From assembly GCF_000307105.1 (NCBI RefSeq), contig NC_018645.1, positions 3,061,501-3,125,500 on the forward strand: 64,000 bases of DNA, given 5' to 3'. The position numbers and the translations under genes are program-made. The stretch is from Desulfobacula toluolica Tol2 (GTDB lineage: Bacteria > Desulfobacterota > Desulfobacteria > Desulfobacterales > Desulfobacteraceae). Shown piece after piece: positions 1 to 64,000 of this stretch. Each line of letters starts with the position of its first letter. Position 1 is the stretch's first letter. The notes under the pieces are model-generated. The model was not told the origin of the DNA. It saw nothing but the letters and a program-made list of their open reading frames with translations, and did no database searches.

Positions 1-2
1 TT

Positions 3-383
3 ACCATTAAAACCATGACATTGCCGAGTTTGTTTGCAGGCAAAATGCATGCCTTGTTATGCCGTACTGTAAGGACCAACATTAAAGGCCGAGACTGGTA
101 TGATTTAATCTGGTTTGTGAAGAATAATATTCCATGTGAGTTATATTATCTTAAGAATAAAATGGTACAAACAGGCCATTTTGATTTGTCAGAGGTGTTA
201 GATAAAGAAAAAATTGTTGAATTGTTATCTGAAAAAATTAAGGCGATTGATTTTTCTCTGGCAAAAAAAGATGTTGAACCATTTTTGAAAAATTCAAGGC
301 AAAAGGATGAATTGAATCTTTGGTCTGATGCATTTTTTAACGATTATTTGATTCAGGAAATTGGTGTCCAGACAAGTCATTAA
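3..383 (+). CDS. AbiEii/AbiGii-type nucleotidyltransferase toxin, C-terminal part
   Basis: The reading frame is open from the first base of the window, so this is the C-terminal part of a longer gene. The segment LPSLFAGKMHALL followed by R...KGRDWYDLIWF is the characteristic C-terminal motif of the AbiEii/AbiGii toxin family, nucleotidyltransferase-fold toxins of type IV-like toxin-antitoxin and phage-abortive systems. The catalytic N-terminal half and any AbiEi antitoxin lie upstream and cannot be seen. The stop at 381-383 is followed within 20 bp by an attC-like site (401-448), so the gene looks like the payload of an integron-type cassette. Family recognition rests on motif memory only. 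Confidence 0.75.
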   Translation, partial: TIKTMTLPSLFAGKMHALLCRTVRTNIKGRDWYDLIWFVKNNIPCELYYLKNKMVQTGHFDLSEVLDKEKIVELLSEKIKAIDFSLAKKDVEPFLKNSRQKDELNLWSDAFFNDYLIQEIGVQTSH

Positions 384-400
384 TTAAAAGTCGACTATAT

Positions 401-448
401 TTTCAACAAAAAAATACTGCGAATGAACCGCAGATTTTGGTGTTCCAG
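401..448 (+). other. attC-like recombination site (short type) after the AbiEii gene
   Basis: A TTTCAAC left core (401-407) and a GTTCCAG right core (442-448) bracket an imperfect palindrome AAAATACTGCG / CCGCAGATTTT. The left arm carries one extra base (A) with no partner in the right arm, like the extrahelical base of attC. Related sites with the same arms lie at 2793, 20310, 28706 and 33393. Confidence 0.65.
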
Positions 449-597
449 GCGGCTGCGCCGCCTGGAACGCGGTGCTGACTTCGTCCAGCCCCTGGCCCCG
501 GCGCCTTGCGCCGGAACCAGGGGCTGGACCGGTCACCGCACGCCGATCAATCAAACTGCGTTTGCTTGATCGGCGCACGGTGCCGGTCAGCACCGCG
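443..597 (+). repeat. 155-bp ORF-less integron-type cassette, copy A, with large attC
   Basis: The unit starts TTCCAGGCGG just after the core G at 442. After only a few bases it reaches the complementary CCGCCTGGAAC (458-468), so nothing is encoded between start and attC. The attC arm AACGCGGTGCTGAC (466-479) pairs perfectly with GTCAGCACCGCGTT (586-599). Inside are further stems: CCAGCCCCTGG with CCAGGGGCTGG, and CGATCAA with TTGATCG. Near-identical copies lie at 11105-11259 and 16984-17138, and a decayed copy at 7309. ORFs across it are artefacts of palindromic GC-rich DNA. Confidence 0.75.
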
Positions 598-616
598 TTA
601 CATAAGGACATAATGG

Positions 617-1519
617 ATGGAATATATTGGGGTTGGAAATATCTTTTCACCATTCTTTGGAGATCTTAAGAAAACTATTTTATTTTTCGATAAAATTGCT
701 GCCGTAGGTTTGGAAATGCTAATTATTTACAATCAATTCTCTGAGCATAGAGATGAGGAGTTATTAGCAACAATAAATTATTTGATGGAACAGAACCAGA
801 TAATAGATCCAATGCCGTTGGGTCAAAATAATCACCCTCCCGCTGAAAGCGAACTGGAAGAGTATGAACTTGCAAGTAAATTGTCAGGCTATATTCAAGA
901 TACTCACGTCGATGTATCAAGTTATCATGACTTTACTTTAATGGATAGGGCTCATTTAGAATCTTGCAATGAGTATTTGCAATCACGCGTGAGTGCTTCT
1001 CGTCTGAATAAGAGCAGAAACGTTATTGCTACAGCAATTAAGCCACTCGACTTGCCAGATAATATACAATTTGATCCTGAAAGCAATCAAGACCTTACAA
1101 TTAAAATTGTAATACACGATTTTCCGCTAATTTCCGACAAAATACCATTTAAGGAAATAATATCCTTTAAAAAAGAGACAGATACTAGAGCGAGATATTT
1201 AAATTTAAGAAAATGGATAAGAAACATCTCAAACAAAGATTTAACGGAAAAAGAAATCACTCAGGAAATAGAGTTTATTATTAATGATTATGTAGATTAC
1301 ATGAATTTTCTAAAATTAAAATTTAAAAGAGGAACGTTCGAAACAATTTTAGTAAGCTCGGCACAGGCAATAGAAAATTTAGCAAAATTCAAGCTAAAAG
1401 ATTTTACACAAAGCTTATTCTCACTATCTAAACAAAGAATCGCATTGATAGAAGCTGAAAAAAAAGCACCTGGTAGAGAGCTTTCATTCTTAGTAAAAGC
1501 AAAAAAAAGGCTTATTTGA
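617..1519 (+). CDS. Hypothetical protein (300 aa), cassette-borne
   Basis: I do not recognise the family. The ATG at 617 is chosen because AAGGA (604-608) lies 8 bases upstream; another ATG at 613 is out of frame. The protein is soluble, lysine-rich and AT-biased in codon use, with no signal peptide or membrane segment. A segment reading LKKTILFFDKIAAVG near residues 17-31 looks like a beta strand and loop at the start of a folded domain. The gene starts 20 bp after the right core GTTACAT of the ORF-less cassette, so it appears to be the next cassette's payload. I could not find the matching ATGTAAC downstream, so its own attC is probably decayed or lost. Confidence 0.6.
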   Translation: MEYIGVGNIFSPFFGDLKKTILFFDKIAAVGLEMLIIYNQFSEHRDEELLATINYLMEQNQIIDPMPLGQNNHPPAESELEEYELASKLSGYIQDTHVDVSSYHDFTLMDRAHLESCNEYLQSRVSASRLNKSRNVIATAIKPLDLPDNIQFDPESNQDLTIKIVIHDFPLISDKIPFKEIISFKKETDTRARYLNLRKWIRNISNKDLTEKEITQEIEFIINDYVDYMNFLKLKFKRGTFETILVSSAQAIENLAKFKLKDFTQSLFSLSKQRIALIEAEKKAPGRELSFLVKAKKRLI

Positions 1520-1649
1520 TTTATAAAGATAGGAATCGCCCTCTATTTATGAGTTACCCCTTATTTTGATTAGAAACGAGGGCAGGTCAGCCGCTGACAC
1601 CTAATCAGAGAAACCTTTCGTCTAATTATTGAAAATATAGGAGGTAGGT

Positions 1650-2342
1650 ATGAAGAAAATAGCATTAATCATTATGCTTTTAGTAACAACACCTTACTGC
1701 TCTTTCGCACAAGATCTCAAACTTTCTGAAGCTGACTTACGAAAATTGGCCATAAGCTTATCAGAATTGGATCAAAAAATTAACGAAATATACCAAGCTC
1801 GACAATACATTTTAACACCTCAAAACAGCTCTTCAGTTTCTGTAACAGAGGTAGAAATAAAGGATGAAAAAACGACTATTTGGAATGGCATCACTCCAGG
1901 TGCAAAGGGGATTATTACAGGAGAAAAAGGAGAGAAATATCCCGTAGTTGGTTATAATTCCAACCACTATGCCATTCTCTTAGAACAACCTTCTGGTGAG
2001 AAACGATTGGGGTGGATTGAGACAGATTCTGTAAATCCGGTAATTAAAAACGAATCAAAGGAATATCTTTTTGTGAAAGCAGGTATTCCGACACCAGCTA
2101 ATTTAGCAAGTATTGAAGATCCAGAATTGTCAGAATTATTAATTCAAGCTCGAGCTGAAACAAATCTGAGTCTTAGGTCAAGCATAATTAAAACGATTTC
2201 AGACAGATTGCATCAGCAGTTAATTGATTCTGTTCAAAAAATTAAGCAAGAGTATAGCCAAAACAATTTTGCGGAAGCTACTGGTTTTGTAGTTCAACTG
2301 GGCTTATCACCTTCGATATCTGTTACTTTTACGTTTAAATAA
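1650..2342 (+). CDS. Hypothetical secreted protein (230 aa)
   Basis: A strong AGGAGGT site lies 6-7 bases before the ATG. The N-terminus (MKKIALIIMLLVTTPYCSFA) is a clear Sec signal peptide, with cleavage likely after SFA or at the nearby Cys. The mature part has a helical stretch (residues about 25-55), then a beta-rich region around 75-130 that could be an SH3-like fold (WNGITPGAKGIITGEKGEKY...YNSNHYAILL), then a helical C-terminal half. The SH3 idea is weak inference. It is probably periplasmic. It stands alone in a 130-bp-spaced position after the preceding hypothetical gene, in the same orientation as the cassette genes. Confidence 0.6.
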   Translation: MKKIALIIMLLVTTPYCSFAQDLKLSEADLRKLAISLSELDQKINEIYQARQYILTPQNSSSVSVTEVEIKDEKTTIWNGITPGAKGIITGEKGEKYPVVGYNSNHYAILLEQPSGEKRLGWIETDSVNPVIKNESKEYLFVKAGIPTPANLASIEDPELSELLIQARAETNLSLRSSIIKTISDRLHQQLIDSVQKIKQEYSQNNFAEATGFVVQLGLSPSISVTFTFK

Positions 2343-2427
2343 ATTTTACATCCGGTGTTGGGATGATCCAGGCAGGTGGGACCGGCAGGTGCAGGTGCTG
2401 CAGGTGGTCAGGTGGGGTCGGACCGCG

Positions 2428-2645
2428 GTGCGCCACGAAGCGCAATTTAGTCTAACTGGTGAAAGTCCAGTCTCAAAAGTGCTGACCCAGTACATTGAGT
2501 ATCGAGCGAGTCTTGGGCGGGTGTCAGGTGACTGCACTCGTTAAGCGTAGACAGAGAGTCTGTAGACCGGAAGCCGAAAGGTTGAAGTGATTGAGTCCCG
2601 TTAAGACCCTAATTTAAGAGGGCTGATGATTTCGTGGTGTCAGGT
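2428..2645 (+). ncRNA. Possible 5' fragment (domain I) of a group II intron
   Basis: The stretch opens with GTGCGCCACGAAGCGC and continues with AACTGGTGAAAGTCCAGT, which resembles the start and the domain I region of bacterial group II introns. No reverse transcriptase ORF or domain V follows; the sequence passes instead into a GGTGTCAGG...GGGGTCGGACC repeat. It is therefore at most a remnant, and its sequence differs from the two fuller introns in this window. The flanks repeat GGGGTCGGACC (2415-2424 and 2653-2663 regions). Confidence 0.4.
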
Positions 2646-2725
2646 AAAATGGGGTCGGACCAAGGATGTTTTTGTAACTATTTGTTTTCAAGAGATAAAA
2701 TCTTTCGAAACCCTTAAAAATTGCT

Positions 2726-2765
2726 CTTAGCGGCCCCATTTTGACCCCGAAATGGGGCTTCTAAG
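2726..2765. repeat. 40-bp palindrome CTTAG...CTAAG, copy 1
   Basis: CTTAGCGGCCCCATTT and AAATGGGGCTTCTAAG form a long imperfect hairpin without a T-run. A second copy lies at 17692-17731, where it overlaps the grpB stop codon. Confidence 0.5.
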
Positions 2766-2792
2766 AGAGAATATCAACAATATCATCAAATC

Positions 2793-2838
2793 TAACAACA
2801 AAAATGCTACGGACTTCGCCGCAGATTTTTTGTTCATT
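2793..2838 (+). other. attC-like recombination site (short type) left of the ubiquitin-like island
   Basis: AAC (2797-2799), then AAAATGCTACGG / CCGCAGATTTT arms and a GTTCATT right core (2832-2838). It has the same arms as the sites at 401, 20310 and 28706. The bases before AAC (TCTAAC) do not match any visible cassette start upstream. Confidence 0.55.
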
Positions 2839-2946
2839 AATGATGGCAAGCCATCAGGATTAAAATCATGGGAAAAAGCAACCGATTAAAGTGACTGTGG
2901 AAAGCCGGATGCTTCCCTGGCCAAAAAACTTCTTGTCAGAATCGTT

Positions 2947-3414
2947 TTAGCCTGCCGACTTAAAACCAAAGAAACGGGCGAGAATATCCAGGAATTTGTC
3001 AATCATAGATTTAGACTTTGTATCCTGTGATTGCCTTGCGGAAGAATTGAGCTCCACTCCAGTGGCATCATTTTGCTCATAATGATTTGCTTTATGGACT
3101 CTATCCAAAATTCGGCCAGAAGCGATGGCTTTCTGGGACATACCTTGGGCCCACACTATCCTGTTTTTCTGAATAAAATAATGGGAACGACATAAATAAC
3201 TCCAATTCCCAATGGAAGGTGATAAGGACACGCTTTCACCGTCGAATGTCAACTTCCAGTCAGTTGGTGTAAATGGCGTAACAACCTCTTGGCCACAACC
3301 ACAGGCACATTTATGAGATGCGGTGGCGTATTCCATGGAAATATAGAGAACTCCTTCCTGAAGTTTTTCAGGAATATACTCTTTGAATTGCACGTTGAAC
3401 TGTTTAATCCGCAT
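2947..3414 (-). CDS. DUF6527-family zinc-binding protein of ubiquitin-like operon
   Basis: This 155-aa protein shows the Cys pattern HKCACGCGQEVV at residues 34-45 and a later YLCRSHYFI, a likely C-x-C-x-C...C-x2-H zinc site. The combination with PSIGNWSYLCRSHYF is what I know as DUF6527, a family found beside ThiF/E1 and multi-ubiquitin genes in bacteria. Its biochemical role is unknown to me; a treble-clef/RING-like or deubiquitinase-linked accessory has been suggested for zinc proteins in such operons, and that is inference here. Its start overlaps the end of the E1 gene by 11 bp, which indicates translational coupling as the third gene of the minus-strand operon. The last 30 residues are a basic helical tail (DKFLDILARFFGF). 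Confidence 0.75.
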   Translation of the reverse strand: MRIKQFNVQFKEYIPEKLQEGVLYISMEYATASHKCACGCGQEVVTPFTPTDWKLTFDGESVSLSPSIGNWSYLCRSHYFIQKNRIVWAQGMSQKAIASGRILDRVHKANHYEQNDATGVELNSSARQSQDTKSKSMIDKFLDILARFFGFKSAG

Positions 3415-4588
3415 AATATTTTTCGTCCGTTTCTAAAAGGGCACAATTGGTGGAATATGTTAAGTGATGCTCTCCTTCCAAATCTTGATAAAACTCGCTG
3501 AGCTGCTTCCACTTAATAACGGCTAAACTCGCGTTAAGAGCGTTGAGTTCAACAATTTGGATATTGCTTGCATACTCTTGGCCATCAATATCATCGCCCA
3601 TCGAAACACGACAGGGAATGTGGTCATTTTTATTTTTGCTGCCGGTTGTTACCCGGCAAGTTCCCAAAAGCATTTGATCCACAAGCTGTACATCCATCCC
3701 TACGTCAATAACGACGGTATCAGTTGTTAAAAGAATGTCCATAATGCTCTTCTTGCAGCTGCCACCATCGACACAAAGAAATACATAATCAAAACCCTCC
3801 AATTCAGAGACAGTTTCTTTTGTGATCATATGGGAACGAGGGATGATGCCTTCACGCATACGAGAATATACTTGGAAAAAATAGCTCACCTTTCGATTTT
3901 TTTGCCGCAAATCATCAAGAGATGCAGCACCTGGAGCCCTAAAGGCATTGTGAGACTGAAAATCATCCGCATCGAAAAGATGTATTTCTCTAACAGGTGT
4001 TTTTGCCACATAGTCAAGGACATATGCACCAGTTCCACCGAGCCCAACGATGGCAATGCGCTGAGAGCCCAGCTTTTCTGAAACGGCCTGGATCCCCGCC
4101 CGGCTTGAGGCTGTGTCTATGTACTTAAAGACAGACTCATCGGGTGTTGCCTGGATAGGTTTGAATGTTCGTGGATCAACACTAGGATCTATAGCCTTAG
4201 CCGGATGGGAAATAATTTTTATATATTGCGTTATTTTTTCATAGTGATCTGCATAACCGGAGCTGGGTTTATTTGAAAAGGAATGTTCAGCAGAAATGCC
4301 ATCAGCCAAAATTTTTTTAGCGCTATTATGCCGAATCTGTTGGATCTGTGTACCGTTATGAGTGCACGGATATTCGCCTTTAAAATAAATAACATGGGTT
4401 TTCGGCTTTACTGTAAGATCTCCTGACAGAGACAGCTCTGAAATGAGAGTGCCTACTTTCACCTCTCGATTCTCGTTAACGTAAGGGACCGAGTGGACCA
4501 ATATATGCCCACTCCGAATCTCAATCTCGTAACCTTGGTCTCGCAACCGTTTAAGGTCTTTATTATGATTTATCAGTTTTTGTGACAT
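3404..4588 (-). CDS. E2-like (DUF6791)-E1 (ThiF) fusion, ubiquitin-like activating enzyme
   Basis: The C-terminal half is a ThiF/MoeB/E1 adenylation domain: RIAIVGLGGTGAYVLDYVA (nucleotide-binding glycine motif at 181-186) followed by LFDADDFQSHNAFRAPG, the usual E1 strand and Asn/Arg region. By family precedent it would adenylate the C-terminus of the Ubl encoded upstream. Residues 1-150 form a separate domain with GEYPCTHNGT at 71-80; Cys75 is a candidate E2-like thioester cysteine, as proposed for DUF6791-type N-terminal domains. Several cysteines (272, 278, and one in GTCRV) could be the E1 catalytic Cys; I cannot tell which. The gene starts 26 bp inside the Ubl gene, so the two are translationally coupled. 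At 394 aa the E2+E1 architecture is complete. Confidence 0.85.
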   Translation of the reverse strand: MSQKLINHNKDLKRLRDQGYEIEIRSGHILVHSVPYVNENREVKVGTLISELSLSGDLTVKPKTHVIYFKGEYPCTHNGTQIQQIRHNSAKKILADGISAEHSFSNKPSSGYADHYEKITQYIKIISHPAKAIDPSVDPRTFKPIQATPDESVFKYIDTASSRAGIQAVSEKLGSQRIAIVGLGGTGAYVLDYVAKTPVREIHLFDADDFQSHNAFRAPGAASLDDLRQKNRKVSYFFQVYSRMREGIIPRSHMITKETVSELEGFDYVFLCVDGGSCKKSIMDILLTTDTVVIDVGMDVQLVDQMLLGTCRVTTGSKNKNDHIPCRVSMGDDIDGQEYASNIQIVELNALNASLAVIKWKQLSEFYQDLEGEHHLTYSTNCALLETDEKYYAD

Positions 4589-5240
4589 TGATGATCATCC
4601 TATTTTTAAGCATGACAGACTGGCCCTCGACAAGGCTTCCTTGCGGATTCTGGTTCGGTCCATTTTTGTAAACCACCGTGAAAATTGTTTCAGGGGCTGG
4701 TTCTGCATCGGGGAAGGCGAGTTTAACGATCTCAAGAAAGGACAATGACCGCTTATTAACAACACGGGGTCGCCCATTTACGATGATTGTCAATTCGATT
4801 TGAGTTGTATAAAAACGCTCAACACCGGGCTCATCGAGACGAACGTGTTCTGTGTCGTCAATAATCTGATCCTGACCCTGGCCGTGAACATCAAGCCATA
4901 CGTCAAAAACGTTGGAGTTTACTCCAGCGAATCGTTTGAGCATACGCCCGGTTATTTCTGGTGCACCCCACTCAAATCGTCTTCCATCAACGGTGAGACG
5001 ATATGACTCTCCGCTTCTGAACGTCTTGAACCGTTCAAGGCCAGGCTGTGTCAGATCTACGCTTTCCTCAAGACGTATTTCTTCAAACTGCCCGTTTTTC
5101 AACCTTTGAAAAATCAAGTATTCATCCAGCGGATGCTTGCCGGTGGTGGTTAGAAGTTGAGTTCCAGTTACAATTGGATCGGTAAAAGGGAATTTTTTCC
5201 CATCGATTTTTACTTGGTAACTCTCTTTAACTTTATTCAT
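4563..5240 (-). CDS. Multi-ubiquitin-like protein with three tandem beta-grasp domains
   Basis: The 225-aa product contains three consecutive repeats. Repeat 1 (about 8-72) opens SYQVKIDGKKFPFTDP and ends PGLERFKTF. Repeat 2 (about 76-144) opens SYRLTVDGRRFEWGAP and ends PGVERFYTT. Repeat 3 (about 145-225) opens IELTIIVNGRPRVVNKRSLS. This matches the Multi_ubiq family of bacterial ubiquitin-like proteins. The C-terminus reads NVTKTDKS, with no Gly-Gly, so conjugation would need another terminal residue or processing. A GAGGAG ribosome site precedes the ATG. It is the first gene of the Ubl-E1-DUF6527 operon and is divergent from the sigma-like gene across a 152-bp gap. Target and function are unknown; related operons are linked to phage defence or self-assembly. 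Confidence 0.85.
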   Translation of the reverse strand: MNKVKESYQVKIDGKKFPFTDPIVTGTQLLTTTGKHPLDEYLIFQRLKNGQFEEIRLEESVDLTQPGLERFKTFRSGESYRLTVDGRRFEWGAPEITGRMLKRFAGVNSNVFDVWLDVHGQGQDQIIDDTEHVRLDEPGVERFYTTQIELTIIVNGRPRVVNKRSLSFLEIVKLAFPDAEPAPETIFTVVYKNGPNQNPQGSLVEGQSVMLKNRMIINVTKTDKS

Positions 5241-5392
5241 GATTATCTCCTCAATTTTGTACTGCAGGGTTGCAAGTACGTTTATATTCTTATAGATTTA
5301 TGCTCCAGGGACGGACAGCGCGGACAACGAAAATAAATAAATGTCTGAAGCTTACACTGGTGGAGCATTTATAATATAGAAGGACACATTTG
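5241..5392. promoter_or_regulatory. Divergent control region between Ubl operon and sigma/M78 operon
   Basis: This 152-bp gap must hold promoters for both operons. It contains an inverted pair TTATGCTCCA (5298-5307) and TGGAGCAT (5361-5368, continuing TTATAA), which could be two half-sites of an operator seen by both promoters. Ribosome sites are GAGGAG for the minus gene and AGAAGGA for the plus gene. Promoter -10 boxes cannot be assigned with confidence. Confidence 0.45.
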
Positions 5393-5980
5393 ATGCTTAG
5401 TAACACCAAAAAATATTTGACACCTTTGGAGATTGGAGAGTCGATAGAAAGGCTATCTGATGCGGATTGGATGCGGCTTAAAAAATTTGCGGCATGGTTT
5501 TCCAGAAAATGTGGGTTGCCTGAAGAAGACATCCTCCAAAAATCATTTGAAAAAGCATTAGATGGATCACGAAAGTGTCCTATAGATGTGAAAATCATGA
5601 GTTTTTTATGGCAGACGATGAGAAGCATTGCTTCAAGCAATGCCAAGTCGTACATGCGGAACCCGACAGTCAGCCTGCAAAATCTTAAATACGAAAACGG
5701 AAGTGATCATCAAGCGGATCTGAAGGATGACGTGAAGCCAGAAACGGAGGCTGCTATAGTTGCAAGAATGGACCTGGCTAAGGTTAAAGAAATTATTCCC
5801 CAGTTATTCGAGTCTGACCCTGAACCAGTACAGCTTCTTGTGATGGGAATTTTGGACGAAATGGATACGGATGAGCTCAAAGAATTCTCAGGCCTGAATG
5901 GTAAGAAATATTACTCAGCACGACGACTGTTCAGAAGGCGTGTCGAAAAAAAATTCCCAGGAGGGTATGGTAATGAGTAA
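5393..5980 (+). CDS. Sigma-70-family (ECF-like) sigma factor
   Basis: The ATG at 5393 follows AGAAGGACAC. Residues about 30-85 resemble sigma region 2: a GLPEEDILQKSFEKAL segment, then a SFLWQTMRSIASSNAKSYMR segment similar to the DNA-melting and -10 recognition helices. Residues about 145-190 resemble region 4, a helix-turn-helix (TDELKEFSGLNGKKYYSARR, then RVEKKFP). There is no obvious extracytoplasmic or anti-sigma coupling. The gene heads a tight three-gene operon with a small acidic protein and an M78 peptidase, divergent from the Ubl operon. It may drive transcription of the Ubl genes or of its own operon; that is inference. At 195 aa it has the usual length for a group IV factor. Confidence 0.7.
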   Translation: MLSNTKKYLTPLEIGESIERLSDADWMRLKKFAAWFSRKCGLPEEDILQKSFEKALDGSRKCPIDVKIMSFLWQTMRSIASSNAKSYMRNPTVSLQNLKYENGSDHQADLKDDVKPETEAAIVARMDLAKVKEIIPQLFESDPEPVQLLVMGILDEMDTDELKEFSGLNGKKYYSARRLFRRRVEKKFPGGYGNE

Positions 5981-6380
5981 TCACAACAAAAAGCCAAATG
6001 ACATGTTTGAAATAATATTAGAAGATATCCGTGAAGCTACGGATGAAGAGATCCTAAACGAGGCAATTGAAGATGGTATTGATGTAAAATCAGAAGTTCA
6101 AAAAATGAAATCCTTTTTTGAAAAATGCAGATACAACATCGCAAAAAAAATGGTTAATGAAAAAGACTCTCCTGAAAACAAGCCATCTCGCCCGGTTAGC
6201 ATAGAAGACGCTCGCAAAAAAATTGAGACCGCCGTTAAAAACAATCCAGAAAAACTTGGAGAATTCACCCTGGCAGCTCGCTCTGGCAAAGACATCCCGG
6301 ATGAGGATATTTTGGGACTCTATGACGATCTTTGCGACTTGGATGTTTTTGATGAAGACGAATCTTCGGATAAAAAATAA
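5973..6380 (+). CDS. Small acidic hypothetical protein between sigma-like gene and M78 peptidase
   Basis: The ATG at 5973 overlaps the sigma-like gene's stop by 8 bases and lies about 9 bases after GGAGGG (5959-5964); an alternative ATG at 5967 is too close to that site. The 135-aa product is highly charged and helical, ends in an acidic tail (DLDVFDEDESSDKK), and has no signal peptide. I do not recognise a family. In other sigma or repressor operons that pair with M78 peptidases, the intermediate small protein is often a regulator or cleavage target, so an anti-sigma-like role is possible but unproven. Its stop codon overlaps the next start by one base. Confidence 0.65.
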   Translation: MSNHNKKPNDMFEIILEDIREATDEEILNEAIEDGIDVKSEVQKMKSFFEKCRYNIAKKMVNEKDSPENKPSRPVSIEDARKKIETAVKNNPEKLGEFTLAARSGKDIPDEDILGLYDDLCDLDVFDEDESSDKK

Positions 6381-7198
6381 TGCCTGAAACGTGTGCTGAG
6401 CAAATTATTTTACAAAGAGGTATTGCAACGCCTGAAGATATTAACCTTGAAGCCATTGCATCAACACTTGGAGCAAAGGTCAAAAGACGTTTTCTTGCCG
6501 GGTGCGAAGCACGGATCATTGGGAGTGGTAATCGCGCTGTAATTACAGTTAACCGAAGTAACAGTGAAGAGAGGCAACGATTTTCTATTGGCCACGAGCT
6601 TGGACATTGGCAGCGTCACAGAGGTCAAAATTTTCAATGTTCAAAGGACGATATTGGAAATTTTAAAAATTCGTCTAAAAAAAAAGAACGGGAGGCTGAT
6701 CAGTTTTCTGCTGATCTTCTTATGCCCTGGTTTTTGTTCAAGCCTATTGCAGGAGAGTTTGAAAATGCAGATTTTAATACTGTCCTTGAATTAAAGAAAC
6801 GCTTCAAGACAAGTGAGAGTGCCACTGCATTAAGACTGATTGAGAGTGGCATTTTCCCAGCAATTTTAATTTGCCATGACCAGAATAAGCGTCAATGGTT
6901 CAAACGATCAAACGATATACCTCGAAATTGGTTTCCCCAAGACAATTTGTCTCCTGACAGTGTTGCCTTTGATATAGTTTATGGAATGGCCGAAAGTGAC
7001 ACCAGTCAAATGCAAGTCAAGGCGGCTGCCTGGTTTGATCGCAGGGATGCTGAGCGATACGAGATCTTAGAACACTCCATCTCATACGGTGAAGGGACAT
7101 CGCTTACGCTACTTGAATTTTTTGAGGCTGATATGCTTGAGGAATACGAAACAACGGAAGCACCAAGAGGGTTAGATGCCTTTAAATGGAAACGTTGA
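6380..7198 (+). CDS. ImmA/IrrE-family (M78) metallopeptidase
   Basis: The protein carries the zinc-binding motif SIGHELGHWQRH, with His72, Glu73 and His76, and a downstream EREADQFSADLLMP helix (around residues 103-116) supplying the third ligand, as in the M78 ImmA/IrrE family. These peptidases cleave repressors or anti-regulators after a stress or phage signal. The remaining 150 residues form an extra C-terminal domain I do not recognise. The start overlaps the stop of the small acidic protein (TAATG), so the operon is coupled. The obvious candidate substrates are the neighbouring small protein, the sigma factor or the Ubl/E1 proteins. All of these are inference from gene order. Confidence 0.85.
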   Translation: MPETCAEQIILQRGIATPEDINLEAIASTLGAKVKRRFLAGCEARIIGSGNRAVITVNRSNSEERQRFSIGHELGHWQRHRGQNFQCSKDDIGNFKNSSKKKEREADQFSADLLMPWFLFKPIAGEFENADFNTVLELKKRFKTSESATALRLIESGIFPAILICHDQNKRQWFKRSNDIPRNWFPQDNLSPDSVAFDIVYGMAESDTSQMQVKAAAWFDRRDAERYEILEHSISYGEGTSLTLLEFFEADMLEEYETTEAPRGLDAFKWKR

Positions 7199-7263
7199 CT
7201 CCTCTCGGGTGATCGGAGAAGGGGTATCGGGTGGAGGGTCAAACCTTGCTCATTGCCCTTAAA

Positions 7264-7314
7264 AATCAACAATCAATCTGCACCGGATTTCACCTGTGCA
7301 GATTGTCGTTCATG
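7264..7314 (+). other. attC-like recombination site right of the ubiquitin-like island
   Basis: AAATCAAC (ending 7270) and GTTCATG (7308-7314) cores enclose a perfect 9-bp stem, AATCTGCAC (7275-7283) and GTGCAGATT (7296-7304). Confidence 0.6.
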
Positions 7315-7410
7315 GCGGCTTCACCACCATGAATATGGCGCTGCCTTCGTCCAGCCCCTGATCTAGCGCCTTGCGCCAAGAACCAGGAACTGAACCGATC
7401 ACCGCATTAG
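7309..7410 (+). repeat. Decayed ORF-less cassette, copy D, cut by IS3
   Basis: It starts GTTCATGG (7308-7315) and reaches the near-complement CCATGAAT (7327-7334), then follows the large attC of copies A-C with many substitutions. The IS3 element is inserted at 7411; the sequence resumes after the TTAG duplication at 9163. Confidence 0.55.
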
Positions 7411-7475
7411 CCCCCTGTGTCAGGATAGATGTCGCCTCAATTAAAAATTAAATTTGGGGCATTGAGGTGATAAAT

Positions 7476-7964
7476 ATGGGATATTCTATTCAATTAAAAG
7501 AAGCTGTGTTAAAAAAGGTGTTACAGGGAAACAAACCCCACCATGAAATTGCAAAAGAATTAGGTGTTGGCCGGTCTACAATCGGTAAATGGTTAAGAGA
7601 ATACAAACAAAACGGAAGCATAAAATTGAAATCAAAAGAAAAACGCCCCAAAGACTGGACAGCCGAAGAACGTATTTCAGCAATAATTAAAACAGGTTCC
7701 ATGACTGCTGACGAACGCACTGCCTGGTGCCGCAAAAATGGTATTTTTATCCATAATTTGGACCAGTGGAAAAAAGATGCCATATCAGCAATAATCCCGA
7801 AGGCGAATAAAGAACAAATTGAAGAGTACAAAAATCTTAAAAAAGAAATCGCTGCTCTAAAAAAAGACCTGTCCCGTAAAGACAAAGCTCTGGCAGAAAC
7901 AGCAGCCTTGCTGGTTCTTAAAAAAAAAGCCCAGGAAATCTGGGGGGAGTCAGAGGACGATTGA
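7476..7964 (+). CDS. IS3-family transposase OrfA (helix-turn-helix)
   Basis: The 162-aa product begins with a helix-turn-helix (HHEIAKELGVGRSTIGKWL) and ends in a leucine-zipper-like helix, the standard OrfA design for binding the IS ends. The ATG at 7476 is preferred over a GTG at 7467 because GAGGTG sits at a good distance from it. Near its end a run of nine A residues (about 7919-7927) could promote the -1 frameshift that makes the OrfAB transposase. Its stop overlaps the OrfB start TTG. It is nearly identical to the minus-strand copy at 47757-48245. Confidence 0.85.
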   Translation: MGYSIQLKEAVLKKVLQGNKPHHEIAKELGVGRSTIGKWLREYKQNGSIKLKSKEKRPKDWTAEERISAIIKTGSMTADERTAWCRKNGIFIHNLDQWKKDAISAIIPKANKEQIEEYKNLKKEIAALKKDLSRKDKALAETAALLVLKKKAQEIWGESEDD

Positions 7965-9016
7965 TCAGTCAAGAAGACAAAAAAACTGTGTTGAAATTGA
8001 TTTCAGAGGCCTGTAAATCAGGGGCACGAAAAAGCAAGGCAGCCCAATTATTGGGACTGACCATTCGAACCCTTCAGCGGTGGAGCAAAAATGGCCTATT
8101 GGACAGCCGAAAAGGCTCCCGAGCCGACCCTGGTAACAAATTGTCTGATGATGAAAAGACCCGGATAGTCAATGTATTAGAGTCGCCTGAATTTGCTGAG
8201 TCCAATCCAAATCAGATCGTACCAAGACTTGCTGACCAGGGAATTTATCTGGGTTCTGAATCAACCATGTACAGAATTCTTAGGGACTTAAAAATGAATA
8301 AACACCGTCAATCCAGTCTTCCCGCAAAAAGGCACAGTCCTGATCCATTGATTGCAAATGCCCCGAACCAGTTGTGGAGCTGGGACATAACGTATTTGCC
8401 GTCAACAGTAAGGGGCAGGTTCTTTTACCTATATATGGTGATGGATTTATACAGCCGAAAAGCCGTGGCATGTCAAGTTTATGAATATGAATCCGGTGAT
8501 TTGGCAGCTGAACTGATAACGGATGCCTGCAATCAAGAAAAAATTTCAGAAGAACAAGTCACCTTGCATTCTGATAATGGATCTCCCATGAAATCTGCCA
8601 CCATGCTGGCAAAGCTTCAGGATTTGGGAGTTATTCCCTCATTCAGCAGGCCCAGTATCAGCAATGATAATCCATACTCAGAGTCATTGTTCAGGACATT
8701 AAAATATCGACCGGAATATCCGGACAAACCATTTGAAAATCTATTTGATGCCAGAGAATGGGCAAATCGTTTTATTCATTGGTATAATAAGGAGCATCTG
8801 CATAGCGGCATTAATTATGTCACTCCGGAAGATCGACACAACGGCAGGGATATACAAATCCTTAAAAATCGTCATCATGTGTATCAGAAGGCTAAAACGA
8901 AACATCCTGAAAGATGGTCAAAAAAAACAAGGAACTGGAAACCCGTTACAGAGGTTGTTTTAAAAAGATTTAAGAAGGTAAAACAATCCACTGATACGGC
9001 AAAGAGGGCTGCATAG
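7961..9016 (+). CDS. IS3-family transposase OrfB (DDE integrase)
   Basis: This 351-aa protein has the rve integrase fold with the IS3-type DD(35)E triad: Asp142 in LWSWDITYLP, Asp205 in LHSDNGSP and Glu241 in NPYSESLFRTLKY. An N-terminal helix-turn-helix (residues about 22-42) precedes the HTH_21-like region. The start is a TTG overlapping the OrfA stop, so expression is by coupling or by frameshifting from OrfA. The frame is intact and near-identical to copy 3, which suggests recent activity. Confidence 0.9.
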   Translation: MISQEDKKTVLKLISEACKSGARKSKAAQLLGLTIRTLQRWSKNGLLDSRKGSRADPGNKLSDDEKTRIVNVLESPEFAESNPNQIVPRLADQGIYLGSESTMYRILRDLKMNKHRQSSLPAKRHSPDPLIANAPNQLWSWDITYLPSTVRGRFFYLYMVMDLYSRKAVACQVYEYESGDLAAELITDACNQEKISEEQVTLHSDNGSPMKSATMLAKLQDLGVIPSFSRPSISNDNPYSESLFRTLKYRPEYPDKPFENLFDAREWANRFIHWYNKEHLHSGINYVTPEDRHNGRDIQILKNRHHVYQKAKTKHPERWSKKTRNWKPVTEVVLKRFKKVKQSTDTAKRAA

Positions 9017-9223
9017 ATGTCAGAAATGGGTATAGCATTAGCAAAAATCCCTCATGGGCGAGAATGGATCCTCAAATTATCCGTCGGAGGTCATGAGGGG
9101 ATTTTGCGGGAATATTAACAAAGTGTTTTAGAAAAAGGCGACATCTTGCTTGACATCCACCGTTAGTAAAAACAACCTTTTCAATTAATCAATTAAATGA
9201 CTTTCTAAAATCATAAAAAATAG

Positions 9224-10294
9224 GTGAAGAATGTGGAAGCTTTAATCAGTGATATATTAGAAGTAATAAAAGACTACAGAGAAGATGATCCCTTTTTCCC
9301 AACAATCGATGAAAATCATATTAATAGGTGGATTTGCCAATTTGATGAAGACGATCAAAAATTTCTTTTAACTGAATTGTTGCATATTTTACCCAAAAGC
9401 TACTTGTCAAAAAGCAAAACACTCCGAATTTTAGCTAATAATTTTGAAGTGCTGCGCAAAGATTTCGGTTATCAGTCAGTCCAAGATTTTTTGAATGAAA
9501 CTGAATTTTTAGATTGTCAAGAAGAGGAAAAAAGTCAAAAAATATTGTTAGATTTTGTTGATGACATATTACAAGAAAAGTATGATTATGCGATTGAGGA
9601 TTGTGGTTCAAAAAAAATAAAAAATTGGCTTTATATTGATGACGTTTTAGCTTCTGGCGGAACTTTTAGAATTGATATTGAAAATGAAATTGAGAACTAT
9701 GGCGTTGAAAAATTTTTGGATTCAAATATTAGAATTATCGGTTTGTTTTTCATTTTACATAGTTGGGGGTTAAGTAACAGTAAATTTGTTCTGAGTAAAA
9801 AATTTGGAAATGAAATAAAAAAACAATTAAAGTATTATAGAGTGGCGGAGATTGATAATAATCCACACGTAAACTATTACCATCCAAATCCAAAATTTAA
9901 CCATATTTATCCAATCGAAAGTGATCAGGGAAAAGAATTCCTAAAATTTATTGAGGAAGCTTTCGAAAGAAGTTATGAAATGAGGAATGAAAAATTGGCT
10001 TTTCGAAATCCTGATTTTCCAAAAATTGAAAAGTTTTATTCCAGCAAGGAAGATAGAATTCGATATGAAAATATTATTTTAGACAAAGGTATTCAGATTA
10101 TAAATTCAATTGATAATTTATGTGCTCAGAGTTTAAGACCTCTGGGAATGGCACCGCCGTCATTTAAAACACTGGGCACCGGTAGCCATTTTTTTACTTG
10201 GAGAAACATTTCAAATACTTGCCCTTTAGTTTATTGGTGGGGGGCTAATAATTGGCATCCTTTATTTCCTGTCCAAAACAGAGGGCTAAAATAG
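9224..10294 (+). CDS. Phosphoribosyltransferase-like protein (PRTase-CE type) paired with NADAR
   Basis: The 356-aa protein contains YIDDVLASGGTF at residues about 136-147, the PRPP-binding DD-x-x-x-(S/T)GGT loop of type I phosphoribosyltransferases. It is embedded in a larger protein with helical N-terminal and C-terminal parts. This architecture resembles the PRTase-CE group predicted to act in bacterial conflict systems. It starts with GTG; no in-frame ATG precedes it. The gene lies 4 bp upstream of a NADAR-domain gene, so the two form an operon. By inference, the pair handles a nucleotide or ADP-ribose-type modification. Codon use is strongly AT-rich compared with the core genes. The cassette's start is lost in the IS3-damaged array. 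Confidence 0.6.
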   Translation: MKNVEALISDILEVIKDYREDDPFFPTIDENHINRWICQFDEDDQKFLLTELLHILPKSYLSKSKTLRILANNFEVLRKDFGYQSVQDFLNETEFLDCQEEEKSQKILLDFVDDILQEKYDYAIEDCGSKKIKNWLYIDDVLASGGTFRIDIENEIENYGVEKFLDSNIRIIGLFFILHSWGLSNSKFVLSKKFGNEIKKQLKYYRVAEIDNNPHVNYYHPNPKFNHIYPIESDQGKEFLKFIEEAFERSYEMRNEKLAFRNPDFPKIEKFYSSKEDRIRYENIILDKGIQIINSIDNLCAQSLRPLGMAPPSFKTLGTGSHFFTWRNISNTCPLVYWWGANNWHPLFPVQNRGLK

Positions 10295-10298
10295 AATT

Positions 10299-10886
10299 AT
10301 GTCATTGAGTATTCGAAAATATAAAAAAAATGAGTGCATAACATTTAAAAGCACAAAAAGAAAACATGGTGGTTTGTCCAACATGGCTCCCGGATTCCCT
10401 TTGTTCATAAAAGGGGTTAAAATTAAGACTTCAGAAGCACTCTACCAAGCACTCCGGTTTCCGGATTATCCTCATATTCAGAAAAAGATCATTAGCTATT
10501 CGAGCCCCATTTCTGCAAAAAAATATGGAAGAACACAAATAGAGAGAACAAGAAGTGATTGGGATTTTCATAGGTTTAAAATTATGAAATTTTGTATTGA
10601 ACTAAAACTATATCAGAATATGAATACGTTTTCAGAAGCTTTATACGATACGAATGGTTTACCAATTGTAGAGTACACTGATAAAGATAAAGTTTGGGGT
10701 GCTATACAAGAAGGTCCTTTTTATATAGGAACAAATGCCTTAGGCCGTTTACTAATGGAATTAAGAGAAAAACTCAAAGCTAATACATTTAAGCTAACAA
10801 TTCCAAAGATTCCAAATTTTAAATTTCTGGGAGAACAAATTCATTTTGATCAATTTAACGTTATTCATGAGGATCGTTTATTGTAA
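10299..10886 (+). CDS. NADAR (YbiA-like) domain protein
   Basis: The pattern HGGLSNMAPGFP, then KTSEALYQALRF, then a C-terminal WGAIQEGPFYIGTNALGRLL is that of the NADAR/YbiA family. These enzymes hydrolyse N-glycosidic ADP-ribose-type bonds; members reverse guanine ADP-ribosylation in DNA or remove toxic riboflavin intermediates. At 195 aa it is slightly longer than the single domain. It follows the PRTase-like gene by 4 bp and is followed by an attC-like site at 11049, so the pair is probably one cassette. An antitoxin role towards the PRTase partner is plausible but unproven. Confidence 0.85.
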   Translation: MSLSIRKYKKNECITFKSTKRKHGGLSNMAPGFPLFIKGVKIKTSEALYQALRFPDYPHIQKKIISYSSPISAKKYGRTQIERTRSDWDFHRFKIMKFCIELKLYQNMNTFSEALYDTNGLPIVEYTDKDKVWGAIQEGPFYIGTNALGRLLMELREKLKANTFKLTIPKIPNFKFLGEQIHFDQFNVIHEDRLL

Positions 10887-11048
10887 TTTAAAACATCTAT
10901 TTTCCGGTTAGAATTATTCTTCCATATTCTTATCGGACCAAGTCAATATACTGAAAATATTAGATAAAGAACTAAAAAAACTTTAAGAATTGGCTTGGGA
11001 TAACGTTTTTGACCCAAAAAACAGCACCTTAAGAATTTAAATACGGGG

Positions 11049-11110
11049 TCCCAACAATGCTCTTGCTACGGGTCGCAAACAGCCGCGACCGCAGAAGAGC
11101 AACGTTCCAG
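11049..11110 (+). other. attC-like recombination site after the NADAR gene
   Basis: TCCCAAC (11049-11055) and GTTCCAG (11104-11110) enclose an imperfect palindrome with GCTCTT and GGTCGC on the left arm and GCGACC and AAGAGC on the right arm. Several unpaired bases sit in the left arm, as expected for attC. Confidence 0.6.
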
Positions 11111-11259
11111 GCGGCTGCGCCGCCTGGAACGCGGTGCTGACTTCGTCCAGCCCCTGGCCCCGGCGCCTTGCGCCGGAACCAGGGGCTGGACCGGTCACCG
11201 CACACCGCACAATCAAACTTCGTTTGCTTGTACGGCGCACGGCGCCGGTCAGCACCGCG
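11105..11259 (+). repeat. 155-bp ORF-less integron-type cassette, copy B
   Basis: It is near-identical to copy A. The start TTCCAGGCGG is complementary to CCGCCTGGAAC ending at 11130. The attC arms AACGCGGTGCTGAC and GTCAGCACCGCGTT are intact. The next right core is GTTATGTG (11259-11266). Confidence 0.75.
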
Positions 11260-11407
11260 TTATGTGTAATAGAATAAATTCATTGCTCAAAATGCATAAT
11301 TGGCATCGGTATTCGAGAAGTGAAACGGAAATAAAAAATACAGAAATTAAAGGCATTAAAAAACATTTAAAACCACAAAAACAATATAAAAACAAAATAA
11401 CTCACAT
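11260..11407 (+). other. Non-coding cassette body, interrupted at its attC by a group II intron
   Basis: I see no ORF or RNA gene in these 148 bp. The cassette opens with GTTATGTG (11259-11266). Its end reads CACAT (11403-11407), and the sequence resumes AAC at 13339 beyond the intron. Joined, this gives CACATAAC, the exact complement of the opening. Confidence 0.6.
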
Positions 11408-13338
11408 ATCGGGATAGGACCCCCCATCACTGAGGAGCCCTCCCACACCACCGGACATACGGATCGCGTATCCGGCGGTTCGGCTGATCAGGCAGATTAG
11501 TTCCCGGGCAGAAATAATCCAAGAGAAAGGAAATATTTGTTTGGCAGAGCCATGACAACCCATTTAACCCTGCTCATGCGCCAGTGTTTCTTGCGGGAAT
11601 TTCCGCAAGTGACGGCATATTGAAACGGTATGCCTCGTTTAAGCAGGTTCCGGATTTTCGTTCCGGGATTTTTCCACTGTTTCCATACAACACATCTCAA
11701 GCGGCGGATAATCCAGCCGTTCAAGGACTTGAATATGTGTCTTGCTTCGGTGAGACAGTAATAATTCCACCATCCCCTGATGTACATATTCAATTTATCA
11801 ATGATCTGGGGAAGACTTAGACCACAGTTCCGGTTTGTTAATTCTCGAACCCTTTCTTTGAAGCGCTCGATTGTTTTCCGGTGTATGCGGATCTTGGTCT
11901 TGCCGCACATACTGATAAATGTGTAGCCGAGAAATTTGTCCAGCCATGGTCGGCTGACCTTGCTTTTCTCTTCATTGACCTTGAGCCTGAGCTTTACGGT
12001 TATAAACCGTGTAACACTTTTCATAACACGTTCGGCCGCTTTCTTGCTCTTGAGATATATGACAAAGTCATCAGCGTATCTGACAAATTTATGCCCTCTT
12101 TTCTCCAACTCTTTATCCAGTTCATCCAAAACGATATTTGAAATCACTGGTGAAAGAGGGCCGCCTTGAGGAGTTCCTTCAGCGGCAGATACAACCACCC
12201 CGTCGATCATGACACCGGCTGTTAAGTAACTTCGGATAAGCTTGAGAACCCGCTTATCCTTTATTCTTTCAGCCAGACGGCTCATGAGGCGGTCATGGTT
12301 CACTCTGTCGAAAAATTTGGAAAGATCCATATTAACAGAGTGTGTATATCCTGAGAGCAGATAAACTTTGCCTTGGAGTATGGCATCATGCTGGGATCTT
12401 CCAGGTCTGAATCCATGACTGGACTCAGAAAAATGCGGGTCCCATATTTGCTGCAATATCTCGCTGACGGCTTGCTGGATCAAACGATCCAAAACTGTTG
12501 GAATGCCGAGCAGTCTTACTCCGCCATCGGGTTTAGGAATTTCTTTCCTTTTCACCGGTAATGGCTTGTAGTTTCCCTGCAGCAACTTTCCCTTAACTTT
12601 GGGCCAGTGGCGTCTGAGGTAACCCGGTAGTTGATCAACGGTCATGTTGTCGATTCCAGGTGCCCCTTTGTTGCTACGGACCCTTTTTAATGCTCTGAAC
12701 ATGTTTCCCCTTTCAAGGATAAACTCCATGAGTCGGGAACTTTCTGTCGGACTTTCGGTGATCTGTAACGCTGTGAACATTTCCATCTGCTGTGGCAATA
12801 TGTCCATAAGTATACACCTCCTATTTGTCTCTATCATTTACCCGTACCATTCGGTCCGGGCACCGTTCGGGCCTTCACCGGGGTGAGTCCTCCGTGGAAT
12901 TCACGGCTCGTTTTCCTGCGGCTACTATGCCCTCTGCTGACTTCTTCCATGCGGTCGGAGCAGGTTACCCTGCCCTCAGCCAATTTCTGCCGCACGCGGC
13001 ATCCCAGGGCAGCATGGAAGATCTCCCGGGGTAAAACACACGTCTTTCAATACGTGGGTGCCGAGTATACGGACATTGCCTATAATGGATAGAGGACTTT
13101 ACCTTGTGTTGCAGGCTCGTCCCGCAAATGCACGCCTAACTCGATTTCTGTACGTCACCCCGTACTTTTGTGCCACTCCGCCTCGGCGAAGCCACTGCCT
13201 TCCGGAGTACCGTCACCGGGACCCCGTTGTGATAACACTATGCCCTTCGCCTCCATCTGGCTGGGCTTGGGACTTGCCTTGACTTCCATAAAGGAAGATG
13301 CAGGCTCACCCTTAAGACGTGTGCCGTGCCCGGCACAC
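11408..13338 (-). mobile_element. Group IIC-like intron 1 (1931 bp), inserted in an attC
   Basis: Read on the minus strand, the intron starts GTGTGCCGGGCACGGCAC at 13338 and ends CCTATCCCGAT at 11408. A domain-V-like stem (GAACCGCCGG...CCGGTGGTGTGGGAGG) lies just before the end. It encodes a maturase/reverse transcriptase without an endonuclease domain, typical of class C. It interrupts an attC between CACAT and AAC, in reverse orientation to the cassette genes, as known group IIC-attC introns do. Confidence 0.85.
11497..12807 (-). CDS. ltrA: Group II intron reverse transcriptase/maturase
   Basis: The start at 12807 (MDILPQQM) follows AGGAGGTG; an upstream ATG is less well placed. The 436-aa protein has the RT blocks in order: KGAPGIDNMTVDQLP, the HGFRPGRS block, MDLSKFFDRVNHDRLM, EGTPQGGPLSPVISNI and the catalytic FVRYADDFVIYL. 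The maturase GIIM-type domain (RGWWNYYCL) closes it. There is no HNH endonuclease, which agrees with class C introns that use single-stranded or hairpin targets. The intron homing and splicing roles are standard for the family. The ORF is intact. Confidence 0.9.
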   Translation of the reverse strand: MDILPQQMEMFTALQITESPTESSRLMEFILERGNMFRALKRVRSNKGAPGIDNMTVDQLPGYLRRHWPKVKGKLLQGNYKPLPVKRKEIPKPDGGVRLLGIPTVLDRLIQQAVSEILQQIWDPHFSESSHGFRPGRSQHDAILQGKVYLLSGYTHSVNMDLSKFFDRVNHDRLMSRLAERIKDKRVLKLIRSYLTAGVMIDGVVVSAAEGTPQGGPLSPVISNIVLDELDKELEKRGHKFVRYADDFVIYLKSKKAAERVMKSVTRFITVKLRLKVNEEKSKVSRPWLDKFLGYTFISMCGKTKIRIHRKTIERFKERVRELTNRNCGLSLPQIIDKLNMYIRGWWNYYCLTEARHIFKSLNGWIIRRLRCVVWKQWKNPGTKIRNLLKRGIPFQYAVTCGNSRKKHWRMSRVKWVVMALPNKYFLSLGLFLPGN

Positions 13339-13461
13339 AACAGGCGGGTGAACCGGACAGCAAGGGTCTCCTTCTTTTTAAAGGTTGAAAAAACTTTTGA
13401 ATGATGTGCTTTCAATCAATTTTTTTGGAAACCCTTGCTGCCCGTTACCCAAGCGTTGTAC
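13339..13461 (+). other. attC site (long type) of the non-coding cassette
   Basis: The AAC left core (13339-13341, completed by CACAT before the intron) and GTTGTAC right core (13455-13461) enclose arms GTGAACCGGACAGCAAGGG and CCCTTGCTGCCCGTTAC. These pair with extra unpaired bases in the left arm. A close copy is at 29357-29482. Confidence 0.7.
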
Positions 13462-13575
13462 CCCAATTACACATGGCAGCCAGTGTGGAGATATGTCAAG
13501 ATTTTTTGCTTGAAACGGTTACAAAAAAGACCTATAATAAGACCTAAATATCAACCATTATTAATGGAGGTCTTT

Positions 13576-13827
13576 ATGGAGGCCGTATTAGCTAACTGTT
13601 CAGCAAGTATTTCTGAGTTAAAGAAAAACCCCTCAGCATTGATTGACGCATCAGGCGGAGAACCCATTGCTATCTTAAACCACAACAAACCAACCGCTTA
13701 CTTGATCCCAGCCGACACCTATCAGCAAATCCTTGATAGGTTGGAGGATTATGAACTCGGACTGATCGTTAAAGAGCGTGAACATGAGAAAGCCCAGGCC
13801 ATTGAGGTAGATATCAATGAGCTATAA
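13576..13827 (+). CDS. Phd/YefM-family antitoxin (StbD-like)
   Basis: The ATG at 13576 has GGAGG five bases upstream; the longer frame to 13435 lacks a ribosome site. The 83-aa protein starts with the Phd/YefM fold (CSASISELKKNPSALID, then GEPIAILNHNKPTAYLIPAD), which dimerises and binds its operator. The C-terminal tail would wrap the toxin. It overlaps the toxin gene by 11 bp, the usual antitoxin-first order. AGACC / GGTCT repeats just upstream (13529-13574) may be the operator. The whole unit is a cassette whose start GTTGTACCC (13455) is exactly complementary to GGGTACAAC at 14532-14540. Confidence 0.85.
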   Translation: MEAVLANCSASISELKKNPSALIDASGGEPIAILNHNKPTAYLIPADTYQQILDRLEDYELGLIVKEREHEKAQAIEVDINEL

Positions 13828-14101
13828 ACTAAAGTTTCTCCCAACGGCTCTGAAGGAATGGAAGAAGCTGGATAATTCTATTTTGGCGCAATTCAGGAAG
13901 AAACTGAAAGAGCGTTTGGAGGTACCTCATGTACCCTCCGGTAAGCTTTCCGGCTTTGAGAATCATTACAAAATCAAACTTAGGGCCAGTGGGTATCGAC
14001 TTGTGTATGAAGTGATCGATCAAGAATTGTTCGTCCTTGTTGTTGCTGTTGGAAAAAGAGAAAAAGGTGCTGTGTATGAAAAAGCACGAGACAGATCATG
14101 A
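13817..14101 (+). CDS. RelE/StbE-family toxin
   Basis: The 94-aa protein has the RelE fold signature: LKFLPTALKEWKKLD at the start, LSGFENHYKIKLRASGYRLVYEV in the centre and VLVVAVGKREKGAVYEKA at the end. RelE-family toxins cleave mRNA on the ribosome when freed from the antitoxin. It overlaps its antitoxin gene by 11 bp. The stop codon overlaps the start of a third small reading frame (ATGA). Toxin-antitoxin cassettes are common stabilisers of chromosomal integron arrays, which fits the attC sites on both sides. Confidence 0.88.
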   Translation: MSYKLKFLPTALKEWKKLDNSILAQFRKKLKERLEVPHVPSGKLSGFENHYKIKLRASGYRLVYEVIDQELFVLVVAVGKREKGAVYEKARDRS

Positions 14102-14406
14102 ACTCAAATAAAGCCTCCCGAGAGAAGCTAATAAAAAACCTTGGTGGATACGATGGTAGCACCGGACCCTCTTAGGCTGCAAAAGCCGAAATTTTTGCAA
14201 GTTGCGTTGAAGATCTTATAAACTCTATTGACAAAAATTCCGAAAAAAGTAGTCTGCTAAGCAGTATCCTTATTTGGCTGAATGTCATTTTGGCTATTGC
14301 GACACTGGCATTGGCAATTATTGCCGGAACAGATCTGTATTTGTGCATTCAGGGGGTTGGCAGCTTTCACCAAAGCACTCAGATTTCTACAGATGTGAGC
14401 AAATAG
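14098..14406 (+). pseudogene. Small membrane protein frame with an in-frame TAG
   Basis: An ATG at 14098 overlaps the toxin stop (ATGA). The frame runs 103 codons to 14406 with a single amber codon at 14173-14175. The second part is a hydrophobic segment (SILIWLNVILAIATLALAII) following a charged helix, so the intact product would be a small membrane protein of about 100 aa. I take it as a pseudogene with one nonsense mutation. Amber readthrough or pyrrolysine insertion is not supported by anything else here. Confidence 0.45.
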
Positions 14407-14533
14407 TGGTCTATTTGCCTGATACCGTTCTGCTTCAACTTTTTGGTATTCCTCTGCAAGTCTTGGTCGATTAATGAAAAATTGAACTTAAATCAATGAG
14501 TTGTTGAATTATTTAATTTCTCCTTATGCGAGG

Positions 14534-14600
14534 GTACAACAAATAAAGGATTAGTAACCGTGCCGAGGCACGAGGCTCGGTACTAATCCTATGGTTCAAG
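14534..14600 (+). other. attC-like site of the Phd/RelE cassette, bordering the IS91-like unit
   Basis: GTACAAC (14534-14540) and GTTCAAG (14594-14600) enclose GGATTAGTAACCGTGCC and GGCTCGGTACTAATCC arms with one unpaired A in the left arm. The same sequence follows a different gene at 20959-21025. Alternatively the hairpin could be the end of the IS91-like element. Confidence 0.6.
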
Positions 14601-14849
14601 AAGCCGCGGATCAATAGGGGGAAAGGTTAACGATTTGCTGGATGTGTTTATGACAAGATGTGATTAAAATATCAAAAGATGGCCTTTATCCTGATGTAAA
14701 AATCAAAATTCAGGTCGTTTTCAGCCCTTAAAACCCAGGTCAAAAATTAAAATACCGTCAATTTGGCGTACGGATACTGAAGCATGTCGATAGTCATTTA
14801 TCAGGCTGTTTTTAAAGTCGAGCAACACCGGGTAGTCAGTTTTGTGAAG

Positions 14850-15935
14850 TTATCCGGGCCTGCCTCTTGGTTCCGGCTTTGCAAAGAAAATAAATTTCAA
14901 ATCATGCCCGCAATGGCTGCATTTAATACCCGGTATTTCAAGTTCCGGGATTTTAATAAAAAGAGCAATAATGTCATGGATGAATGAGATGAGTTCACGG
15001 ATTTTTTCTATGGACAATGCGCTGTTGGGATTGAGAAATCCATAATGTCTAATTTTCATAAACCCTTTGGGAAGGACATGCTGCAAGAATCGTCGGATAA
15101 ACTCCATGGCATCCAATGCCATAGTTTTCCACTTCTTTTTTTCACGGTCTTTATACAAAAATTTGATGACGCCATTTTCAATGCTTTTAATACGATTATT
15201 GGAGATGGCAACCCGGAACACATATCTTGAAAGATAGCGCAGGGAATTTTTTCCCTGCCCCACGGCCTGGCTGTCAATCACCCATTGCTGTTTCCATACT
15301 GCGGAATCAATTTTATCGAGCAGCCCGGCTTTTTTTATGGCATCTTTGAATTTGGCTTTAAAAATGACCGCCAGAGGTTTTGTGTGAACAAACAGATCCT
15401 GTCTGGAAGAAAGCCATTGGTCATTATCAGATAAAGCACCTCCGGGAATTATTATATGCAAATGTGGATGATACTGAAGCATGCCGCCCCATGTGTGGAG
15501 GGCTGCCAGATATCCGATTCGATCAGATCCGATAAACCGTGTATCTTGTGCCAGTTTTTTCAGGGCTTCATTGGTGCATGAAAACAGGGTACCATAAGAT
15601 AATTTTTGATGAGACCTTACAACATCCCGCAGGCCCTGGGGAAGTGTAATGGTTAACAGGAAATAATAGGTCGGCAGCAGCTTTTTCATCTGCTGATCCA
15701 GCCATTGGTCCGCTTTACTCTGCTGACAGTTGGGACAATGACGATTGCCGCAGCAGCAGTGAATAAAATGCAGATTACGGCAGTCATCACATTCATACAC
15801 CATTGTTCCAAAGGAACCCTTTCTGCAGGCACTGATATCCCGTATGGTTTTTTTATGAGACTTCAGCATTCGATCTCCATAAAGTGTCAGATATTTCGGC
15901 CCATACATTTGGAAGATTTTTTGAACAGCACTCAT
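14850..15935 (-). CDS. IS91-family Y2 (HUH) transposase
   Basis: The 361-aa protein opens with a zinc-finger region containing CDDC and CCCGNRHCPNCQQ (residues about 45-75), the IS91 N-terminal zinc domain. The HUH nickase motif HPHLHIIIPGG is central (around residue 155-165), and tyrosines follow in the RYLSRYVFRVAI segment. These enzymes nick and replicate by rolling circle. A second CxxC pair lies near the C-terminus (CSHCGHDL). The start overlaps the stop of the recombinase gene. The frame is intact. Confidence 0.88.
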   Translation of the reverse strand: MSAVQKIFQMYGPKYLTLYGDRMLKSHKKTIRDISACRKGSFGTMVYECDDCRNLHFIHCCCGNRHCPNCQQSKADQWLDQQMKKLLPTYYFLLTITLPQGLRDVVRSHQKLSYGTLFSCTNEALKKLAQDTRFIGSDRIGYLAALHTWGGMLQYHPHLHIIIPGGALSDNDQWLSSRQDLFVHTKPLAVIFKAKFKDAIKKAGLLDKIDSAVWKQQWVIDSQAVGQGKNSLRYLSRYVFRVAISNNRIKSIENGVIKFLYKDREKKKWKTMALDAMEFIRRFLQHVLPKGFMKIRHYGFLNPNSALSIEKIRELISFIHDIIALFIKIPELEIPGIKCSHCGHDLKFIFFAKPEPRGRPG

Positions 15936-16807
15936 GACAACACCCCCTGCATGACTTTGGAAACTTTGTCATTGGAATCAACTTGGGCCTGTGTGGTCAC
16001 ATGCAGATAAATCATGGTGCTTTTAAGGGTTTTATGGCCTAATATTTTTTGCACATGGCGTATGGGGATATTAGCTTCCAGCAAATGCGTCGCATAGGCA
16101 TGGCGGAAGACATGAGGGTGAACATGTTTTTTAAACTTCAGGCGTTTCAAAGTAGATCGCAAAACGCCTTGAACCCCACTGTCACTGACATGATTTTTGG
16201 CATATTGAGCGTCCTTACCGCCATTGCGGCCCAAAGCAGGGAATATCCATTTTGAATTGCGATGGGTTTTATAGTATTTGCGCAACGTCAACAGGGTTAT
16301 TTTGGGTAAAGGCACCGTCCTGTCCATGGCACCCTTTCCACCGTGAATATGCACAAGTCCCCTGTCGGAAAGAATATCTTTGACCTGAAGTGTTGTTGCC
16401 TCCCTTAAACGCAGTCCCATGGAATATAATGTCAAATAAAATGCATGACTTTGCACAGTGGGAAGGGCATAAATAATCTTTCTGACTTCCTCCAGACTCA
16501 GAATAGTCGGTAAGGTCTGCTCACGCTTCCATTTGATGTCGTTGAAAATGTTCCAGGACCGGACCAGCGTTTTGGTAAAAAAATGCTGAATACCAGAGTA
16601 ACTGATCCGCAGAGTAGCAGCGCTCCAGCCGAATTCATTCTGGCAGCAAAGCCAGTATTGACGGAGCTGTTCTTCAGTGATATCTTCTAATGGTTTATTG
16701 TAAAAGCGCTGTAGTCTTAAAACCGAACTGGTATAGGATTGAATGCTCCTTTTTGCATAACCGGCAAGTTGGAGATCTTCTTTAAAACGTTTGATTAAAT
16801 TGCTCAT
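15932..16807 (-). CDS. Tyrosine recombinase of the IS91-like element
   Basis: The 291-aa protein has a SAM-like N-terminal DNA-binding domain (residues 1-95) and a catalytic domain with Arg in MGLRLREATTL, HVFRHAYATHLL, LGHKTLKSTMIYLH (His and Tyr nucleophile). These are the XerC/phage-integrase family residues. Such genes regularly precede IS91-family transposases. I considered an integron integrase because of the attC-like sites, but I do not see the extra IntI-specific insertion near the second conserved patch, and the operon with the Y2 transposase argues for an IS-linked role. Whether it can act on the attC-like sites is open. Confidence 0.85.
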   Translation of the reverse strand: MSNLIKRFKEDLQLAGYAKRSIQSYTSSVLRLQRFYNKPLEDITEEQLRQYWLCCQNEFGWSAATLRISYSGIQHFFTKTLVRSWNIFNDIKWKREQTLPTILSLEEVRKIIYALPTVQSHAFYLTLYSMGLRLREATTLQVKDILSDRGLVHIHGGKGAMDRTVPLPKITLLTLRKYYKTHRNSKWIFPALGRNGGKDAQYAKNHVSDSGVQGVLRSTLKRLKFKKHVHPHVFRHAYATHLLEANIPIRHVQKILGHKTLKSTMIYLHVTTQAQVDSNDKVSKVMQGVLS

Positions 16808-16931
16808 GGTATCTTCCTTTTTTCTTTAACCTTGTCGGGTGAAGATACCGACCTGCAAGCCGGTAACAAGATACCATGAGCAATGGAATTGAACAATGAT
16901 GATACGGCTTAATCTGCCGCGCAGCGGCTTA

Positions 16932-16989
16932 CTTGAACAATTAAATTCAGGGGACGCAAAAAGCCGCGCCCCTGATTTCAGCGTTCCAG
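16932..16989 (+). other. attC-like site right of the IS91-like unit
   Basis: CTTGAAC (16932-16938) and GTTCCAG (16983-16989) enclose AAATTCAGGGG and CCCCTGATTT arms with an extra A in the left arm. Confidence 0.6.
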
Positions 16990-17138
16990 GCGGCTGCGCC
17001 GCCTGGAACGCGGTGCTGACTTCGTCCAGCCCCTGGCCCCGGCGCCTTGCGCCGGAACCAGGGGCTGGACCGGTCACCGCACACCGCACAATCAAACTGC
17101 GTTTGCTTGATCGGCGCACGGTGCCGGTCAGCACCGCG
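16984..17138 (+). repeat. 155-bp ORF-less integron-type cassette, copy C
   Basis: It is near-identical to copies A and B. Start and attC left core are complementary over GTTCCAGGCGG / CCGCCTGGAAC. The following right core is GTTGGGC (17138-17144), which fits the classical GTTRRRY consensus. Confidence 0.75.
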
Positions 17139-17153
17139 TTGGGCAACAGAAGA

Positions 17154-17696
17154 ATGATTGGGTTGATACGAAATACTGTGCGGGTTGTTGACCATAACTC
17201 AGGCTGGGCTGATCTTGCCGCTCAGGCTTGTCGACGGGTGCTGGAGGTCGGTGCCGACCTCATTGCCGATGTGCAGCACGTTGGCAGTACGGCCGTGCCT
17301 GGCCTGCCTGCAAAGCCCATTCTGGATATCGCCGCCGCGGTGGCTGCCCTTGATGTGATGCCTGAGCTGATCGAGAGACTTACGGCACTCGGCTACATCT
17401 ACCGTGGTGACGGACAAAACGCAGGTGGCCACCTCTTCGTTTGGGAGAGTGAGCCGGATGTCCGGACCATCCATCTGCACGTGGTCACGCTCGCCGACGT
17501 TCAGTGGAGCCATTACCTGTGTTTCCGAGACCTCCTGCGGCAGGATGCCGGGGTACGGAAACGGTATGCGGCATTAAAGCAGGAACTTCGGCATCGATTT
17601 TCGGACGACCGGAAATTGTACACAGAGTCCAAGCATGATTTCGTTCGAGGAGTCCTGAACGCGCAGGCCCAACATATCTTCAAAAACAGCCCTTAG
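17154..17696 (+). CDS. GrpB-family protein (nucleotidyltransferase-like), cassette gene
   Basis: The ATG at 17154 lies 10 bases after the core GTTGGGC, the usual position for a cassette gene. The 180-aa product shows the GrpB/UPF0157 signature VQHVGSTAVPGLPAKPILDI at residues about 36-55, followed by a core ending in KHDFVRGVL. GrpB proteins have a nucleotidyltransferase-like fold and no settled function; some are fused to dephospho-CoA kinase. They are repeatedly found in integron cassettes. The GC-rich codon use differs clearly from the AT-rich cassettes nearby, which implies a separate origin. The stop lies inside a 40-bp palindrome. Confidence 0.88.
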   Translation: MIGLIRNTVRVVDHNSGWADLAAQACRRVLEVGADLIADVQHVGSTAVPGLPAKPILDIAAAVAALDVMPELIERLTALGYIYRGDGQNAGGHLFVWESEPDVRTIHLHVVTLADVQWSHYLCFRDLLRQDAGVRKRYAALKQELRHRFSDDRKLYTESKHDFVRGVLNAQAQHIFKNSP

Positions 17697-17731
17697 CGGC
17701 CCTATTGGGGCCCCAAAATGGAGCTTCTAAG
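17692..17731. repeat. 40-bp palindrome CTTAG...CTAAG, copy 2
   Basis: It overlaps the grpB stop codon and matches the palindrome at 2726-2765 in its ends (CTTAGCGGCCC...GCTTCTAAG). It may be a terminator hairpin without a T-run or a mobile repeat. Confidence 0.5.
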
Positions 17732-17838
17732 TGAACTCTTGGGTTTCAACCATCAAAATGCACCAGATTCCACCGATGATTTTGGATGTAAGATAGAGTG
17801 ACTATAAAAGGGAACCATAAACTGAGTCTTTTCCAATT

Positions 17839-19197
17839 ATGAGAGTATGTGATTTTTTCCCATTATTTAGTTTATATCTATTGCTGCCGCTTATACCAAT
17901 ATTCTTATTTTTACAGGCATTAGATCACAATCTGACACCATTCATTCTTATCTCAAGAATTGCCGGCATATATGCATTTGTCTGGTATGCGCTGCAATTT
18001 GTTGTAACCGCTCGGAATCGGCTGATGGAATGGTTTGTTCCCCAAGACAGGCGAATGATTCTACATATGTTGTCAGCTGTGGGGCTTTTAATGATCGTCG
18101 TTGTCCACACGAGCTTTGGAAATGATAAATATGCCAGTGAAATACAGGCTGCAGCAGGCGGTACTGCCGAAACTGTATTTTTGTGGGCAACCATATTCAG
18201 CGGTCTGTTTTTCAGTAATTATTTTATCCGTTTTATACCGGTCCTCATACCGTACAGAGATAAAATTTCAGCAGTTATTAAACTCACCCACGAGCGTTGC
18301 CTGTTATTTCATTACGCCATGCCGGCTGGTATGGTCATATTGGTCTTTCATATCCTCTTGATTCCCGGGCAGGGGTTGACCCGATTTAAAACTTGCATGG
18401 TGACAATTGCCTGCAGTGCATTGTCATTTTTCCTGTACCATAAAATGATTTTACCCAGAATAATGCAAAAACATCCCTGGACTGTGGCCAAAGTAATACA
18501 GGAATCAAATTCTGTTGTGTCATTGCATTTTGACCCACCTAACGGTAGAAAATTTAATCACCATGCCGGACAGTTTTGTTATCTCCGCCTTTTGAATAGC
18601 GAGCTGTCTGACCAATCCCATCCATTTACCATTTCATCCAGGCCTGAGGACGAACGGATCTGCGTAACCGTCAAGCAGTTAGGAGATTTTACAACCAGGT
18701 TAAATAAAGTCACTGCCAAAGATCTTGTCTGCATTGATGGTGCATATGGAAAATTTACATATACCCGGGTGCCTTCCCATCACTGCCTTGTCTTTATTGC
18801 GGGTGGCATCGGCATCACCCCCATGCTCTCTATGCTGAAGAATCTTTCGATTAAAGATCCCAAACGCAAAGTAATACTGATATGGGGTGCCAGACGTGAA
18901 ACAGATCTGATTCGTCTTAACGAAATCCGAAAATTATCTCATCAGATGGATAATTTTATTTTTGAACCGGTTCTCTCACGTGCACCGCAGTGGAAGGGAG
19001 CAAAAGGTCATATCGACAAAACAATTCTGTTAAACGTACTGAATGACCATAGGTGTAATATGGAACTTCCCAATCCTTTTTCTGAATATGATTTTTTTAT
19101 TTGCGGCCCTCCACAAATGGCAAATGCTGTATTACAAATATTAAAAGAGAATAAAATCTCTAATCATCGGCTTCATATTGAACGGTTTGCATTCTGA
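17839..19197 (+). CDS. Ferric-reductase-like transmembrane protein with FAD/NAD(P) domain
   Basis: The first 210 residues hold about six hydrophobic segments of a ferric-reductase-like domain, with histidines (LHMLSAVG, VVVHTSFG, LLFHYAMP, ILVFHILL) that could ligate two hemes. Residues about 215-452 form a ferredoxin-reductase module: HPFTISSRPED binds FAD, GGIGITPMLSMLK binds the nicotinamide cofactor and FFICGPPQMANAV is the C-terminal signature. It would move electrons from NAD(P)H through FAD and heme across the inner membrane to an iron or oxidant acceptor. At 452 aa the length suits the family. It stands alone before the HMG-CoA lyase gene, 125 bp away, and looks like core chromosome rather than cassette. 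Confidence 0.82.
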   Translation: MRVCDFFPLFSLYLLLPLIPIFLFLQALDHNLTPFILISRIAGIYAFVWYALQFVVTARNRLMEWFVPQDRRMILHMLSAVGLLMIVVVHTSFGNDKYASEIQAAAGGTAETVFLWATIFSGLFFSNYFIRFIPVLIPYRDKISAVIKLTHERCLLFHYAMPAGMVILVFHILLIPGQGLTRFKTCMVTIACSALSFFLYHKMILPRIMQKHPWTVAKVIQESNSVVSLHFDPPNGRKFNHHAGQFCYLRLLNSELSDQSHPFTISSRPEDERICVTVKQLGDFTTRLNKVTAKDLVCIDGAYGKFTYTRVPSHHCLVFIAGGIGITPMLSMLKNLSIKDPKRKVILIWGARRETDLIRLNEIRKLSHQMDNFIFEPVLSRAPQWKGAKGHIDKTILLNVLNDHRCNMELPNPFSEYDFFICGPPQMANAVLQILKENKISNHRLHIERFAF

Positions 19198-19322
19198 TAA
19201 TGGAATTCAAACCATAATAATTCAGGTTGTTAAACCTGGCGGACATGGTTTCAATAAAAAAGTTTTAATATATATCAGTGCGGATTATTGCGTAATAAAC
19301 GAACCGTAAAGGTAGTTATCCA

Positions 19323-20255
19323 ATGATAAAAATTGTTGAGGTTGGCCCCAGGGATGGCCTGCAGAATGAAAATGCAACGATACCCACAGAGACCAAGATC
19401 GCCTTTGTGGATGCTTTGTCTGAATCAGGTGTGAGCGAAATTGAAGTCAGTGCATTTGTCTCCCCGAACATGGTGCCCCAGCTTAAGGATGCAGCAACCG
19501 TATTCCAAAACATAAGACGAAAAAAAGGTGTTGTTTATTCAGCCCTTGTGCCCAATGAAAAAGGAATGGAGAACTCTGTAGCAGCAGGCGTGGATAAAAT
19601 ATCAGTTTTCACAGCGGCCAGTGAAACGTTCAACATGAAAAATATTAATGCAACTGTGGCCGATTCCCTTAGGCGTTTTAAGCCTGTGCTTAAGCAGGCA
19701 AAGACGCTCCGTATGCCTGTACGGGGCTATATATCAACTGCTTTTTGGTGTGCGTTTGAGGGTAAAATTGCCCCCGCTACTGTTGTCGAGCTGGCAAAAC
19801 AGATGATCGAAATGGGAATAGACGAATTGTCTATTTCAGATACCATCGGCAAAGCAACCCCGGACGAAGTGGGATCACTTATGGATGCGATTTTGCCCTG
19901 TGTACCGGTGGAACGCCTTGCTGTTCATTTCCACGACACCTATGGAAGAGGGATTGCCAATGTTCTTAAATCGGTCTCCTACGGCATACAGGTAGTCGAT
20001 GCAAGTGTGGGGGGACTTGGCGGGTGCCCCTTTGCACCCGGTGCTACTGGCAATGTGGCAACTGAAGCTGTTGTGAAAGCCTTGACCGGTGCAGGTGAAG
20101 AAGTAACCGTAAACATTGAAAAACTTATTCACGCCTATGGAATCATAGCGTCTTATCTGCCAACAAAACAGCATCGTCGACCGGCGCCTGATTCTCTGGC
20201 ATGCGCCACCTGTCCATTTTTTGATGGTAACAAGTGTTGTGGTAAATACGGTTGA
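19323..20255 (+). CDS. mvaB: Hydroxymethylglutaryl-CoA lyase
   Basis: The protein opens with KIVEVGPRDGLQNE, the DRE-TIM metallolyase start, and carries the HMG-CoA lyase signature VGGLGGCPFAPGATGNVATE near residues 232-251, including the catalytic Cys. It splits HMG-CoA into acetyl-CoA and acetoacetate in leucine degradation. The metal-binding HFHDTYGRGIANV is present. The segment GYISTAFWCAFEGKI differs from the usual STVLGCPYEG, so substrate preference could be shifted. The C-terminal CATCPFF...CCGKYG is an unusual Cys-rich tail. The length (310 aa) is normal. No other leucine-degradation gene is in the window. Confidence 0.9.
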   Translation: MIKIVEVGPRDGLQNENATIPTETKIAFVDALSESGVSEIEVSAFVSPNMVPQLKDAATVFQNIRRKKGVVYSALVPNEKGMENSVAAGVDKISVFTAASETFNMKNINATVADSLRRFKPVLKQAKTLRMPVRGYISTAFWCAFEGKIAPATVVELAKQMIEMGIDELSISDTIGKATPDEVGSLMDAILPCVPVERLAVHFHDTYGRGIANVLKSVSYGIQVVDASVGGLGGCPFAPGATGNVATEAVVKALTGAGEEVTVNIEKLIHAYGIIASYLPTKQHRRPAPDSLACATCPFFDGNKCCGKYG

Positions 20256-20272
20256 CGCCGGAAACTGAAAGA

Positions 20273-20294
20273 AATCAAGGATCAACCCTTGATT
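20273..20294 (+). terminator. Possible weak terminator hairpin after HMG-CoA lyase
   Basis: AATCAAGG and CCTTGATT form an 8-bp stem with a 6-base loop, 18 bp after the stop. No T-run follows, so termination would be weak. Confidence 0.35.
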
Positions 20295-20309
20295 ATTCCC
20301 CTTAATAAT

Positions 20310-20359
20310 TTTAAACAAAGAAAATGCTGGCGGATGAACCGCAGATTTTCATGTTCGGT
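20310..20359 (+). other. attC-like recombination site (short type)
   Basis: TTTAAAC-type left core (AAC at 20314-20316), arms AAAATGCTGGCGG and CCGCAGATTTT with two unpaired G, and right core GTTCGGT (20353-20359). Confidence 0.6.
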
Positions 20360-20371
20360 ATGAGGTGATTT

Positions 20372-20956
20372 ATGTCATATTTAAAAAAGTGCATAGGTTT
20401 TATTATTGTTTCAGTACCTCTTATTGCCTCCTTTATTGCTATATATGCATTTGTTATGGTTCCTCGAGTTCCTTACTTAGTGTATTTAGAGGATCTCACA
20501 TGTAAAGATGCAAACGATCCTAAAGGCGATGATGAGTTAACCATTTCTACTTTGGGTTTTCATGCCGATGGCTCTACAGGTGAAAGGAGATTAAATCTTC
20601 CATCAAAACCCTGTGGCGCTATTACAAGCCCACCGAATTGGCACATTTGGTCAGACAAACTAAATCTATTCAGCTCAAGCTCATTCATTTTTCTTGTTTT
20701 TGAAAATGATGGTGAATCTGATGGTGAAGAAATTGCAAAAATAAGGGTTGCAGCAAAAATAAATTTATTTGGGAAATTGTCCGTCACGGCGAAAGGGCTT
20801 CCTATTCATCATGATAAGACTCATCACAAGCGTGCGAAAATTGGCGAAACTGAAATCAATATTACGGAAGATGGTTTAAAATTCACCTCCAAAGGCAAAT
20901 GGAGTGATGGATCACATTATTACCACGGCAGCATAAAATGGCAATCTGAATTATAA
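20372..20956 (+). CDS. Hypothetical membrane-anchored protein, cassette gene
   Basis: I do not recognise a family. The 194-aa protein starts with a hydrophobic segment (CIGFIIVSVPLIASFIAIYA, residues 7-26) that would anchor it in the inner membrane, with the rest outside. The remainder is beta-rich with a Cys pair (LTCKDAND, KPCGAITS) that may form a disulfide. TGAGGTG lies a few bases before the ATG. The gene fills a cassette: GTTCGGTAT (20353-20361) and ATACCGAAC (20957-20965) are exact reverse complements over 9 bases. This boundary pair is one of the best cassette proofs in the window. Confidence 0.7.
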   Translation: MSYLKKCIGFIIVSVPLIASFIAIYAFVMVPRVPYLVYLEDLTCKDANDPKGDDELTISTLGFHADGSTGERRLNLPSKPCGAITSPPNWHIWSDKLNLFSSSSFIFLVFENDGESDGEEIAKIRVAAKINLFGKLSVTAKGLPIHHDKTHHKRAKIGETEINITEDGLKFTSKGKWSDGSHYYHGSIKWQSEL

Positions 20957-20958
20957 AT

Positions 20959-21025
20959 ACCGAACAAATAAAGGATTAGTAACCGTGCCGAGGCACGAGG
21001 CTCGGTACTAATCCTATGGTTCAAG
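20959..21025 (+). other. attC-like site, identical to that at 14534
   Basis: ACCGAAC (20959-20965) and GTTCAAG (21019-21025) enclose the same GGATTAGT...ACTAATCC arms as the Phd/RelE cassette. It is followed by a partial copy of the IS91-like unit. Confidence 0.6.
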
Positions 21026-21538
21026 AAGCCGCGGATCAATAGGGGGAAAGGTTAACGATTTGCTGGATGTGTTTATGACAAGATGTGATTAAAATATCAA
21101 AAGATGGCCTTTATCCTGATGTAAAAATCAAAATTCAGGTCGTTTTCAGCCCTTAAAACCCAGGTCAAAAATTAAAATACCGTCAATTTGGCGTACGGAT
21201 ACTGAAGCATGTCGATAGTCATTTATCAGGCTGTTTTTAAAGTCGAGCAACACCGGGTAGTCAGTTTTGTGAAGTTATCCGGGCCTGCCTCTTGGTTCCG
21301 GCTTTGCAAAGAAAATAAATTTCAAATCATGCCCGCAATGGCTGCATTTAATACCCGGTATTTCAAGTTCCGGGATTTTAATAAAAAGAGCAATAATGTC
21401 ATGGATGAATGAGATGAGTTCACGGATTTTTTCTATGGACAATGCGCTGTTGGGATTGAGAAATCCATAATGTCTAATTTTCATAAACCCTTTGGGAAGA
21501 ACATGCTGCAAGAATCGTCGGATAAACTCCATGGCATC
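21026..21538 (-). mobile_element. IS91-like element, partial second copy
   Basis: The sequence matches 14601 to about 15113 almost base for base and holds the last 85 codons of the transposase (21275-21529). It stops at the left end of IS3 copy 2, and nothing of the rest is found beyond it. Loss of the remainder fits an IS3-mediated deletion. Confidence 0.85.
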
Positions 21539-23107
21539 CCCCCTGTGTCAGGATAGATGTCGCCTCAATTAAAAATTAAATTTGGGGCATTGAAAAGACT
21601 GGACAGCCGAAGAACGTATTTCAGCAATAATTAAAACAGGTTCCATGACTGCTGACGAACGCACTGCCTGGTGCCGCAAAAATGGTATTTTTATCCATAA
21701 TCTGGACCAGTGGAAAAAAGATGCCATATCAGCAATAATTCCGAAGGCGAATAAAGAACAAATTGAAGAACACAAAAATCTTAAAAAAGAAATCGCTGCT
21801 CTAAAAAAAGACCTGTCCCGTAAAGATAAAGCGCTGGCAGAAACAGCAGCCTTGCTGGTTCTTAAAAAAAAAGCCCAGGAAATCTGGGGGGGAGTCAGAG
21901 GACGATTGATCAGTCAAGAAGACAAAAAAACTGTGCTGAAATTGATTTCAGAGGCCTGTAAATCCGGGGCACGAAAAAGCAAGGCAGCCCAATTATTGGG
22001 ACTGACCATTCGAACCCTTCAGCGGTGGAACAAAAATGGCCTATTGGACAGCCGAAAAGGCTCCCGAGCCGCCCCTGGCAATAAATTGCCTGATGATGAA
22101 AAGACCCGGATAGCCAATGTATTAGAGTCGCCTGAATTTGCTGAGTCCAATCCAAATCAGATCGTACCAAGACTTGCTGACCAGGGAATTTATCTGGGTT
22201 CTGAATCAACCATGTACAGAATTCTTAGGGACTTAAAAATGAATAAACACCGTCAATCCAGTCTTCCCGCAAAAAGGCACAGTCCTGATCCATTGATTTC
22301 AAATGCCCCGAACCAGTCGTGGAGCTGGGACATAACGTATTTGCCGTCAACAGTAAGGGGCAGGTTCTTTTACCTATATATGGTGATGGATTTATACAGC
22401 CGAAAAGCCGTGGCATGTCAAGTTTATGAATATGAATCCGGTGATTTGGCAGCTGAACTTATAACGGATGCCTGCAATCAAGAAAAAATTTCAGAAGAAC
22501 AAGTCACCTTGCATTCTGATAATGGATCTCCCATGAAATCTGCCACCATGCTGGTAAAGCTTCAGGATTTGGGAGTTATTCCCTCATTCAGCAGACCCAG
22601 TATCAGCAATGATAATCCATACTCAGAGTCATTGTTCAGGACATTAAAATATCGACCGGAATATCCGGACAAACCATTTGAAAATCTATTTGATGCCAGA
22701 GAATGGGCAAATCGTTTTATTCATTGGTATAATAAGGAGCATCTGCATAGCGGCATTAATTATGTCACTCCGGAAGATCGACACAACGGCAGGGATATAC
22801 AAATCCTTAAAAATCGTCATCATGTGTATCAGAAGGCTAAAACGAAACATCCTGAAAGATGGTCAAAAAAAACAAGGAACTGGAAACCCGTTACAGAGGT
22901 TGTTTTAAAAAGATTTAAGAAGGTAAAACAATCCACTGATACGGCAAAGAGGGCTGCATAGATGTCAGAAATGGGTATAGCATTAGCAAAAATCCCTCAT
23001 GGGCGAGAATGGATCCTCAAATTATCCGTCGGAGGTCATGAGGGGATTTTGCGGGAATATTAACAAAGTGTTTTAGAAAAAGGCGACATCTTGCTTGACA
23101 TCCACCG
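21539..23107 (+). mobile_element. IS3-family insertion sequence, copy 2, internally deleted
   Basis: It has the same ends as copy 1 but is 1569 bp because about 183 bp around the OrfA start are missing. The flanking bases (GCAT left, CAGT right) are not duplicated, unlike copies 1 and 3. Confidence 0.88.
21645..22961 (+). CDS. Fused OrfA-OrfB of IS3 copy 2, truncated at the N-terminus
   Basis: The first third of OrfA with its helix-turn-helix is deleted, and an in-frame stop lies just upstream, so translation could only start near 21645. A seventh G in the run at about 21886-21892 (six in copies 1 and 3) puts OrfA and OrfB into one frame, giving a 438-aa continuous product. The DDE residues are intact (WSWDITYLP, LHSDNGSP, NPYSESLF). 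The fusion mimics the OrfAB product normally made by frameshifting, but without the N-terminal end-binding domain it is probably inactive. There are scattered substitutions against copy 1. Confidence 0.8.
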   Translation: MTADERTAWCRKNGIFIHNLDQWKKDAISAIIPKANKEQIEEHKNLKKEIAALKKDLSRKDKALAETAALLVLKKKAQEIWGGVRGRLISQEDKKTVLKLISEACKSGARKSKAAQLLGLTIRTLQRWNKNGLLDSRKGSRAAPGNKLPDDEKTRIANVLESPEFAESNPNQIVPRLADQGIYLGSESTMYRILRDLKMNKHRQSSLPAKRHSPDPLISNAPNQSWSWDITYLPSTVRGRFFYLYMVMDLYSRKAVACQVYEYESGDLAAELITDACNQEKISEEQVTLHSDNGSPMKSATMLVKLQDLGVIPSFSRPSISNDNPYSESLFRTLKYRPEYPDKPFENLFDAREWANRFIHWYNKEHLHSGINYVTPEDRHNGRDIQILKNRHHVYQKAKTKHPERWSKKTRNWKPVTEVVLKRFKKVKQSTDTAKRAA

Positions 23108-23228
23108 CAGTGAAAGACAAATGAAAACTTCATCAGAAAAAAGGGGCAGATTTATTTTTGAAATTTTGCAACAATCAAAATGAAGCGGTAGGTGTGTTAG
23201 CCCCATAGTAATATTAATTTTTTAAACG

Positions 23229-23621
23229 GTGAATAATTTGACGAAAAAGAAAAAAAATTTATTTCAGATGGATTTAATAAAAAATAAGTACCATATTTTT
23301 AATCCAGAAAATGCTAAGAAAAAAGAATATTATCCAAGAGAATTATTACAAATGATTGAGGAGTTACCCAATTTTGAGAAGGAGTTTAATATAGAGGTTG
23401 GGGAAATATATACCGTCCGAGCATTTTTTGCTATCTCGAAGCCAATCAACAATGAAGTTGGGTATCAAAGCGGATTTTTAGATGTAAAATTAATTATGAA
23501 TGAAAGTGAAAATTTTATTGGCGAGGTTATTACAGAACTTCCTCCAATGTTTGTACTAAAAAAAGGATCAAAAATTAAACTTAAAAAGAGAGACCTTTTA
23601 TACAAACCGAATTATAAATAA
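23229..23621 (+). CDS. Hypothetical protein (130 aa)
   Basis: I do not recognise a family. It starts with GTG at 23229; no better in-frame ATG exists. The product is basic at both ends (TKKKKN, KLKKRDLLYKPNYK) and has a central beta-rich part (FNIEVGEIYTVRAFFAI). There is no signal peptide. The gene is AT-rich like the cassette genes, points the same way, and is followed at 23714 by group II intron 2, which sits in the next attC. The upstream cassette boundary was probably removed with the IS3 copy 2 deletion. Confidence 0.5.
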   Translation: MNNLTKKKKNLFQMDLIKNKYHIFNPENAKKKEYYPRELLQMIEELPNFEKEFNIEVGEIYTVRAFFAISKPINNEVGYQSGFLDVKLIMNESENFIGEVITELPPMFVLKKGSKIKLKKRDLLYKPNYK

Positions 23622-23732
23622 ACAAAGCTGGCCTATCCGAGCCGCCCGGGTGACAGGTGATCCCCCCCCCACAAAACTGGAAACAAGGCTTAGTTTTTTT
23701 TAAAGGTCTTAAAATCGGGATAGGACTCCCCA

Positions 23733-24744
23733 TCACTGAGGAGCCCTCCCACACCACCCGGCATACGGATCACGTACCAAGGCGGTTCGGCTGATCAGGC
23801 AGGTCAGTTCCCAGGAAGGAATAAACCCCCGATCAAGGAAATATTTATTCGGCATAGCAATGATCACCCACTTTATCCTGCTCATACGCCACATCTTCTT
23901 TCGGGCATTTCCGCATAAGAAAGCATTTTTACGGGATATCCCGAGTTTAAGCAGGTTGCGGACTCTCGTTCTGGGATTCTTCCACTGTGTCCAGAGAAGG
24001 CATCTCAATCGTCTGAGTATCCACCCGTTCAAGGATCTGAATTTAGCCCGGCCTTGAGTAAGACCGTAATAGTTCCACCATCCTTTCAGGTACAAGTTCA
24101 GATTGTAGATTACCTGTGACAGGCTTTTGCCGCTGCTACGGTGTGTCAACTCCCGGACTCTTTCTTTGAAACGGCTAATCGCTTTCTTGTGAATCCGGAT
24201 TTTGGGCTGACCATCCATTTTGAAAAAGGAGAACCCTAAAAATTTGCTCCGCCAAGCATTTCCAACTGAGCTTTTCTCCTCGTTCACCTTGAGCTTTAAT
24301 TTTAAAGTTATGAACCGTTTAATACTTTCCATAACCCGCTGTGCGGCTTTCTTGCTTTTAAGGTATATGACAAAATCATCTGCATACCTGACAAACCGCA
24401 GCCCTCTTCTCTCCAGCTCCTTATCCAGTTCATCAAGAACGATGTTGGAAAGCAGCGGAGAAAGTGGGCCACCCTGGGGAGTGCCCTCGGTGGAAAACAC
24501 CACCAGGCCGTTGATCATTGTTCCGGCTGTCAGGTATTTACGGATTAACTTTAGAACCCGTTTATCCTTGATCCTGGTAGCCAGTCTGCTCATCAAACGG
24601 TCGTGGTTCACCCTGTCAAAGAACTTTGACAGATCCATGTCAACGGTATATCCATACCCTGAAGCCAGATGATGCCTGGCCCTGAAGATTGCTTTATGCT
24701 GGGACTTTCCAGGCCTGAATCCAAAACTTGAATTAGAAAAGGAA
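23733..24744 (-). pseudogene. Intron 2 reverse transcriptase, C-terminal part (split by IS21)
   Basis: It holds the RT blocks from FGFRPGKSQ onward, including MDLSKFFDRVNHDRLM, EGTPQGGPLSPLLSNI and the catalytic FVRYADDFVIYL, then the maturase domain (KGWWNYYGL). The N-terminal part is at 27832-28196. The frame ends a little later than in intron 1 because the equivalent stop codon has changed. Joining the two parts without IS21 and one copy of its duplication restores an uninterrupted protein matching intron 1 (QEIWDP followed by a FRPG block). Confidence 0.85.
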
Positions 24745-25262
24745 GGGTCCTGATCAACGACAAATATTTTTTTCCTTCAACGACAATTAAAATTCCCGTT
24801 TCTCATTCCTTTATAACCTGCTGATTTTATATTTTTTTTCATTATTGACTTGATATTTTTTGTAACATTGATAATATCCCTCACGCCGGTCTGGAGGATA
24901 GGGCAACTGCTGGGAAGCAACCCGAGCGCCGTGACTGGTGACGAAGACATGGGGGGCAGTATGCTGTCCAATGTATTCTGCCCTTCCCCCCATGTTTTTG
25001 TCCTTCATGCGTTAAATCCCCGCGCCTTAGCGCGGAACAAATACCCCGTAGGGCCGCCGGAGGCATATTGTTTTTCTTCATTTTTCTGCTTGATACTTGA
25101 AACCCGCTTTAATCAATATATCCTCCACGCATACCATCTCCTTTTTAAATAAAAAAACCCGAAAGCCTTGCCATTCAAAGATTATAGATAACCGTACAAC
25201 GCTTTACAAAAAAAATATGTGATTTTCGCATAAAAAAATGGCCGTTTATTATTCATCTGTTT

Positions 25263-25496
25263 TTAAACAGGATTATTATAAAAACCGGTTCTGCCATGTG
25301 TTAGGCCATGTCGTGATAATATACGCCCAATAGTTCTCACAGAAGGTATTGGCTGGATATTCTCATTCTCCATTTCCTCCCTTATAACCCTGGCGCCACA
25401 GTGCAGGCCTCTATTGTATAAAGGCAGCCGTATCATTTTGACAATTTCTACGAGTTCTTCCCTGGTATATGCTGTTTCCATATCGTGTTCGAACAT
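25263..25496 (-). CDS. Small third frame of the IS21 element, integrase-like N-terminus
   Basis: The 77-aa product ends with IPSVRTIGRILSRHGLTHGR, which resembles the helix-turn-helix linker of IS481/IS3-type integrases, but no catalytic domain follows. It starts next to the istB stop. It may be a remnant of an integrase gene that once followed istB, or an accessory DNA-binding protein. Function is not known. Confidence 0.4.
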   Translation of the reverse strand: MFEHDMETAYTREELVEIVKMIRLPLYNRGLHCGARVIREEMENENIQPIPSVRTIGRILSRHGLTHGRTGFYNNPV

Positions 25497-26245
25497 TATC
25501 TTGCCTCCTTTTTGGCCTGCTCCATGCGATAGCTCTCAACATTCAATTCAAAGATAATGCTGTGATGAACAAGCCTGTCGATAGCCGCAGCCGTCGTCAT
25601 CGGATCTTTAAAAATCTGTTCCCACTTGGAAAAGGGAAGATTGCTGGTGATCATCAGACTGCCTTGCTCATACCGGTCTGCCAGGAAGGTGAACAGCACC
25701 TCCATCTCTTCCCGGCTCTGCTGGACATATCCGATATCATCGATAATCACGGCATCAAACCTGGAGAGGCTTTTGAGCTTTTTTGTCAACTCAAGCTCCC
25801 TTTTGGCGATCAGCAGCTCCTGAACAAGCTGGCTGCATGAGATGAAAAGGACCTGCTTTCCTTTTGCAATCAATTCATGGCCAATGGCACACAACAGATG
25901 GGTTTTCCCGCTTCCCGGATTCCCAAAGGCCAAAATATTTTCAGATCGGCTTAAAAAAGAGCCGTCGATCAGTACATTCAAATGATTAGCGACCTTTATG
26001 GGAAGGCGTTTTTTATCAAAATTTTCAAAGGTCTTTGACGGTGGCAGCTTGGATGCCCTCAGGTTCCGTGCTATCCGGTTTTGCCACCGCACTTCACATT
26101 CAAGATTCAGCAGCTGTAAAAGATACTGTTCATACCCCCATGACTCCGCCCGGGCCTGATCTGCCATTTCTTCATAGCTGCGGCGCATGGTCGGCATGTG
26201 GAGACTCTTGAGATGGTTCATGATCTGGTCATGATCACTCATCAT
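25496..26245 (-). CDS. istB: IS21-family ATP-binding protein IstB
   Basis: The 249-aa protein is a DnaA/DnaC-type AAA+ ATPase: Walker A FGNPGSGKTHLL near residues 107-118, Walker B DAVIIDDIGYV and a sensor region MITSNLPFSKW. It helps the IstA transposase choose and hold the target. It overlaps istA by 4 bp (ATGA). The sequence is intact and has the standard length. Confidence 0.93.
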   Translation of the reverse strand: MMSDHDQIMNHLKSLHMPTMRRSYEEMADQARAESWGYEQYLLQLLNLECEVRWQNRIARNLRASKLPPSKTFENFDKKRLPIKVANHLNVLIDGSFLSRSENILAFGNPGSGKTHLLCAIGHELIAKGKQVLFISCSQLVQELLIAKRELELTKKLKSLSRFDAVIIDDIGYVQQSREEMEVLFTFLADRYEQGSLMITSNLPFSKWEQIFKDPMTTAAAIDRLVHHSIIFELNVESYRMEQAKKEAR

Positions 26246-27720
26246 GCTGCCACCTCCTTGAGAAGTTTGTCATAAAGGGTTAAATCAACTGCCGGAATAT
26301 GGATATCATCTGGTCCGGCAACAGGGGCATTGGATTCCATAAGGCGCTGAACAGCATCTTTGCTGATTTCATGGCTTTCGTTTATTAAAACCGTCAAAGC
26401 ACTGTCTACAGCCACTTCACTGTCTTTTGCGGCAAGGTATAGAATCTTCAAATATCTTGAGGCAGCGCTTTGAACAGTATAGCGTTCTTTTAAATAGTCA
26501 TAGGCAATCCGGAAACGGCTGGTGGGAAACATGGCATCACGATAGCGGTAGTTTTCAAACGCCCTCGGCTTTTTGACCAGGCTGTCAATGATATGCCGGT
26601 AATTGATTTTGTGCTTCCCCTCACCCCGTAACCGTGGCAAGGTGTCGATCTTTTTCTGTCCGTACCAGATTTCCAGACATTCCATGTAAAGACGAACCTG
26701 TATTTTTTCTCCTATGAGCCTGCTGTTCACTGAGTAGACATTGTGATTGACTCGTATGGTACTGCTGGGACCGACTTTTAAATCCAGTTTTTTACATGAG
26801 TCGATCCGGCGTTTGGGGAGCCGATGCAGGAGTTCCACTTCTTCTGCAAGGCGGCCTTTTCGGCCGGCATTCAGTTGCCCAAACAACCTGGACAGAAAAC
26901 TCTCATACTCTTCCCGGTCTTTAAAATCCCGGTGACCTCTCAATAACAGGGCTTGTTCAACGGCTTTTTTGAACCGGTAATTGCGCTGCTCCACATCACC
27001 ATTTTCATTGGGGCTGGACGGGTTCGTTTTAGAAGGAGTCAGACCGTAATGGTCGACAAGATCCTGATATCTGCGGGTGAACTCTTCCGGGTGGGTCTCC
27101 TTGTTGACAGCGGCAGCCAAGCGATCTGTGCGGTGATGATACGGTACACCGCCCAATTCCCATAAAGCATTTTGCAGGCCCTGGCTCAGGCTTTCAAAAC
27201 TCTCGGAGAAACATATGGTACCGGTTTCCCAGTTGGAATAGGTTAAAACAAAATGATAAATCATGTGATCAAAAGGAACGCCGGATATGGTGATGCCCAG
27301 CTCATCCATATGGGTGAAGTCAGACTGGCATAATTCGCCCGGCTTATGAATTTGAGCGAAGAAAATTTCTTTACCCGGTCCTTCTGTTGCCCTCCAATGT
27401 TTTATCCTCCGTTGCAAGGTCCTCAACTGCCCATCGGCAAATCGGCTTGGCTGGTTTCTTTGAAGATCCTCAAAAATGGTTTTGGCTTCCAACCCCGGAT
27501 TTATTGATAACATTCCTTTGATACCATCCCATACGTCTTCAAACGGGTCCTTACGTGTTCTCCAGTTATGCTCCTGTTTAAGTTCGCTTGGCAATTTGCC
27601 CATTTTACGGTACTTTCGAGCCGTTTTTTCATCCATACCTGCTTTCATTGCTGCTATCCCGAAATTTTTTTCAGTTTGAATCAACTTGAATAACCTCCTC
27701 ACTTGCTGGTCCGTTACCAT
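26242..27720 (-). CDS. istA: IS21-family transposase IstA
   Basis: The start at 27720 (MVTDQQVRR) follows a GGAGAG site; the upstream ATG at 27738 has none. The 492-aa product has an N-terminal helix-turn-helix (FGIAAMKAGMDEKTARKY) and a central DDE domain: the QSDFTHMDELG start, a YHHRTDRLAAAVNKE block and SSPNENGDVEQRNYRFK with the catalytic Glu. The C-terminal part is a beta-barrel-like domain with RVNHNVYSVNSRLIGE. Together with IstB it moves the element. Confidence 0.93.
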   Translation of the reverse strand: MVTDQQVRRLFKLIQTEKNFGIAAMKAGMDEKTARKYRKMGKLPSELKQEHNWRTRKDPFEDVWDGIKGMLSINPGLEAKTIFEDLQRNQPSRFADGQLRTLQRRIKHWRATEGPGKEIFFAQIHKPGELCQSDFTHMDELGITISGVPFDHMIYHFVLTYSNWETGTICFSESFESLSQGLQNALWELGGVPYHHRTDRLAAAVNKETHPEEFTRRYQDLVDHYGLTPSKTNPSSPNENGDVEQRNYRFKKAVEQALLLRGHRDFKDREEYESFLSRLFGQLNAGRKGRLAEEVELLHRLPKRRIDSCKKLDLKVGPSSTIRVNHNVYSVNSRLIGEKIQVRLYMECLEIWYGQKKIDTLPRLRGEGKHKINYRHIIDSLVKKPRAFENYRYRDAMFPTSRFRIAYDYLKERYTVQSAASRYLKILYLAAKDSEVAVDSALTVLINESHEISKDAVQRLMESNAPVAGPDDIHIPAVDLTLYDKLLKEVAA

Positions 27721-27831
27721 CCAAATCTCTCCTTTCATAAGATTTGGCGGCTTTTACCATTTTTTTGATTTATATTTCAGGAATTTTAATTGTCGTTCGG
27801 CGGGTATTATATATGACGTTGATCAGGGTCC

Positions 27832-28196
27832 CATATCTCTTGCAGAACCTGACCTATTGCCTGTTGGATCAGACGATCCAGAACAGTGGGAATACCAAGC
27901 AGTCTTACGCCTCCCCCTGGTTTTGGAATTTCTTTCCTCCTGACCGGGGATGGCTTGTACCTGCCGTTTAACAGATCTTCCCTGATTTTAGGCCAGTGGC
28001 GTTTAAGGTATCCCGGCAGTTGCTCAAGAGTCATCTTGTCGATACCGGGTGCCCCTTTGTTACCACGGACCCGTGCTAATGCTTTAAACATATTTCCCCT
28101 CTCAAGGATCATTTCCATGAGCCTGGGACTTTTTGCCAGATGTTCGGTAAACAGATACGCTACAGTTATTTCAGGCGGCTGCTGCATTATAACCAT
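27832..28196 (-). pseudogene. Intron 2 reverse transcriptase, N-terminal part (split by IS21)
   Basis: This part starts MVIMQQPPEITVAYLF after an AGGAG site and contains KGAPGIDKMTLEQLPGYLKR and LLGIPTVLDRLIQQAIGQVL before ending QEIWDP at the IS21 duplication. It continues at 24744. The encoded RT cannot be made in one piece. Confidence 0.85.
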
Positions 28197-28705
28197 AAGT
28201 AATATGCTCCTAATAATCGTTTTCATTTACCCAAACCATCTGATCCGGGCACCGTTCGGGCCTTTACCGGGGTGAGTCCTCCGTGTTGTTCACGGCTCGT
28301 TTCCACCGGCTAATATGCCCTCTGCTGACTTCTCCCATGCGGTCAGGACAGGTTACCCTGCCCTCAGCCATAAGGCACATGAGAGATCTCCCGGGGTAAG
28401 CACATGTCTTTCGGTACGTGAGTGCCGGGTTTACGGACACACCCTATAATGGATAGAGGACTTCGTCTTGTTGTGCAGACTCGTCCCGGTGTGGACGCCT
28501 TGTGCCCGATTTCTGTGCGTCACTCCGTACCTTTGCGGTACCCTGCCTCGGCAGGGCGGCTTCCTTCCGAAACACCGTCGCCGGTACCCCGTTGCCATAC
28601 CGCTATACCCTTCGCCTCCACCTGGCTGGATTTGGGACTTGCCTTGACTTCCAAATACGGAAATCATAGGCTCACCCTTAAGAACATGTGCCGTGCCCAG
28701 CACAC

Positions 28706-28751
28706 ACAAAAAAAAATACTACGGACTACGCCGCATATTTTCATGTTCGTC
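28706..28751 (+). other. attC-like recombination site (short type), left core split by intron 2
   Basis: Arms AAAATACTACGG and CCGCATATTTT with right core GTTCGTC (28745-28751). Joining the bases before the intron (TTAAA) to AC at 28706 restores an AAC core. Confidence 0.6.
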
Positions 28752-28847
28752 TCCAAACACAATGCATAAAGCAATTTTTTATTGCATAATGCTACAATGT
28801 ATGATATTATTGTCGCATTTAAAGTGACATTAAAGGAGGCAACTATA

Positions 28848-29066
28848 ATGGCAACCGCAGTAAGAATAACCGACGATTTAGTCCGAGACGCTAAGATATA
28901 TAGTCAAATTGATAAACGCTCTTTAACTGGCCAAATTGAACATTGGGCACGAATTGGTAAATGTTCTGAAGAAAATCCTGATTTAACATATAGCCTGGTA
29001 AAGGATATCCTTGTTGGTCTTGCAGAACTGGAACAAGGTGAATTATCAGAGTATAAATTTGGATAA
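28848..29066 (+). CDS. ParD-like antitoxin
   Basis: The ATG at 28848 follows GGAGG. The 72-aa protein opens AVRITDDLVRDAKIYSQIDKRSLTGQIEHWARIGK, a ribbon-helix-helix pattern of the ParD-like antitoxin family. It would bind operator DNA and its toxin. The toxin gene starts 6 bp after its stop. The cassette start GTTCGTCT (28745) and the left core AGGCGAAC (29356-29363) are complementary at 7 of 8 positions, so the pair is an integron-type cassette. Confidence 0.82.
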   Translation: MATAVRITDDLVRDAKIYSQIDKRSLTGQIEHWARIGKCSEENPDLTYSLVKDILVGLAELEQGELSEYKFG

Positions 29067-29072
29067 TTGCCA

Positions 29073-29354
29073 ATGAAAATCTTACAGTCCCGTTCATTTG
29101 AGCGAAAAGTAAAAAAATTCAGCAAAAAAGATAAAGTAATCCTTGACGAACAAATTCAAATAATTGTCGAAAAACCTTCTATTGGTGAAGAAAACAAAGG
29201 CGATCTTCGCGGAGTACACGTTCATAAATTTAAAATAAAAACTATCCTATATTTGCTTTCATATCGTTTTATGGGCGATAATTTAGAATTAATAATGATT
29301 GGCCCACATCAAAATTACTATAGAGATTTAAAAAACTACCTAAACAAAAGCTAA
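29073..29354 (+). CDS. RelE/ParE-family toxin
   Basis: The 93-aa product shows the RelE/ParE fold: KILQSRSFERKVKKFSKKDK, then VHVHKFKIKTILYLLSYRF and ELIMIGPHQNYYRDLK at the end. ATG at 29073 is preferred to a TTG at 29067. It is the second toxin-antitoxin pair of the window, in the same orientation as the first, and is directly followed by an attC site. It could act on ribosome-bound mRNA or on gyrase; the sequence does not decide this. Confidence 0.82.
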   Translation: MKILQSRSFERKVKKFSKKDKVILDEQIQIIVEKPSIGEENKGDLRGVHVHKFKIKTILYLLSYRFMGDNLELIMIGPHQNYYRDLKNYLNKS

Positions 29355-29356
29355 AA

Positions 29357-29482
29357 GGCGAACCAGCGAGTGAACCGGACAGCAAGGGTCTCATCCTTTT
29401 TAAAAGTTGGAAAACTTTTAAATGATGTGCTTTCAATCAACTGTATTGGAAACCCTTGCTGCCCGTTACCCAAGCGTTAGTT
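29357..29482 (+). other. attC site (long type) of the ParD/RelE cassette
   Basis: GGCGAAC (29357-29363) and GTTAGTT (29476-29482) enclose GTGAACCGGACAGCAAGGG and CCCTTGCTGCCCGTTAC arms, as in the site at 13339. About 100 bp are near-identical between the two. Confidence 0.7.
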
Positions 29483-29504
29483 GCCCTACACACGAGGAAT
29501 CACT

Positions 29505-29684
29505 GTGATTTTTAGAGAAATTGATTTTCACATTGAAAGATATGAAAAAATTGAAAACGGACTCAATAAAAAAAACTTAACTGCTATGCATGCACAAAAA
29601 AGACAAAAAAAGTTTTCGTATCACATGATGGTTACTGCATGGCCTATGTATATTTTTTTTGCGGGGATGTGTTTTTTCTCTTGA
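29505..29684 (+). CDS. Small hypothetical protein with C-terminal membrane segment
   Basis: The GTG at 29505 has GAGGA 8 bases upstream and lies 23 bases after the attC right core, the normal cassette-gene position. The 59-aa product starts IFREIDFHIERYEKIENG, a charged helix, and ends in a hydrophobic segment (WPMYIFFAGMCFF). No family is recognised. No attC follows, so this may be the last cassette of the array. Confidence 0.5.
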   Translation: MIFREIDFHIERYEKIENGLNKKNLTAMHAQKRQKKFSYHMMVTAWPMYIFFAGMCFFS

Positions 29685-29799
29685 CCCGTCCTTTAATGGA
29701 CGGCCCAAAGCACCGGCGAATCTCGATTTTGCCTTAAGTTAATGACATTTAAAAAGAAGCTCCTATCCTAATAGTTTAGTGGACGTCCTCGGGATATCA

Positions 29800-30588
29800 C
29801 TATCTTATTACAGAGTCTGGTTTCTCAAAGTACCACTGCCACATGAGGCCAAAACCCATCCCGAAGGCATCATCAAAAGGTTTCTGAAAATCCTCATATT
29901 TAACCTCGCAGAAGGCATATAGTTGTTTCCAAATATTGACTCCGAGCATGCTTTGTCCTGAAACGCTGTCATGGCGGTATTCATTCAATGGGTTATCAAA
30001 GTCTATATCACACCATGTACTGGAAAAGCAGTTTACCCGCCCGATACTAAATGGAATTTTCAGGTGAGGAGAAATCATCCACCAGTTATGTCCTTGCCGA
30101 CCATCCGTGCGAGCCAGAAAGATGGTCATATCAAAAGTAGCATGGATTCTATTAAGAAACTTGCTTATACCCCCAAAAGTTCTGGTACCTCGCCAACGGA
30201 AACCAAAATAACAACGATCATCCGTAAAGGTATTTATATTATATTCCATGGCCACATCAAACATATGCAGGAAAATGTTATCTTCGGCAATACCGAATGT
30301 GTTCAAAGGCTTGAATAGGTCGAAACTTCCGCAATGGTTTTTCAGATTGGTTTCATCGTGACCATGGTCACCCGTAAAATCAACAAACCCATAAAGCTCC
30401 AAGTCAAATGGCAAATCGTTGGTTTCAAATTCAGGCGTCAATGTGATGTATTCTCTTTTTGTGTCATATTGATACGAAATGTTAGACCACCAAAACTGTT
30501 TCGCTTGATCCTCAGCGCACCCAATCCCTATACTAACAAAATGCTCAAAAACGATAATGGCCAGAAACCATACAAGATACTTACTCAT
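29800..30588 (-). CDS. Outer-membrane channel-like protein (Tsx-like)
   Basis: The 262-aa protein has a signal peptide (to about residue 24, IGCAED) and then alternating beta-strand sequence ending in an aromatic strand (FGMGFGLMWQWYFEKPDSVIR). WWSNISYQYDTKREYITLTP near the start and the size recall nucleoside-specific Tsx/OmpK-type channels, but the match is from memory and weak. The terminal residue is not the usual Phe. A GGAGGT site precedes the start. It is divergent from a sigma-54 activator gene and is the obvious candidate for its target; GCCACGC / GCGTGGC forms a hairpin in its leader (30639-30655). Confidence 0.6.
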   Translation of the reverse strand: MSKYLVWFLAIIVFEHFVSIGIGCAEDQAKQFWWSNISYQYDTKREYITLTPEFETNDLPFDLELYGFVDFTGDHGHDETNLKNHCGSFDLFKPLNTFGIAEDNIFLHMFDVAMEYNINTFTDDRCYFGFRWRGTRTFGGISKFLNRIHATFDMTIFLARTDGRQGHNWWMISPHLKIPFSIGRVNCFSSTWCDIDFDNPLNEYRHDSVSGQSMLGVNIWKQLYAFCEVKYEDFQKPFDDAFGMGFGLMWQWYFEKPDSVIR

Positions 30589-30923
30589 TTAGATTACCTC
30601 CGTGATCCCTCTATTGTGCTTAACGATTCGATGTGGATGCCACGCCCAGCGTGGCGTACTTTGTGATGGAAACCTCCACCTCACATACTGGGTGCGGGTG
30701 CCAAAAATCTTGAGGTGTGATATTTTCCACTATGTCTCTATTTGTTGGCCATCCATCATTTACTTTCATCTTTCTCTTCTTTGCGTCCCATAATTGACGG
30801 TTAATTCTAAAACAAGCCCGAAAGGAGCGCTGTTAACAGTCGATTCAAATACGGCACAGCAAGATGCATGCCATAAAATTTTTGCTGTTAATTCAAGTGG
30901 GTCAAAAAATAATTGATAATTTT

Positions 30924-30987
30924 TATCATATGTGATAAAAATTTTTGTCATATATGATAATTTTTCCATTTTATATCACATGCGACA
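30924..30987. promoter_or_regulatory. Three palindromic operator-like sites before the sigma-54 activator
   Basis: TATCATATGTGATA (30924-30937), TGTCATATATGATA (30946-30959) and TATCACATGCGACA (30974-30987) share a TNTCANATNNGANA pattern with start-to-start spacing of 22 and 28 bp. They lie directly upstream of the regulator's GTG start, as autoregulatory or activator-binding sites would. The rest of the 30589-31005 gap has no gene. Confidence 0.55.
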
Positions 30988-31005
30988 GATGCCAGGGAGA
31001 GAGTT

Positions 31006-32565
31006 GTGACCATTAATGACAAGGAGTTCTTCCACAAAGCGTCCAAACTAATCTGCGGTAACTTGGACGCAAAAAACATGCTGACAGACATCCGCAAGTA
31101 TCTTGAAAATTTCATGCCCGCTCAAACCCTGGATTTAAATACATACGAGCCGGAAAACCGGATACTTAGCAATATCGCTTCTGCAAGTTTCTATTCTGAA
31201 ACGCCATCGTATTATCCAGTCAAGTTGTCCAAAGAAGCCGCACTATTCGTTGAAAAAGGTCATTATGGCCCGGTGGTTAGCATGATTAACCGATCAGAAA
31301 TGCAGCCAGTGGCAAAACAGTTTGAATTGAAAGCAAAACAATCCCCCCTTTGCTTTTTGCTACTACACCTGAAAGTAGCCGGTAAAAGGCTTGGTGAACT
31401 TGTGATTTCAGCGCGGGGACAAGACTTGTTTAGCAAAGAACACGCTCATTTGCTGGAACTCCTACACGATCCTTTTGCCATTGCCATTGCAAACATCTTA
31501 AAGCACCAGGAAGTCCTGCGCCTGCAAAAGAAGCTATCCGATGACTACCGCTATCTGGCCAGCGAGTTGCGCCAGATTTCAGGGACAGAAATTATTGGTG
31601 AAGAGTATGGACTAAAACCCATCATGGAAATGGTTCGACAAGTGGCCCCATTGAATAGCCATGTGTTGCTCTTGGGGGAAACCGGCGTGGGAAAAGAGGT
31701 TATTGCCAACGCAATTCACTATTCTTCGCTACGGCACAGCGGTCCATTTATAAAGGTCAATTGTGGAGCATTACCCGAGAACCTGGTTGACAGTGAACTC
31801 TTCGGTCATGAAAAGGGGGCTTACACTGGTGCCGGAACAGCCCGTCGAGGCCGATTTGAGAGGGCTCATGGTGGCACGATTTTTCTCGATGAAATTGGTG
31901 ATCTTCCCCTTTCTGCACAAACACGGCTTTTACGCGTAATGCAGGACAAAACCATCGAACGGGTGGGAGGCAGGGACCCAATCAAGGTGGATATTCGCAT
32001 CATCTCCGCCACACACAGGGACCTGCAACAGATGGTCCTTGAAAAATCCTTTAGAGAAGATTTGTGGTTCCGGCTCAACGTGTTTCCAATAACGATCCCG
32101 CCGTTGCGACATCGAAAAGCTGATATCCCTGATCTGGTTAAGCACTTCGTCCAAAAGAAATGCCAAGAGATTAGAATTCCAGTCCATCCGACGATCTCGT
32201 CGATTCAAATAAAAAAGCTAATAGAACATGATTGGCCCGGGAATGTTAGGGAGTTGGAAAATTCAGTTGAGAGGGCTCTTATACACGCCTTAGCCGGCAC
32301 TCCTAATGGAGGACTAATTTTTGATGGTATAGGCAGGCCGCATCGGCAATCCCATCCTCTATGCCCCAGTCTCGAACAAGACGTGTTAACCCTGGATGAG
32401 GTGATGTGGAATCATATCGAAAATGTTCTCTTGTTGTGTAACAACAGAATCAATGGCCCAAATGGAGCTGCCTGCCGTTTGGGTGTAAACCCCAGTACAC
32501 TCAGGCACCGCATGCGTAAACTTGGCATCACGTTTGGAAAAAGAAAAGAAGTAACTGGAAATTAG
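31006..32565 (+). CDS. Sigma-54-dependent transcriptional activator
   Basis: Residues 1-190 form a GAF-like sensor domain; 195-430 the AAA+ domain with Walker A GETGVGKEV (about 224), the sigma-54 contact loop as GAYTGA (about 270; usually GAFTGA, Tyr occurs naturally), Walker B GGTIFLDEIGDLP (about 288) and the RLNVFPITIPPLRHRKADIP sensor region. The C-terminus is a FIS-type helix-turn-helix (NGAACRLGVNPSTLRHRM). It uses ATP to open sigma-54 promoters. It has no receiver domain, so it probably senses a ligand. Start is GTG after AGGGAGAG. It is divergent from the outer-membrane channel gene; three palindromes lie upstream. Confidence 0.92.
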   Translation: MTINDKEFFHKASKLICGNLDAKNMLTDIRKYLENFMPAQTLDLNTYEPENRILSNIASASFYSETPSYYPVKLSKEAALFVEKGHYGPVVSMINRSEMQPVAKQFELKAKQSPLCFLLLHLKVAGKRLGELVISARGQDLFSKEHAHLLELLHDPFAIAIANILKHQEVLRLQKKLSDDYRYLASELRQISGTEIIGEEYGLKPIMEMVRQVAPLNSHVLLLGETGVGKEVIANAIHYSSLRHSGPFIKVNCGALPENLVDSELFGHEKGAYTGAGTARRGRFERAHGGTIFLDEIGDLPLSAQTRLLRVMQDKTIERVGGRDPIKVDIRIISATHRDLQQMVLEKSFREDLWFRLNVFPITIPPLRHRKADIPDLVKHFVQKKCQEIRIPVHPTISSIQIKKLIEHDWPGNVRELENSVERALIHALAGTPNGGLIFDGIGRPHRQSHPLCPSLEQDVLTLDEVMWNHIENVLLLCNNRINGPNGAACRLGVNPSTLRHRMRKLGITFGKRKEVTGN

Positions 32566-32594
32566 ATTGGTGCTGTTCAGGAACAAAGTGATCA

Positions 32595-32873
32595 TTGTCA
32601 AAATTTCTGATGTGTATTCAAGACCTCAATAATAGATCACGAAAGCACAAATTAGAGTGGGTCATCAAGATTCAACCTAAGATATATTCTTCAAAAATTA
32701 TGGTAATTAAGAAGGCCGGAGCAGTGGAATGTTTTCATATTCAAGGTCTTGAGCCATTTTTATACAAACCTGATCTTGGTTTTAATAAATTATTATCGGA
32801 AGGTGATAAAATAATGGCTTATAAAGATAACAACCGTGAATTTGACTTTGTACCAAAAATGATTTGCAACTAA
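32595..32873 (+). CDS. Hypothetical protein (92 aa), doubtful
   Basis: A TTG-started frame with no good ribosome site; an ATG lies 15 bases downstream. The product has no recognisable family and is basic at the start (NNRSRKHKLEWVIKIQPK). It stands between the sigma-54 regulator and a broken DUF362 gene and may be a fragment. Confidence 0.3.
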   Translation: MSKFLMCIQDLNNRSRKHKLEWVIKIQPKIYSSKIMVIKKAGAVECFHIQGLEPFLYKPDLGFNKLLSEGDKIMAYKDNNREFDFVPKMICN

Positions 32874-32901
32874 CATCTTATTTTATAGGAATAAATTGAT
32901 C

Positions 32902-33400
32902 ATGTTAAAACACAAGATCCTTTGTTGGTATGGTAAAGATCCCTTTGAAGCAGGGAAAATCCTGATGGAGTCTTCCGGGATATGGAAAAACTGGTCCTTT
33001 TTAGATCATATTGGGCTGAAGCCGAATCTGGTCGTCTCCAAAAAGGCATCCTTCGGAGCAACGACTCACCCTGAATTGTGTGCGGGAATAATCACTTTCC
33101 TTCAAAAAAAAAGGATTTCAGAATATCAGCATTCTGGAAGGTTCCTGGGTGGGGGACCGAACAGAAAAGGCTTTTAACGTTTGTGGCTATTCAGATATCT
33201 CTAAAAAGTACTCCGTTCCCCTGGTGGATCTTCAGCAGGATGCTTCTGTTTTATGTGAAGGATCCAACGGAGAATATCGCATCTGCCGATCGATTCTGGA
33301 ACTGGACCGCCTCATCAACATCCCTGTACTCAAAGGCCATTGCCAGACGGCCATGACCTGTGCGCTGAAAAATCTGAAAGGCTGCATTCCCAATAGTGAA
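32902..33400 (+). pseudogene. DUF362-family protein, frameshifted and truncated
   Basis: The first part (GLKPNLVVSKKASFGATTHPE) and the second part in another frame (GDRTEKAFNVCGYSDISKKY, then INIPVLKGHCQTAMTCALKN) together match the DUF362 order GxKPNLV, THPE, GY, PxxKxH, KNLxG. The frame changes after a run of nine A at about 33104-33112. The C-terminal half is missing; the sequence passes into an attC-like palindrome (33393). DUF362 proteins often carry iron-sulfur domains, which are lost here. Confidence 0.75.
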
Positions 33401-33437
33401 ATACTGCGGACAAGCCGCAGATTTAGGTCGTTGTATT
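33393..33437 (+). other. Degenerate attC-like palindrome
   Basis: Arms AAATACTGCGG and CCGCAGATTT match the short attC-like sites at 401 and 20310; the right core is GTTGTAT (about 33430-33436). The left core AAC is not preserved. Confidence 0.45.
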
Positions 33438-33611
33438 TGCCTTAAAAGTCTCAAGCTGACTCAAAAGGAGATCTCAGAGTTTAGTGATGTTGGTAGAAAG
33501 TTTATTATAGAGCTTGAAAAAGGTAAAGCAACTGCTCAACTTGGAAAAGTATTTGAATTATTAAACAGTCTTGGCCTTGAATGCCATCTCATTAAACGTG
33601 GAGATCGCTGA
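33396..33611 (+). CDS. HipB-like antitoxin fragment (helix-turn-helix)
   Basis: From about residue 10 the product reads LGRCICLKSLKLTQKEISEF and continues with FIIELEKGKATAQLGKVFEL and LGLECHLIK, the HipB/Xre helix-turn-helix order. The first residues are encoded by the attC-like palindrome, so the normal N-terminus seems to have been replaced. It is followed 2 bp later by a hipA-like fragment, the normal hipB-hipA order. At 71 aa it keeps most of a HipB domain, but function is doubtful. Confidence 0.55.
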   Translation: MKYCGQAADLGRCICLKSLKLTQKEISEFSDVGRKFIIELEKGKATAQLGKVFELLNSLGLECHLIKRGDR

Positions 33612-33613
33612 TA

Positions 33614-33930
33614 TTGGATGCCTTGAATGTTTTTTTTGAACAAACCAGAGTCGGTTCCCTAAGCATTAATGACAGGAGGCAGTTTCCATTTCAATATTCT
33701 AAGAAATGGTTGACATCACCTGATGCGTTTCAAATATCAATTTCTTTGCCGATGCAGGAAGAAATTTTTCCACATAACAAAGTAAAATCATTTTTTTCCA
33801 ATCTGTTACCTGAAGCTGCCGTTAGAATATTAATCGCGAAACAACTTGGAATTTTCGATAAAAATGATTTTATGCTTCTCAAACGTATTGGGGGAGAGTG
33901 TGCCGGGGCACAGGAAAAACTGGCACTTTT
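33614..33930 (+). pseudogene. hipA-like kinase, N-terminal fragment only
   Basis: About 105 residues match the HipA N-terminal domain: ISISLPMQEEIFPHNKV, then FFSNLLPEAAVRILIAKQLG and LLKRIGGECAGA. HipA kinases phosphorylate glutamyl-tRNA synthetase or related targets, but the kinase domain is absent. After ECAGA the frame runs into unrelated sequence and ends inside the convergent permease gene. It is a truncated remnant beside the HipB-like frame. Confidence 0.75.
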
Positions 33931-33999
33931 CTACAGGGAGTCAGTTTGTATCAAAAGTTTAATTAATAAGGTATTTTCTTCCGATCAAAAGAAGATGTT

Positions 34000-35790
34000 T
34001 CAAAAAGGCCAGAAAAAAGGAATCAAAATAGAAGAAAGGACAATCACAATTATATTCAGCGGCAGCCCTATTTTTATGTAATCTGAAAACCGGTAACGCC
34101 CGGGGCCGTATACCAGTAAATTGGTCTGATACCCGATGGGAGTTGCAAAACAGGCACTGGCACCAAAGCAGATACCTATTATAAAAGGTCGGGGATCGAC
34201 ACCAAATGACGCTGCAGTCGTCACGGCAATGGGCAGCAAAAGAACGGCCGTGGCATTATTGCTCAATATATGTGTACAGAAGCTGGAAAGAAAAATCACC
34301 CCGAGAAGAACAGCATGGGGACTTTTGCCGTCAAAAAGGCTTAAAAATGCATCGGCATAAAGCTGTGTTGCACCGGTTTTCTGCATGGCAACCCCCAGGG
34401 CAATCGTGCCGACAATCAGCAGCAAAACTTCGGATTCCAGGGAACGATAGGCATCTTTCAAGCGAAGACAATTGGTGAGTGTCATTAAGAATACTCCCGC
34501 AAGAGAACAGACAAGTATATCTGCAAGGCCGGTTGATGCACAGAATACCACACCTACAAATATAAGGGCTGCCATTCGGGCTTTTTCTGTATCAATCATG
34601 GAATAGTGAATATCTTCAATGACAATAAATTCATTGGAATTTCGTATTTTGGAAAGCTTTTCCCTGGGACAGCGCACCAGTATGGTATCGCCGACTTTAA
34701 GCTTTACCGTTGTTATCTTTCGGTATGAATAATGGTGACGACGGGTCCGGATAGCGATAATCTTAATTTCCGGATCATTTTGAAGTTCAGTAGACAATAG
34801 TTTTTCCCGCAGCAATCCAGACATGGGCGGTACAATCAATTCAACAATCAGGTCGTCCTTAAGACCGTGTCCGAAGGCCATGTTTTCCTCTCCATGTGCC
34901 AGTTCCATGATCTGCTTTTTCAGGCATGAAACAATATCTTCTGCAGAGCCTTTAACAAGAAGAATATCCTCTTGTTTGACGGTAAGCGGGCTTCGGACGG
35001 GATCAAAAATATTTCCATTCCGAAACACTTCAATGACACTCAGGCCCAGTTGCTCCCGGGCATATTCAATGATGTGTTCTTCACCGATCAAGGGACTGTT
35101 TTGGGAAACAATCAGCTCGGCAATATATCGGTTTGATTTTGTTTCATCCAGTTCACAGACCGGTGCTGTTCGCCCGGGTAATATTCTCGGAGAGATAAAA
35201 ATCAAAAAAACAATCCCAATAATTGCGATGGGAATGCCTACCTGGCTGAGTTCAAACATGGAAAGCGGCTCAAAGCCAAATTGTGTTGAAAGGTCACTGA
35301 CAATAATGTTGGTGGAGGTGCCGATCAGGGTGCAAGTGCCGGCAAGAATCGACACATAAGATAGTGGAATCAGCAGCTTGGAAGGTGAGAAATCGCACTC
35401 ACAGCTCAACCCCATAACAATGGGGATAAACAAGACAACTACCGGGGTGTTGTTGATAAAGGCAGAGGCCAGAGCGACTGTTGAGAGAATAAGAAAGACG
35501 GCGCGGGTTTTGTTCCCTTTTGAAAAATGCAAAATACGCTCGCTGATAAACCCAACCGCACCTGTCCGAATCAGGCCATGACTTAAAAGAAACATTGCCC
35601 CCACAGTTATCACAGCAGGATTTGCAAAGCCGGAAATAGTTTCACCAGGGCTTAGGATGCCAGTAATTGCAAGGGCAACCATAATGCCAATGGCAGTCTT
35701 ATCAACTGCTATTTTCTCAGTTATCAGAAGGCTTAATGACGCTATCAGGATAGCCGTAACAACAATAATATCTAAATTCAGTTCAGGCAT
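34000..35790 (-). CDS. SLC13/CitM-type anion permease with two RCK_C domains
   Basis: The start at 35790 (MPELNLDIIVV) is preferred over 35889, because the extra 33 residues are charged and precede the first membrane helix. The 596-aa protein has an N-terminal set of helices (SLSLLITEKIAVDKTAIGIM, then FINNTPVVVLFIPIVMGL and GTCTLIGTSTNIIVSDL), two TrkA-C/RCK_C ligand-binding domains in the middle, and a second helical half repeating the signature (LSNNATAVLLLPIAV, then CFATPIGYQTNLLVYGPG). This is the usual layout of SLC13-family sodium/sulfate or dicarboxylate carriers. The substrate cannot be told from sequence. It is a single gene convergent with the hipA remnant. Confidence 0.88.
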   Translation of the reverse strand: MPELNLDIIVVTAILIASLSLLITEKIAVDKTAIGIMVALAITGILSPGETISGFANPAVITVGAMFLLSHGLIRTGAVGFISERILHFSKGNKTRAVFLILSTVALASAFINNTPVVVLFIPIVMGLSCECDFSPSKLLIPLSYVSILAGTCTLIGTSTNIIVSDLSTQFGFEPLSMFELSQVGIPIAIIGIVFLIFISPRILPGRTAPVCELDETKSNRYIAELIVSQNSPLIGEEHIIEYAREQLGLSVIEVFRNGNIFDPVRSPLTVKQEDILLVKGSAEDIVSCLKKQIMELAHGEENMAFGHGLKDDLIVELIVPPMSGLLREKLLSTELQNDPEIKIIAIRTRRHHYSYRKITTVKLKVGDTILVRCPREKLSKIRNSNEFIVIEDIHYSMIDTEKARMAALIFVGVVFCASTGLADILVCSLAGVFLMTLTNCLRLKDAYRSLESEVLLLIVGTIALGVAMQKTGATQLYADAFLSLFDGKSPHAVLLGVIFLSSFCTHILSNNATAVLLLPIAVTTAASFGVDPRPFIIGICFGASACFATPIGYQTNLLVYGPGRYRFSDYIKIGLPLNIIVIVLSSILIPFFWPF

Positions 35791-35981
35791 AATATATCCC
35801 GTCCTTGTCCATTTTCGATCAGACATCCTGTCAATTTCTAAGTATTTCTGAATATAAACATTCTTTTTTAATATACAAATCAACAGCAAAATTCATCGCA
35901 TATTCATTGCCTCTGCCCCCATTTTTAGACACCTGTGCCTCCCTGCTCATTCCAAGCAGTACCGTAAAAAACATTGCCTTG

Positions 35982-37529
35982 CTATAATAAGGCCGATGCT
36001 GCGTCAGCACCGGCTTCGCCGTCAAGAGCAGAGGATACAATACCGCCTGCATACCCCGCACCTTCACCGACCGGGAATAATCCCACAACCTGGGGGTGCA
36101 TTCGTGTATTCTGAATCCTTGGAATCCTGACAGGAGAACTGGTACGACTTTCCACAGCCAGTACCACAGCTTCCCGGGTGACATACCCTTTTTTTTGCCG
36201 GTTAAAAATACCAAAGCCGGATTTAAGGGCTTCTGTGATAACCGGTCCCAGGACTTTGCTTAAAGGATAACTGACTGCTCCTGGAATATAGGAGGTTTTG
36301 GGTAATTCTGCAGAAAGCTTGTCTTCCAGAAAATCCGTCAAACGCTGGGCAGGCGCTGCAAGAGTTTTGCCACCTGCTTCAAAAGCCTTCTTTTCCAACT
36401 CCTTTTGAAGCTCAATGCCTGAAAAATATTTGTGTCGGCTGTATTTTTCATGCAGGGATGCATCAATGGTTACAACCATTCCGGCATTGGCACGAGACAG
36501 ATTCCTATAAGAATTCGACATCCCGTTCAACACCAGTTCTCCGGGACTTGTGGCTGCAGGGACAAGCATTCCGCCAGGACACATGCAGAAAGAATAAACC
36601 CCTGTTTTGCCAACCTGACAAGAAAACGAATAGCTGGCGGCGGGAAGATCATGGCTTTTGGCATTTTTCCCATACTGCATAAAATTGATAATCTCCTGGG
36701 GATGTTCCACTCTGACACCCATTGCAAAGGGTTTTGATTCAAGGGCAATGCCGCATCGGTCCAGCATCATATAAACATCTCTTGCAGAATGGCCTGTGGC
36801 AAGAATCACACCATCGGCAAGAAATTCGTCGTTATCGGTTCTGACACCCTTGATCCTGTCATGCTCCATGATAAGATCTTTCACTCGAGTGTTGAAATGA
36901 ATCTCACCATTACAGGACAAGATCGTGTTCCTTATGGATTTTATAATCCCTGGCAGCTTGTTGGACCCGATATGCGGGTGAGCATTGACCAGAATATCAT
37001 GATTTGCACCATGCTGAACAAGAATGGAAAGCATCCTTCCAACATTCCCCCGTTTTGTTGACCGGGTATAGAGCTTGCCATCGCTGTAAGTGCCTGCTCC
37101 ACCTTCACCAAAACAATAATTGGAATCCTGATTGCAGATCCCGTCGGCATTGATGGTTTTCAGGTCAAATCGCCTTTGTTTAACATCCTTTCCCCTTTCC
37201 AGGACAACGGGAATAATGCCATGTTCAATCAATCTAAGTGCTGCAAAAAGACCGGCCGGCCCGCTTCCTACAACAATGATTTTTTTTGAACTGCTAACCG
37301 GTTTAAAGCTGACCGGTATCAAAAGATCCTTAACAGGCTCGCCTGAGTAGACCAATACCTGAAGCTCGAACACAGGCATTTTGCTCCTTGCATCCAGAGA
37401 ACACCTCCGGGTCTGAACCGCATCAATGGCATCAATAGGAATCTTTAAAGCTTTTGCAGCAGCTTTTTTCAGTGCCTTGGAGTCATGAACAGACTCCGAA
37501 GAAACTCTCAGGGTTATCTGTTTGATCAT
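35982..37529 (-). CDS. FAD-dependent dehydrogenase (COG2509 family)
   Basis: The 515-aa protein has an N-terminal 80-residue domain, then KIIVVGSGPAGLFAALRL (dinucleotide-binding GxGxxG, about residues 83-100) and ERGKDVKQRR. FGEGGAGTYSDGKLYTR is the signature of the COG2509 uncharacterised flavoprotein family. SFCMCPGGMLVPAAT and VGEGAGYAGGIVSSALDG near the end complete the FAD site. The family's reaction is not established. The length is standard and there is no signal peptide. It is transcribed alone, 190 bp from the permease. Confidence 0.9.
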   Translation of the reverse strand: MIKQITLRVSSESVHDSKALKKAAAKALKIPIDAIDAVQTRRCSLDARSKMPVFELQVLVYSGEPVKDLLIPVSFKPVSSSKKIIVVGSGPAGLFAALRLIEHGIIPVVLERGKDVKQRRFDLKTINADGICNQDSNYCFGEGGAGTYSDGKLYTRSTKRGNVGRMLSILVQHGANHDILVNAHPHIGSNKLPGIIKSIRNTILSCNGEIHFNTRVKDLIMEHDRIKGVRTDNDEFLADGVILATGHSARDVYMMLDRCGIALESKPFAMGVRVEHPQEIINFMQYGKNAKSHDLPAASYSFSCQVGKTGVYSFCMCPGGMLVPAATSPGELVLNGMSNSYRNLSRANAGMVVTIDASLHEKYSRHKYFSGIELQKELEKKAFEAGGKTLAAPAQRLTDFLEDKLSAELPKTSYIPGAVSYPLSKVLGPVITEALKSGFGIFNRQKKGYVTREAVVLAVESRTSSPVRIPRIQNTRMHPQVVGLFPVGEGAGYAGGIVSSALDGEAGADAASALL

Positions 37530-38101
37530 TTTGCATCCTTAAATTAATAAAAACAGGGCTGCCATTTCTTAAATGACCCCATTTTTTTTTAGGTTTTATA
37601 TTATGACAAATCACATCAAAGCCAATTGACAGTTGAGTTTGTTCTCCGTTAAGAACTCATTAAAATATTCAAAGAACTCAAACAAATTTTAAAATATTTA
37701 TAATTTCAACTGATTAGAGCCGCTCGAGTTTAATCCCCATTAATGGCTGAGTCAACGACAATAAAGCTTTTATCCGAAATAAAAATTGCCGGCAGATGTA
37801 TGTCATCCAGAAACCCGGGCAGTATGCATGCATATCTTTCCACAAAAATATGCTGAAGTACAAGCCGCAGATGTTCAAAATTAAAATCACAGATGATACC
37901 CAAAAAAGTGGCATCGCAATTGATTTGGTCAGGAAAAGAAAGCCAGACATAAAATCAACTCCAGATCTGATGAACCTGCAGACAGTTACTTTTATTGTAT
38001 ATCTATGATTTGCCTGCTATATTTACAATTCAATCACCGCTGGGTGTGATAAAAGAACACAAAAGGCCTTGCAGGCCTGTATTCAATAAAAAAAGGGGTT
38101 T
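37530..38101. other. Intergenic region, no convincing gene
   Basis: Between the divergent FAD dehydrogenase and dbpA. Short frames on both strands (37714-37950, 37796-38008) overlap each other, lack ribosome sites and match nothing I know. Promoters for both neighbours must lie here. Confidence 0.5.
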
Positions 38102-39478
38102 ATGAAAGCTTTTACCGCATTACCATTAACCAAGCCAATGATCGAAAATCTGGAGACCCTGGGATACCAGGAGATGACTCCGGTTCAGGCGGGGAGTTTG
38201 CCCCATGTGCTTAAAGGAGAAGACCTGCTGGCCCAGGCCAAGACAGGTAGTGGGAAAACCGCAGCCTTTGGCATAGGATTGCTGCACAACCTGAATGTAA
38301 AGCGCTTCAGGGTGCAAGCCCTGGTGATGTGTCCCACCCGCGAACTGGCAGAACAGGTGGCAGGCGAGCTGCGGCGCATAGCCCGGTTTAAACACAATAT
38401 CAAGATTGTAACCATCTGCGGCGGAGTGCCCTTTTTACCCCAGCAGATTTCTCTGGAGCATCAGGGACATATTGTGGTGGGAACTCCAGGACGTATTGAA
38501 CAGCATTTAAAACGCAAAACAATGAATCTTGATCATGTCACAACACTTGTTCTGGACGAGGCGGACAGAATGCTGGATGTTGGTTTTGCCGACAGCATTG
38601 AAATGATTATGGGTTATGTTCCAAAACATCGTCAGACCCTTCTTTTTTCCGCCACATTTCCAAAGCCGATCCTTGACTTAAGTACTCGGTTTCAGAAAAA
38701 CGCGCATCAGGTGGTGGTGGATGTTGAACACGAAGAAAACGTTATTAGGCAATATTTCTTCGAAGCCGGGTGGGAATGGAAGCCCGTTGTTACGGCTCAG
38801 ATTTTAGATGCATATAAACCGGCATCAGCACTGATTTTCTGCAACACCAAATTGCAGTGCAAGTCTCTTTCAAAGTTCCTTGAGGCAAAAGGATTTTCAT
38901 CTCTGGCCATTCACGGAGACCTTGAACAGAAGGATCGAACCCAAATATTGGTGCGCTTTTCCAACGGCAGCACCCCCATTCTGGTAGCCACGGACGTGGC
39001 AGCCAGGGGACTTGATATCTCAGGTTTGAGTGCGGTAATCAATTTTGACCTCCCGTTTGAGCCGGAGGTGTATATCCACCGCATAGGCCGGACAGGCCGG
39101 GCCGGAAAAGAGGGAATGGCTTTTTCCCTTATGACGCCCAAAGAACAATTCAGACTCGAAGAAATAAACACCCTTATGGGCACGGCTTTTGAGGTATCCG
39201 ATATCGAAGATCTTGAGCCCGCAACCAAAGAGCACGCCACCCCTGCCATGGTGACCTTCTCCATCAATGGTGGGCGAAAAGCCAAACTTCGGCCTGGAGA
39301 TATCCTGGGTGCTTTGACCAAGGATGCCGGAATCGACGGAAGCTGCGTGGGCAAAATCGACTGCTTTGAGTTTTATTCCTACGTTGCCATTGAGCGCACC
39401 ATGGCTGATAAAGCTCAAAAAGCGCTCTTTAGAAACAAGATCAAGGGGCGTAACTTTATTGTCCACAGACATGAGTAA
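38102..39478 (+). CDS. dbpA: ATP-dependent RNA helicase DbpA
   Basis: The 458-aa protein has all DEAD-box motifs in order: Q motif (GYQEMTPVQAGSLP), AKTGSGKT, PTRELAEQV, TPGR, VLDEADRML, LFSATFP, then ARGLDISGL and YIHRIGRTGRAGKEG. The C-terminal 75 residues form the DbpA RNA-binding domain (KAKLRPGDILGALTK), which recognises hairpin 92 of 23S rRNA. Its role is in large-subunit assembly. Length is typical. It is followed 13 bp later by rsgA, so both ribosome-assembly genes form one operon. Confidence 0.93.
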   Translation: MKAFTALPLTKPMIENLETLGYQEMTPVQAGSLPHVLKGEDLLAQAKTGSGKTAAFGIGLLHNLNVKRFRVQALVMCPTRELAEQVAGELRRIARFKHNIKIVTICGGVPFLPQQISLEHQGHIVVGTPGRIEQHLKRKTMNLDHVTTLVLDEADRMLDVGFADSIEMIMGYVPKHRQTLLFSATFPKPILDLSTRFQKNAHQVVVDVEHEENVIRQYFFEAGWEWKPVVTAQILDAYKPASALIFCNTKLQCKSLSKFLEAKGFSSLAIHGDLEQKDRTQILVRFSNGSTPILVATDVAARGLDISGLSAVINFDLPFEPEVYIHRIGRTGRAGKEGMAFSLMTPKEQFRLEEINTLMGTAFEVSDIEDLEPATKEHATPAMVTFSINGGRKAKLRPGDILGALTKDAGIDGSCVGKIDCFEFYSYVAIERTMADKAQKALFRNKIKGRNFIVHRHE

Positions 39479-39491
39479 TGGAGATTAACAT

Positions 39492-40415
39492 TTGAAAATC
39501 AAGCAAAATAACTCCCCGAGTCCTTCTCCTGGCCAAAAGGGTGTGATCGTTGCCCACCATGGCATTGCCGTGGATATATTGTTTGCATCGGGAGAACGGC
39601 GGAAAGTAAAGGTGAAAAGGCGCGCCGGTCATGTTGTCGGCGACAACGTGGCAGTGCAGGAGCAACGCCTTACCCGGCTGCCGCGTAAAACTCAACTTTG
39701 CAGAAGGGATTCCCGGGGCAGTGTCCGAATTATCGGAGCCAACCTGGATGTTCTCGGCGTGGTGATTTCACACCTGCCTTTGCCGACACCCGGATATATT
39801 GACCAGGCCATTGTTGCCGCAAGAGAGGCCGACCTGACGCCGATACTGGTGATCAACAAGAAAGATCTTGAAGGTTCAGAACCCTTTATTGCTAAAATTA
39901 GAAACACCTACACAGGAATCGTGGATATTTTTGCTGTAAGCTCGTCTACAGGAGAAGGGCTTGACGAGTTAACCTTGTTTTTGGGACAGGGGTTCAGAAG
40001 CTTTTTTGTGGGCATCACAGGGGTGGGCAAAAGCAGCCTGCTCAATGCCATCTGCCCGACACTGGATCTCCAGATCGGCCAGCTCTATGAAGCAGGCAAA
40101 AGAGGATGCAATACCACCACGGTTTCCACACTTCATTCACTGCCGGGCGGGGGAGAACTTGTGGACACACCTGGCTTCAACGAGTTCGGGCTGGTGGATA
40201 TCTCGACAGAGGATCTTGCAGGGTATTTTCCAGGGTTTGAAGACGCTATGGAGAGCCGCTGCCGTTTCCGGGATTGCCGCCACCGCACCGAACCGGGCTG
40301 CGCCGTGTTGCAATTGGTTGAAAGCAAAAAAATTACCCGGGAACGGTATGCCACCTATCTTGCGATCTTTGATCAGCTTGAAGCCGGAGAGGCCCGGTTT
40401 AAAACCCGGAGGTAG
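39492..40415 (+). CDS. rsgA: Small-ribosomal-subunit biogenesis GTPase RsgA
   Basis: The 307-aa protein starts with an OB-fold region (residues about 15-75) and has the circularly permuted GTPase order: NKKD (G4), then GITGVGKSSLLN (G1), TTTVSTLH (G2) and DTPGFNEFG (G3). The zinc-binding CRFRDCRHRTEPGC follows. RsgA checks maturation of the 30S decoding centre. The start is TTG at 39492, 13 bp after dbpA; no in-frame ATG is better placed. Confidence 0.93.
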   Translation: MKIKQNNSPSPSPGQKGVIVAHHGIAVDILFASGERRKVKVKRRAGHVVGDNVAVQEQRLTRLPRKTQLCRRDSRGSVRIIGANLDVLGVVISHLPLPTPGYIDQAIVAAREADLTPILVINKKDLEGSEPFIAKIRNTYTGIVDIFAVSSSTGEGLDELTLFLGQGFRSFFVGITGVGKSSLLNAICPTLDLQIGQLYEAGKRGCNTTTVSTLHSLPGGGELVDTPGFNEFGLVDISTEDLAGYFPGFEDAMESRCRFRDCRHRTEPGCAVLQLVESKKITRERYATYLAIFDQLEAGEARFKTRR

Positions 40416-40974
40416 GCATTTTCAGGTGATGCCGGCTATCATTGCAATAAAGGCCATGACAGATCACTCTGCCACAACAAACAATGAAAGAGTTTTAATT
40501 TCAGCAGGTTAAAAGTTCTTTCAGATAAACACCCAGGGAACTTCGCAGTCACCATTTTCAGCAGAGACATAAACCATGCCGTCTAAAAATGGTAACAGAA
40601 AAATCCATGGTACGTTTCACTATACCTGCCAATGCCTGAATGCTTTTCCATTGAAACTGAAAAACAGATACCTTCAAATCATTTAATTTCTCTTGTTCTT
40701 TAACCCGCCAACTATCTGATTTTAAGTTAAACGAACACACCTTAACACTTGGTGAAAGCCGGGCTGTTTTTTTTTATTCTGTCAAAGGCCGGCTCCCCTA
40801 TGTCAATCCATAACGAATAAACTAATCGTGCCAAAGATGTCAAGCAAATATCCCGGACCTTGGGGCCAGGATATTTACTGACCCTGATCACATTTTATTG
40901 ATGAAGTATATGTATGGTAATAATTTTCTTTCGCTTACTCAATTTACGAAACCCACAATTGGAGAATTTTTGCA
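40416..40974. other. Intergenic region, no convincing gene
   Basis: Between rsgA and the response-regulator gene. One minus-strand frame (40558-40740) has no support. Promoter for the two-component operon presumably lies near the right end; I see no clear boxes or terminator. Confidence 0.45.
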
Positions 40975-41703
40975 ATGACACTGAAAACAATAATTATTGA
41001 TGATGAACCTTTTGTCCGAAAGGATATTTCCAATATGTTATTATCATATAAAAAGGTTGTTGTTACAAGCCAGGCAGGAAGTCTTGCCGAGGCCAGAAAA
41101 AAATTATCCCAAAACAGGTTTGACCTGGTTTTTCTTGATATCTGCCTGAGCGGAGGAACTGGATTTGACCTGATTCCCTTTATTAATCCATCTGCAAAAA
41201 TTGTGTTTATCACCGGTCATGATGAATATGCCATACGCGCATTTGAAGTAAATGCCCTTGATTATCTGCTCAAACCGGTTTGCCCGGATCGCCTTGACAA
41301 AACCCTTATGCGGCTCGAACCCGAGATAAAAAGCCCTGTTTCAAGAAACTTTGATCATCGAGTTCTTGTCAATCTAAATTCCGGTTATCAGTTTGTTTCC
41401 CCGGATGAAATCATTGTTATTTCATCCATAGGGGGCAATTACATCTGTGTTCATTTAAAAAACAATGAACAATTGGTTTGCAGAAAAACACTTTCCGAAT
41501 GGGAATCCCTTCTTCCTGAATCCTGTTTTTTCCGCATCCACAGGTCCACCATTATTAATATGAAATATATAAAAAGCATGCTCCATGAAAAAGACGGTTC
41601 CTTTCATATCTTTCTCTTTAATCGGGACAAAAGTTTTACTGTGAGCAGACGTATGGTATCCAGCCTGAAAACAAAAATAAAAAAAATGACTTCAGAACAA
41701 TGA
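40975..41703 (+). CDS. LytTR-family response regulator
   Basis: Residues 1-120 form a receiver domain with the acidic pair IIDDEPF, the phosphorylatable Asp in DLVFLDICLSGGTGFDL and the Lys in YLLKPVCPDRL. Residues about 135-240 form the LytTR DNA-binding domain (IIVISSIGGNYICVH, SCFFRIHRSTIINMKYI). These regulators bind tandem direct repeats in promoters. The stop overlaps the start of the kinase gene (ATGA), so the two are one operon. The target genes are unknown. Length (242 aa) is standard. Confidence 0.92.
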   Translation: MTLKTIIIDDEPFVRKDISNMLLSYKKVVVTSQAGSLAEARKKLSQNRFDLVFLDICLSGGTGFDLIPFINPSAKIVFITGHDEYAIRAFEVNALDYLLKPVCPDRLDKTLMRLEPEIKSPVSRNFDHRVLVNLNSGYQFVSPDEIIVISSIGGNYICVHLKNNEQLVCRKTLSEWESLLPESCFFRIHRSTIINMKYIKSMLHEKDGSFHIFLFNRDKSFTVSRRMVSSLKTKIKKMTSEQ

Positions 41704-42860
41704 ACAATAATAGATCTTTCCTGTCAGGCCAGGCTGTTCAAGCAAAGCCTCCCGTCTGTAAAACTACAATGCCGGACTTTTTATTCAACCCTGGTGGCCT
41801 TGAGTCCCGCGAAGATTACCATGTGCTGGTTGTAGATGATGATCCAGACAACCGTTACTTTGTTAAAACCGTTCTTTTACGGGAAAATATCATATGTCAA
41901 ACCGTATCAAACGGTCTGAATGCCATAGAAAGGATTAAATCAGGACAAATCCCCCGGCTTATTCTCCTGGATATTGTTATGCCAGGCTTATCAGGTTATG
42001 AAGTATGCCGTATATTGAGAAATTTTTTTTCTTCCTCTGAACTGCCGATTATCATTTTGACCAAAGAAAGAAGAACGGATGAACTGTTGGAGACCCACCA
42101 ATTGGGAGCCAATGATTATCTTTTAAAACCTTTTTCCAAACATGAACTTATTGCAAGAGTCCGATGTCAGCTGGAGTTACTTCAGGCCAATAAAATTGTT
42201 AAAACCAACAGAGACCTGGAAAAGGAAATACAAAGGCAAAAACAAAAAAAAGAAACCGCCCGGCTCATGGCGGAAAAAGAAAGACTGGAAAAACTTCGTT
42301 ACCAGATCAACCCTCATTTTCTCTTTAATGCGCTGTCATCCATTCGAGGTGCTGTTTTCAGCGATAAAAAAGCCGCCAGCCAGATGATTTCCCATCTGGC
42401 TGAATTTTGCAGGCTTTCCCTTTCCCATGGGACACAAAATCGCCTTACAGTAGACCAAGAGATTTCTTTCATACAACACTATCTGTTTATGGAAAAAATG
42501 CGATTTGGAGATTACATAAATATTTGTGTTGAAATCGAACCGGAAGTTAAAAACGTCATCATACCTGCCTTTGTTCTTCAGCCCCTTGTTGAAAATGCGA
42601 TCAAATACGGCACCCTGACCAGCCCGGATTTTCTTGAAGTAAAAATAACAATAAAAACCCATAATACCGATGAAATTTTTATCCGAATATCCAACACGGG
42701 TTTCTGGATAAGCCCTTTTAATAAAGGGGGACACACAGGCATTGGTCTCAAAAACATCAAAGAAAGATTGAATAAATTTTATTCAGGCCGGCAATGCATA
42801 AAAAAACAAACAAATGACGGACAGGTAAGCATTATCATTATCCTGCCGGATACCCTTTAA
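41700..42860 (+). CDS. Cytosolic LytS-type histidine kinase with N-terminal receiver
   Basis: The 386-aa protein begins with a receiver domain (residues about 37-155: VLVVDDDPDNRY, Asp in LILLDIVMPGLSGYE, YLLKPF), then a basic coiled coil (about 160-200) and a His_kinase domain with the H-box YQINPHFLFNALSSIRG, N-box PLVENAIKYG and G-box GIGLKNIKERL. There is no membrane segment, so the signal must enter through phosphotransfer to the receiver or from a partner. It overlaps the LytTR regulator gene by 4 bp and most likely phosphorylates it. A receiver before a LytS-type kinase is less common than membrane sensors. Confidence 0.9.
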   Translation: MNNNRSFLSGQAVQAKPPVCKTTMPDFLFNPGGLESREDYHVLVVDDDPDNRYFVKTVLLRENIICQTVSNGLNAIERIKSGQIPRLILLDIVMPGLSGYEVCRILRNFFSSSELPIIILTKERRTDELLETHQLGANDYLLKPFSKHELIARVRCQLELLQANKIVKTNRDLEKEIQRQKQKKETARLMAEKERLEKLRYQINPHFLFNALSSIRGAVFSDKKAASQMISHLAEFCRLSLSHGTQNRLTVDQEISFIQHYLFMEKMRFGDYINICVEIEPEVKNVIIPAFVLQPLVENAIKYGTLTSPDFLEVKITIKTHNTDEIFIRISNTGFWISPFNKGGHTGIGLKNIKERLNKFYSGRQCIKKQTNDGQVSIIIILPDTL

Positions 42861-43106
42861 TTGTTTATTTCACCTCATTATTCATTTACATGGATTGATA
42901 GACCCTTTTTTAAAACTCTTTTTAACCGTTCATCACAAGATTCCTGCCGTTTATCACATAAAGCTTGAAAGATTACCTTCATGTGAGCATATCAAGAAAA
43001 CAATTTTGCGAAAAATATTGTAACCAAAAGAGCGGAGCTGTGCGCATAAGGTTTTAAGCACCCCGGCTGACCGGACTATGCCGGAAGGCCAGCCAACACC
43101 TTTATA

Positions 43107-43700
43107 ATGGGACACCATGAAATGATCCATTCTGCAGTCAGTCACATCACCCTTGAGCTGAACCAGTATCTTGGAAGGACATTCAGTCTTAACGAGGATA
43201 TTGCCCTTATGTCCAATATCACGGAACAGGACGGAAGTGTTGCTGTAAATGCAAACAACAAAATAGCGGTGTTCATTGTTAACATTGAAAAAGATGTTAC
43301 CCCTTCTCATCTAAGGAGCAACGGGTTTACGGATGCAAGGGAACAAATCATTGTATACCCGCCTCTGCATTTAAATCTGTTTCTCATGTTTGCGGCAAAT
43401 TTCGGGGGACCGAATTATCCGGAAGCTTTAAAATTTTTGTCCCACACCATCCGCTTTTTTCAGAACAATCCTGTCTTTACCCGCCAGAATTCTCCCGACC
43501 TTGATCCGAGAATAGATAAAATGATTCTGAATATTGAGAATCTGGATATGAAGGATCTGAGCAGTCTCTGGAACATCATAAGCGGTAAATACCTGCCTTC
43601 TGTCCTTTACCGGGTAAAGATGCTCACTTTTGAATCCGAGGATGTAAAAGCAAAAGTTTGGTCGGCATCTGATCCAACAACCTCTGTAAATACCTTATAG
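43107..43700 (+). CDS. DUF4255 (Pvc16-like) contractile-injection-system protein
   Basis: The 197-aa protein has the family pattern HSAVSHITLELNQYL at the start, AVFIVNIEKD, then LNLFLMFAANF, YPEALKFLSHTIRFFQNNP and YLPSVLYRVKMLTFE. DUF4255 proteins cap the tube or sheath in extracellular contractile injection systems. No sheath, tube, baseplate or AAA+ gene is near, so it is a remnant or stands apart from its cluster. The start may be the ATG at 43122 (MIHSAV) rather than 43107. A transposase lies 280 bp downstream. Confidence 0.78.
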   Translation: MGHHEMIHSAVSHITLELNQYLGRTFSLNEDIALMSNITEQDGSVAVNANNKIAVFIVNIEKDVTPSHLRSNGFTDAREQIIVYPPLHLNLFLMFAANFGGPNYPEALKFLSHTIRFFQNNPVFTRQNSPDLDPRIDKMILNIENLDMKDLSSLWNIISGKYLPSVLYRVKMLTFESEDVKAKVWSASDPTTSVNTL

Positions 43701-43836
43701 TGCAGGTTTATGTCAGCATATAAATTATTATTCAGAATTCTGGTAAAGCACGAATATTATTCAGGATCGCCTGCTGGTGATCTTGAATTTTTGCCCACCT
43801 CTGCTTGTGAAAAAATAATGAACAATTCTGGGACGT

Positions 43837-43980
43837 CTAAATCTTCCTGTTTAGTTTGCTCATAATTTGGCCCTCCATTGAACCTGCTTGAGTTGCAGGT
43901 AATCTATCCACCTGTAACTCATGCATTTCAACACGCTGATCGCACATACGTTTTCGATCAATAATGACCAGGCAAGCCAT
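43837..43980 (-). CDS. Small ORF downstream of a transposase (47 aa)
   Basis: It begins ATG two bases after the transposase stop and encodes a charged 47-aa peptide (MACLVIIDRKRMCDQRV start). It may be part of the insertion element. There is no family match. Confidence 0.3.
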   Translation of the reverse strand: MACLVIIDRKRMCDQRVEMHELQVDRLPATQAGSMEGQIMSKLNRKI

Positions 43981-43982
43981 TC

Positions 43983-45446
43983 TCAAGCGATTACAGATCT
44001 GATTTGAGACGTGACGTCTGAATTATTTGTATTGTCTGGGATAGATTTCATGTGACCAATAAATTTTCCACAACTCGCTGTAATATCAATTATATTTTCT
44101 GTTTTTTCACCGTTTTTAGGTACCGGCAAAAGAGATAAATAGCATCTCTTTTCAGAAGAAAAAACCGCTGTCATACTTCCGGGGTTCGGTAAAATTTCCC
44201 GGCGTTGCCGGGTTAAAGACAACAGTTTTTTTTCAATTTCCTGTTGTTCCTTTACAGTCACTCTCATGACCATCTTTGCTGCGTCTTCAGGTAAGGTTCC
44301 ACAAAAAGCTGGCAAGCGCAGTGCGATTCTGTTGGCGTCTTTTACTTCGCCGACGCCATGGGTTTTACCAAGGCCAAACAGGGATTCAATATTATCGGAA
44401 CAAATGGGCATCCCGATATTGTTCAATCCCAATGATGATGCGACGATCAGTTGATTTTCCATCCAGGTCATAAAGCCGATAGATACCTGAGATCTCTGGG
44501 GAATAGATTGTAACATCGCTTTGCACTCTTTGTATGTCTCGAAATTCAGCCCTCGATGTTTAAGGATTTTCTGGCTTTCTAAAAGCGGACGGGCATCACG
44601 GAGGAATCGCTTGATAAACGGCCTGTGTTCAGAAAGCTTACCGATGGAATTTCTAAGCTTTGCAATGACAGATCCCTCTGATGTTCGCCCTCGTGGGGAG
44701 TGTTGAAGAATCATTTCAGCCCATTTCACCAGTCGATGAATATTCATGAATCGGGCTTTTGTCGATACTTTTGGAGGAACCAGACAGCCAAGATCCGTCT
44801 GTTTCATTTTTTTTGAGGCTTGACCGCATGCAGAGATAAAGCCATCATAAGAAGGATGCCTATTGTATTCTTTTTTCAGCAGATTGGCAACGACATGAGA
44901 GACATCATCGATGGAATGACTATACAGCCCTCTTTCCTTCAGAAGTCTGACACCTTTTTTCAAATCCAATCCACCGTCTTTTAAATATGCCGCAGGCTTT
45001 CCCGTAATATGGATCACCTGTTGTAAAAAATCCGCAATGGATTTTCCAGTCCATGAGGAAGCCACAGAAATGGCAACACAATTTATGTTTTTAAGGGCAG
45101 GCGCGCTCTCATTGGTGGCATGATGATTGATGTTAAGTTCGAGAACAGCAAGAATTTTACCGACACCCAAGGCGATAGAAGTATCTATGATCCAGATGGC
45201 ACCGTTTACAAATTTGTTTTTCTCAAAAGAAACTGAAGGCAGACCACTGTAAGTCCAAATTTTTGACAATGAATAGCGAGTGAGCCAGTTGATGATCGTT
45301 TGAGGGCAAGGAACTTTGCCGTCAATTCCAAAATATGGGGCTAATACGCCAAGCACCCTGGATATGGCTCTGAATCCAATACGACCGATCAGGAATAGGC
45401 TCAATGAAATATAAATCAGCAATTCTTTCTTTTCCTTGGCAGGCAA
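43983..45446 (-). CDS. Putative DDE-type transposase
   Basis: The 487-aa frame has an RNase-H-like core: WIIDTSIALGVGKILAVLELN (first Asp), YLKDGGLDLKKGVRLL (second Asp) and SDNIESLFGLGK (acidic end). I know this type as an unassigned transposase in Desulfobacterota genomes but cannot name the IS family. The starting TTG is not convincing. Upstream sequence up to 45628 encodes more of the same protein in this frame (KYQKAELKRIRNDRDKYKFQ, coiled coil), while the ATG at 45628 opens in another frame and meets it near a run of seven A. A frameshift at that run therefore hides the true N-terminus. Element ends were not found. Confidence 0.65.
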   Translation of the reverse strand: MPAKEKKELLIYISLSLFLIGRIGFRAISRVLGVLAPYFGIDGKVPCPQTIINWLTRYSLSKIWTYSGLPSVSFEKNKFVNGAIWIIDTSIALGVGKILAVLELNINHHATNESAPALKNINCVAISVASSWTGKSIADFLQQVIHITGKPAAYLKDGGLDLKKGVRLLKERGLYSHSIDDVSHVVANLLKKEYNRHPSYDGFISACGQASKKMKQTDLGCLVPPKVSTKARFMNIHRLVKWAEMILQHSPRGRTSEGSVIAKLRNSIGKLSEHRPFIKRFLRDARPLLESQKILKHRGLNFETYKECKAMLQSIPQRSQVSIGFMTWMENQLIVASSLGLNNIGMPICSDNIESLFGLGKTHGVGEVKDANRIALRLPAFCGTLPEDAAKMVMRVTVKEQQEIEKKLLSLTRQRREILPNPGSMTAVFSSEKRCYLSLLPVPKNGEKTENIIDITASCGKFIGHMKSIPDNTNNSDVTSQIRSVIA

Positions 45447-45763
45447 GGTGGCTTTTTTGCGCTCTTCAACCAGCTGCTGCCTGGTCTTTCGAAATTGAAA
45501 CTTGTATTTGTCTCGATCGTTTCTAATGCGTTTCAGTTCAGCTTTTTGATACTTAATCGTTTGATTTCGATCAACTGCTTTCCCTTTCCAGGCCGATCTA
45601 CTTTTTTTAATTTTGAAATTTTACTCATAAAAAAACCGATTTCAGTTGAAAAAACAGAAAACATAAGGCGCAAAAGGAATTTTACAACAATCTTGAGTCA
45701 TTCAGTGGGGTTTGCTATTGTGCGGTTAGATATTGGGTTAATGAAAATAGAGAAGGATCTCTA

Positions 45764-46069
45764 ATGACACATGATAGATTGAAAGCTAAAACGATCCCAG
45801 GTGAATATTGCAGATTTTGCGGTAATGATTCGGTTCCTCTTGTGAAAACTAAATGTTGTGATCAATGGATTTGCTGCGACACTTCTTATGTTTCCATCGA
45901 AGGTGGAGGGTATTGTCAATATCACCATGAGCAATACAGCGTTTGCTATTTCCATTACAATGACGGGCATTCCGGAAAATGGCAAGAATGCGAAGAATGC
46001 AGGGATCTGCTCGGTGAAGATGATTTTAAAGCGGCTTTCCATGATCCTAACAATGTACCACGATATTAA
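45764..46069 (+). CDS. Cys/His-rich small protein, probable zinc binder
   Basis: The 101-aa product has many paired Cys and His: YCRFCGND, TKCCDQWICCD, YCQYHHEQYSVCYFHY and ECEECRDLL. That spacing suggests two or three zinc sites, as in treble-clef or zinc-ribbon proteins. The function is unknown; the family appears widespread as short hypothetical proteins. It starts with ATG at 45764 but the ribosome site AAGGATCT is only fair. It is isolated between two transposases. Confidence 0.65.
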   Translation: MTHDRLKAKTIPGEYCRFCGNDSVPLVKTKCCDQWICCDTSYVSIEGGGYCQYHHEQYSVCYFHYNDGHSGKWQECEECRDLLGEDDFKAAFHDPNNVPRY

Positions 46070-46489
46070 CCCGAATAAGAGGCCCAAAAACCGAGCAAAA
46101 AAAATGGGCTAATACGCGGTTTTTTAGACACCCCAGATCTAATCCTTTTGACACAATGAAGCAGATTAAAAAGATCATGAGATCATGCAATGAATTTTTT
46201 AACACTTCTTGGAGGTTATTTTTAAAAAGTGAAGGGAATTCTATTTTTTTTCTTGACTAAACTTATCATAGATGTCCCCAGATCTCATTGTTTTTTATAA
46301 AAATAAGTATTTATTATCAAAAAATATGCAAAATTCAGGGTTTACCCCAGTATATTTTACTGATTTGACATGGTATATCAGGTTACTTTTATTAAATTCC
46401 GTCAATTATTTTTTGATTCGGAAGATTATGGATAATGTGAAATTGACATCGGTTATTCACAGAAAAGGAATTGTATTATGATGGGATAT
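46070..46489. other. Intergenic region, no convincing gene
   Basis: AT-rich sequence with one weak frame (46272-46481) that lacks a ribosome site. It runs into the GGGGTCACC repeat at 46490. Confidence 0.4.
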
Positions 46490-46704
46490 GGGGTCACCTT
46501 GATTATTGTCCTTAAAAAATGTTTACCATATGAATTAGCCGATCCATAATGTCATAATCGGTGGATGTCAAGCAAGATGTCGCCTTTTTCTAAAACACTT
46601 TGTTAATATTCCCGCAAAATCCCCTCATGACCTCCGACGGATAATTTGAGGATCCATTCTCGCCCATGAGGGATTTTTGCTAATGCTATACCCATTTCTG
46701 ACAT

Positions 46705-47760
46705 CTATGCAGCCCTCTTTGCCGTATCAGTGGATTGTTTTACCTTCTTAAATCTTTTTAAAACAACCTCTGTAACGGGTTTCCAGTTCCTTGTTTTTTT
46801 TGACCATCTTTCAGGATGTTTCGTTTTAGCCTTCTGATACACATGATGACGATTTTTAAGGATTTGTATATCCCTGCCGTTGTGTCGATCTTCCGGAGTG
46901 ACATAATTAATGCCGCTATGCAGATGCTCCTTATTATACCAATGAATAAAACGATTTGCCCATTCTCTGGCATCAAATAGATTTTCAAATGGTTTGTCCG
47001 GATATTCCGGTCGATATTTTAATGTCCTGAACAATGACTCTGAGTATGGATTATCATTGCTGATACTGGGTCTGCTGAATGAGGGAATAACTCCCAAATC
47101 CTGAAGCTTTGCCAGCATGGTGGCAGATTTCATGGGAGATCCATTATCAGAATGCAAGGTGACTTGTTCTTCTGAAATTTTTTCTTGATTGCAGGCATCC
47201 GTTATAAGTTCAGCTGCCAAATCACCGGATTCATATTCATAAACTTGACATGCCACGGCTTTTCGGCTGTATAAATCCATCACCATATATAGGTAAAAGA
47301 ACCTGCCCCTTACTGTTGACGGCAAATACGTTATGTCCCAGCTCCACAACTGGTTCGGGGCATTTGCAATCAATGGATCAGGACTGTGCCTTTTTGCGGG
47401 AAGACTGGATTGACGGTGTTTATTCATTTTTAAGTCCCTAAGAATTCTGTACATGGTTGATTCAGAACCCAGATAAATTCCCTGGTCAGCAAGTCTTGGT
47501 ACGATCTGATTTGGATTGGACTCAGCAAATTCAGGCGACTCTAATACATTGGCTATCCGGGTCTTTTCATCATCAGACAATTTGTTACCAGGGTCGGCTC
47601 GGGAGCCTTTTCGGCTGTCCAATAGGCCATTTTTGCTCCACCGCTGAAGGGTTCGAATGGTCAGTCCCAATAATTGGGCTGCCTTACTTTTTCGTGCCCC
47701 TGATTCACAGGCCTCTGAAATCAATTTCAACACAGTTTTTTTGTCTTCTTGACTGATCAA
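46705..47760 (-). CDS. IS3-family transposase OrfB (DDE integrase), copy 3
   Basis: It is near-identical to the OrfB at 7961-9016, with only a few substitutions (for example CES for CKS near residue 18). The DD(35)E residues Asp142, Asp205 and Glu241 are intact. It starts with TTG overlapping the OrfA stop. Identical length and near-identity between copies 1 and 3 point to recent transposition in this genome. Confidence 0.92.
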   Translation of the reverse strand: MISQEDKKTVLKLISEACESGARKSKAAQLLGLTIRTLQRWSKNGLLDSRKGSRADPGNKLSDDEKTRIANVLESPEFAESNPNQIVPRLADQGIYLGSESTMYRILRDLKMNKHRQSSLPAKRHSPDPLIANAPNQLWSWDITYLPSTVRGRFFYLYMVMDLYSRKAVACQVYEYESGDLAAELITDACNQEKISEEQVTLHSDNGSPMKSATMLAKLQDLGVIPSFSRPSISNDNPYSESLFRTLKYRPEYPDKPFENLFDAREWANRFIHWYNKEHLHSGINYVTPEDRHNGRDIQILKNRHHVYQKAKTKHPERWSKKTRNWKPVTEVVLKRFKKVKQSTDTAKRAA

Positions 47761-48245
47761 TCGTCCTCTGACTCCCCCCAGATTTCCTGGGCTTTTTTTT
47801 TAAGAACCAGCAAGGCTGCTGTTTCTGCCAGAGCTTTGTCTTTACGGGACAGGTCTTTTTTTAGAGCAGCGATTTCTTTTTTAAGATTTTTGTACTCTTC
47901 AATTTGTTCTTTATTCGCCTTCGGGATTATTGCTGATATGGCATCTTTTTTCCACTGGTCCAAATTATGGATAAAAATACCATTTTTGCGGCACCAGGCA
48001 GTGCGTTCGTCAGCAGTCATAGAACCTGTTTTAATTATTGCTGAAATACGTTCTTCGGCTGTCCAGTCTTTGGGGCGTTTTTCTTTTGATTTCAATTTTA
48101 TGCTTCCGTTTTGTTTGTATTCTCTTAACCATTTACCGATTGTAGACCGGCCAACACCTAATTCTTTTGCAATTTCATGATGGGGTTTGTTTCCCTGTAA
48201 CACCTTTTTTAACACAGCTTCTTTTAATTGAATAGAATATCCCAT
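47757..48245 (-). CDS. IS3-family transposase OrfA, copy 3
   Basis: It encodes the same 162-aa helix-turn-helix protein as 7476-7964 (HHEIAKELGVGRSTIGKWL), with GAGGTG before the ATG at 48245. The A-run frameshift site near its end is also present. The only visible difference from copy 1 is synonymous or near-synonymous. Confidence 0.88.
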   Translation of the reverse strand: MGYSIQLKEAVLKKVLQGNKPHHEIAKELGVGRSTIGKWLREYKQNGSIKLKSKEKRPKDWTAEERISAIIKTGSMTADERTAWCRKNGIFIHNLDQWKKDAISAIIPKANKEQIEEYKNLKKEIAALKKDLSRKDKALAETAALLVLKKKAQEIWGESEDD

Positions 48246-48562
48246 ATTTATCACCTCAATGCCCCAAATTTAATTTTTAATTGAGGCGACATCTATCCTG
48301 ACACAGGGGGTAATTAAGGTGACCCCACTTCACATTTTAGAGGCAAAATGGGCCTTTTAAGAAAATTAAAGAAGGAAAAAATCTAAGTTGGGTCTCATTT
48401 TGGTTAGTGACTAAATTAATTTTACTCTGACCCCAATTATTTAATGTCATAATCAAGGTGACCCCACTTCTTTTTGTGGGAAACAGAAGAAACCGGATAC
48501 CGTTGTCAATATTGGATATTGCTTTTTGATGGCAGTATAACTTTTTATAAGCAGGAGAAAAG

Positions 48563-49291
48563 ATGAACAAAAAAAATGTAATATGGGGTCTTTCGATACT
48601 TCTAATCGGTGTCGGACTTAGTTTGACTCACGATATTATTATTACCAATTTTTTGGCCTGGCGGATCTGTAAAACTGAACCCAATCCAAAAACGTTTATC
48701 AAAAAAACGGTTGAATTTCCAGGCAGTGTTTATTGGGAAGACAACATCTATCCCGGGTTTGATGAAAGCGACCGAGTGTTGATGATCCGCAATTATCTGG
48801 ATGGCGTGCATCTTACAACCATGGCTCTCAACAGCCCGGGCGGGAAGATATATCTGTATACTGCGACTGAGACAGACTGGCAGACCAGCAAGGACATTCA
48901 TAATAAATTCAAAAAGGGCAATTATTATGACACAATGGATGAGGAAGCGAGACTGATCGTCTCCCGGGGTAAGGTTATTTCTAAACAGGAGCTTCCCCTG
49001 ATCAACTACAAAGTTGTGTTCAATCCAGTAGAACTTACGCCTTTTCAACGCCGGTATCTTTACAGCGATGAGGTGATCATTATGGAAAACAGGACAAACG
49101 AAGTCATAGCTTATAACCGCAGGTTAATGCGTAAATTTTATATTTTGGTCCCTGATTTTGTGGGAGGGAGACGATACTTTCCATCAGCTATGTGTGGTGA
49201 AAGTGGAAGTGTGGATGGCTTTGATGGGATCGTCTTAACAAAATATTGTAAATTTATTTCCGCTAAACATGCTGGTAAATATATAAAATAA
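48563..49291 (+). CDS. Membrane-anchored hypothetical protein upstream of RTX lipase
   Basis: The 242-aa protein has one N-terminal membrane segment (VIWGLSILLIGVGLSLTHDI, residues 6-25) and a periplasmic remainder. No family is recognised. The C-terminal part has CGESGSVDGFDGIVLTKYCK, a possible disulfide loop. GCAGGAGAAAAG precedes the ATG. It lies 13 bp upstream of the RTX lipase gene in the same direction, so the two are likely co-transcribed. Protection of the cell from the lipase or assistance in its export are possible roles, with no direct support. Confidence 0.6.
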   Translation: MNKKNVIWGLSILLIGVGLSLTHDIIITNFLAWRICKTEPNPKTFIKKTVEFPGSVYWEDNIYPGFDESDRVLMIRNYLDGVHLTTMALNSPGGKIYLYTATETDWQTSKDIHNKFKKGNYYDTMDEEARLIVSRGKVISKQELPLINYKVVFNPVELTPFQRRYLYSDEVIIMENRTNEVIAYNRRLMRKFYILVPDFVGGRRYFPSAMCGESGSVDGFDGIVLTKYCKFISAKHAGKYIK

Positions 49292-49304
49292 GGAAGGGTA
49301 AGAA

Positions 49305-52073
49305 ATGGCAATAGATTCAAATATAATTACAGATATGGGGCAATTATCAGCATTAACTTATAAAAACTATCCATCTGAATCTTCAAACTCTTTGCTAAAT
49401 AAAGGAAAGATCCTTCAAGGGACCTTTAATATTGGACAGGATAGCTTTTCATTAAACAATTCCTATACCGTCAAAGACTATGCAGATACCCCATCAGACA
49501 TGCAAGCCCTGTTACTTGAAAAAAACGATAGCACAGGCAATCCAACTGGCGAATATATAATCGCATTCCGTGGAACTCAGGAAAAAATGGATATAGGTGT
49601 CGATGCGATCATCGGTCTCGCTAATTACAACCCACAGTTCAATGATGCCAAAGCGTTTGTCCAGCAGATGATGACTGACCATAATATATCTTCCTCAAAC
49701 CTGACCCTGACCGGGCATTCCCTCGGTGCAATACTGACACAGAGTGTTGGAGCTGTTCTGGGAATAAAGGGATATGCCTACAATCCATATGGAACCGAAA
49801 GACTGCTGACAATGTGGGAAAGTTACACCGATTCACTTGGAGAAGCACTGATACAGGTCGGAATTTATCAAGTTCTTAATGCTTTCGGGCTTGATTCATC
49901 TTATGCGCAATTTGCCGCAGATAATATTTTGAATGTTTCTTTTAATGACTGTGGGACATTGAATGGCGGCATCCTGTCTAATTTTGCTTCCGAATTAACG
50001 TCTGATCATTTGGGTACATATCTGCCGGTATTCGGTGATAATGAAGGTTTGAGCGGGCATTCAATGGTAGTATTGAATAATGCCATCAGCTATTACAATG
50101 AAATCATTGCTCATTTTACCGATGAAACAGACTATGATGATCTGTCAACTGCCTATGCTCTTTCAGGCGAGAACGGTTTTAACCGTCTTAATAACACATT
50201 CGGCAAACTGGATATTGCTCATGCAGCGGGAAATAGTCTTCAATTCAAGTTTTTAGACAAAAGCAGCATCACCGATTTTCAAAGCCAGGCATCTGATCAG
50301 GCACACCTCTTTTCGCTGCGTGCACTGAACCCGTTTGCAATTATTGGGGCAAATTACAGTATAGTTAACGAAAACGGTGAATTGGATATTGATAATTATT
50401 CCGATAAGTACATCGAAGACCGTTCCACATTTCTGTATTACCTGGCCCACCCGGATGAGAAGCTGCCTTCTGGTGAAGATACCATTCAGTTTACAGACAA
50501 GCGCTTAGGCATTAATACAACTGCCTGGAAGTCCGGAATTGGTGTGGATTTGACGATTCGTGATTATTTTTGGGGCACGGAAGTCCGTGATGAATTTGGA
50601 TCTAACGGCAACACCGGCGATGACCACCTCTACGGCATGGGCGGCAACGACACCCTCAAAGGATACGGCGGTGAAGATTACATCGAAGGTGGGGAAGGCC
50701 AAGACACCATGTACGGTGGCGGAGATAAAGACACCTTCTACATCCAGGGTGAAGATGATGATTACGACATTTTTAATGGCGGAGACCATAATGAGGACAC
50801 CATCCTGGGCAGTGAAGGAAATGACACCATCCGGGTTCATGATTTCTCAGGCGAGAATACCGTAGAAATCATTGACGGCAGAGGTGGTGAGAACGTTATT
50901 GCCGGAACTGGTATGGTAGACACAATAGATATGTCCGGAACAGCCCTGATCGATATCGACCGGATTGAGGGCGGCGACGGGGCGGATACGATTAAGGGGT
51001 GTTTGGCGGATGATACGATTTACGGGGGATCCAAAGACCAGATCGAAGATAATGCTGTTGACCAGCTTGAAGGCGGTGCCGGAAACGATATCTATTATGC
51101 CGGAACCGGCGATGTCATCAATGATTTAGACGGCCGGGGCACTGTCTGGTTTGAGGGCCGGGAATTGTCAGGACTGACCTGGACAGGCCTGAGTCCGGAT
51201 TCCAATATTTATAGCGACTCTGATGAAAATTATTATGCCCTTTTTGACAATACCAGCAATACCCTGATAGTGTCGCATTCATCGACAAATCATTATATCA
51301 AGATCGAAAATTTCAGTGATGGTACTTTAGGTCTGACCCTGGAAGACTATACGCCGCCAAGTGACTATGATTATACCTTAATCGGAAGTGCCGATGATGA
51401 TGAATCGGATTACCATCCGGATTACGATCTGGGTACCTATAGTTATGGGTTTGGTGATAATGCAGATATTACTGCTGATATGTCCACAAGCATATCCTTG
51501 GAAATTTATGGCGGTGCCGGCAGTGATTATATCCTGGGATTGCCATGGGATGATTACCTGAACGGTGGTGGTGGCGATGACCATATTGTCAGTAACTCAA
51601 ACAGCACTATGGCGCCGGATATTGTCGGTGATGTCATGGATGGCGGGGATGGCAATGATCTTATTCAAGATACGGGCAATGTTGGTTCGGTGATGCTCGG
51701 AGGGGCAGGTTTCGATATTTTGAACGGATACAGAGGCAATGACACCATGTCCGGAGGTTCACAAACCGATGTTCTGACCGGTCATGCCGGGGATGACTAT
51801 CTCTCTGGAGGTGACGGTAACGACGTTTTGCTGGGGGATAACGATCTGTTCTGGACAAACTCCATAATGGGGATGTTGGGGCCGAATATGGTTGATTTTA
51901 CATTTGACCAGGCAGGTTGGATCACTGATGTAAATTTTAACGGAGCTATGTCGGTGAAGGATGGCGATACCATCACTGTAACGGGCATAGGAGGGGGGGA
52001 TATTTATTTTGATATTCCCGCAGGAAATGATTTTCTCGATGGGGGGAATGGAAATGATCATCTTTATGATTAG
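49305..52073 (+). CDS. RTX lipase (class 3 lipase plus calcium-binding nonapeptide repeats), C-terminally truncated
   Basis: Residues 1-260 form an alpha/beta-hydrolase domain of lipase class 3: EYIIAFRGTQEKMD (oxyanion region) and LTLTGHSLGAIL with the nucleophile Ser139. From about residue 438 the protein carries RTX repeats (HLYGMGGNDTLKGYGGEDYI and many GGxGxDxux units) that fold on calcium after type I secretion. It ends abruptly in GNDHLYD, without the usual hydrophobic C-terminal export signal. Residues 440-914 match the giant RTX protein nearly residue for residue; the end looks like a deletion between two repeats (GGNGNDHLY against GGDGNDHLYG). Secretion may therefore be impaired or depend on an internal signal. 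Confidence 0.82.
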   Translation: MAIDSNIITDMGQLSALTYKNYPSESSNSLLNKGKILQGTFNIGQDSFSLNNSYTVKDYADTPSDMQALLLEKNDSTGNPTGEYIIAFRGTQEKMDIGVDAIIGLANYNPQFNDAKAFVQQMMTDHNISSSNLTLTGHSLGAILTQSVGAVLGIKGYAYNPYGTERLLTMWESYTDSLGEALIQVGIYQVLNAFGLDSSYAQFAADNILNVSFNDCGTLNGGILSNFASELTSDHLGTYLPVFGDNEGLSGHSMVVLNNAISYYNEIIAHFTDETDYDDLSTAYALSGENGFNRLNNTFGKLDIAHAAGNSLQFKFLDKSSITDFQSQASDQAHLFSLRALNPFAIIGANYSIVNENGELDIDNYSDKYIEDRSTFLYYLAHPDEKLPSGEDTIQFTDKRLGINTTAWKSGIGVDLTIRDYFWGTEVRDEFGSNGNTGDDHLYGMGGNDTLKGYGGEDYIEGGEGQDTMYGGGDKDTFYIQGEDDDYDIFNGGDHNEDTILGSEGNDTIRVHDFSGENTVEIIDGRGGENVIAGTGMVDTIDMSGTALIDIDRIEGGDGADTIKGCLADDTIYGGSKDQIEDNAVDQLEGGAGNDIYYAGTGDVINDLDGRGTVWFEGRELSGLTWTGLSPDSNIYSDSDENYYALFDNTSNTLIVSHSSTNHYIKIENFSDGTLGLTLEDYTPPSDYDYTLIGSADDDESDYHPDYDLGTYSYGFGDNADITADMSTSISLEIYGGAGSDYILGLPWDDYLNGGGGDDHIVSNSNSTMAPDIVGDVMDGGDGNDLIQDTGNVGSVMLGGAGFDILNGYRGNDTMSGGSQTDVLTGHAGDDYLSGGDGNDVLLGDNDLFWTNSIMGMLGPNMVDFTFDQAGWITDVNFNGAMSVKDGDTITVTGIGGGDIYFDIPAGNDFLDGGNGNDHLYD
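50622..52045 (+). repeat. 1.4-kb duplicated RTX block, copy 1 (copy 2 at 54599-56034)
   Basis: The block runs from the first RTX repeats to the AAATGATTTTCTCGATGGGG segment and is more than 90 percent identical by eye to 54599-56034. The second copy has a 9-bp in-frame insertion (GAGAATGGT type) near 54831 and one extra codon near 55900. Confidence 0.85.
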
Positions 52074-52189
52074 GTATAAGAACAAATAATTTAAAAAAAG
52101 ATAGTAAATTTAAACGACAATTCAATAGGATTAAGTCACTAATCAAGATGTGACCCCAAGTCCCATTGTGATTTTAAGAGGACAATGCA

Positions 52190-53437
52190 ATGTATACGAC
52201 CCCAATTTTTCCTTTTTTAATGAGTTTAACATTCTTGCTGATAGCGACAGTGTTAATATATCTCTATTTTATCGCCACATACATCGTCTTGCTAATTGTT
52301 CGGCACTTGATGAGGCGGCGTGCGAGTAAAAAGAATAAAGAAATAGTCCTGTTGCCGTTGATTGGTGCCAAACAAAAAAAGACTTTTAAAACTCTGGCGG
52401 TCGTCGTGGCTCTTATGTCGGCAACGATCTACATAAACCACCGGCTTGTGTGGATCGGAAAAGAAAACGCTAATTTGGCAGCCAAAGAGTATTTTGTTGC
52501 CGGGCAGACATTGAATTCCTATAAAGCTATTCTGACGACTTTCTTGCATCCGGAGTTGCCAATAATCGTTCCATTAACGAAATTACAGTGGAAAATTTAT
52601 GAAAAAGGAGTCGCCCTGCTCCCGAAAAACGAGGGTGAAGCAGGTGTTTGGCAAAATATGTGGTTTCATCACCATTTTGGTAAGAAGGATCGGCCTTACT
52701 TTGGCGTAAAAAGAAACAGACCATCTCCCAAAATGGTTAAAATTTTAGATCAATACTGGTTCTGCCTGGAGGCCATGACCACTAAACCTTTTGCAGATAA
52801 AAAGATGGAAGAAAAGTACCTTGAAGGGTTTGCCGGATTGGCGTTTAGTTACACGCTTAAAGATGGATATTATAGTGGAAAATATTTAGGTTCAGCTAAA
52901 AAAATGGCTAAATTGCCTGAGATGGTACATCGCTACAGACTTCTGGTGCAATGGTTAAACGAGTTGCGAGCAAAATGGAAAGATTCGGCAAGCATAGCTC
53001 AAACCGTTCAAAATAACCCTAAGATGGAAGTTTTGTCCCAGTTGACGCTTTTGATAAATCTTAGCGATATAATTCTTGGAGAGATACACTCCCACAATTT
53101 TGACTGTGATCTGTCTTCAATTCATCAGTACATCAAGATGAGGAAAGAATTTTATTCGCCTGATAACGGGAGCCCTGTTTATAAAAAAATTCGAAATCAC
53201 AAAGAAAGAGAAGCTATCTATCATATTGCTGTGAATGCTGTCGGCGCACGAAATACCAAGTATCTTATAGAACATTATTGCGGGTATGAGGTGGCTGGGA
53301 AGATGGATATGTCTTTTGCTATTGCATTTGCAAAGGATAAAAACATTACTCTGGAACAACAGGAAGAACTTTGGCGTAGAGCAAGCCTGCGAGAAGAAAT
53401 TAAAATCATAGAAGGAGAGTCCGATGTCAGAAAATAG
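52190..53437 (+). CDS. Hypothetical inner-membrane protein upstream of the RTX giant
   Basis: The 415-aa protein has one long hydrophobic segment at the N-terminus (FLMSLTFLLIATVLIYLYFI, then IVLLIVRHLM, residues 6-40) and a second at about 65-83 (LAVVVALMSATIYI). The remainder is a helical, charged domain I cannot assign. The stop lies 11 bases inside the RTX giant gene, so translation of the giant is coupled to it. A function in export or immunity for the RTX protein is a guess from context. Confidence 0.65.
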   Translation: MYTTPIFPFLMSLTFLLIATVLIYLYFIATYIVLLIVRHLMRRRASKKNKEIVLLPLIGAKQKKTFKTLAVVVALMSATIYINHRLVWIGKENANLAAKEYFVAGQTLNSYKAILTTFLHPELPIIVPLTKLQWKIYEKGVALLPKNEGEAGVWQNMWFHHHFGKKDRPYFGVKRNRPSPKMVKILDQYWFCLEAMTTKPFADKKMEEKYLEGFAGLAFSYTLKDGYYSGKYLGSAKKMAKLPEMVHRYRLLVQWLNELRAKWKDSASIAQTVQNNPKMEVLSQLTLLINLSDIILGEIHSHNFDCDLSSIHQYIKMRKEFYSPDNGSPVYKKIRNHKEREAIYHIAVNAVGARNTKYLIEHYCGYEVAGKMDMSFAIAFAKDKNITLEQQEELWRRASLREEIKIIEGESDVRK

Positions 53438-56400
53438 TGTTGATCTTGTTAAAAAAAGGGCAGAAGAAGAGACAGGTGCAATAGCCTGGGCAAAAGAGGA
53501 AGCCGCGAAAACAGAGTTAAAAGACAATCCCGGTGTCTACCTGACAATAACCGATAAAGGCTATAACACATTAGTTGCTTTTGCTCTGGAATTGGCAGAA
53601 AAAGAAATGCCAAGCAGTGGTACGATGAAATTTTTCACTGTCAACGCTCCCGCAGGAATACCATTAAGTTTTGCTGTGAACATGGCCGATGGAGACAAAC
53701 CTTATGAAGCACTCCTGAAAGCTATTTTTGAAAGTCTTGCAACTACTGCCGGTGCTTCAGCGTTGGCTGCAGCCGGTGCAGGGACAGTTGCCGTCAGTTT
53801 TGGGTCTGTTTTTGTCGGCTACACAGCAGTTACAGCAGCCAGCGAGCTGATTGATCGTTATATTGGAGTTGATGCTACCTCTGACATCGGCACTGACAGG
53901 TTAACATACGAATTTGAAATAGGTAGTGGCAAGTTCAGCGATTTTTTATATCCAAGGGGAGGGATCGCTCAATTCTTTGACGGCCTTTTTCTGGACACAG
54001 AAGCCAATGTTTGGGAAGAGTATGATTTGGTTAATGCTGAATCCTGGATTTTAAAACATGCCAATGCTAGTGAGGAGCCTCTAAAAATAGAATATTCCAA
54101 AGCAGCAGGTTTTACATTCACAGGAACCGTAACATCAGCACTCAGCAGTCTGTATCATAGCTCAGATGAACACAACAAGGCGATCGGCACCATCGTAACT
54201 CAATATAACCAAAATTTTGATGCAACAGTTAATGGCACCACCAGGTCAATTACCAACTATTCCGATAGAGAAATTGCGATCCTCGCCAATGCGGCCATCA
54301 ATGGAAGTGTTGAAGAAATGACCGCTATAGGGAATTTAACACCTTTTTATGAAGCAGGAGTAGCATCCAAGATACCGATTTCAAACCAATCGGATCAGTT
54401 CTGGATGGATCGTGCGGAATTCACTTACTATCTGCTTCATGGCAGTACAAAAGACATATGGTTCCATGACAAAGCGCTTGACGTCACACTTGAGAAAGGC
54501 GTGGACACAGCAGAACATATTAGACATTATCAGTTCGGACACTCCGGTATCGACAATATCGGTACGGGTCATTTGCACGATTTGCTTTACAAAGGGGTCG
54601 ACCATCTGTACGGCATGGGCGGTAATGACACCCTCAAAGGACACGGCGGTGAAGATCACATCGAAGGTGGAGAAGGCCAAGATACCATGTACGGCGGTGA
54701 TGGCAAAGATATCTTCTACATCCAGGGTGAGGATGATGATTACGATGTCTTCAATGGCGGGGCAGAGGAAGATACCATCCGGGGCAGTGACGGAGACGAT
54801 ACCATCCGGGTTCATGACTTTTCAGGTGAGAATGGTGAGAATACCGTAGAAATCATTGACGGCAGAGGTGGTGAGAACATCATTGCCGGTACGGACATGG
54901 CTGATACCATTGATCTGTCCGGGACTGCTCTGATCGATATCGATCGGATTGAGGGCGGCGACGGGGCGGATACGATTAAGGGGTGTTTGGCGGATGATAC
55001 GATTTACGGGGGATCAAAAGAAAAGATTGAAGATAATGCCGGTGATCGGCTTGAAGGTGGTGCCGGAAACGATACCTACTATGCCGGAACCGGTGATATC
55101 ATCAATGATTTAGACGGCCGGGGTACTATCTGGTTTGAGGGACAGGACTTGTCAGAACTGACCTGGACAGGCCTGAGTCCGGATTCCAATATTTATAGCG
55201 ACTCTGATGAAAATTATTATGCCCTTTTTGACGAGAACAGCAATACCCTGATAGTGTCTCATACCTCGACAAATCATTCTATCAAGATTGAAGATTTCAG
55301 TGATGGTACTTTAGGTCTGACCCTGGAAGACTATACGCCGCCAGGTGACTATGATCATACCTTAGTCGGAAGTGCCGATGATGATGAATCGGATTACCAT
55401 CCGGATTACGATCTGGGTACCTATAGTTATGGGTTTGGTGATAATGCAGATATTACTGCTGATATGTCCACAAGCATATCCTTGGAAATTTATGGCGGTG
55501 CCGGCAGTGATTATATCCTGGGATTGCCATGGGATGATTACCTGAACGGTGGTGGTGGCGATGACCATATTGTCAGTAACTCAAACAGTACTATGGCGCC
55601 GGATATTGTCGGTGATGTCATGGATGGCGGGGATGGCAATGATCTTATTCAAGATACGGGTAATGTTGGTTCGGTGATGCTCGGAGGAGCAGGCTTCGAT
55701 ATTTTGACCGGATACAGAGGCAATGACACCATGTCCGGAGGTTCACAAACCGATGTTCTGACCGGTCATGCCGGGGATGATTATCTCTCTGGAGGTGACG
55801 GTAACGACGTTTTGCTGGGGGATAACGATCTGTTCTGGACAAACTCCATAATGGGGATGTTGGGGCCGGATATGGTCGATTTTACATTTGACCAGGCAAA
55901 TGGTTGGATCACTGATGTAAATTTTAACGGCGTTGTGTCGGTGAAGGATGGCGATACCATCACTGTAACGGGCATAGGAGGGGGGGATATTTATTTTGAT
56001 ATTCCCGCAGGAAATGATTTTCTCGATGGGGGGGATGGCAGCGATTACCTGTATAGTGGGGGCGGCAATGATATCCTCAACGGTGGAACCGGTGCGGATA
56101 CATTAGGCGGCGGTATCGGTGACGACATGCTTTATGGCGGTGCAGGCAATGATCAACTCCAGGGTGGGGATGGAAATGATCATCTTTATGGTGAGCAAGG
56201 CAATGATCTCTTGTTTGGCCAAAAAGGCAATGATGTTATGGATGGCGGTGCCGGAAAAGATCAACTCCAAGGTGGGGAAGGTGATGATATCCTGAACGGA
56301 CAAGACGGAGATGACTACCTTTTAGGCGGGGATGGGAACGACACCCTTACAGGGGACAGCGGCAATGATATTATGGAGGGTGGAGAAGGCGCAGACACTT

Positions 56401-59400
56401 ATAAATTACAGGGTGGCGGAGATGATGTCATTATTGATTCGCAAGGTGCAAGCACTGTTGAATTTATTTCGGAGTACAGTGAAATACGCTATGTTTCATA
56501 CGAGGGGGGACAAATTATTAACAACCCTGACGGGAACGATCTTCTCGTTGTTTTTGATGCAAACAATTCATTGGTCGTTAAAGGCGGGCGTGATGCCGGC
56601 CTCCCGTTTACATATCTGATCGGATCACAAGAAATCAGTCATACCGAATTATTATATGACATGAGCGAAGACATAACCGGTACAAACGGCGATGATATCA
56701 TCGATGGTCAGGGGGGCGATGACAACATTGATGGCGGCGCCGGATCAGATACCATTTATGGCGGGCCAGGTCACGATAATCTGCATGGCGGCAGCGGTGA
56801 TGATAACCTGTACGGTGGAGACGATTGGGACGTGATCTTTGGTGGTACAGGGGATGACACAATCTTTGGCGGAACCGATGACGATTATCTCTATGGCCAA
56901 GAAGGTAATGATACATTGGATGGCGGCGACGGCAGCGATTTTTTGTATGCCGATATTGGCAACGACACCCTGATTGGCGGATCCGGGGATGACCATCTCT
57001 ACGGCGATGAAGGTAGTGATACGCTTAGTGGGGGAGCAGGAAATGATTTTATTAAGGGCGGAATCGGAGATGATGTTTATCTCTTCGGAATCGGGGATGG
57101 ACAAGATACCCTCTGGAATAAGGATAGTTGGCGACAGGATTCAGATATTCTCCGTTTCGGTGCAGGGATTTCCGATGATGATATCATTGCTACCAGGAGT
57201 TATAATGATTTCAATTATAATGATCTCTTTTTGACTATTCAAGGCACCGGGGACAGTATCCGTGTTGATTCCTGGTTTACCGATCCGCACGCCAGGGCGC
57301 TTGAGGTGGAACTCAGTGACGGCACACCATTGGACAGGTATCTATTGGAACAGACATCCCTTGTCGGTACGGACCAGGATGACAAATGGATAAGCATTTG
57401 GGATGATCATTCTTTGAGAGGCGGAAAACTCAATGATGTTTTTGATGGCAGAGCCGGCAACGATGAACTATATGGCGGCACAGGTGACGATGTCTATCTG
57501 TTTGGCCGTGGTGACGGTCAGGACACTATTTATGAAGTGACTGGCACAGACACCATCCGTTTTAAGAATGGTATTGATCCGGCAGATGTGGAAGTCTGGC
57601 AGGACGCCGGCAACCTTTGTCTCGGCATAAAAGGCACGGATGATAACATAACCGTAAAAGGAACATGGCCTCGTATGATTTTAGGCAACCGCATTGGCTG
57701 CCAGATTGAAAGGGTGGAGTTCAATGACGGGACAGTCTGGGGTGAAACAGCACTTTATGGTGATCCTTTCCATTTGTCGGGTACCGAAGGAAGTGATTAT
57801 ATGGAAGGCAGCGTTAATAGCGATCACTTTTTGGGTCTGGCCGGAAATGACTACCTATACGGCAAAGAAGGAGACGATACGCTTTATGGCGGCAGCGGTA
57901 ATGACAGGTTGGGAGGCGATGATGGTAATGATGTACTTAGTGGGGGGGCAGGCAGTGATAGAATGATTGGTGATACCGGCGATGATGTGTATATCTATAA
58001 TCGCGGTGATGGTCAGGATATCATCAATGATAATGATAGGGCAGATGGTTTAGATACCCTGCTGTTTGGCGCCGATATCACCGAACTCGATGTTTTAGCA
58101 CTTCAGGATGGTGATAACTTGGTACTCGAAATTAAGAATAGTAATGATCAGGTTACTATCGCCGACTATTATGCAGCTGAATACTCTGTGAATAATACAC
58201 GCTTCGACAACAAGATCAACCGTGTGGAATTTTCCAACGGTGCTGTCTGGGACCAGGCGATGATTCAAACCATGGTGGGGGGAGACAACCAGGCTCCGGT
58301 ACTGTCGTCCCCTCTCCCTGATCAAACCACAGCCCTTGACGATATATTCACCTTCCAGATACCGGACACCACCTTCACAGACCCGGACAAAGGCGATGTG
58401 CTGAGTTACAGCGCTACCCTGTCTGATGGAAGTAAGTTGCCTTTCTGGCTCAACTTTGATTCTGAAAAAAGAATCTTCAGCGGCACACCATCTGCGGAAG
58501 AAACCATCAGTGTTACGGTAACAGCCACGGATCAAAAGGGGCTGAATGTGTCGGATACGTTTGATCTCAATGTCGAATTCCAGGATCTTGTGATTGAAGG
58601 CACATCCGGTGATGACGTCCTGGAAGGGACCGCAGGCAACGACATCTTTCAAGGTGGAAAAGGAAACGACCTGTTATCAGGTGGTGACGGGGACGATACC
58701 TATCTTTTCAATTTAGGGGACGGTACTGACCGGATCTCAGATTCCCAAGGGACAGACACCATTCGGTTCGGCGAAGGGATTACTTCAGACGACATCTCTT
58801 TAGATCTTGGCTCGCTGCTGCTGAGGGTCGGGGATCAGGGTGATGAGATCCATATCGAGGATTTCAATCCGGATGATCCGCTCACGTCCTCCGCAATAGA
58901 ATCATTCCAGTTTGCTTATGGTTCTAAGCTTGATATCTCTGATTTGCTTCAGCGGGGTTTTGATATTGATGGAACGCAGAATGACGACCTTTTGGCCGGT
59001 ACGGCCGTTAGTGACCGGATATCAGGTGAGGAAGGGGCTGATACGCTGGCCGGCGGGAAGGGCAATGATATCCTGACCGGGGGCAGCGGTAGTGACACCT
59101 ATGTGTTCAACTTGGGTGACGGGGATGACACTATTGAAGATGTATCCAATGATACAGAAGGAAATTTAATCGAATTCGGGACAGGCATCACGGTTGAGGA
59201 TCTCACTTTTGAGCAGGACGGCAATGACCTGATCATTCACGTGGGTTCACAGGGTGATGCTCTGCGGCTCAAGGATTTTGACCGGTTCGGCCATACAGGT
59301 TCGCTGGTAACCGATACATTGCAATTTACAGACGGCAGTCAGGCCGGCCTTGCCGATCTTGTCAATACTGCCCCGGCAGTGAGTGTGGCACTTCAGGATC

Positions 59401-62168
59401 AGACAGCAACCGAGGATTTCGCCTTTAATTACATACTTCCGCCAGACACATTTACCGATGCGGATATCGGGGACTCGTTAACCTATACGGCATCACTTGG
59501 GAATGACCAGGCTCTGCCCCTATGGCTTTTCTTTGATCCGAATACGGTTGCATTCAGTGGTACCCCGGAAGACGGTGATGCCGGTATTCTGGATGTGACA
59601 GTAACTGCCACCGACACGGCAGGTGACTACGCTGTTACCCGTTTTTCTTTGGATGTTGCCAATTATCTTGCCGGCTCCTCATGGGGTGACGTCATAACCG
59701 GTACGGACTTGCGTGATGTAATAGAGGGATTTGAAGGCAACGATACTTTGAACGGCGGAGCTGGTGACGATACCTTTATCGTTGAAGGCAGCGACCAGGG
59801 TTATAACAAGATCGGCGGCGGTGAAGGGTATGACAAGATAGTCGGTGGAACTGGAGATGATACCATCCGTCTGAACAGCTTTAAGGATGACCGGACCGTG
59901 GAAGAAATCGACGGTGGTGAAGGCACCAATATCATTGCCGGCGGTACGGCCAACTATGATTACCTGGACTTTTCTGCAACCACTCTGACCAATATAGACC
60001 GGATAGATGCCGGCAGTTATAGCGACACGGTTATCGGATCGAACGAGGCAGATGTTATTATCGGCGGAACCGGCAATGATACCCTGAACGGCGGCGGTGG
60101 TGATGACACCTTTATTGTTGAAGGCAGTGATCAGGGCTATGACAGGATCACAGGTAGTGACGGGTATGACAGGATTATCGGTGGCACGGATGATGACACG
60201 ATCCGGTTGAATAATTTCCGGAATGATCAGACAGTTGAAGAAATCGACGGCGGAGAGGGAAACAACATCGTTGCCGGCGGTACAGCCAACTATGATTACC
60301 TGGACTTCAGTGCAACCAAGCTGACCAATATAGCCTGGATCAATGCGGGCAGCCATAGTGATACCGTAATCGGATCAAGTGAAGCGGATGTTATTATCGG
60401 CGGAACCGGCAATGATACCCTGAACGGCGGCGGTGGTGATGACACCTTTATTGTTGAAGGCAGTGATCATGGCTATGACAGGATCACAGGTGGTGACGGG
60501 TATGACAGGATTATCGGTGGCACGGATGATGACACGATCCGGTTGAATAATTTCCGGAATGATCAGACAGTTGAAGAGATCGACGGCGGAGAGGGAAACA
60601 ACATCGTTGCCGGTGGTACAGCCAATTATGATTACCTGGACTTCAGTGCAACCAAGCTGACCAATATACACAGGATCGATGCGGGCAGCCATAGTGATAC
60701 CGTAATCGGATCAAGTGAAACGGATGTTATTATCGGCGGAACCGGCAATGATACCCTGAACGGCGGCGGTGGTGATGACACCTTTATTGTTGAAGGCAGT
60801 GATCAGGGCTATGACAGGATCACAGGTGGTGACGGGTATGACAGGATTATCGGTGGCACGGATGATGACACGATCCGGTTGAATAATTTCCGGAATGATC
60901 AGACAGTTGAAGAAATCGACGGCGGAGAGGGAAACAACATCGTTGCCGGCGGTACAGCCAACTATGATTACCTGGACTTCAGTGCAACCAAGCTGACCAA
61001 TATAGCCTGGATCAATGCGGGCAGCCATAGTGATACCGTAATCGGATCAAGTGAAGCGGATGTTATTATCGGCGGAACCGGCAATGATACCCTGAACGGC
61101 GGCGGTGGTGATGACACCTTTATTGTTGAAGGCAGTGATCAGGGCTATGACAGGATCACAGGTGGTGACGGGTATGACAGGATTATCGGTGGCACGGATG
61201 ATGACACGATCCGGTTGAATAATTTCCGGAATGATCAGACAGTTGAAGAAATCGACGGCGGAGAGGGAAACAACATCGTTGCCGGTGGTACAGCCAACTA
61301 TGATTACCTGGACTTCAGTGCAACCAAGCTGACCAATATAGCCTGGATCAATGCGGGCAGCCATAGTGATACCGTAATCGGATCAAGTGAAGCGGATGTT
61401 ATTATCGGCGGAACCGGCAATGATACCCTGAACGGCGGCGGTGGTGATGACACCTTTATTGTTGAAGGCAGTGATCAGGGCTATGACAGGATCACAGGTG
61501 GTGACGGGTATGACAGGATTATCGGTGGCACGGATGATGACACGATCCGGTTGAATAATTTCCGGAATGATCAGACAGTTGAAGAAATCGACGGCGGAGA
61601 GGGAAACAACATCGTTGCCGGTGGTACAGCCAACTATGATTACCTGGACTTCAGTGCAACCAAGCTGACCAATATAGCCTGGATCAATGCGGGCAGCCAT
61701 AGTGATACCGTAATCGGATCAAGTGAAGCGGATGTTATTATCGGCGGAACCGGCAATGATACCCTGGATGGCGGAGCAGGTGATGATGTTTTTCGTTTTA
61801 GTCTTGGTGATGGAAGCGACACCCTCAGTATTTCATCCGGGTTGGATTCTATTGAATTTGGTGCGGACGTGGAAAAAGACAGTATTGTTATATTTCAAAA
61901 CTCGAATGGATTACAGATTGGTTACGGTGTTAGTGATCTTATCACTATTACAGACGATACCGGTCCAAACAACGAGATTCAAGTTGGAAACATATCCCTT
62001 GCCGACGGCAGCTATTTGACTGGTACTGATGTCAACCAATTGATGCAGGAAATGTCTGCTTATGCAGATTCGGAAGGACTAAACTTGAATAGTTTGGATG
62101 ATGTTCAACAGGATATACAGCTTATGGGAATAATTACGGAAAGCTGGCAAGAAGTGGGAGCATTTTAG
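53424..62168 (+). CDS. Giant RTX protein (2914 aa) with Ig-like domains and long tandem repeats
   Basis: Residues 1-390 form a unique N-terminal region with a hydrophobic stretch at about 100-145 (ATTAGASALAAAGAGTVAVS). RTX calcium-binding repeats start near 393 and alternate with HCBP-related strands (LTIQGTGDSIRVDSWF, LVLEIKNSNDQVTIADYY). Two putative Ig (He_PIG) domains lie at about 1620-1720 and 1980-2080, each ending in a (F)SGTP...TVTATD motif. The last 700 residues are 112-aa tandem repeats. The C-terminus (about 60 residues, ending ESWQEVGAF) suits a type I secretion signal. It is probably a secreted or surface adhesin or S-layer-like protein; no catalytic domain is recognised. No type I secretion genes are in the window. 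AAGGAGAG precedes the ATG. Confidence 0.88.
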   Translation: MSENSVDLVKKRAEEETGAIAWAKEEAAKTELKDNPGVYLTITDKGYNTLVAFALELAEKEMPSSGTMKFFTVNAPAGIPLSFAVNMADGDKPYEALLKAIFESLATTAGASALAAAGAGTVAVSFGSVFVGYTAVTAASELIDRYIGVDATSDIGTDRLTYEFEIGSGKFSDFLYPRGGIAQFFDGLFLDTEANVWEEYDLVNAESWILKHANASEEPLKIEYSKAAGFTFTGTVTSALSSLYHSSDEHNKAIGTIVTQYNQNFDATVNGTTRSITNYSDREIAILANAAINGSVEEMTAIGNLTPFYEAGVASKIPISNQSDQFWMDRAEFTYYLLHGSTKDIWFHDKALDVTLEKGVDTAEHIRHYQFGHSGIDNIGTGHLHDLLYKGVDHLYGMGGNDTLKGHGGEDHIEGGEGQDTMYGGDGKDIFYIQGEDDDYDVFNGGAEEDTIRGSDGDDTIRVHDFSGENGENTVEIIDGRGGENIIAGTDMADTIDLSGTALIDIDRIEGGDGADTIKGCLADDTIYGGSKEKIEDNAGDRLEGGAGNDTYYAGTGDIINDLDGRGTIWFEGQDLSELTWTGLSPDSNIYSDSDENYYALFDENSNTLIVSHTSTNHSIKIEDFSDGTLGLTLEDYTPPGDYDHTLVGSADDDESDYHPDYDLGTYSYGFGDNADITADMSTSISLEIYGGAGSDYILGLPWDDYLNGGGGDDHIVSNSNSTMAPDIVGDVMDGGDGNDLIQDTGNVGSVMLGGAGFDILTGYRGNDTMSGGSQTDVLTGHAGDDYLSGGDGNDVLLGDNDLFWTNSIMGMLGPDMVDFTFDQANGWITDVNFNGVVSVKDGDTITVTGIGGGDIYFDIPAGNDFLDGGDGSDYLYSGGGNDILNGGTGADTLGGGIGDDMLYGGAGNDQLQGGDGNDHLYGEQGNDLLFGQKGNDVMDGGAGKDQLQGGEGDDILNGQDGDDYLLGGDGNDTLTGDSGNDIMEGGEGADTYKLQGGGDDVIIDSQGASTVEFISEYSEIRYVSYEGGQIINNPDGNDLLVVFDANNSLVVKGGRDAGLPFTYLIGSQEISHTELLYDMSEDITGTNGDDIIDGQGGDDNIDGGAGSDTIYGGPGHDNLHGGSGDDNLYGGDDWDVIFGGTGDDTIFGGTDDDYLYGQEGNDTLDGGDGSDFLYADIGNDTLIGGSGDDHLYGDEGSDTLSGGAGNDFIKGGIGDDVYLFGIGDGQDTLWNKDSWRQDSDILRFGAGISDDDIIATRSYNDFNYNDLFLTIQGTGDSIRVDSWFTDPHARALEVELSDGTPLDRYLLEQTSLVGTDQDDKWISIWDDHSLRGGKLNDVFDGRAGNDELYGGTGDDVYLFGRGDGQDTIYEVTGTDTIRFKNGIDPADVEVWQDAGNLCLGIKGTDDNITVKGTWPRMILGNRIGCQIERVEFNDGTVWGETALYGDPFHLSGTEGSDYMEGSVNSDHFLGLAGNDYLYGKEGDDTLYGGSGNDRLGGDDGNDVLSGGAGSDRMIGDTGDDVYIYNRGDGQDIINDNDRADGLDTLLFGADITELDVLALQDGDNLVLEIKNSNDQVTIADYYAAEYSVNNTRFDNKINRVEFSNGAVWDQAMIQTMVGGDNQAPVLSSPLPDQTTALDDIFTFQIPDTTFTDPDKGDVLSYSATLSDGSKLPFWLNFDSEKRIFSGTPSAEETISVTVTATDQKGLNVSDTFDLNVEFQDLVIEGTSGDDVLEGTAGNDIFQGGKGNDLLSGGDGDDTYLFNLGDGTDRISDSQGTDTIRFGEGITSDDISLDLGSLLLRVGDQGDEIHIEDFNPDDPLTSSAIESFQFAYGSKLDISDLLQRGFDIDGTQNDDLLAGTAVSDRISGEEGADTLAGGKGNDILTGGSGSDTYVFNLGDGDDTIEDVSNDTEGNLIEFGTGITVEDLTFEQDGNDLIIHVGSQGDALRLKDFDRFGHTGSLVTDTLQFTDGSQAGLADLVNTAPAVSVALQDQTATEDFAFNYILPPDTFTDADIGDSLTYTASLGNDQALPLWLFFDPNTVAFSGTPEDGDAGILDVTVTATDTAGDYAVTRFSLDVANYLAGSSWGDVITGTDLRDVIEGFEGNDTLNGGAGDDTFIVEGSDQGYNKIGGGEGYDKIVGGTGDDTIRLNSFKDDRTVEEIDGGEGTNIIAGGTANYDYLDFSATTLTNIDRIDAGSYSDTVIGSNEADVIIGGTGNDTLNGGGGDDTFIVEGSDQGYDRITGSDGYDRIIGGTDDDTIRLNNFRNDQTVEEIDGGEGNNIVAGGTANYDYLDFSATKLTNIAWINAGSHSDTVIGSSEADVIIGGTGNDTLNGGGGDDTFIVEGSDHGYDRITGGDGYDRIIGGTDDDTIRLNNFRNDQTVEEIDGGEGNNIVAGGTANYDYLDFSATKLTNIHRIDAGSHSDTVIGSSETDVIIGGTGNDTLNGGGGDDTFIVEGSDQGYDRITGGDGYDRIIGGTDDDTIRLNNFRNDQTVEEIDGGEGNNIVAGGTANYDYLDFSATKLTNIAWINAGSHSDTVIGSSEADVIIGGTGNDTLNGGGGDDTFIVEGSDQGYDRITGGDGYDRIIGGTDDDTIRLNNFRNDQTVEEIDGGEGNNIVAGGTANYDYLDFSATKLTNIAWINAGSHSDTVIGSSEADVIIGGTGNDTLNGGGGDDTFIVEGSDQGYDRITGGDGYDRIIGGTDDDTIRLNNFRNDQTVEEIDGGEGNNIVAGGTANYDYLDFSATKLTNIAWINAGSHSDTVIGSSEADVIIGGTGNDTLDGGAGDDVFRFSLGDGSDTLSISSGLDSIEFGADVEKDSIVIFQNSNGLQIGYGVSDLITITDDTGPNNEIQVGNISLADGSYLTGTDVNQLMQEMSAYADSEGLNLNSLDDVQQDIQLMGIITESWQEVGAF
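59709..61724 (+). repeat. 336-bp tandem repeats (112 aa) in the RTX giant
   Basis: Units start at 59709 (diverged), 60045, 60381, 60717, 61053 and 61389, each exactly 336 bp, followed by a partial unit at 61725. The last five are nearly identical, with sporadic changes (IAWINAG or IHRIDAG). Each encodes DVIIGGTGNDTLNGGGGDD...SGxDQGYDRI...TVEEIDGGEG. Confidence 0.92.
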
Positions 62169-62419
62169 AGAAGCTTAGGGGAGGCTCAAAAATAACTTCA
62201 CATAATCTGTTTCCAAAGCATTCTCTCGTCAGAAAAAGATCCTACTAAAAAAGCTTTATTTAAATCATTTCAACATCGATTAAAAATATATATAAAGCGT
62301 GAAAAACTTGTATCTATAACTATAGATGAGCCTCTTATTAACCGACATTGAGCAGTTGCTTTTTTTTAAAAAAAGAATATTCTTTGCCTTGGGTTTATAA
62401 TAACAACGAGAGGCTTAGA

Positions 62420-62869
62420 ATGCTTGATATAAAACGTTTAGATCATTTTGGTTTGTTAGCCGGGACAATAAAAGATCTCAATTTGATTGAATTGATTGAT
62501 AGCCATTTTAAATATGATGATCAGGAGAGTATCTCCACGGGAGAAGCCATTACCGGAATGATAATTAACGGATTGGGATTTACTCAATTGCCGATGACAT
62601 TAACTCCAAAGTTTTTTGAAACAAAACCCTTGGATATCCTTTTTCGGGATGGTGTGCAAGCTTCTCACTTTAACCGGTTCAAATTGGGAAGATCGCTTGA
62701 TGAGGTGCATGGATATGGCATAGAAGCTCTGTTTTCAGAAATTGCTGTCAATGTATGTGGAAAAGAAGGGGTCAAGATGAATTACAGCCATTTAGACACA
62801 TCCTCTTTTTCGCTTACCGGTGAGCATCTTCCTGATTCAGATGAGCATGAAATCCGTATTACTCGATGA
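62420..62869 (+). pseudogene. IS1634-family transposase, N-terminal fragment
   Basis: The frame from the ATG at 62420 reads LDIKRLDHFGLLAGTIKDLN, then GEAITGMIINGLGFTQLP and KFFETKPLDILF, the N-terminal pattern of IS1634-type (IS4 superfamily, DUF4277-like) transposases. It includes the YSHLDTSSFSLTGEH start of the catalytic core (first Asp). It stops at 62869 within the inverted-repeat element, and the rest of this transposase is not found. Sequence between 62169 and 62347 may contain another transposase scrap but cannot be assigned. Confidence 0.75.
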
Positions 62870-63018
62870 TCCAGTTTTTTTATCTTACGTTTTTAAAAGC
62901 ACCATTTATCAATGCTTTTGGCCTCTGTAAAACTTGATCTACTGGATCATGAAGCCTGCCAAGATACCCGTGATGCTGGCATGTTTAAAAGTCAAGTGCT
63001 AAAAACTGGATCATCGAG
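62862..63018. repeat. 157-bp element with perfect 18-bp terminal inverted repeats
   Basis: CTCGATGATCCAGTTTTT (62862-62879) and AAAAACTGGATCATCGAG (63001-63018) are exact inverted copies. The inside has no ORF but repeats part of the end (CTACTGGATCATGAAG near 62940). It looks like a MITE or the end of a transposon, and it separates two different broken transposase genes. Confidence 0.7.
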
Positions 63019-63959
63019 TTTCATATACCTGATCCAAAAATCAGCCAATGGGTCAAAGAGGATAAAAGGTTAAGGAAGGCTGGGGTTCCAAAATCAGAAC
63101 GTCCGTCAAAGCCGATAAGATCAGAAGAATATCCAACTATTTCGATGATTGCCAGAGGCCTTCTGAAAATTTTTGTGCGGAAACATCCAGAGATAAAGGT
63201 AGAAGCGGTTGTTGCAGATGCCCTGTATGGTAATGCTGAGTTCATGGATGAGGCTTCAAAAATCACAGGGAACTCCCAAGTCATCAGTCAAATAAGGCAT
63301 AACCAAAATATTTTATTCAAGGATAAAAAAAATCAGTGAAAAAATATTTTGAAAGCCGTCAACCGATTCAAAAGACAATTCATGTACGCGGCGGAAAGAA
63401 GGTCGCCGTATACATTAAAAGTGCCAGAATACATGTATGTGCCCACAAGAAAAAAAGATTTGTCATTGCTTTAAAATACGAAGGGGAAAAGGATTATCGG
63501 TACCTTGTTGCTTCGGATTTAACCTGGCGATATACTGACATAATAGATGCCGCAATGCTCAGATGGCTCGTGGAGGTTTTTATTCAAGACCATAAGGCGA
63601 ATGAAGGATGGGGAAATTTGACCAAACAACCTGATGAAGATGGGTCTTACAGAAGTTTGACCCTGAGTCTGTTGGTTGATCATTGTCTCCTGCTTCATTC
63701 AGACCAAATGGCCTCAATAAACAACAAACTGCCGGCAAAGACTGTTGGTAGCCTATGTGAAACCATCAAAATTGACAGCATCCTATCCTTTGTTGAACAA
63801 ATCATTTATAGTGATGACCCAGAATCTCATTTCAAGCAGATCTCGGTATTTTTAAAAGAGCATTTTGTAAAGTCAAACGATTCACTCAAACATATGAATC
63901 TAAAGCCTTGGGGGAAATATAAATCCTCACAGTCATTAAAATACAAAGCATTTTGTTAG
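63019..63959 (+). pseudogene. DDE transposase, N-truncated and frameshifted
   Basis: The first frame (from about 63019, DPKISQWVKEDKRLR, then KVEAVVADALYGNAEFMDEA and VISQIRHNQNILF) and the second frame (63336-63959, YFESRQPIQKTIHVRGGKKV, then LRWLVEVFIQDHKANEGWG) belong to one transposase of the IS4-like group. The frame changes at an A-run near 63325-63332. ADALYG supplies the second Asp and the WLVEVFIQDHK helix the Glu. The N-terminus is missing, cut at the inverted-repeat element. The region after 63960 shows nothing further. Confidence 0.7.
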
Positions 63960-64000
63960 CTTGAAGATAATAACTGACCGTGAAGCGCTATGTCAATTTT

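Follow-up and report, generated by a model that had tools for sequence, protein, structure and literature searches.

The silencing and induction of costly immune operons is an active question. CapH+CapP, which controls CBASS and Bub operons, was reportedly described by Lau and colleagues in 2022. In the available part of PMC13373217, CapP is presented as a protease activated by single-stranded DNA (ssDNA) that cleaves a repressor, and the CapW, CapH+CapP and CapK+CapS controllers are described as acting via DNA-binding repressors. The locus analysed here lies in a 64,000-nucleotide stretch of Desulfobacula toluolica Tol2 (hereafter the window) and associates a CapP-type peptidase with a sigma-like factor and a small protein, X. 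This triad is probably a variant of the CapH+CapP immune controller built on a sigma factor, which CapP would free by cutting X, a predicted anti-sigma factor. The open-licence PMC literature yielded no earlier description of such a sigma-X-CapP controller, and one may exist elsewhere (Lau 2022, Gong 2025, Ye 2026).

Organization of the Locus

All six open reading frames (ORFs) are present where a sequence-only reading of this DNA had placed them, and the divergent layout that it described, i.e., two coupled operons separated by a 152-bp gap (5241-5392), was re-found by ORF and family searches. The features are as follows:

2947..3414, minus strand: DUF6527 protein, 155 aa (PF20137, E=2e-25)
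3404..4588, minus strand: E1-like activating enzyme, DUF6791 + ThiF, 394 aa, PRK06153 family (PF20590, PF00899, NF004805)
4563..5240, minus strand: Ubl, multi-ubiquitin-like protein, 225 aa (PF14452 Multi_ubiq, E=8e-66, 3 stretches)
5299..5326, minus strand: predicted sigma-dependent promoter for the Ubl operon, with the pattern TGTCCG-N14-GGAGCATA (exact pattern match; mirrored pair conserved in relatives)
5342..5369, plus strand: predicted sigma-dependent promoter for the sigma-X-CapP operon, with the pattern TGTCTG-N14-GGAGCATT (exact pattern match)
5393..5980, plus strand: ECF-like sigma factor, 195 aa (profile against the PDB; Sigma70_r2; structure model)
5973..6380, plus strand: protein X, 135 aa, an acidic all-helical protein predicted to act as an anti-sigma factor (structure model; AAR conservation)
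6380..7198, plus strand: CapP-type M78 metallopeptidase, 272 aa, HELGH (PADLOC capP, E=3e-66; Peptidase_M78, E=3e-17)

On the minus strand, the E1 and Ubl genes overlap by 26 bp and the DUF6527 and E1 genes by 11 bp. On the plus strand, the overlaps are 8 bp (sigma/X) and 1 bp (X/M78) with the ATG starts used for the coordinates above; the ORF listing starts sigma at a TTG (5390) and X at an ATG (5898), which makes both frames longer. The sequence-only reading had taken attachment-like sites (2793 and 7264) as the marks of a mobile island, which is not supported: a repeat scan of 2600-7600 revealed no direct repeat linking the two sites and no flanking attachment sites. In the same scan, 7261-7278 pairs just weakly with 5109-5126.

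The left operon belongs to the Bub type, with three Multi_ubiq domains, DUF6791-ThiF and DUF6527. The three PF14452 stretches of the Ubl protein correspond to its three domains, and this protein has one match in its own genome. The E1 protein matches DUF6791 (PF20590, E=3e-62), ThiF (PF00899, E=1e-12) and NCBIfam PRK06153.1-4/NF004805 (E=3e-171), and it is encoded in the same operon as the ubiquitin-like domain protein. Like the window, Bub operons carry the Multi_ubiq protein, the DUF6791-ThiF E1 and DUF6527 in coupled order, and loci L022, L025 and L111 likewise have a Multi_ubiq gene followed by ThiF and DUF6527. Nothing out of the ordinary was noticed in the conjugation genes of the window, and the controller is the novelty. 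Because phage protection by Bub operons is given as not demonstrated in the available part of PMC13373217, the label "immune" is itself unproven for the left operon of the window.

The Peptidase and Its Associated Genes

The sequence-only reading had called the last gene of the triad an ImmA/IrrE (M78) peptidase. The M78 family assignment holds, and the generic ImmA interpretation was dropped in favour of the CapP type on the strength of the PADLOC capP match. The protein is also related to the solved structure 7t5t, named "CapP toxin" (E=2e-8), and H72, E73 and H76 of its HELGH motif are invariant in 17 sequences. Judged by these family matches, the M78 peptidase of the window is CapP. As in CapH+CapP, a CapP-family M78 protein with HExxH is present, but the gene directly upstream encodes X and not the HTH repressor CapH. 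On plasmids, all five loci with a more distant CapP that were looked at have HTH+CapP in the same divergent position, next to Bub, CBASS, DUF3892 or DUF2188+TIR genes. When 71 M78 proteins are placed in a tree, those of HTH type (14) cluster together with just one sigma-type locus, L025 (support 0.96).

The grouping of sigma, X and M78 occurs far beyond chance. Among the 80 genome loci that the scan retained, 76 have the three genes in this order and on the same strand (72/80 by ORFs; 76/80 with stop-to-stop frames and corrected start sites), two of the 76 having shortened sigma frames (L059, 77 aa; L076, 132 aa). Among the four exceptions, L027, L041 and L075 start at a contig edge and L084 is M78 alone. 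Many relatives of the triad are plasmid-borne, and comparison of these loci favours the view that it is a portable module. The full locus set comprises 88 loci, window included. The own-genome copies L001 and L002 were left out before counting, as was L103, whose sigma gene starts <200 bp from a contig edge. Six loci were left out by hand as duplicates: L072, L073, L079 and L098 each match a retained locus exactly in the last 150 residues of sigma and M78; in L005, sigma is identical to that of a retained locus and the X/M78 frames are broken; and L105 is 68% (sigma) and 75% (M78) identical to L099, which makes its exclusion unnecessary.

The sigma-like protein of the window has, by itself, no Pfam match. 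When 17 sequences, that of the window among them, are combined into a profile, this profile matches PDB entries for ECF sigma factors (SigH, E=5e-4), Sigma70_r2 is matched by 8 of the 17 at the lenient limit of E<=1 (best 3e-4), and some relatives carry a sigma-70 family annotation. The structure model (pLDDT 86.5) consists of a helical domain at about 11-97, a linker and a helical domain at about 119-187, which we read as putative sigma-2 and sigma-4 domains. Leading Foldseek matches of this model are mostly sigma factors and are not significant (best E=0.096). Across the window's phylum (395 genomes), the window protein found no match beyond itself, and nothing was confirmed among viral contigs.

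Protein X and the Direction of the Switch

Protein X is modelled as helical throughout (pLDDT 84). Foldseek gave no PDB relative or known anti-sigma fold, and family searches gave no Pfam family above cut-off and no HTH family match. Residues A101-A102-R103 are invariant across 42 sequences, and AAR is found within the last 60 aa of X in 84 of the 88 loci. Homology of X to CapH was considered from weak matches to the PADLOC capH model (E=0.021 for the window protein). At E<=1, this model matches 12 of 18 members, a real CapH among them; four real CapH proteins score from 2e-21 to 2e-33, and X proteins are far weaker and not always matched. Because a profile-profile comparison of X with five CapH proteins gave nothing, direct homology is not claimed.

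X is predicted to be an anti-sigma factor that would bind the sigma factor, and its C-terminal AAR motif is proposed as the target that CapP would cleave. In three related sigma loci devoid of M78 (L014, L018 and L019), X is reduced to its N-terminal part and the AAR part is lost, as expected if sigma is acted on by the N-terminal part and the protease targets the remainder. These three loci retain the facing promoter sites described below, as do L015 and L016, which speak against the proposal: L015 has a full-length X and no recognisable M78 nearby, and in L016 a small protein unrelated to X follows sigma.

The same components could also operate in the opposite direction, X being an activator, chaperone or co-factor of sigma, and CapP cutting X or sigma to turn the operon off after the event. 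The lack of a recognised anti-sigma fold in the Foldseek search would fit such an arrangement, as would the presence of the M78 gene in the sigma operon, where a negative-feedback part would be expected. We nevertheless consider it unlikely: HTH+CapP of related loci takes an identical position next to operons of the same kinds, the repressor-cleaving, ssDNA-activated CapP of the available part of PMC13373217 is an ON switch, and the three M78-less loci retain the N-terminal part of X alone.

The Mirrored Promoter Pair

The sequence-only reading had proposed a search for sigma-dependent promoters, and a mirrored -35/-10 pair was indeed found, as a sequence pattern, in the 152-bp gap. Its hexamers, TGTCCG on the minus strand and TGTCTG on the plus strand, face each other 15 bp apart; as for ECF sigma factors, a -35/-10 type pattern thus lies upstream of the factor's own operon. 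Facing TGTCYG hexamers occur upstream of sigma in 60 of the 88 loci (against a mean of 0.19 and a maximum of 1/88 in dinucleotide shuffles), and 49/88 also have GC(A/C)T at -10 on both sides (shuffles: 0). Of the 18 Bub loci, only 10 have the strict pattern. The sites were chosen by regular expression, which partly fixes the conserved TGTC and GC letters by construction, and the shuffle nulls underwent the same site selection as the real loci. Facing sites are absent from 230 bp inside the M78 genes (0/88) and from HTH+M78 loci (0/13). The 28 loci without facing TGTCYG include some with variants (TTTCYG, TGTCGG) and others with none by either pattern; a broader hexamer pattern is present in 72/88 (3.5 in shuffles) and in 45 of 57 non-redundant loci. 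The CapH-type locus L022 has the broad hexamer pattern and no -10 elements. In the genome of the window itself, the two other exact pattern matches fall inside coding frames, and the idea of a wider regulon was dropped for this reason.

The two halves of a locus share a -10 word of 6.3 nt on average (3.0 in shuffles; 0/20,000 as high). On the immune side, the -10 words and the promoter track sigma and not the immune genes. Indeed, when sigma factors are >=45% identical and the immune operons differ, the immune-side promoters match at 12.7 of 14 positions (31 pairs), against 10.6 of 14 for the same operon type with sigma factors <30% identical (148 pairs); a Mantel test of immune-side promoter against sigma gave 0 of 5000. 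Because the promoter elements co-vary, we infer that they are recognised by this sigma factor.

Co-varying inverted halves are also typical of dimeric operators, and the similarity to sigma factors is weak, so that the mirrored sequences could be read not as promoters but as the operator of a repressor or activator that binds DNA (either the "sigma" itself or a host regulator). The geometry makes this improbable. Among 36 parsed loci, the two halves stand anywhere from 6 to 33 nt apart (sd 7.5), yet the hexamer lies 17-18 nt from the -10 core (sd 0.5) in a search restricted to spacings between 14 and 22 nt; a fixed distance inside the halves with a variable gap between them suits -35/-10 elements. 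The sigma-70 annotation of some relatives and the profile match to ECF sigma factors also argue against an operator.

Divergent Partners

The divergent side is a recognised immune-type operon in 50 of the 88 loci: Bub (18), CBASS (17), E2-E1-JAB+MBL-like (7), Pycsar (5) and E1-JAB (3). It consists only of small DUF2188/DUF3892/sm92 proteins in 26 loci and is unclassified in 12. These counts rely on profiles built from a small number of annotated plasmid genes and on eight loci assigned by hand, of which L052, L055, L064 and L080 had their proteins scanned directly, L104 its ThiF protein only, and L065, L087 and L096 were assigned solely from gene sizes. L017 was counted with small genes that an IS21 insertion cuts off from its sigma gene.

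The sequence-only reading had linked Ubl operons to a sigma factor and an M78 peptidase, and had named a consistent absence of these neighbours among the findings that would refute it. The reading is supported in part; most multi-ubiquitin operons do lack the sigma factor. In 385 genomes of one class, sigma accompanies 0 of 12 multi-ubiquitin loci and an HTH gene with M78 accompanies 8 (two of them with weak M78 matches, E about 1e-4); in 395 genomes of the window's phylum, sigma accompanies one of four, the window itself, and HTH+M78 two. By these counts, sigma is the minority arrangement, an alternative to HTH+M78 and not a constant part of Ubl operons. The triad might also be self-contained, serving stress responses or plasmid maintenance and merely landing beside immune operons in defence islands. 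This would accord with its many plasmid-borne relatives, the 38/88 divergent sides with only small proteins or unclassified genes and its rarity at multi-ubiquitin loci (0/12 and 1/4), but is highly improbable given a matching promoter half on the divergent side in 49/88 (strict test) and five sorts of immune-type operon among 50/88 partners.

Proposed Mechanism and Significance

Altogether, the likeliest mechanism is the circuit of the sequence-only reading, in which the M78 enzyme frees the sigma factor to turn on Ubl conjugation. Comparison favours it because the M78 peptidase is a CapP, the triad is portable, matching promoters precede both operons, and related loci have an HTH gene and CapP in the same place; we infer the cleavage, the X-sigma binding and the signal. 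In a quiet cell, X would bind and silence the sigma factor. A signal of infection or DNA damage, probably ssDNA as in published accounts of CapP, would activate CapP, which would cut X, most likely in or near the conserved C-terminal AAR segment. The freed sigma factor would then bring RNA polymerase to the two face-to-face promoters that share -35 and -10 elements, one amplifying the sigma-X-CapP operon and the other turning on the divergent immune-type operon, here Ubl-E1-DUF6527.

More tentatively, the triad may be a portable self-amplifying switch whose mirrored promoter bacteria have joined to immune-type operons of at least five kinds. It could keep them inducible, and latch on through positive feedback, despite a phage that blocks or diverts the housekeeping sigma, because immune transcription would need a dedicated sigma factor. 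If the proposed mechanism is true, it would provide an activator-type immune controller built on the same protease as CapH+CapP, with a searchable promoter signature that predicts the controlled operons and offers a simple reporter assay. This signature flags the 12 unclassified and 26 small DUF2188/DUF3892-type partners as candidate defence genes.

Comparison with Known Immune Controllers

Several described controllers share features with the triad. CapK+CapS and CapW are, like it, portable regulators found beside Bub and other immune-type operons; according to the available part of PMC13373217, the former is a kinase with a STAS repressor and the latter a WYL repressor, neither with a sigma factor or protease. 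The Calp system of type III CRISPR, as presented in the available part of PMC12751052, acts through the CalpL protease, the CalpT anti-sigma factor and the CalpS sigma factor in series. Calp and the proposed triad would thus both run from protease to anti-sigma to sigma and launch an antiviral transcription response. However, CalpL is described there as a Lon protease whose SAVED sensor is driven by cA4, whereas the protease of the triad is of the CapP-type M78 family, and the window protein matches M78/capP and not Lon or SAVED. Another close relative is CapH+CapP, which, in the available part of PMC13373217, likewise has a CapP-family M78 protein and lies divergent from immune-type operons, with overlapping partners (Bub, CBASS, DUF3892 and DUF2188). 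In the triad, sigma and X take the place of the HTH repressor, and a sigma-type divergent promoter pair is added. While classical CapH+CapP relieves repression, the sigma variant would add an activator with positive feedback.

Two divergent operons in the window

Two divergent, tightly packed operons lie 152 bp apart, and the six-gene arrangement described in the sequence-only reading is borne out:

Minus strand: a three-Multi_ubiq-domain protein (the multi-ubiquitin-like protein, Ubl), an E1-like DUF6791-ThiF enzyme and a DUF6527 protein, assigned by family searches
Plus strand: a sigma-like protein, a 135-aa acidic protein (X) and an M78 peptidase

The Ubl operon belongs to a known type, the bacterial ubiquitination-like (Bub) operon, and its Ubl gene matches only itself in the 5.2-Mb genome (one match). 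According to PMC13373217, Bub operons are not known to protect against phage. The Ubl gene shares 26 bp (4563-4588) with E1, and the Ubl of locus L129 has a very similar ending (TDKS) and the same overlap with E1, so that conservation of the Ubl tail may partly be an effect of the overlapping E1 start. Among PADLOC models, capP fits the M78 peptidase best, over almost the whole length (E=3e-66); for comparison, the M78 protein of CBASS locus L113, whose CapH gene is of the classical HTH type, reaches E=3e-78. Among solved proteins, the closest to the window's M78 is 7t5t, a CapP deposition (E=2e-8). Judged by these similarities, it is a CapP.

The attachment-like sites formerly proposed at 2793 and 7264 were not recovered, no direct repeat linking them in a scan of 2600-7600, and ARAGORN detected no tRNA anywhere in the window. 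The CapP gene is followed directly by two coupled ORFs (7467-9016) that, to judge by their pattern, look like an IS3-type transposase pair. An ORF at 11497-12837 on the minus strand presumably encodes a group II intron reverse transcriptase, and about 2389-2650 is presumably an intron remnant, both judged by eye. A GC-rich intergenic repeat of the CAGCCCCTGG...CCAGGGGCTGG type seems, by eye, to recur at 384-653, about 7330-7400 and 11029-11255, with similar spurious ORFs in its copies.

Sigma, X and CapP as a module

The sigma protein was found by tblastn on 29 plasmid records and the M78 protein on 104; regions from 28 plasmid records were inspected, L008 and L023 without a gene table. A collection of one genome per species (84,980 species), queried with a profile of triad-type M78 proteins, yielded 359 M78 relatives, of which the best 80 were analysed. 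Sigma, X and M78 are consecutive on one strand in 76 of these best 80, a figure that describes this most query-like subfamily and not CapP proteins at large; three of the four exceptions begin at a contig edge, and L084 consists of M78 only. Two of the 76 triads (L059 and L076) carry cut-down sigma frames of 77 and 132 aa, beside which the X and M78 frames look intact; by eye, the DNA upstream of L059 resembles an inserted transposase gene. Going by record titles, most hosts of the best 80 are Alphaproteobacteria; Beta- and Gammaproteobacteria also occur, as do a few Desulfobacterota-like MAGs and the two Acidobacteria-like MAGs L037 and L104. The triad is also found on the Bacteroidota plasmid L025. 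On the evidence of gene order, the sigma-X-M78 triad is a module.

In the deduplicated set of 88 loci, window included, the divergent side holds Bub (18), CBASS (17), E2-E1-JAB with an MBL-like protein (7), Pycsar (5), E1-JAB (3), only small DUF2188/DUF3892/sm92 proteins (26) or unclassified genes (12). These small proteins recur beside both controller types, the sigma type (26 loci) and the HTH type (L112, L114). The triad of L080 has a CD-NTase, a protein with a Cap15 domain and an AbiTii protein on its divergent side, and gene sizes in L087 are similar. In L099 and L105, the triad faces a 314-aa uncharacterised protein, with an OsmC-YcaO protein next in line in L099; this unexpected partner could be a novel effector or could be adjacent by chance.

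A mirrored pair of predicted promoters

Reading the 88 regions upstream of sigma revealed a nested inverted repeat, which resolves into two face-to-face promoter-like units, each with a hexamer TGTCCG and GC(A/C)T 17-18 nt on. In the window, pattern matching predicts:

5299-5326, minus strand: promoter on the Ubl side
5342-5369, plus strand: promoter on the sigma side

Elsewhere in the genome, the exact pattern has two matches, both inside coding frames. Under a strict test, which asks for TGTCYG sites that face each other in the 230 bp before sigma, 60/88 loci are positive, including 10 of the 18 Bub loci, and 49/88 have the full form with both hexamers and both -10 elements; dinucleotide shuffles gave at most 1 and 0, respectively. 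Facing TGTCYG sites were absent from same-length stretches inside M78 genes (0/88) and from HTH-M78 intergenic regions (0/13; five plasmid loci and eight from the genome sample), and are also present in five sigma loci without M78. Of the 28 loci that fail, some carry a variant hexamer in each half (TTTCYG in L064, L081, L096 and L132, the latter of genome G721; TGTCGG in L023 and L104), and others have nothing recognisable. A broader hexamer pattern gives facing sites in 45 of 57 non-redundant loci.

Such a repeat could be one dimeric operator or two promoters. In the non-redundant set, the best -10 word common to both sides of a locus averages 6.3 nt, versus 3.0 after random re-pairing of plus and minus sides across loci (0/20,000 shuffles as high). 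In 36 parsed loci, hexamer and core lie 17-18 nt apart (sd 0.5), and the spacing of the two halves ranges from 6 to 33 (sd 7.5). Because the -10 words are shared and the hexamer-core distance is fixed while that between the halves varies, the sequences favour a pair of promoters served by one sigma factor over a single dimeric operator. Across the 53 loci parsed on both sides, immune-side promoter similarity tracks sigma identity (r=0.38, Mantel 0/5000), the match out of 14 being 12.7 for different operons with similar sigmas and 10.6 for the same type with dissimilar sigmas. Immune-side promoter similarity thus follows sigma, not operon type.

Protein X

X is helical and without a fold match in the PDB, and profile comparison gave no support for homology to CapH. 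An A-A-R triplet in its C-terminal part is invariant in 42 aligned sequences and present in 84/88 loci, the remaining four retaining an arginine in a comparable context. Three related plasmid loci (L014, L018, L019) have sigma and no M78, and in them X is reduced to its N-terminal part. The pattern fits a division of labour in which the N-terminal part would hold sigma and the C-terminal part would answer to CapP. Two loci fit this poorly: L015, in which X is long and no M78 can be recognised, and L016, in which the X profile does not match the small protein that follows sigma. The third gene of the multi-ubiquitin/sigma/X locus L015 (7053-8489), in the place of an M78, encodes a protein of 478 aa that has neither a Pfam family above its cut-off nor a PADLOC match. 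Facing TGTCYG sites also occur in L014, L018 and L019, where an rRNA adenine methyltransferase gene lies on the divergent side; sigma and the shortened X there are possibly a sigma/anti-sigma pair under another signal.

An alternative form with an HTH gene

An HTH gene replaces sigma and X in 5/5 plasmid loci chosen among those whose M78 proteins are more distant; these loci face Bub (L022, L111), CBASS (L113), DUF3892 genes (L112) or DUF2188 plus TIR (L114). In the M78 tree (57 sigma-type, 14 HTH-type), one split with support 0.96 unites all 14 HTH-type proteins with a single sigma-type one, that of L025. A survey disregarding the regulator, covering 385 genomes from the class to which the L034 Caulobacter genome belongs, yielded 12 multi-ubiquitin loci (11 above the family cut-off): 8/12 have HTH+M78 (with weak M78 matches, E about 1e-4, in L182 and L191), 4/12 neither and 0/12 sigma. 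The 395 genomes of the window's phylum gave four such loci, two with HTH+M78, the window with sigma, and one with an HTH gene only, near a contig end. HTH+M78 is the common form among multi-ubiquitin loci sampled regardless of regulator. Hence the proposed linkage of Ubl to sigma and M78 holds in part: the window-like arrangement recurs, for example, on the Pontibacter plasmid L025 and, with an extra E2 gene, on the Paracoccus plasmid L020, but HTH+M78 is commoner in the sampled loci (8/12 and 2/4). A sigma-profile search of the 385 genomes, scoring eight candidates per genome and so giving lower bounds, matched at least 41 at 1e-5 and at least three with E below 1e-30. X and M78 are present in two of these three, G721 and G395 (the genome of L034, hence not independent); in G759, the third, X is weak and no M78 lies close by.

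Mechanism and comparison with known systems

Gene order, the conserved module, the mirrored promoter-like elements and the exchange with HTH+CapP are directly observed. The most likely mechanism is the circuit first proposed, in which M78 would free sigma and switch on Ubl. As read here, X would inhibit sigma, CapP would cut X in response to ssDNA or DNA damage, and sigma would recognise both promoters. No prior description of a sigma-X-CapP controller was found in the open-access papers searched. PMC13373217 presents CapP as a protease that ssDNA activates and that cleaves a repressor; where it names a sigma factor, CapP or CapH, it describes no sigma factor paired with CapP. The nearest precedent found is the Calp system (PMC12751052), with protease/anti-sigma/sigma control in immunity. 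The controller appears to be a new version of CapP-based control of immune-type operons, in which an activator would replace the repressor.
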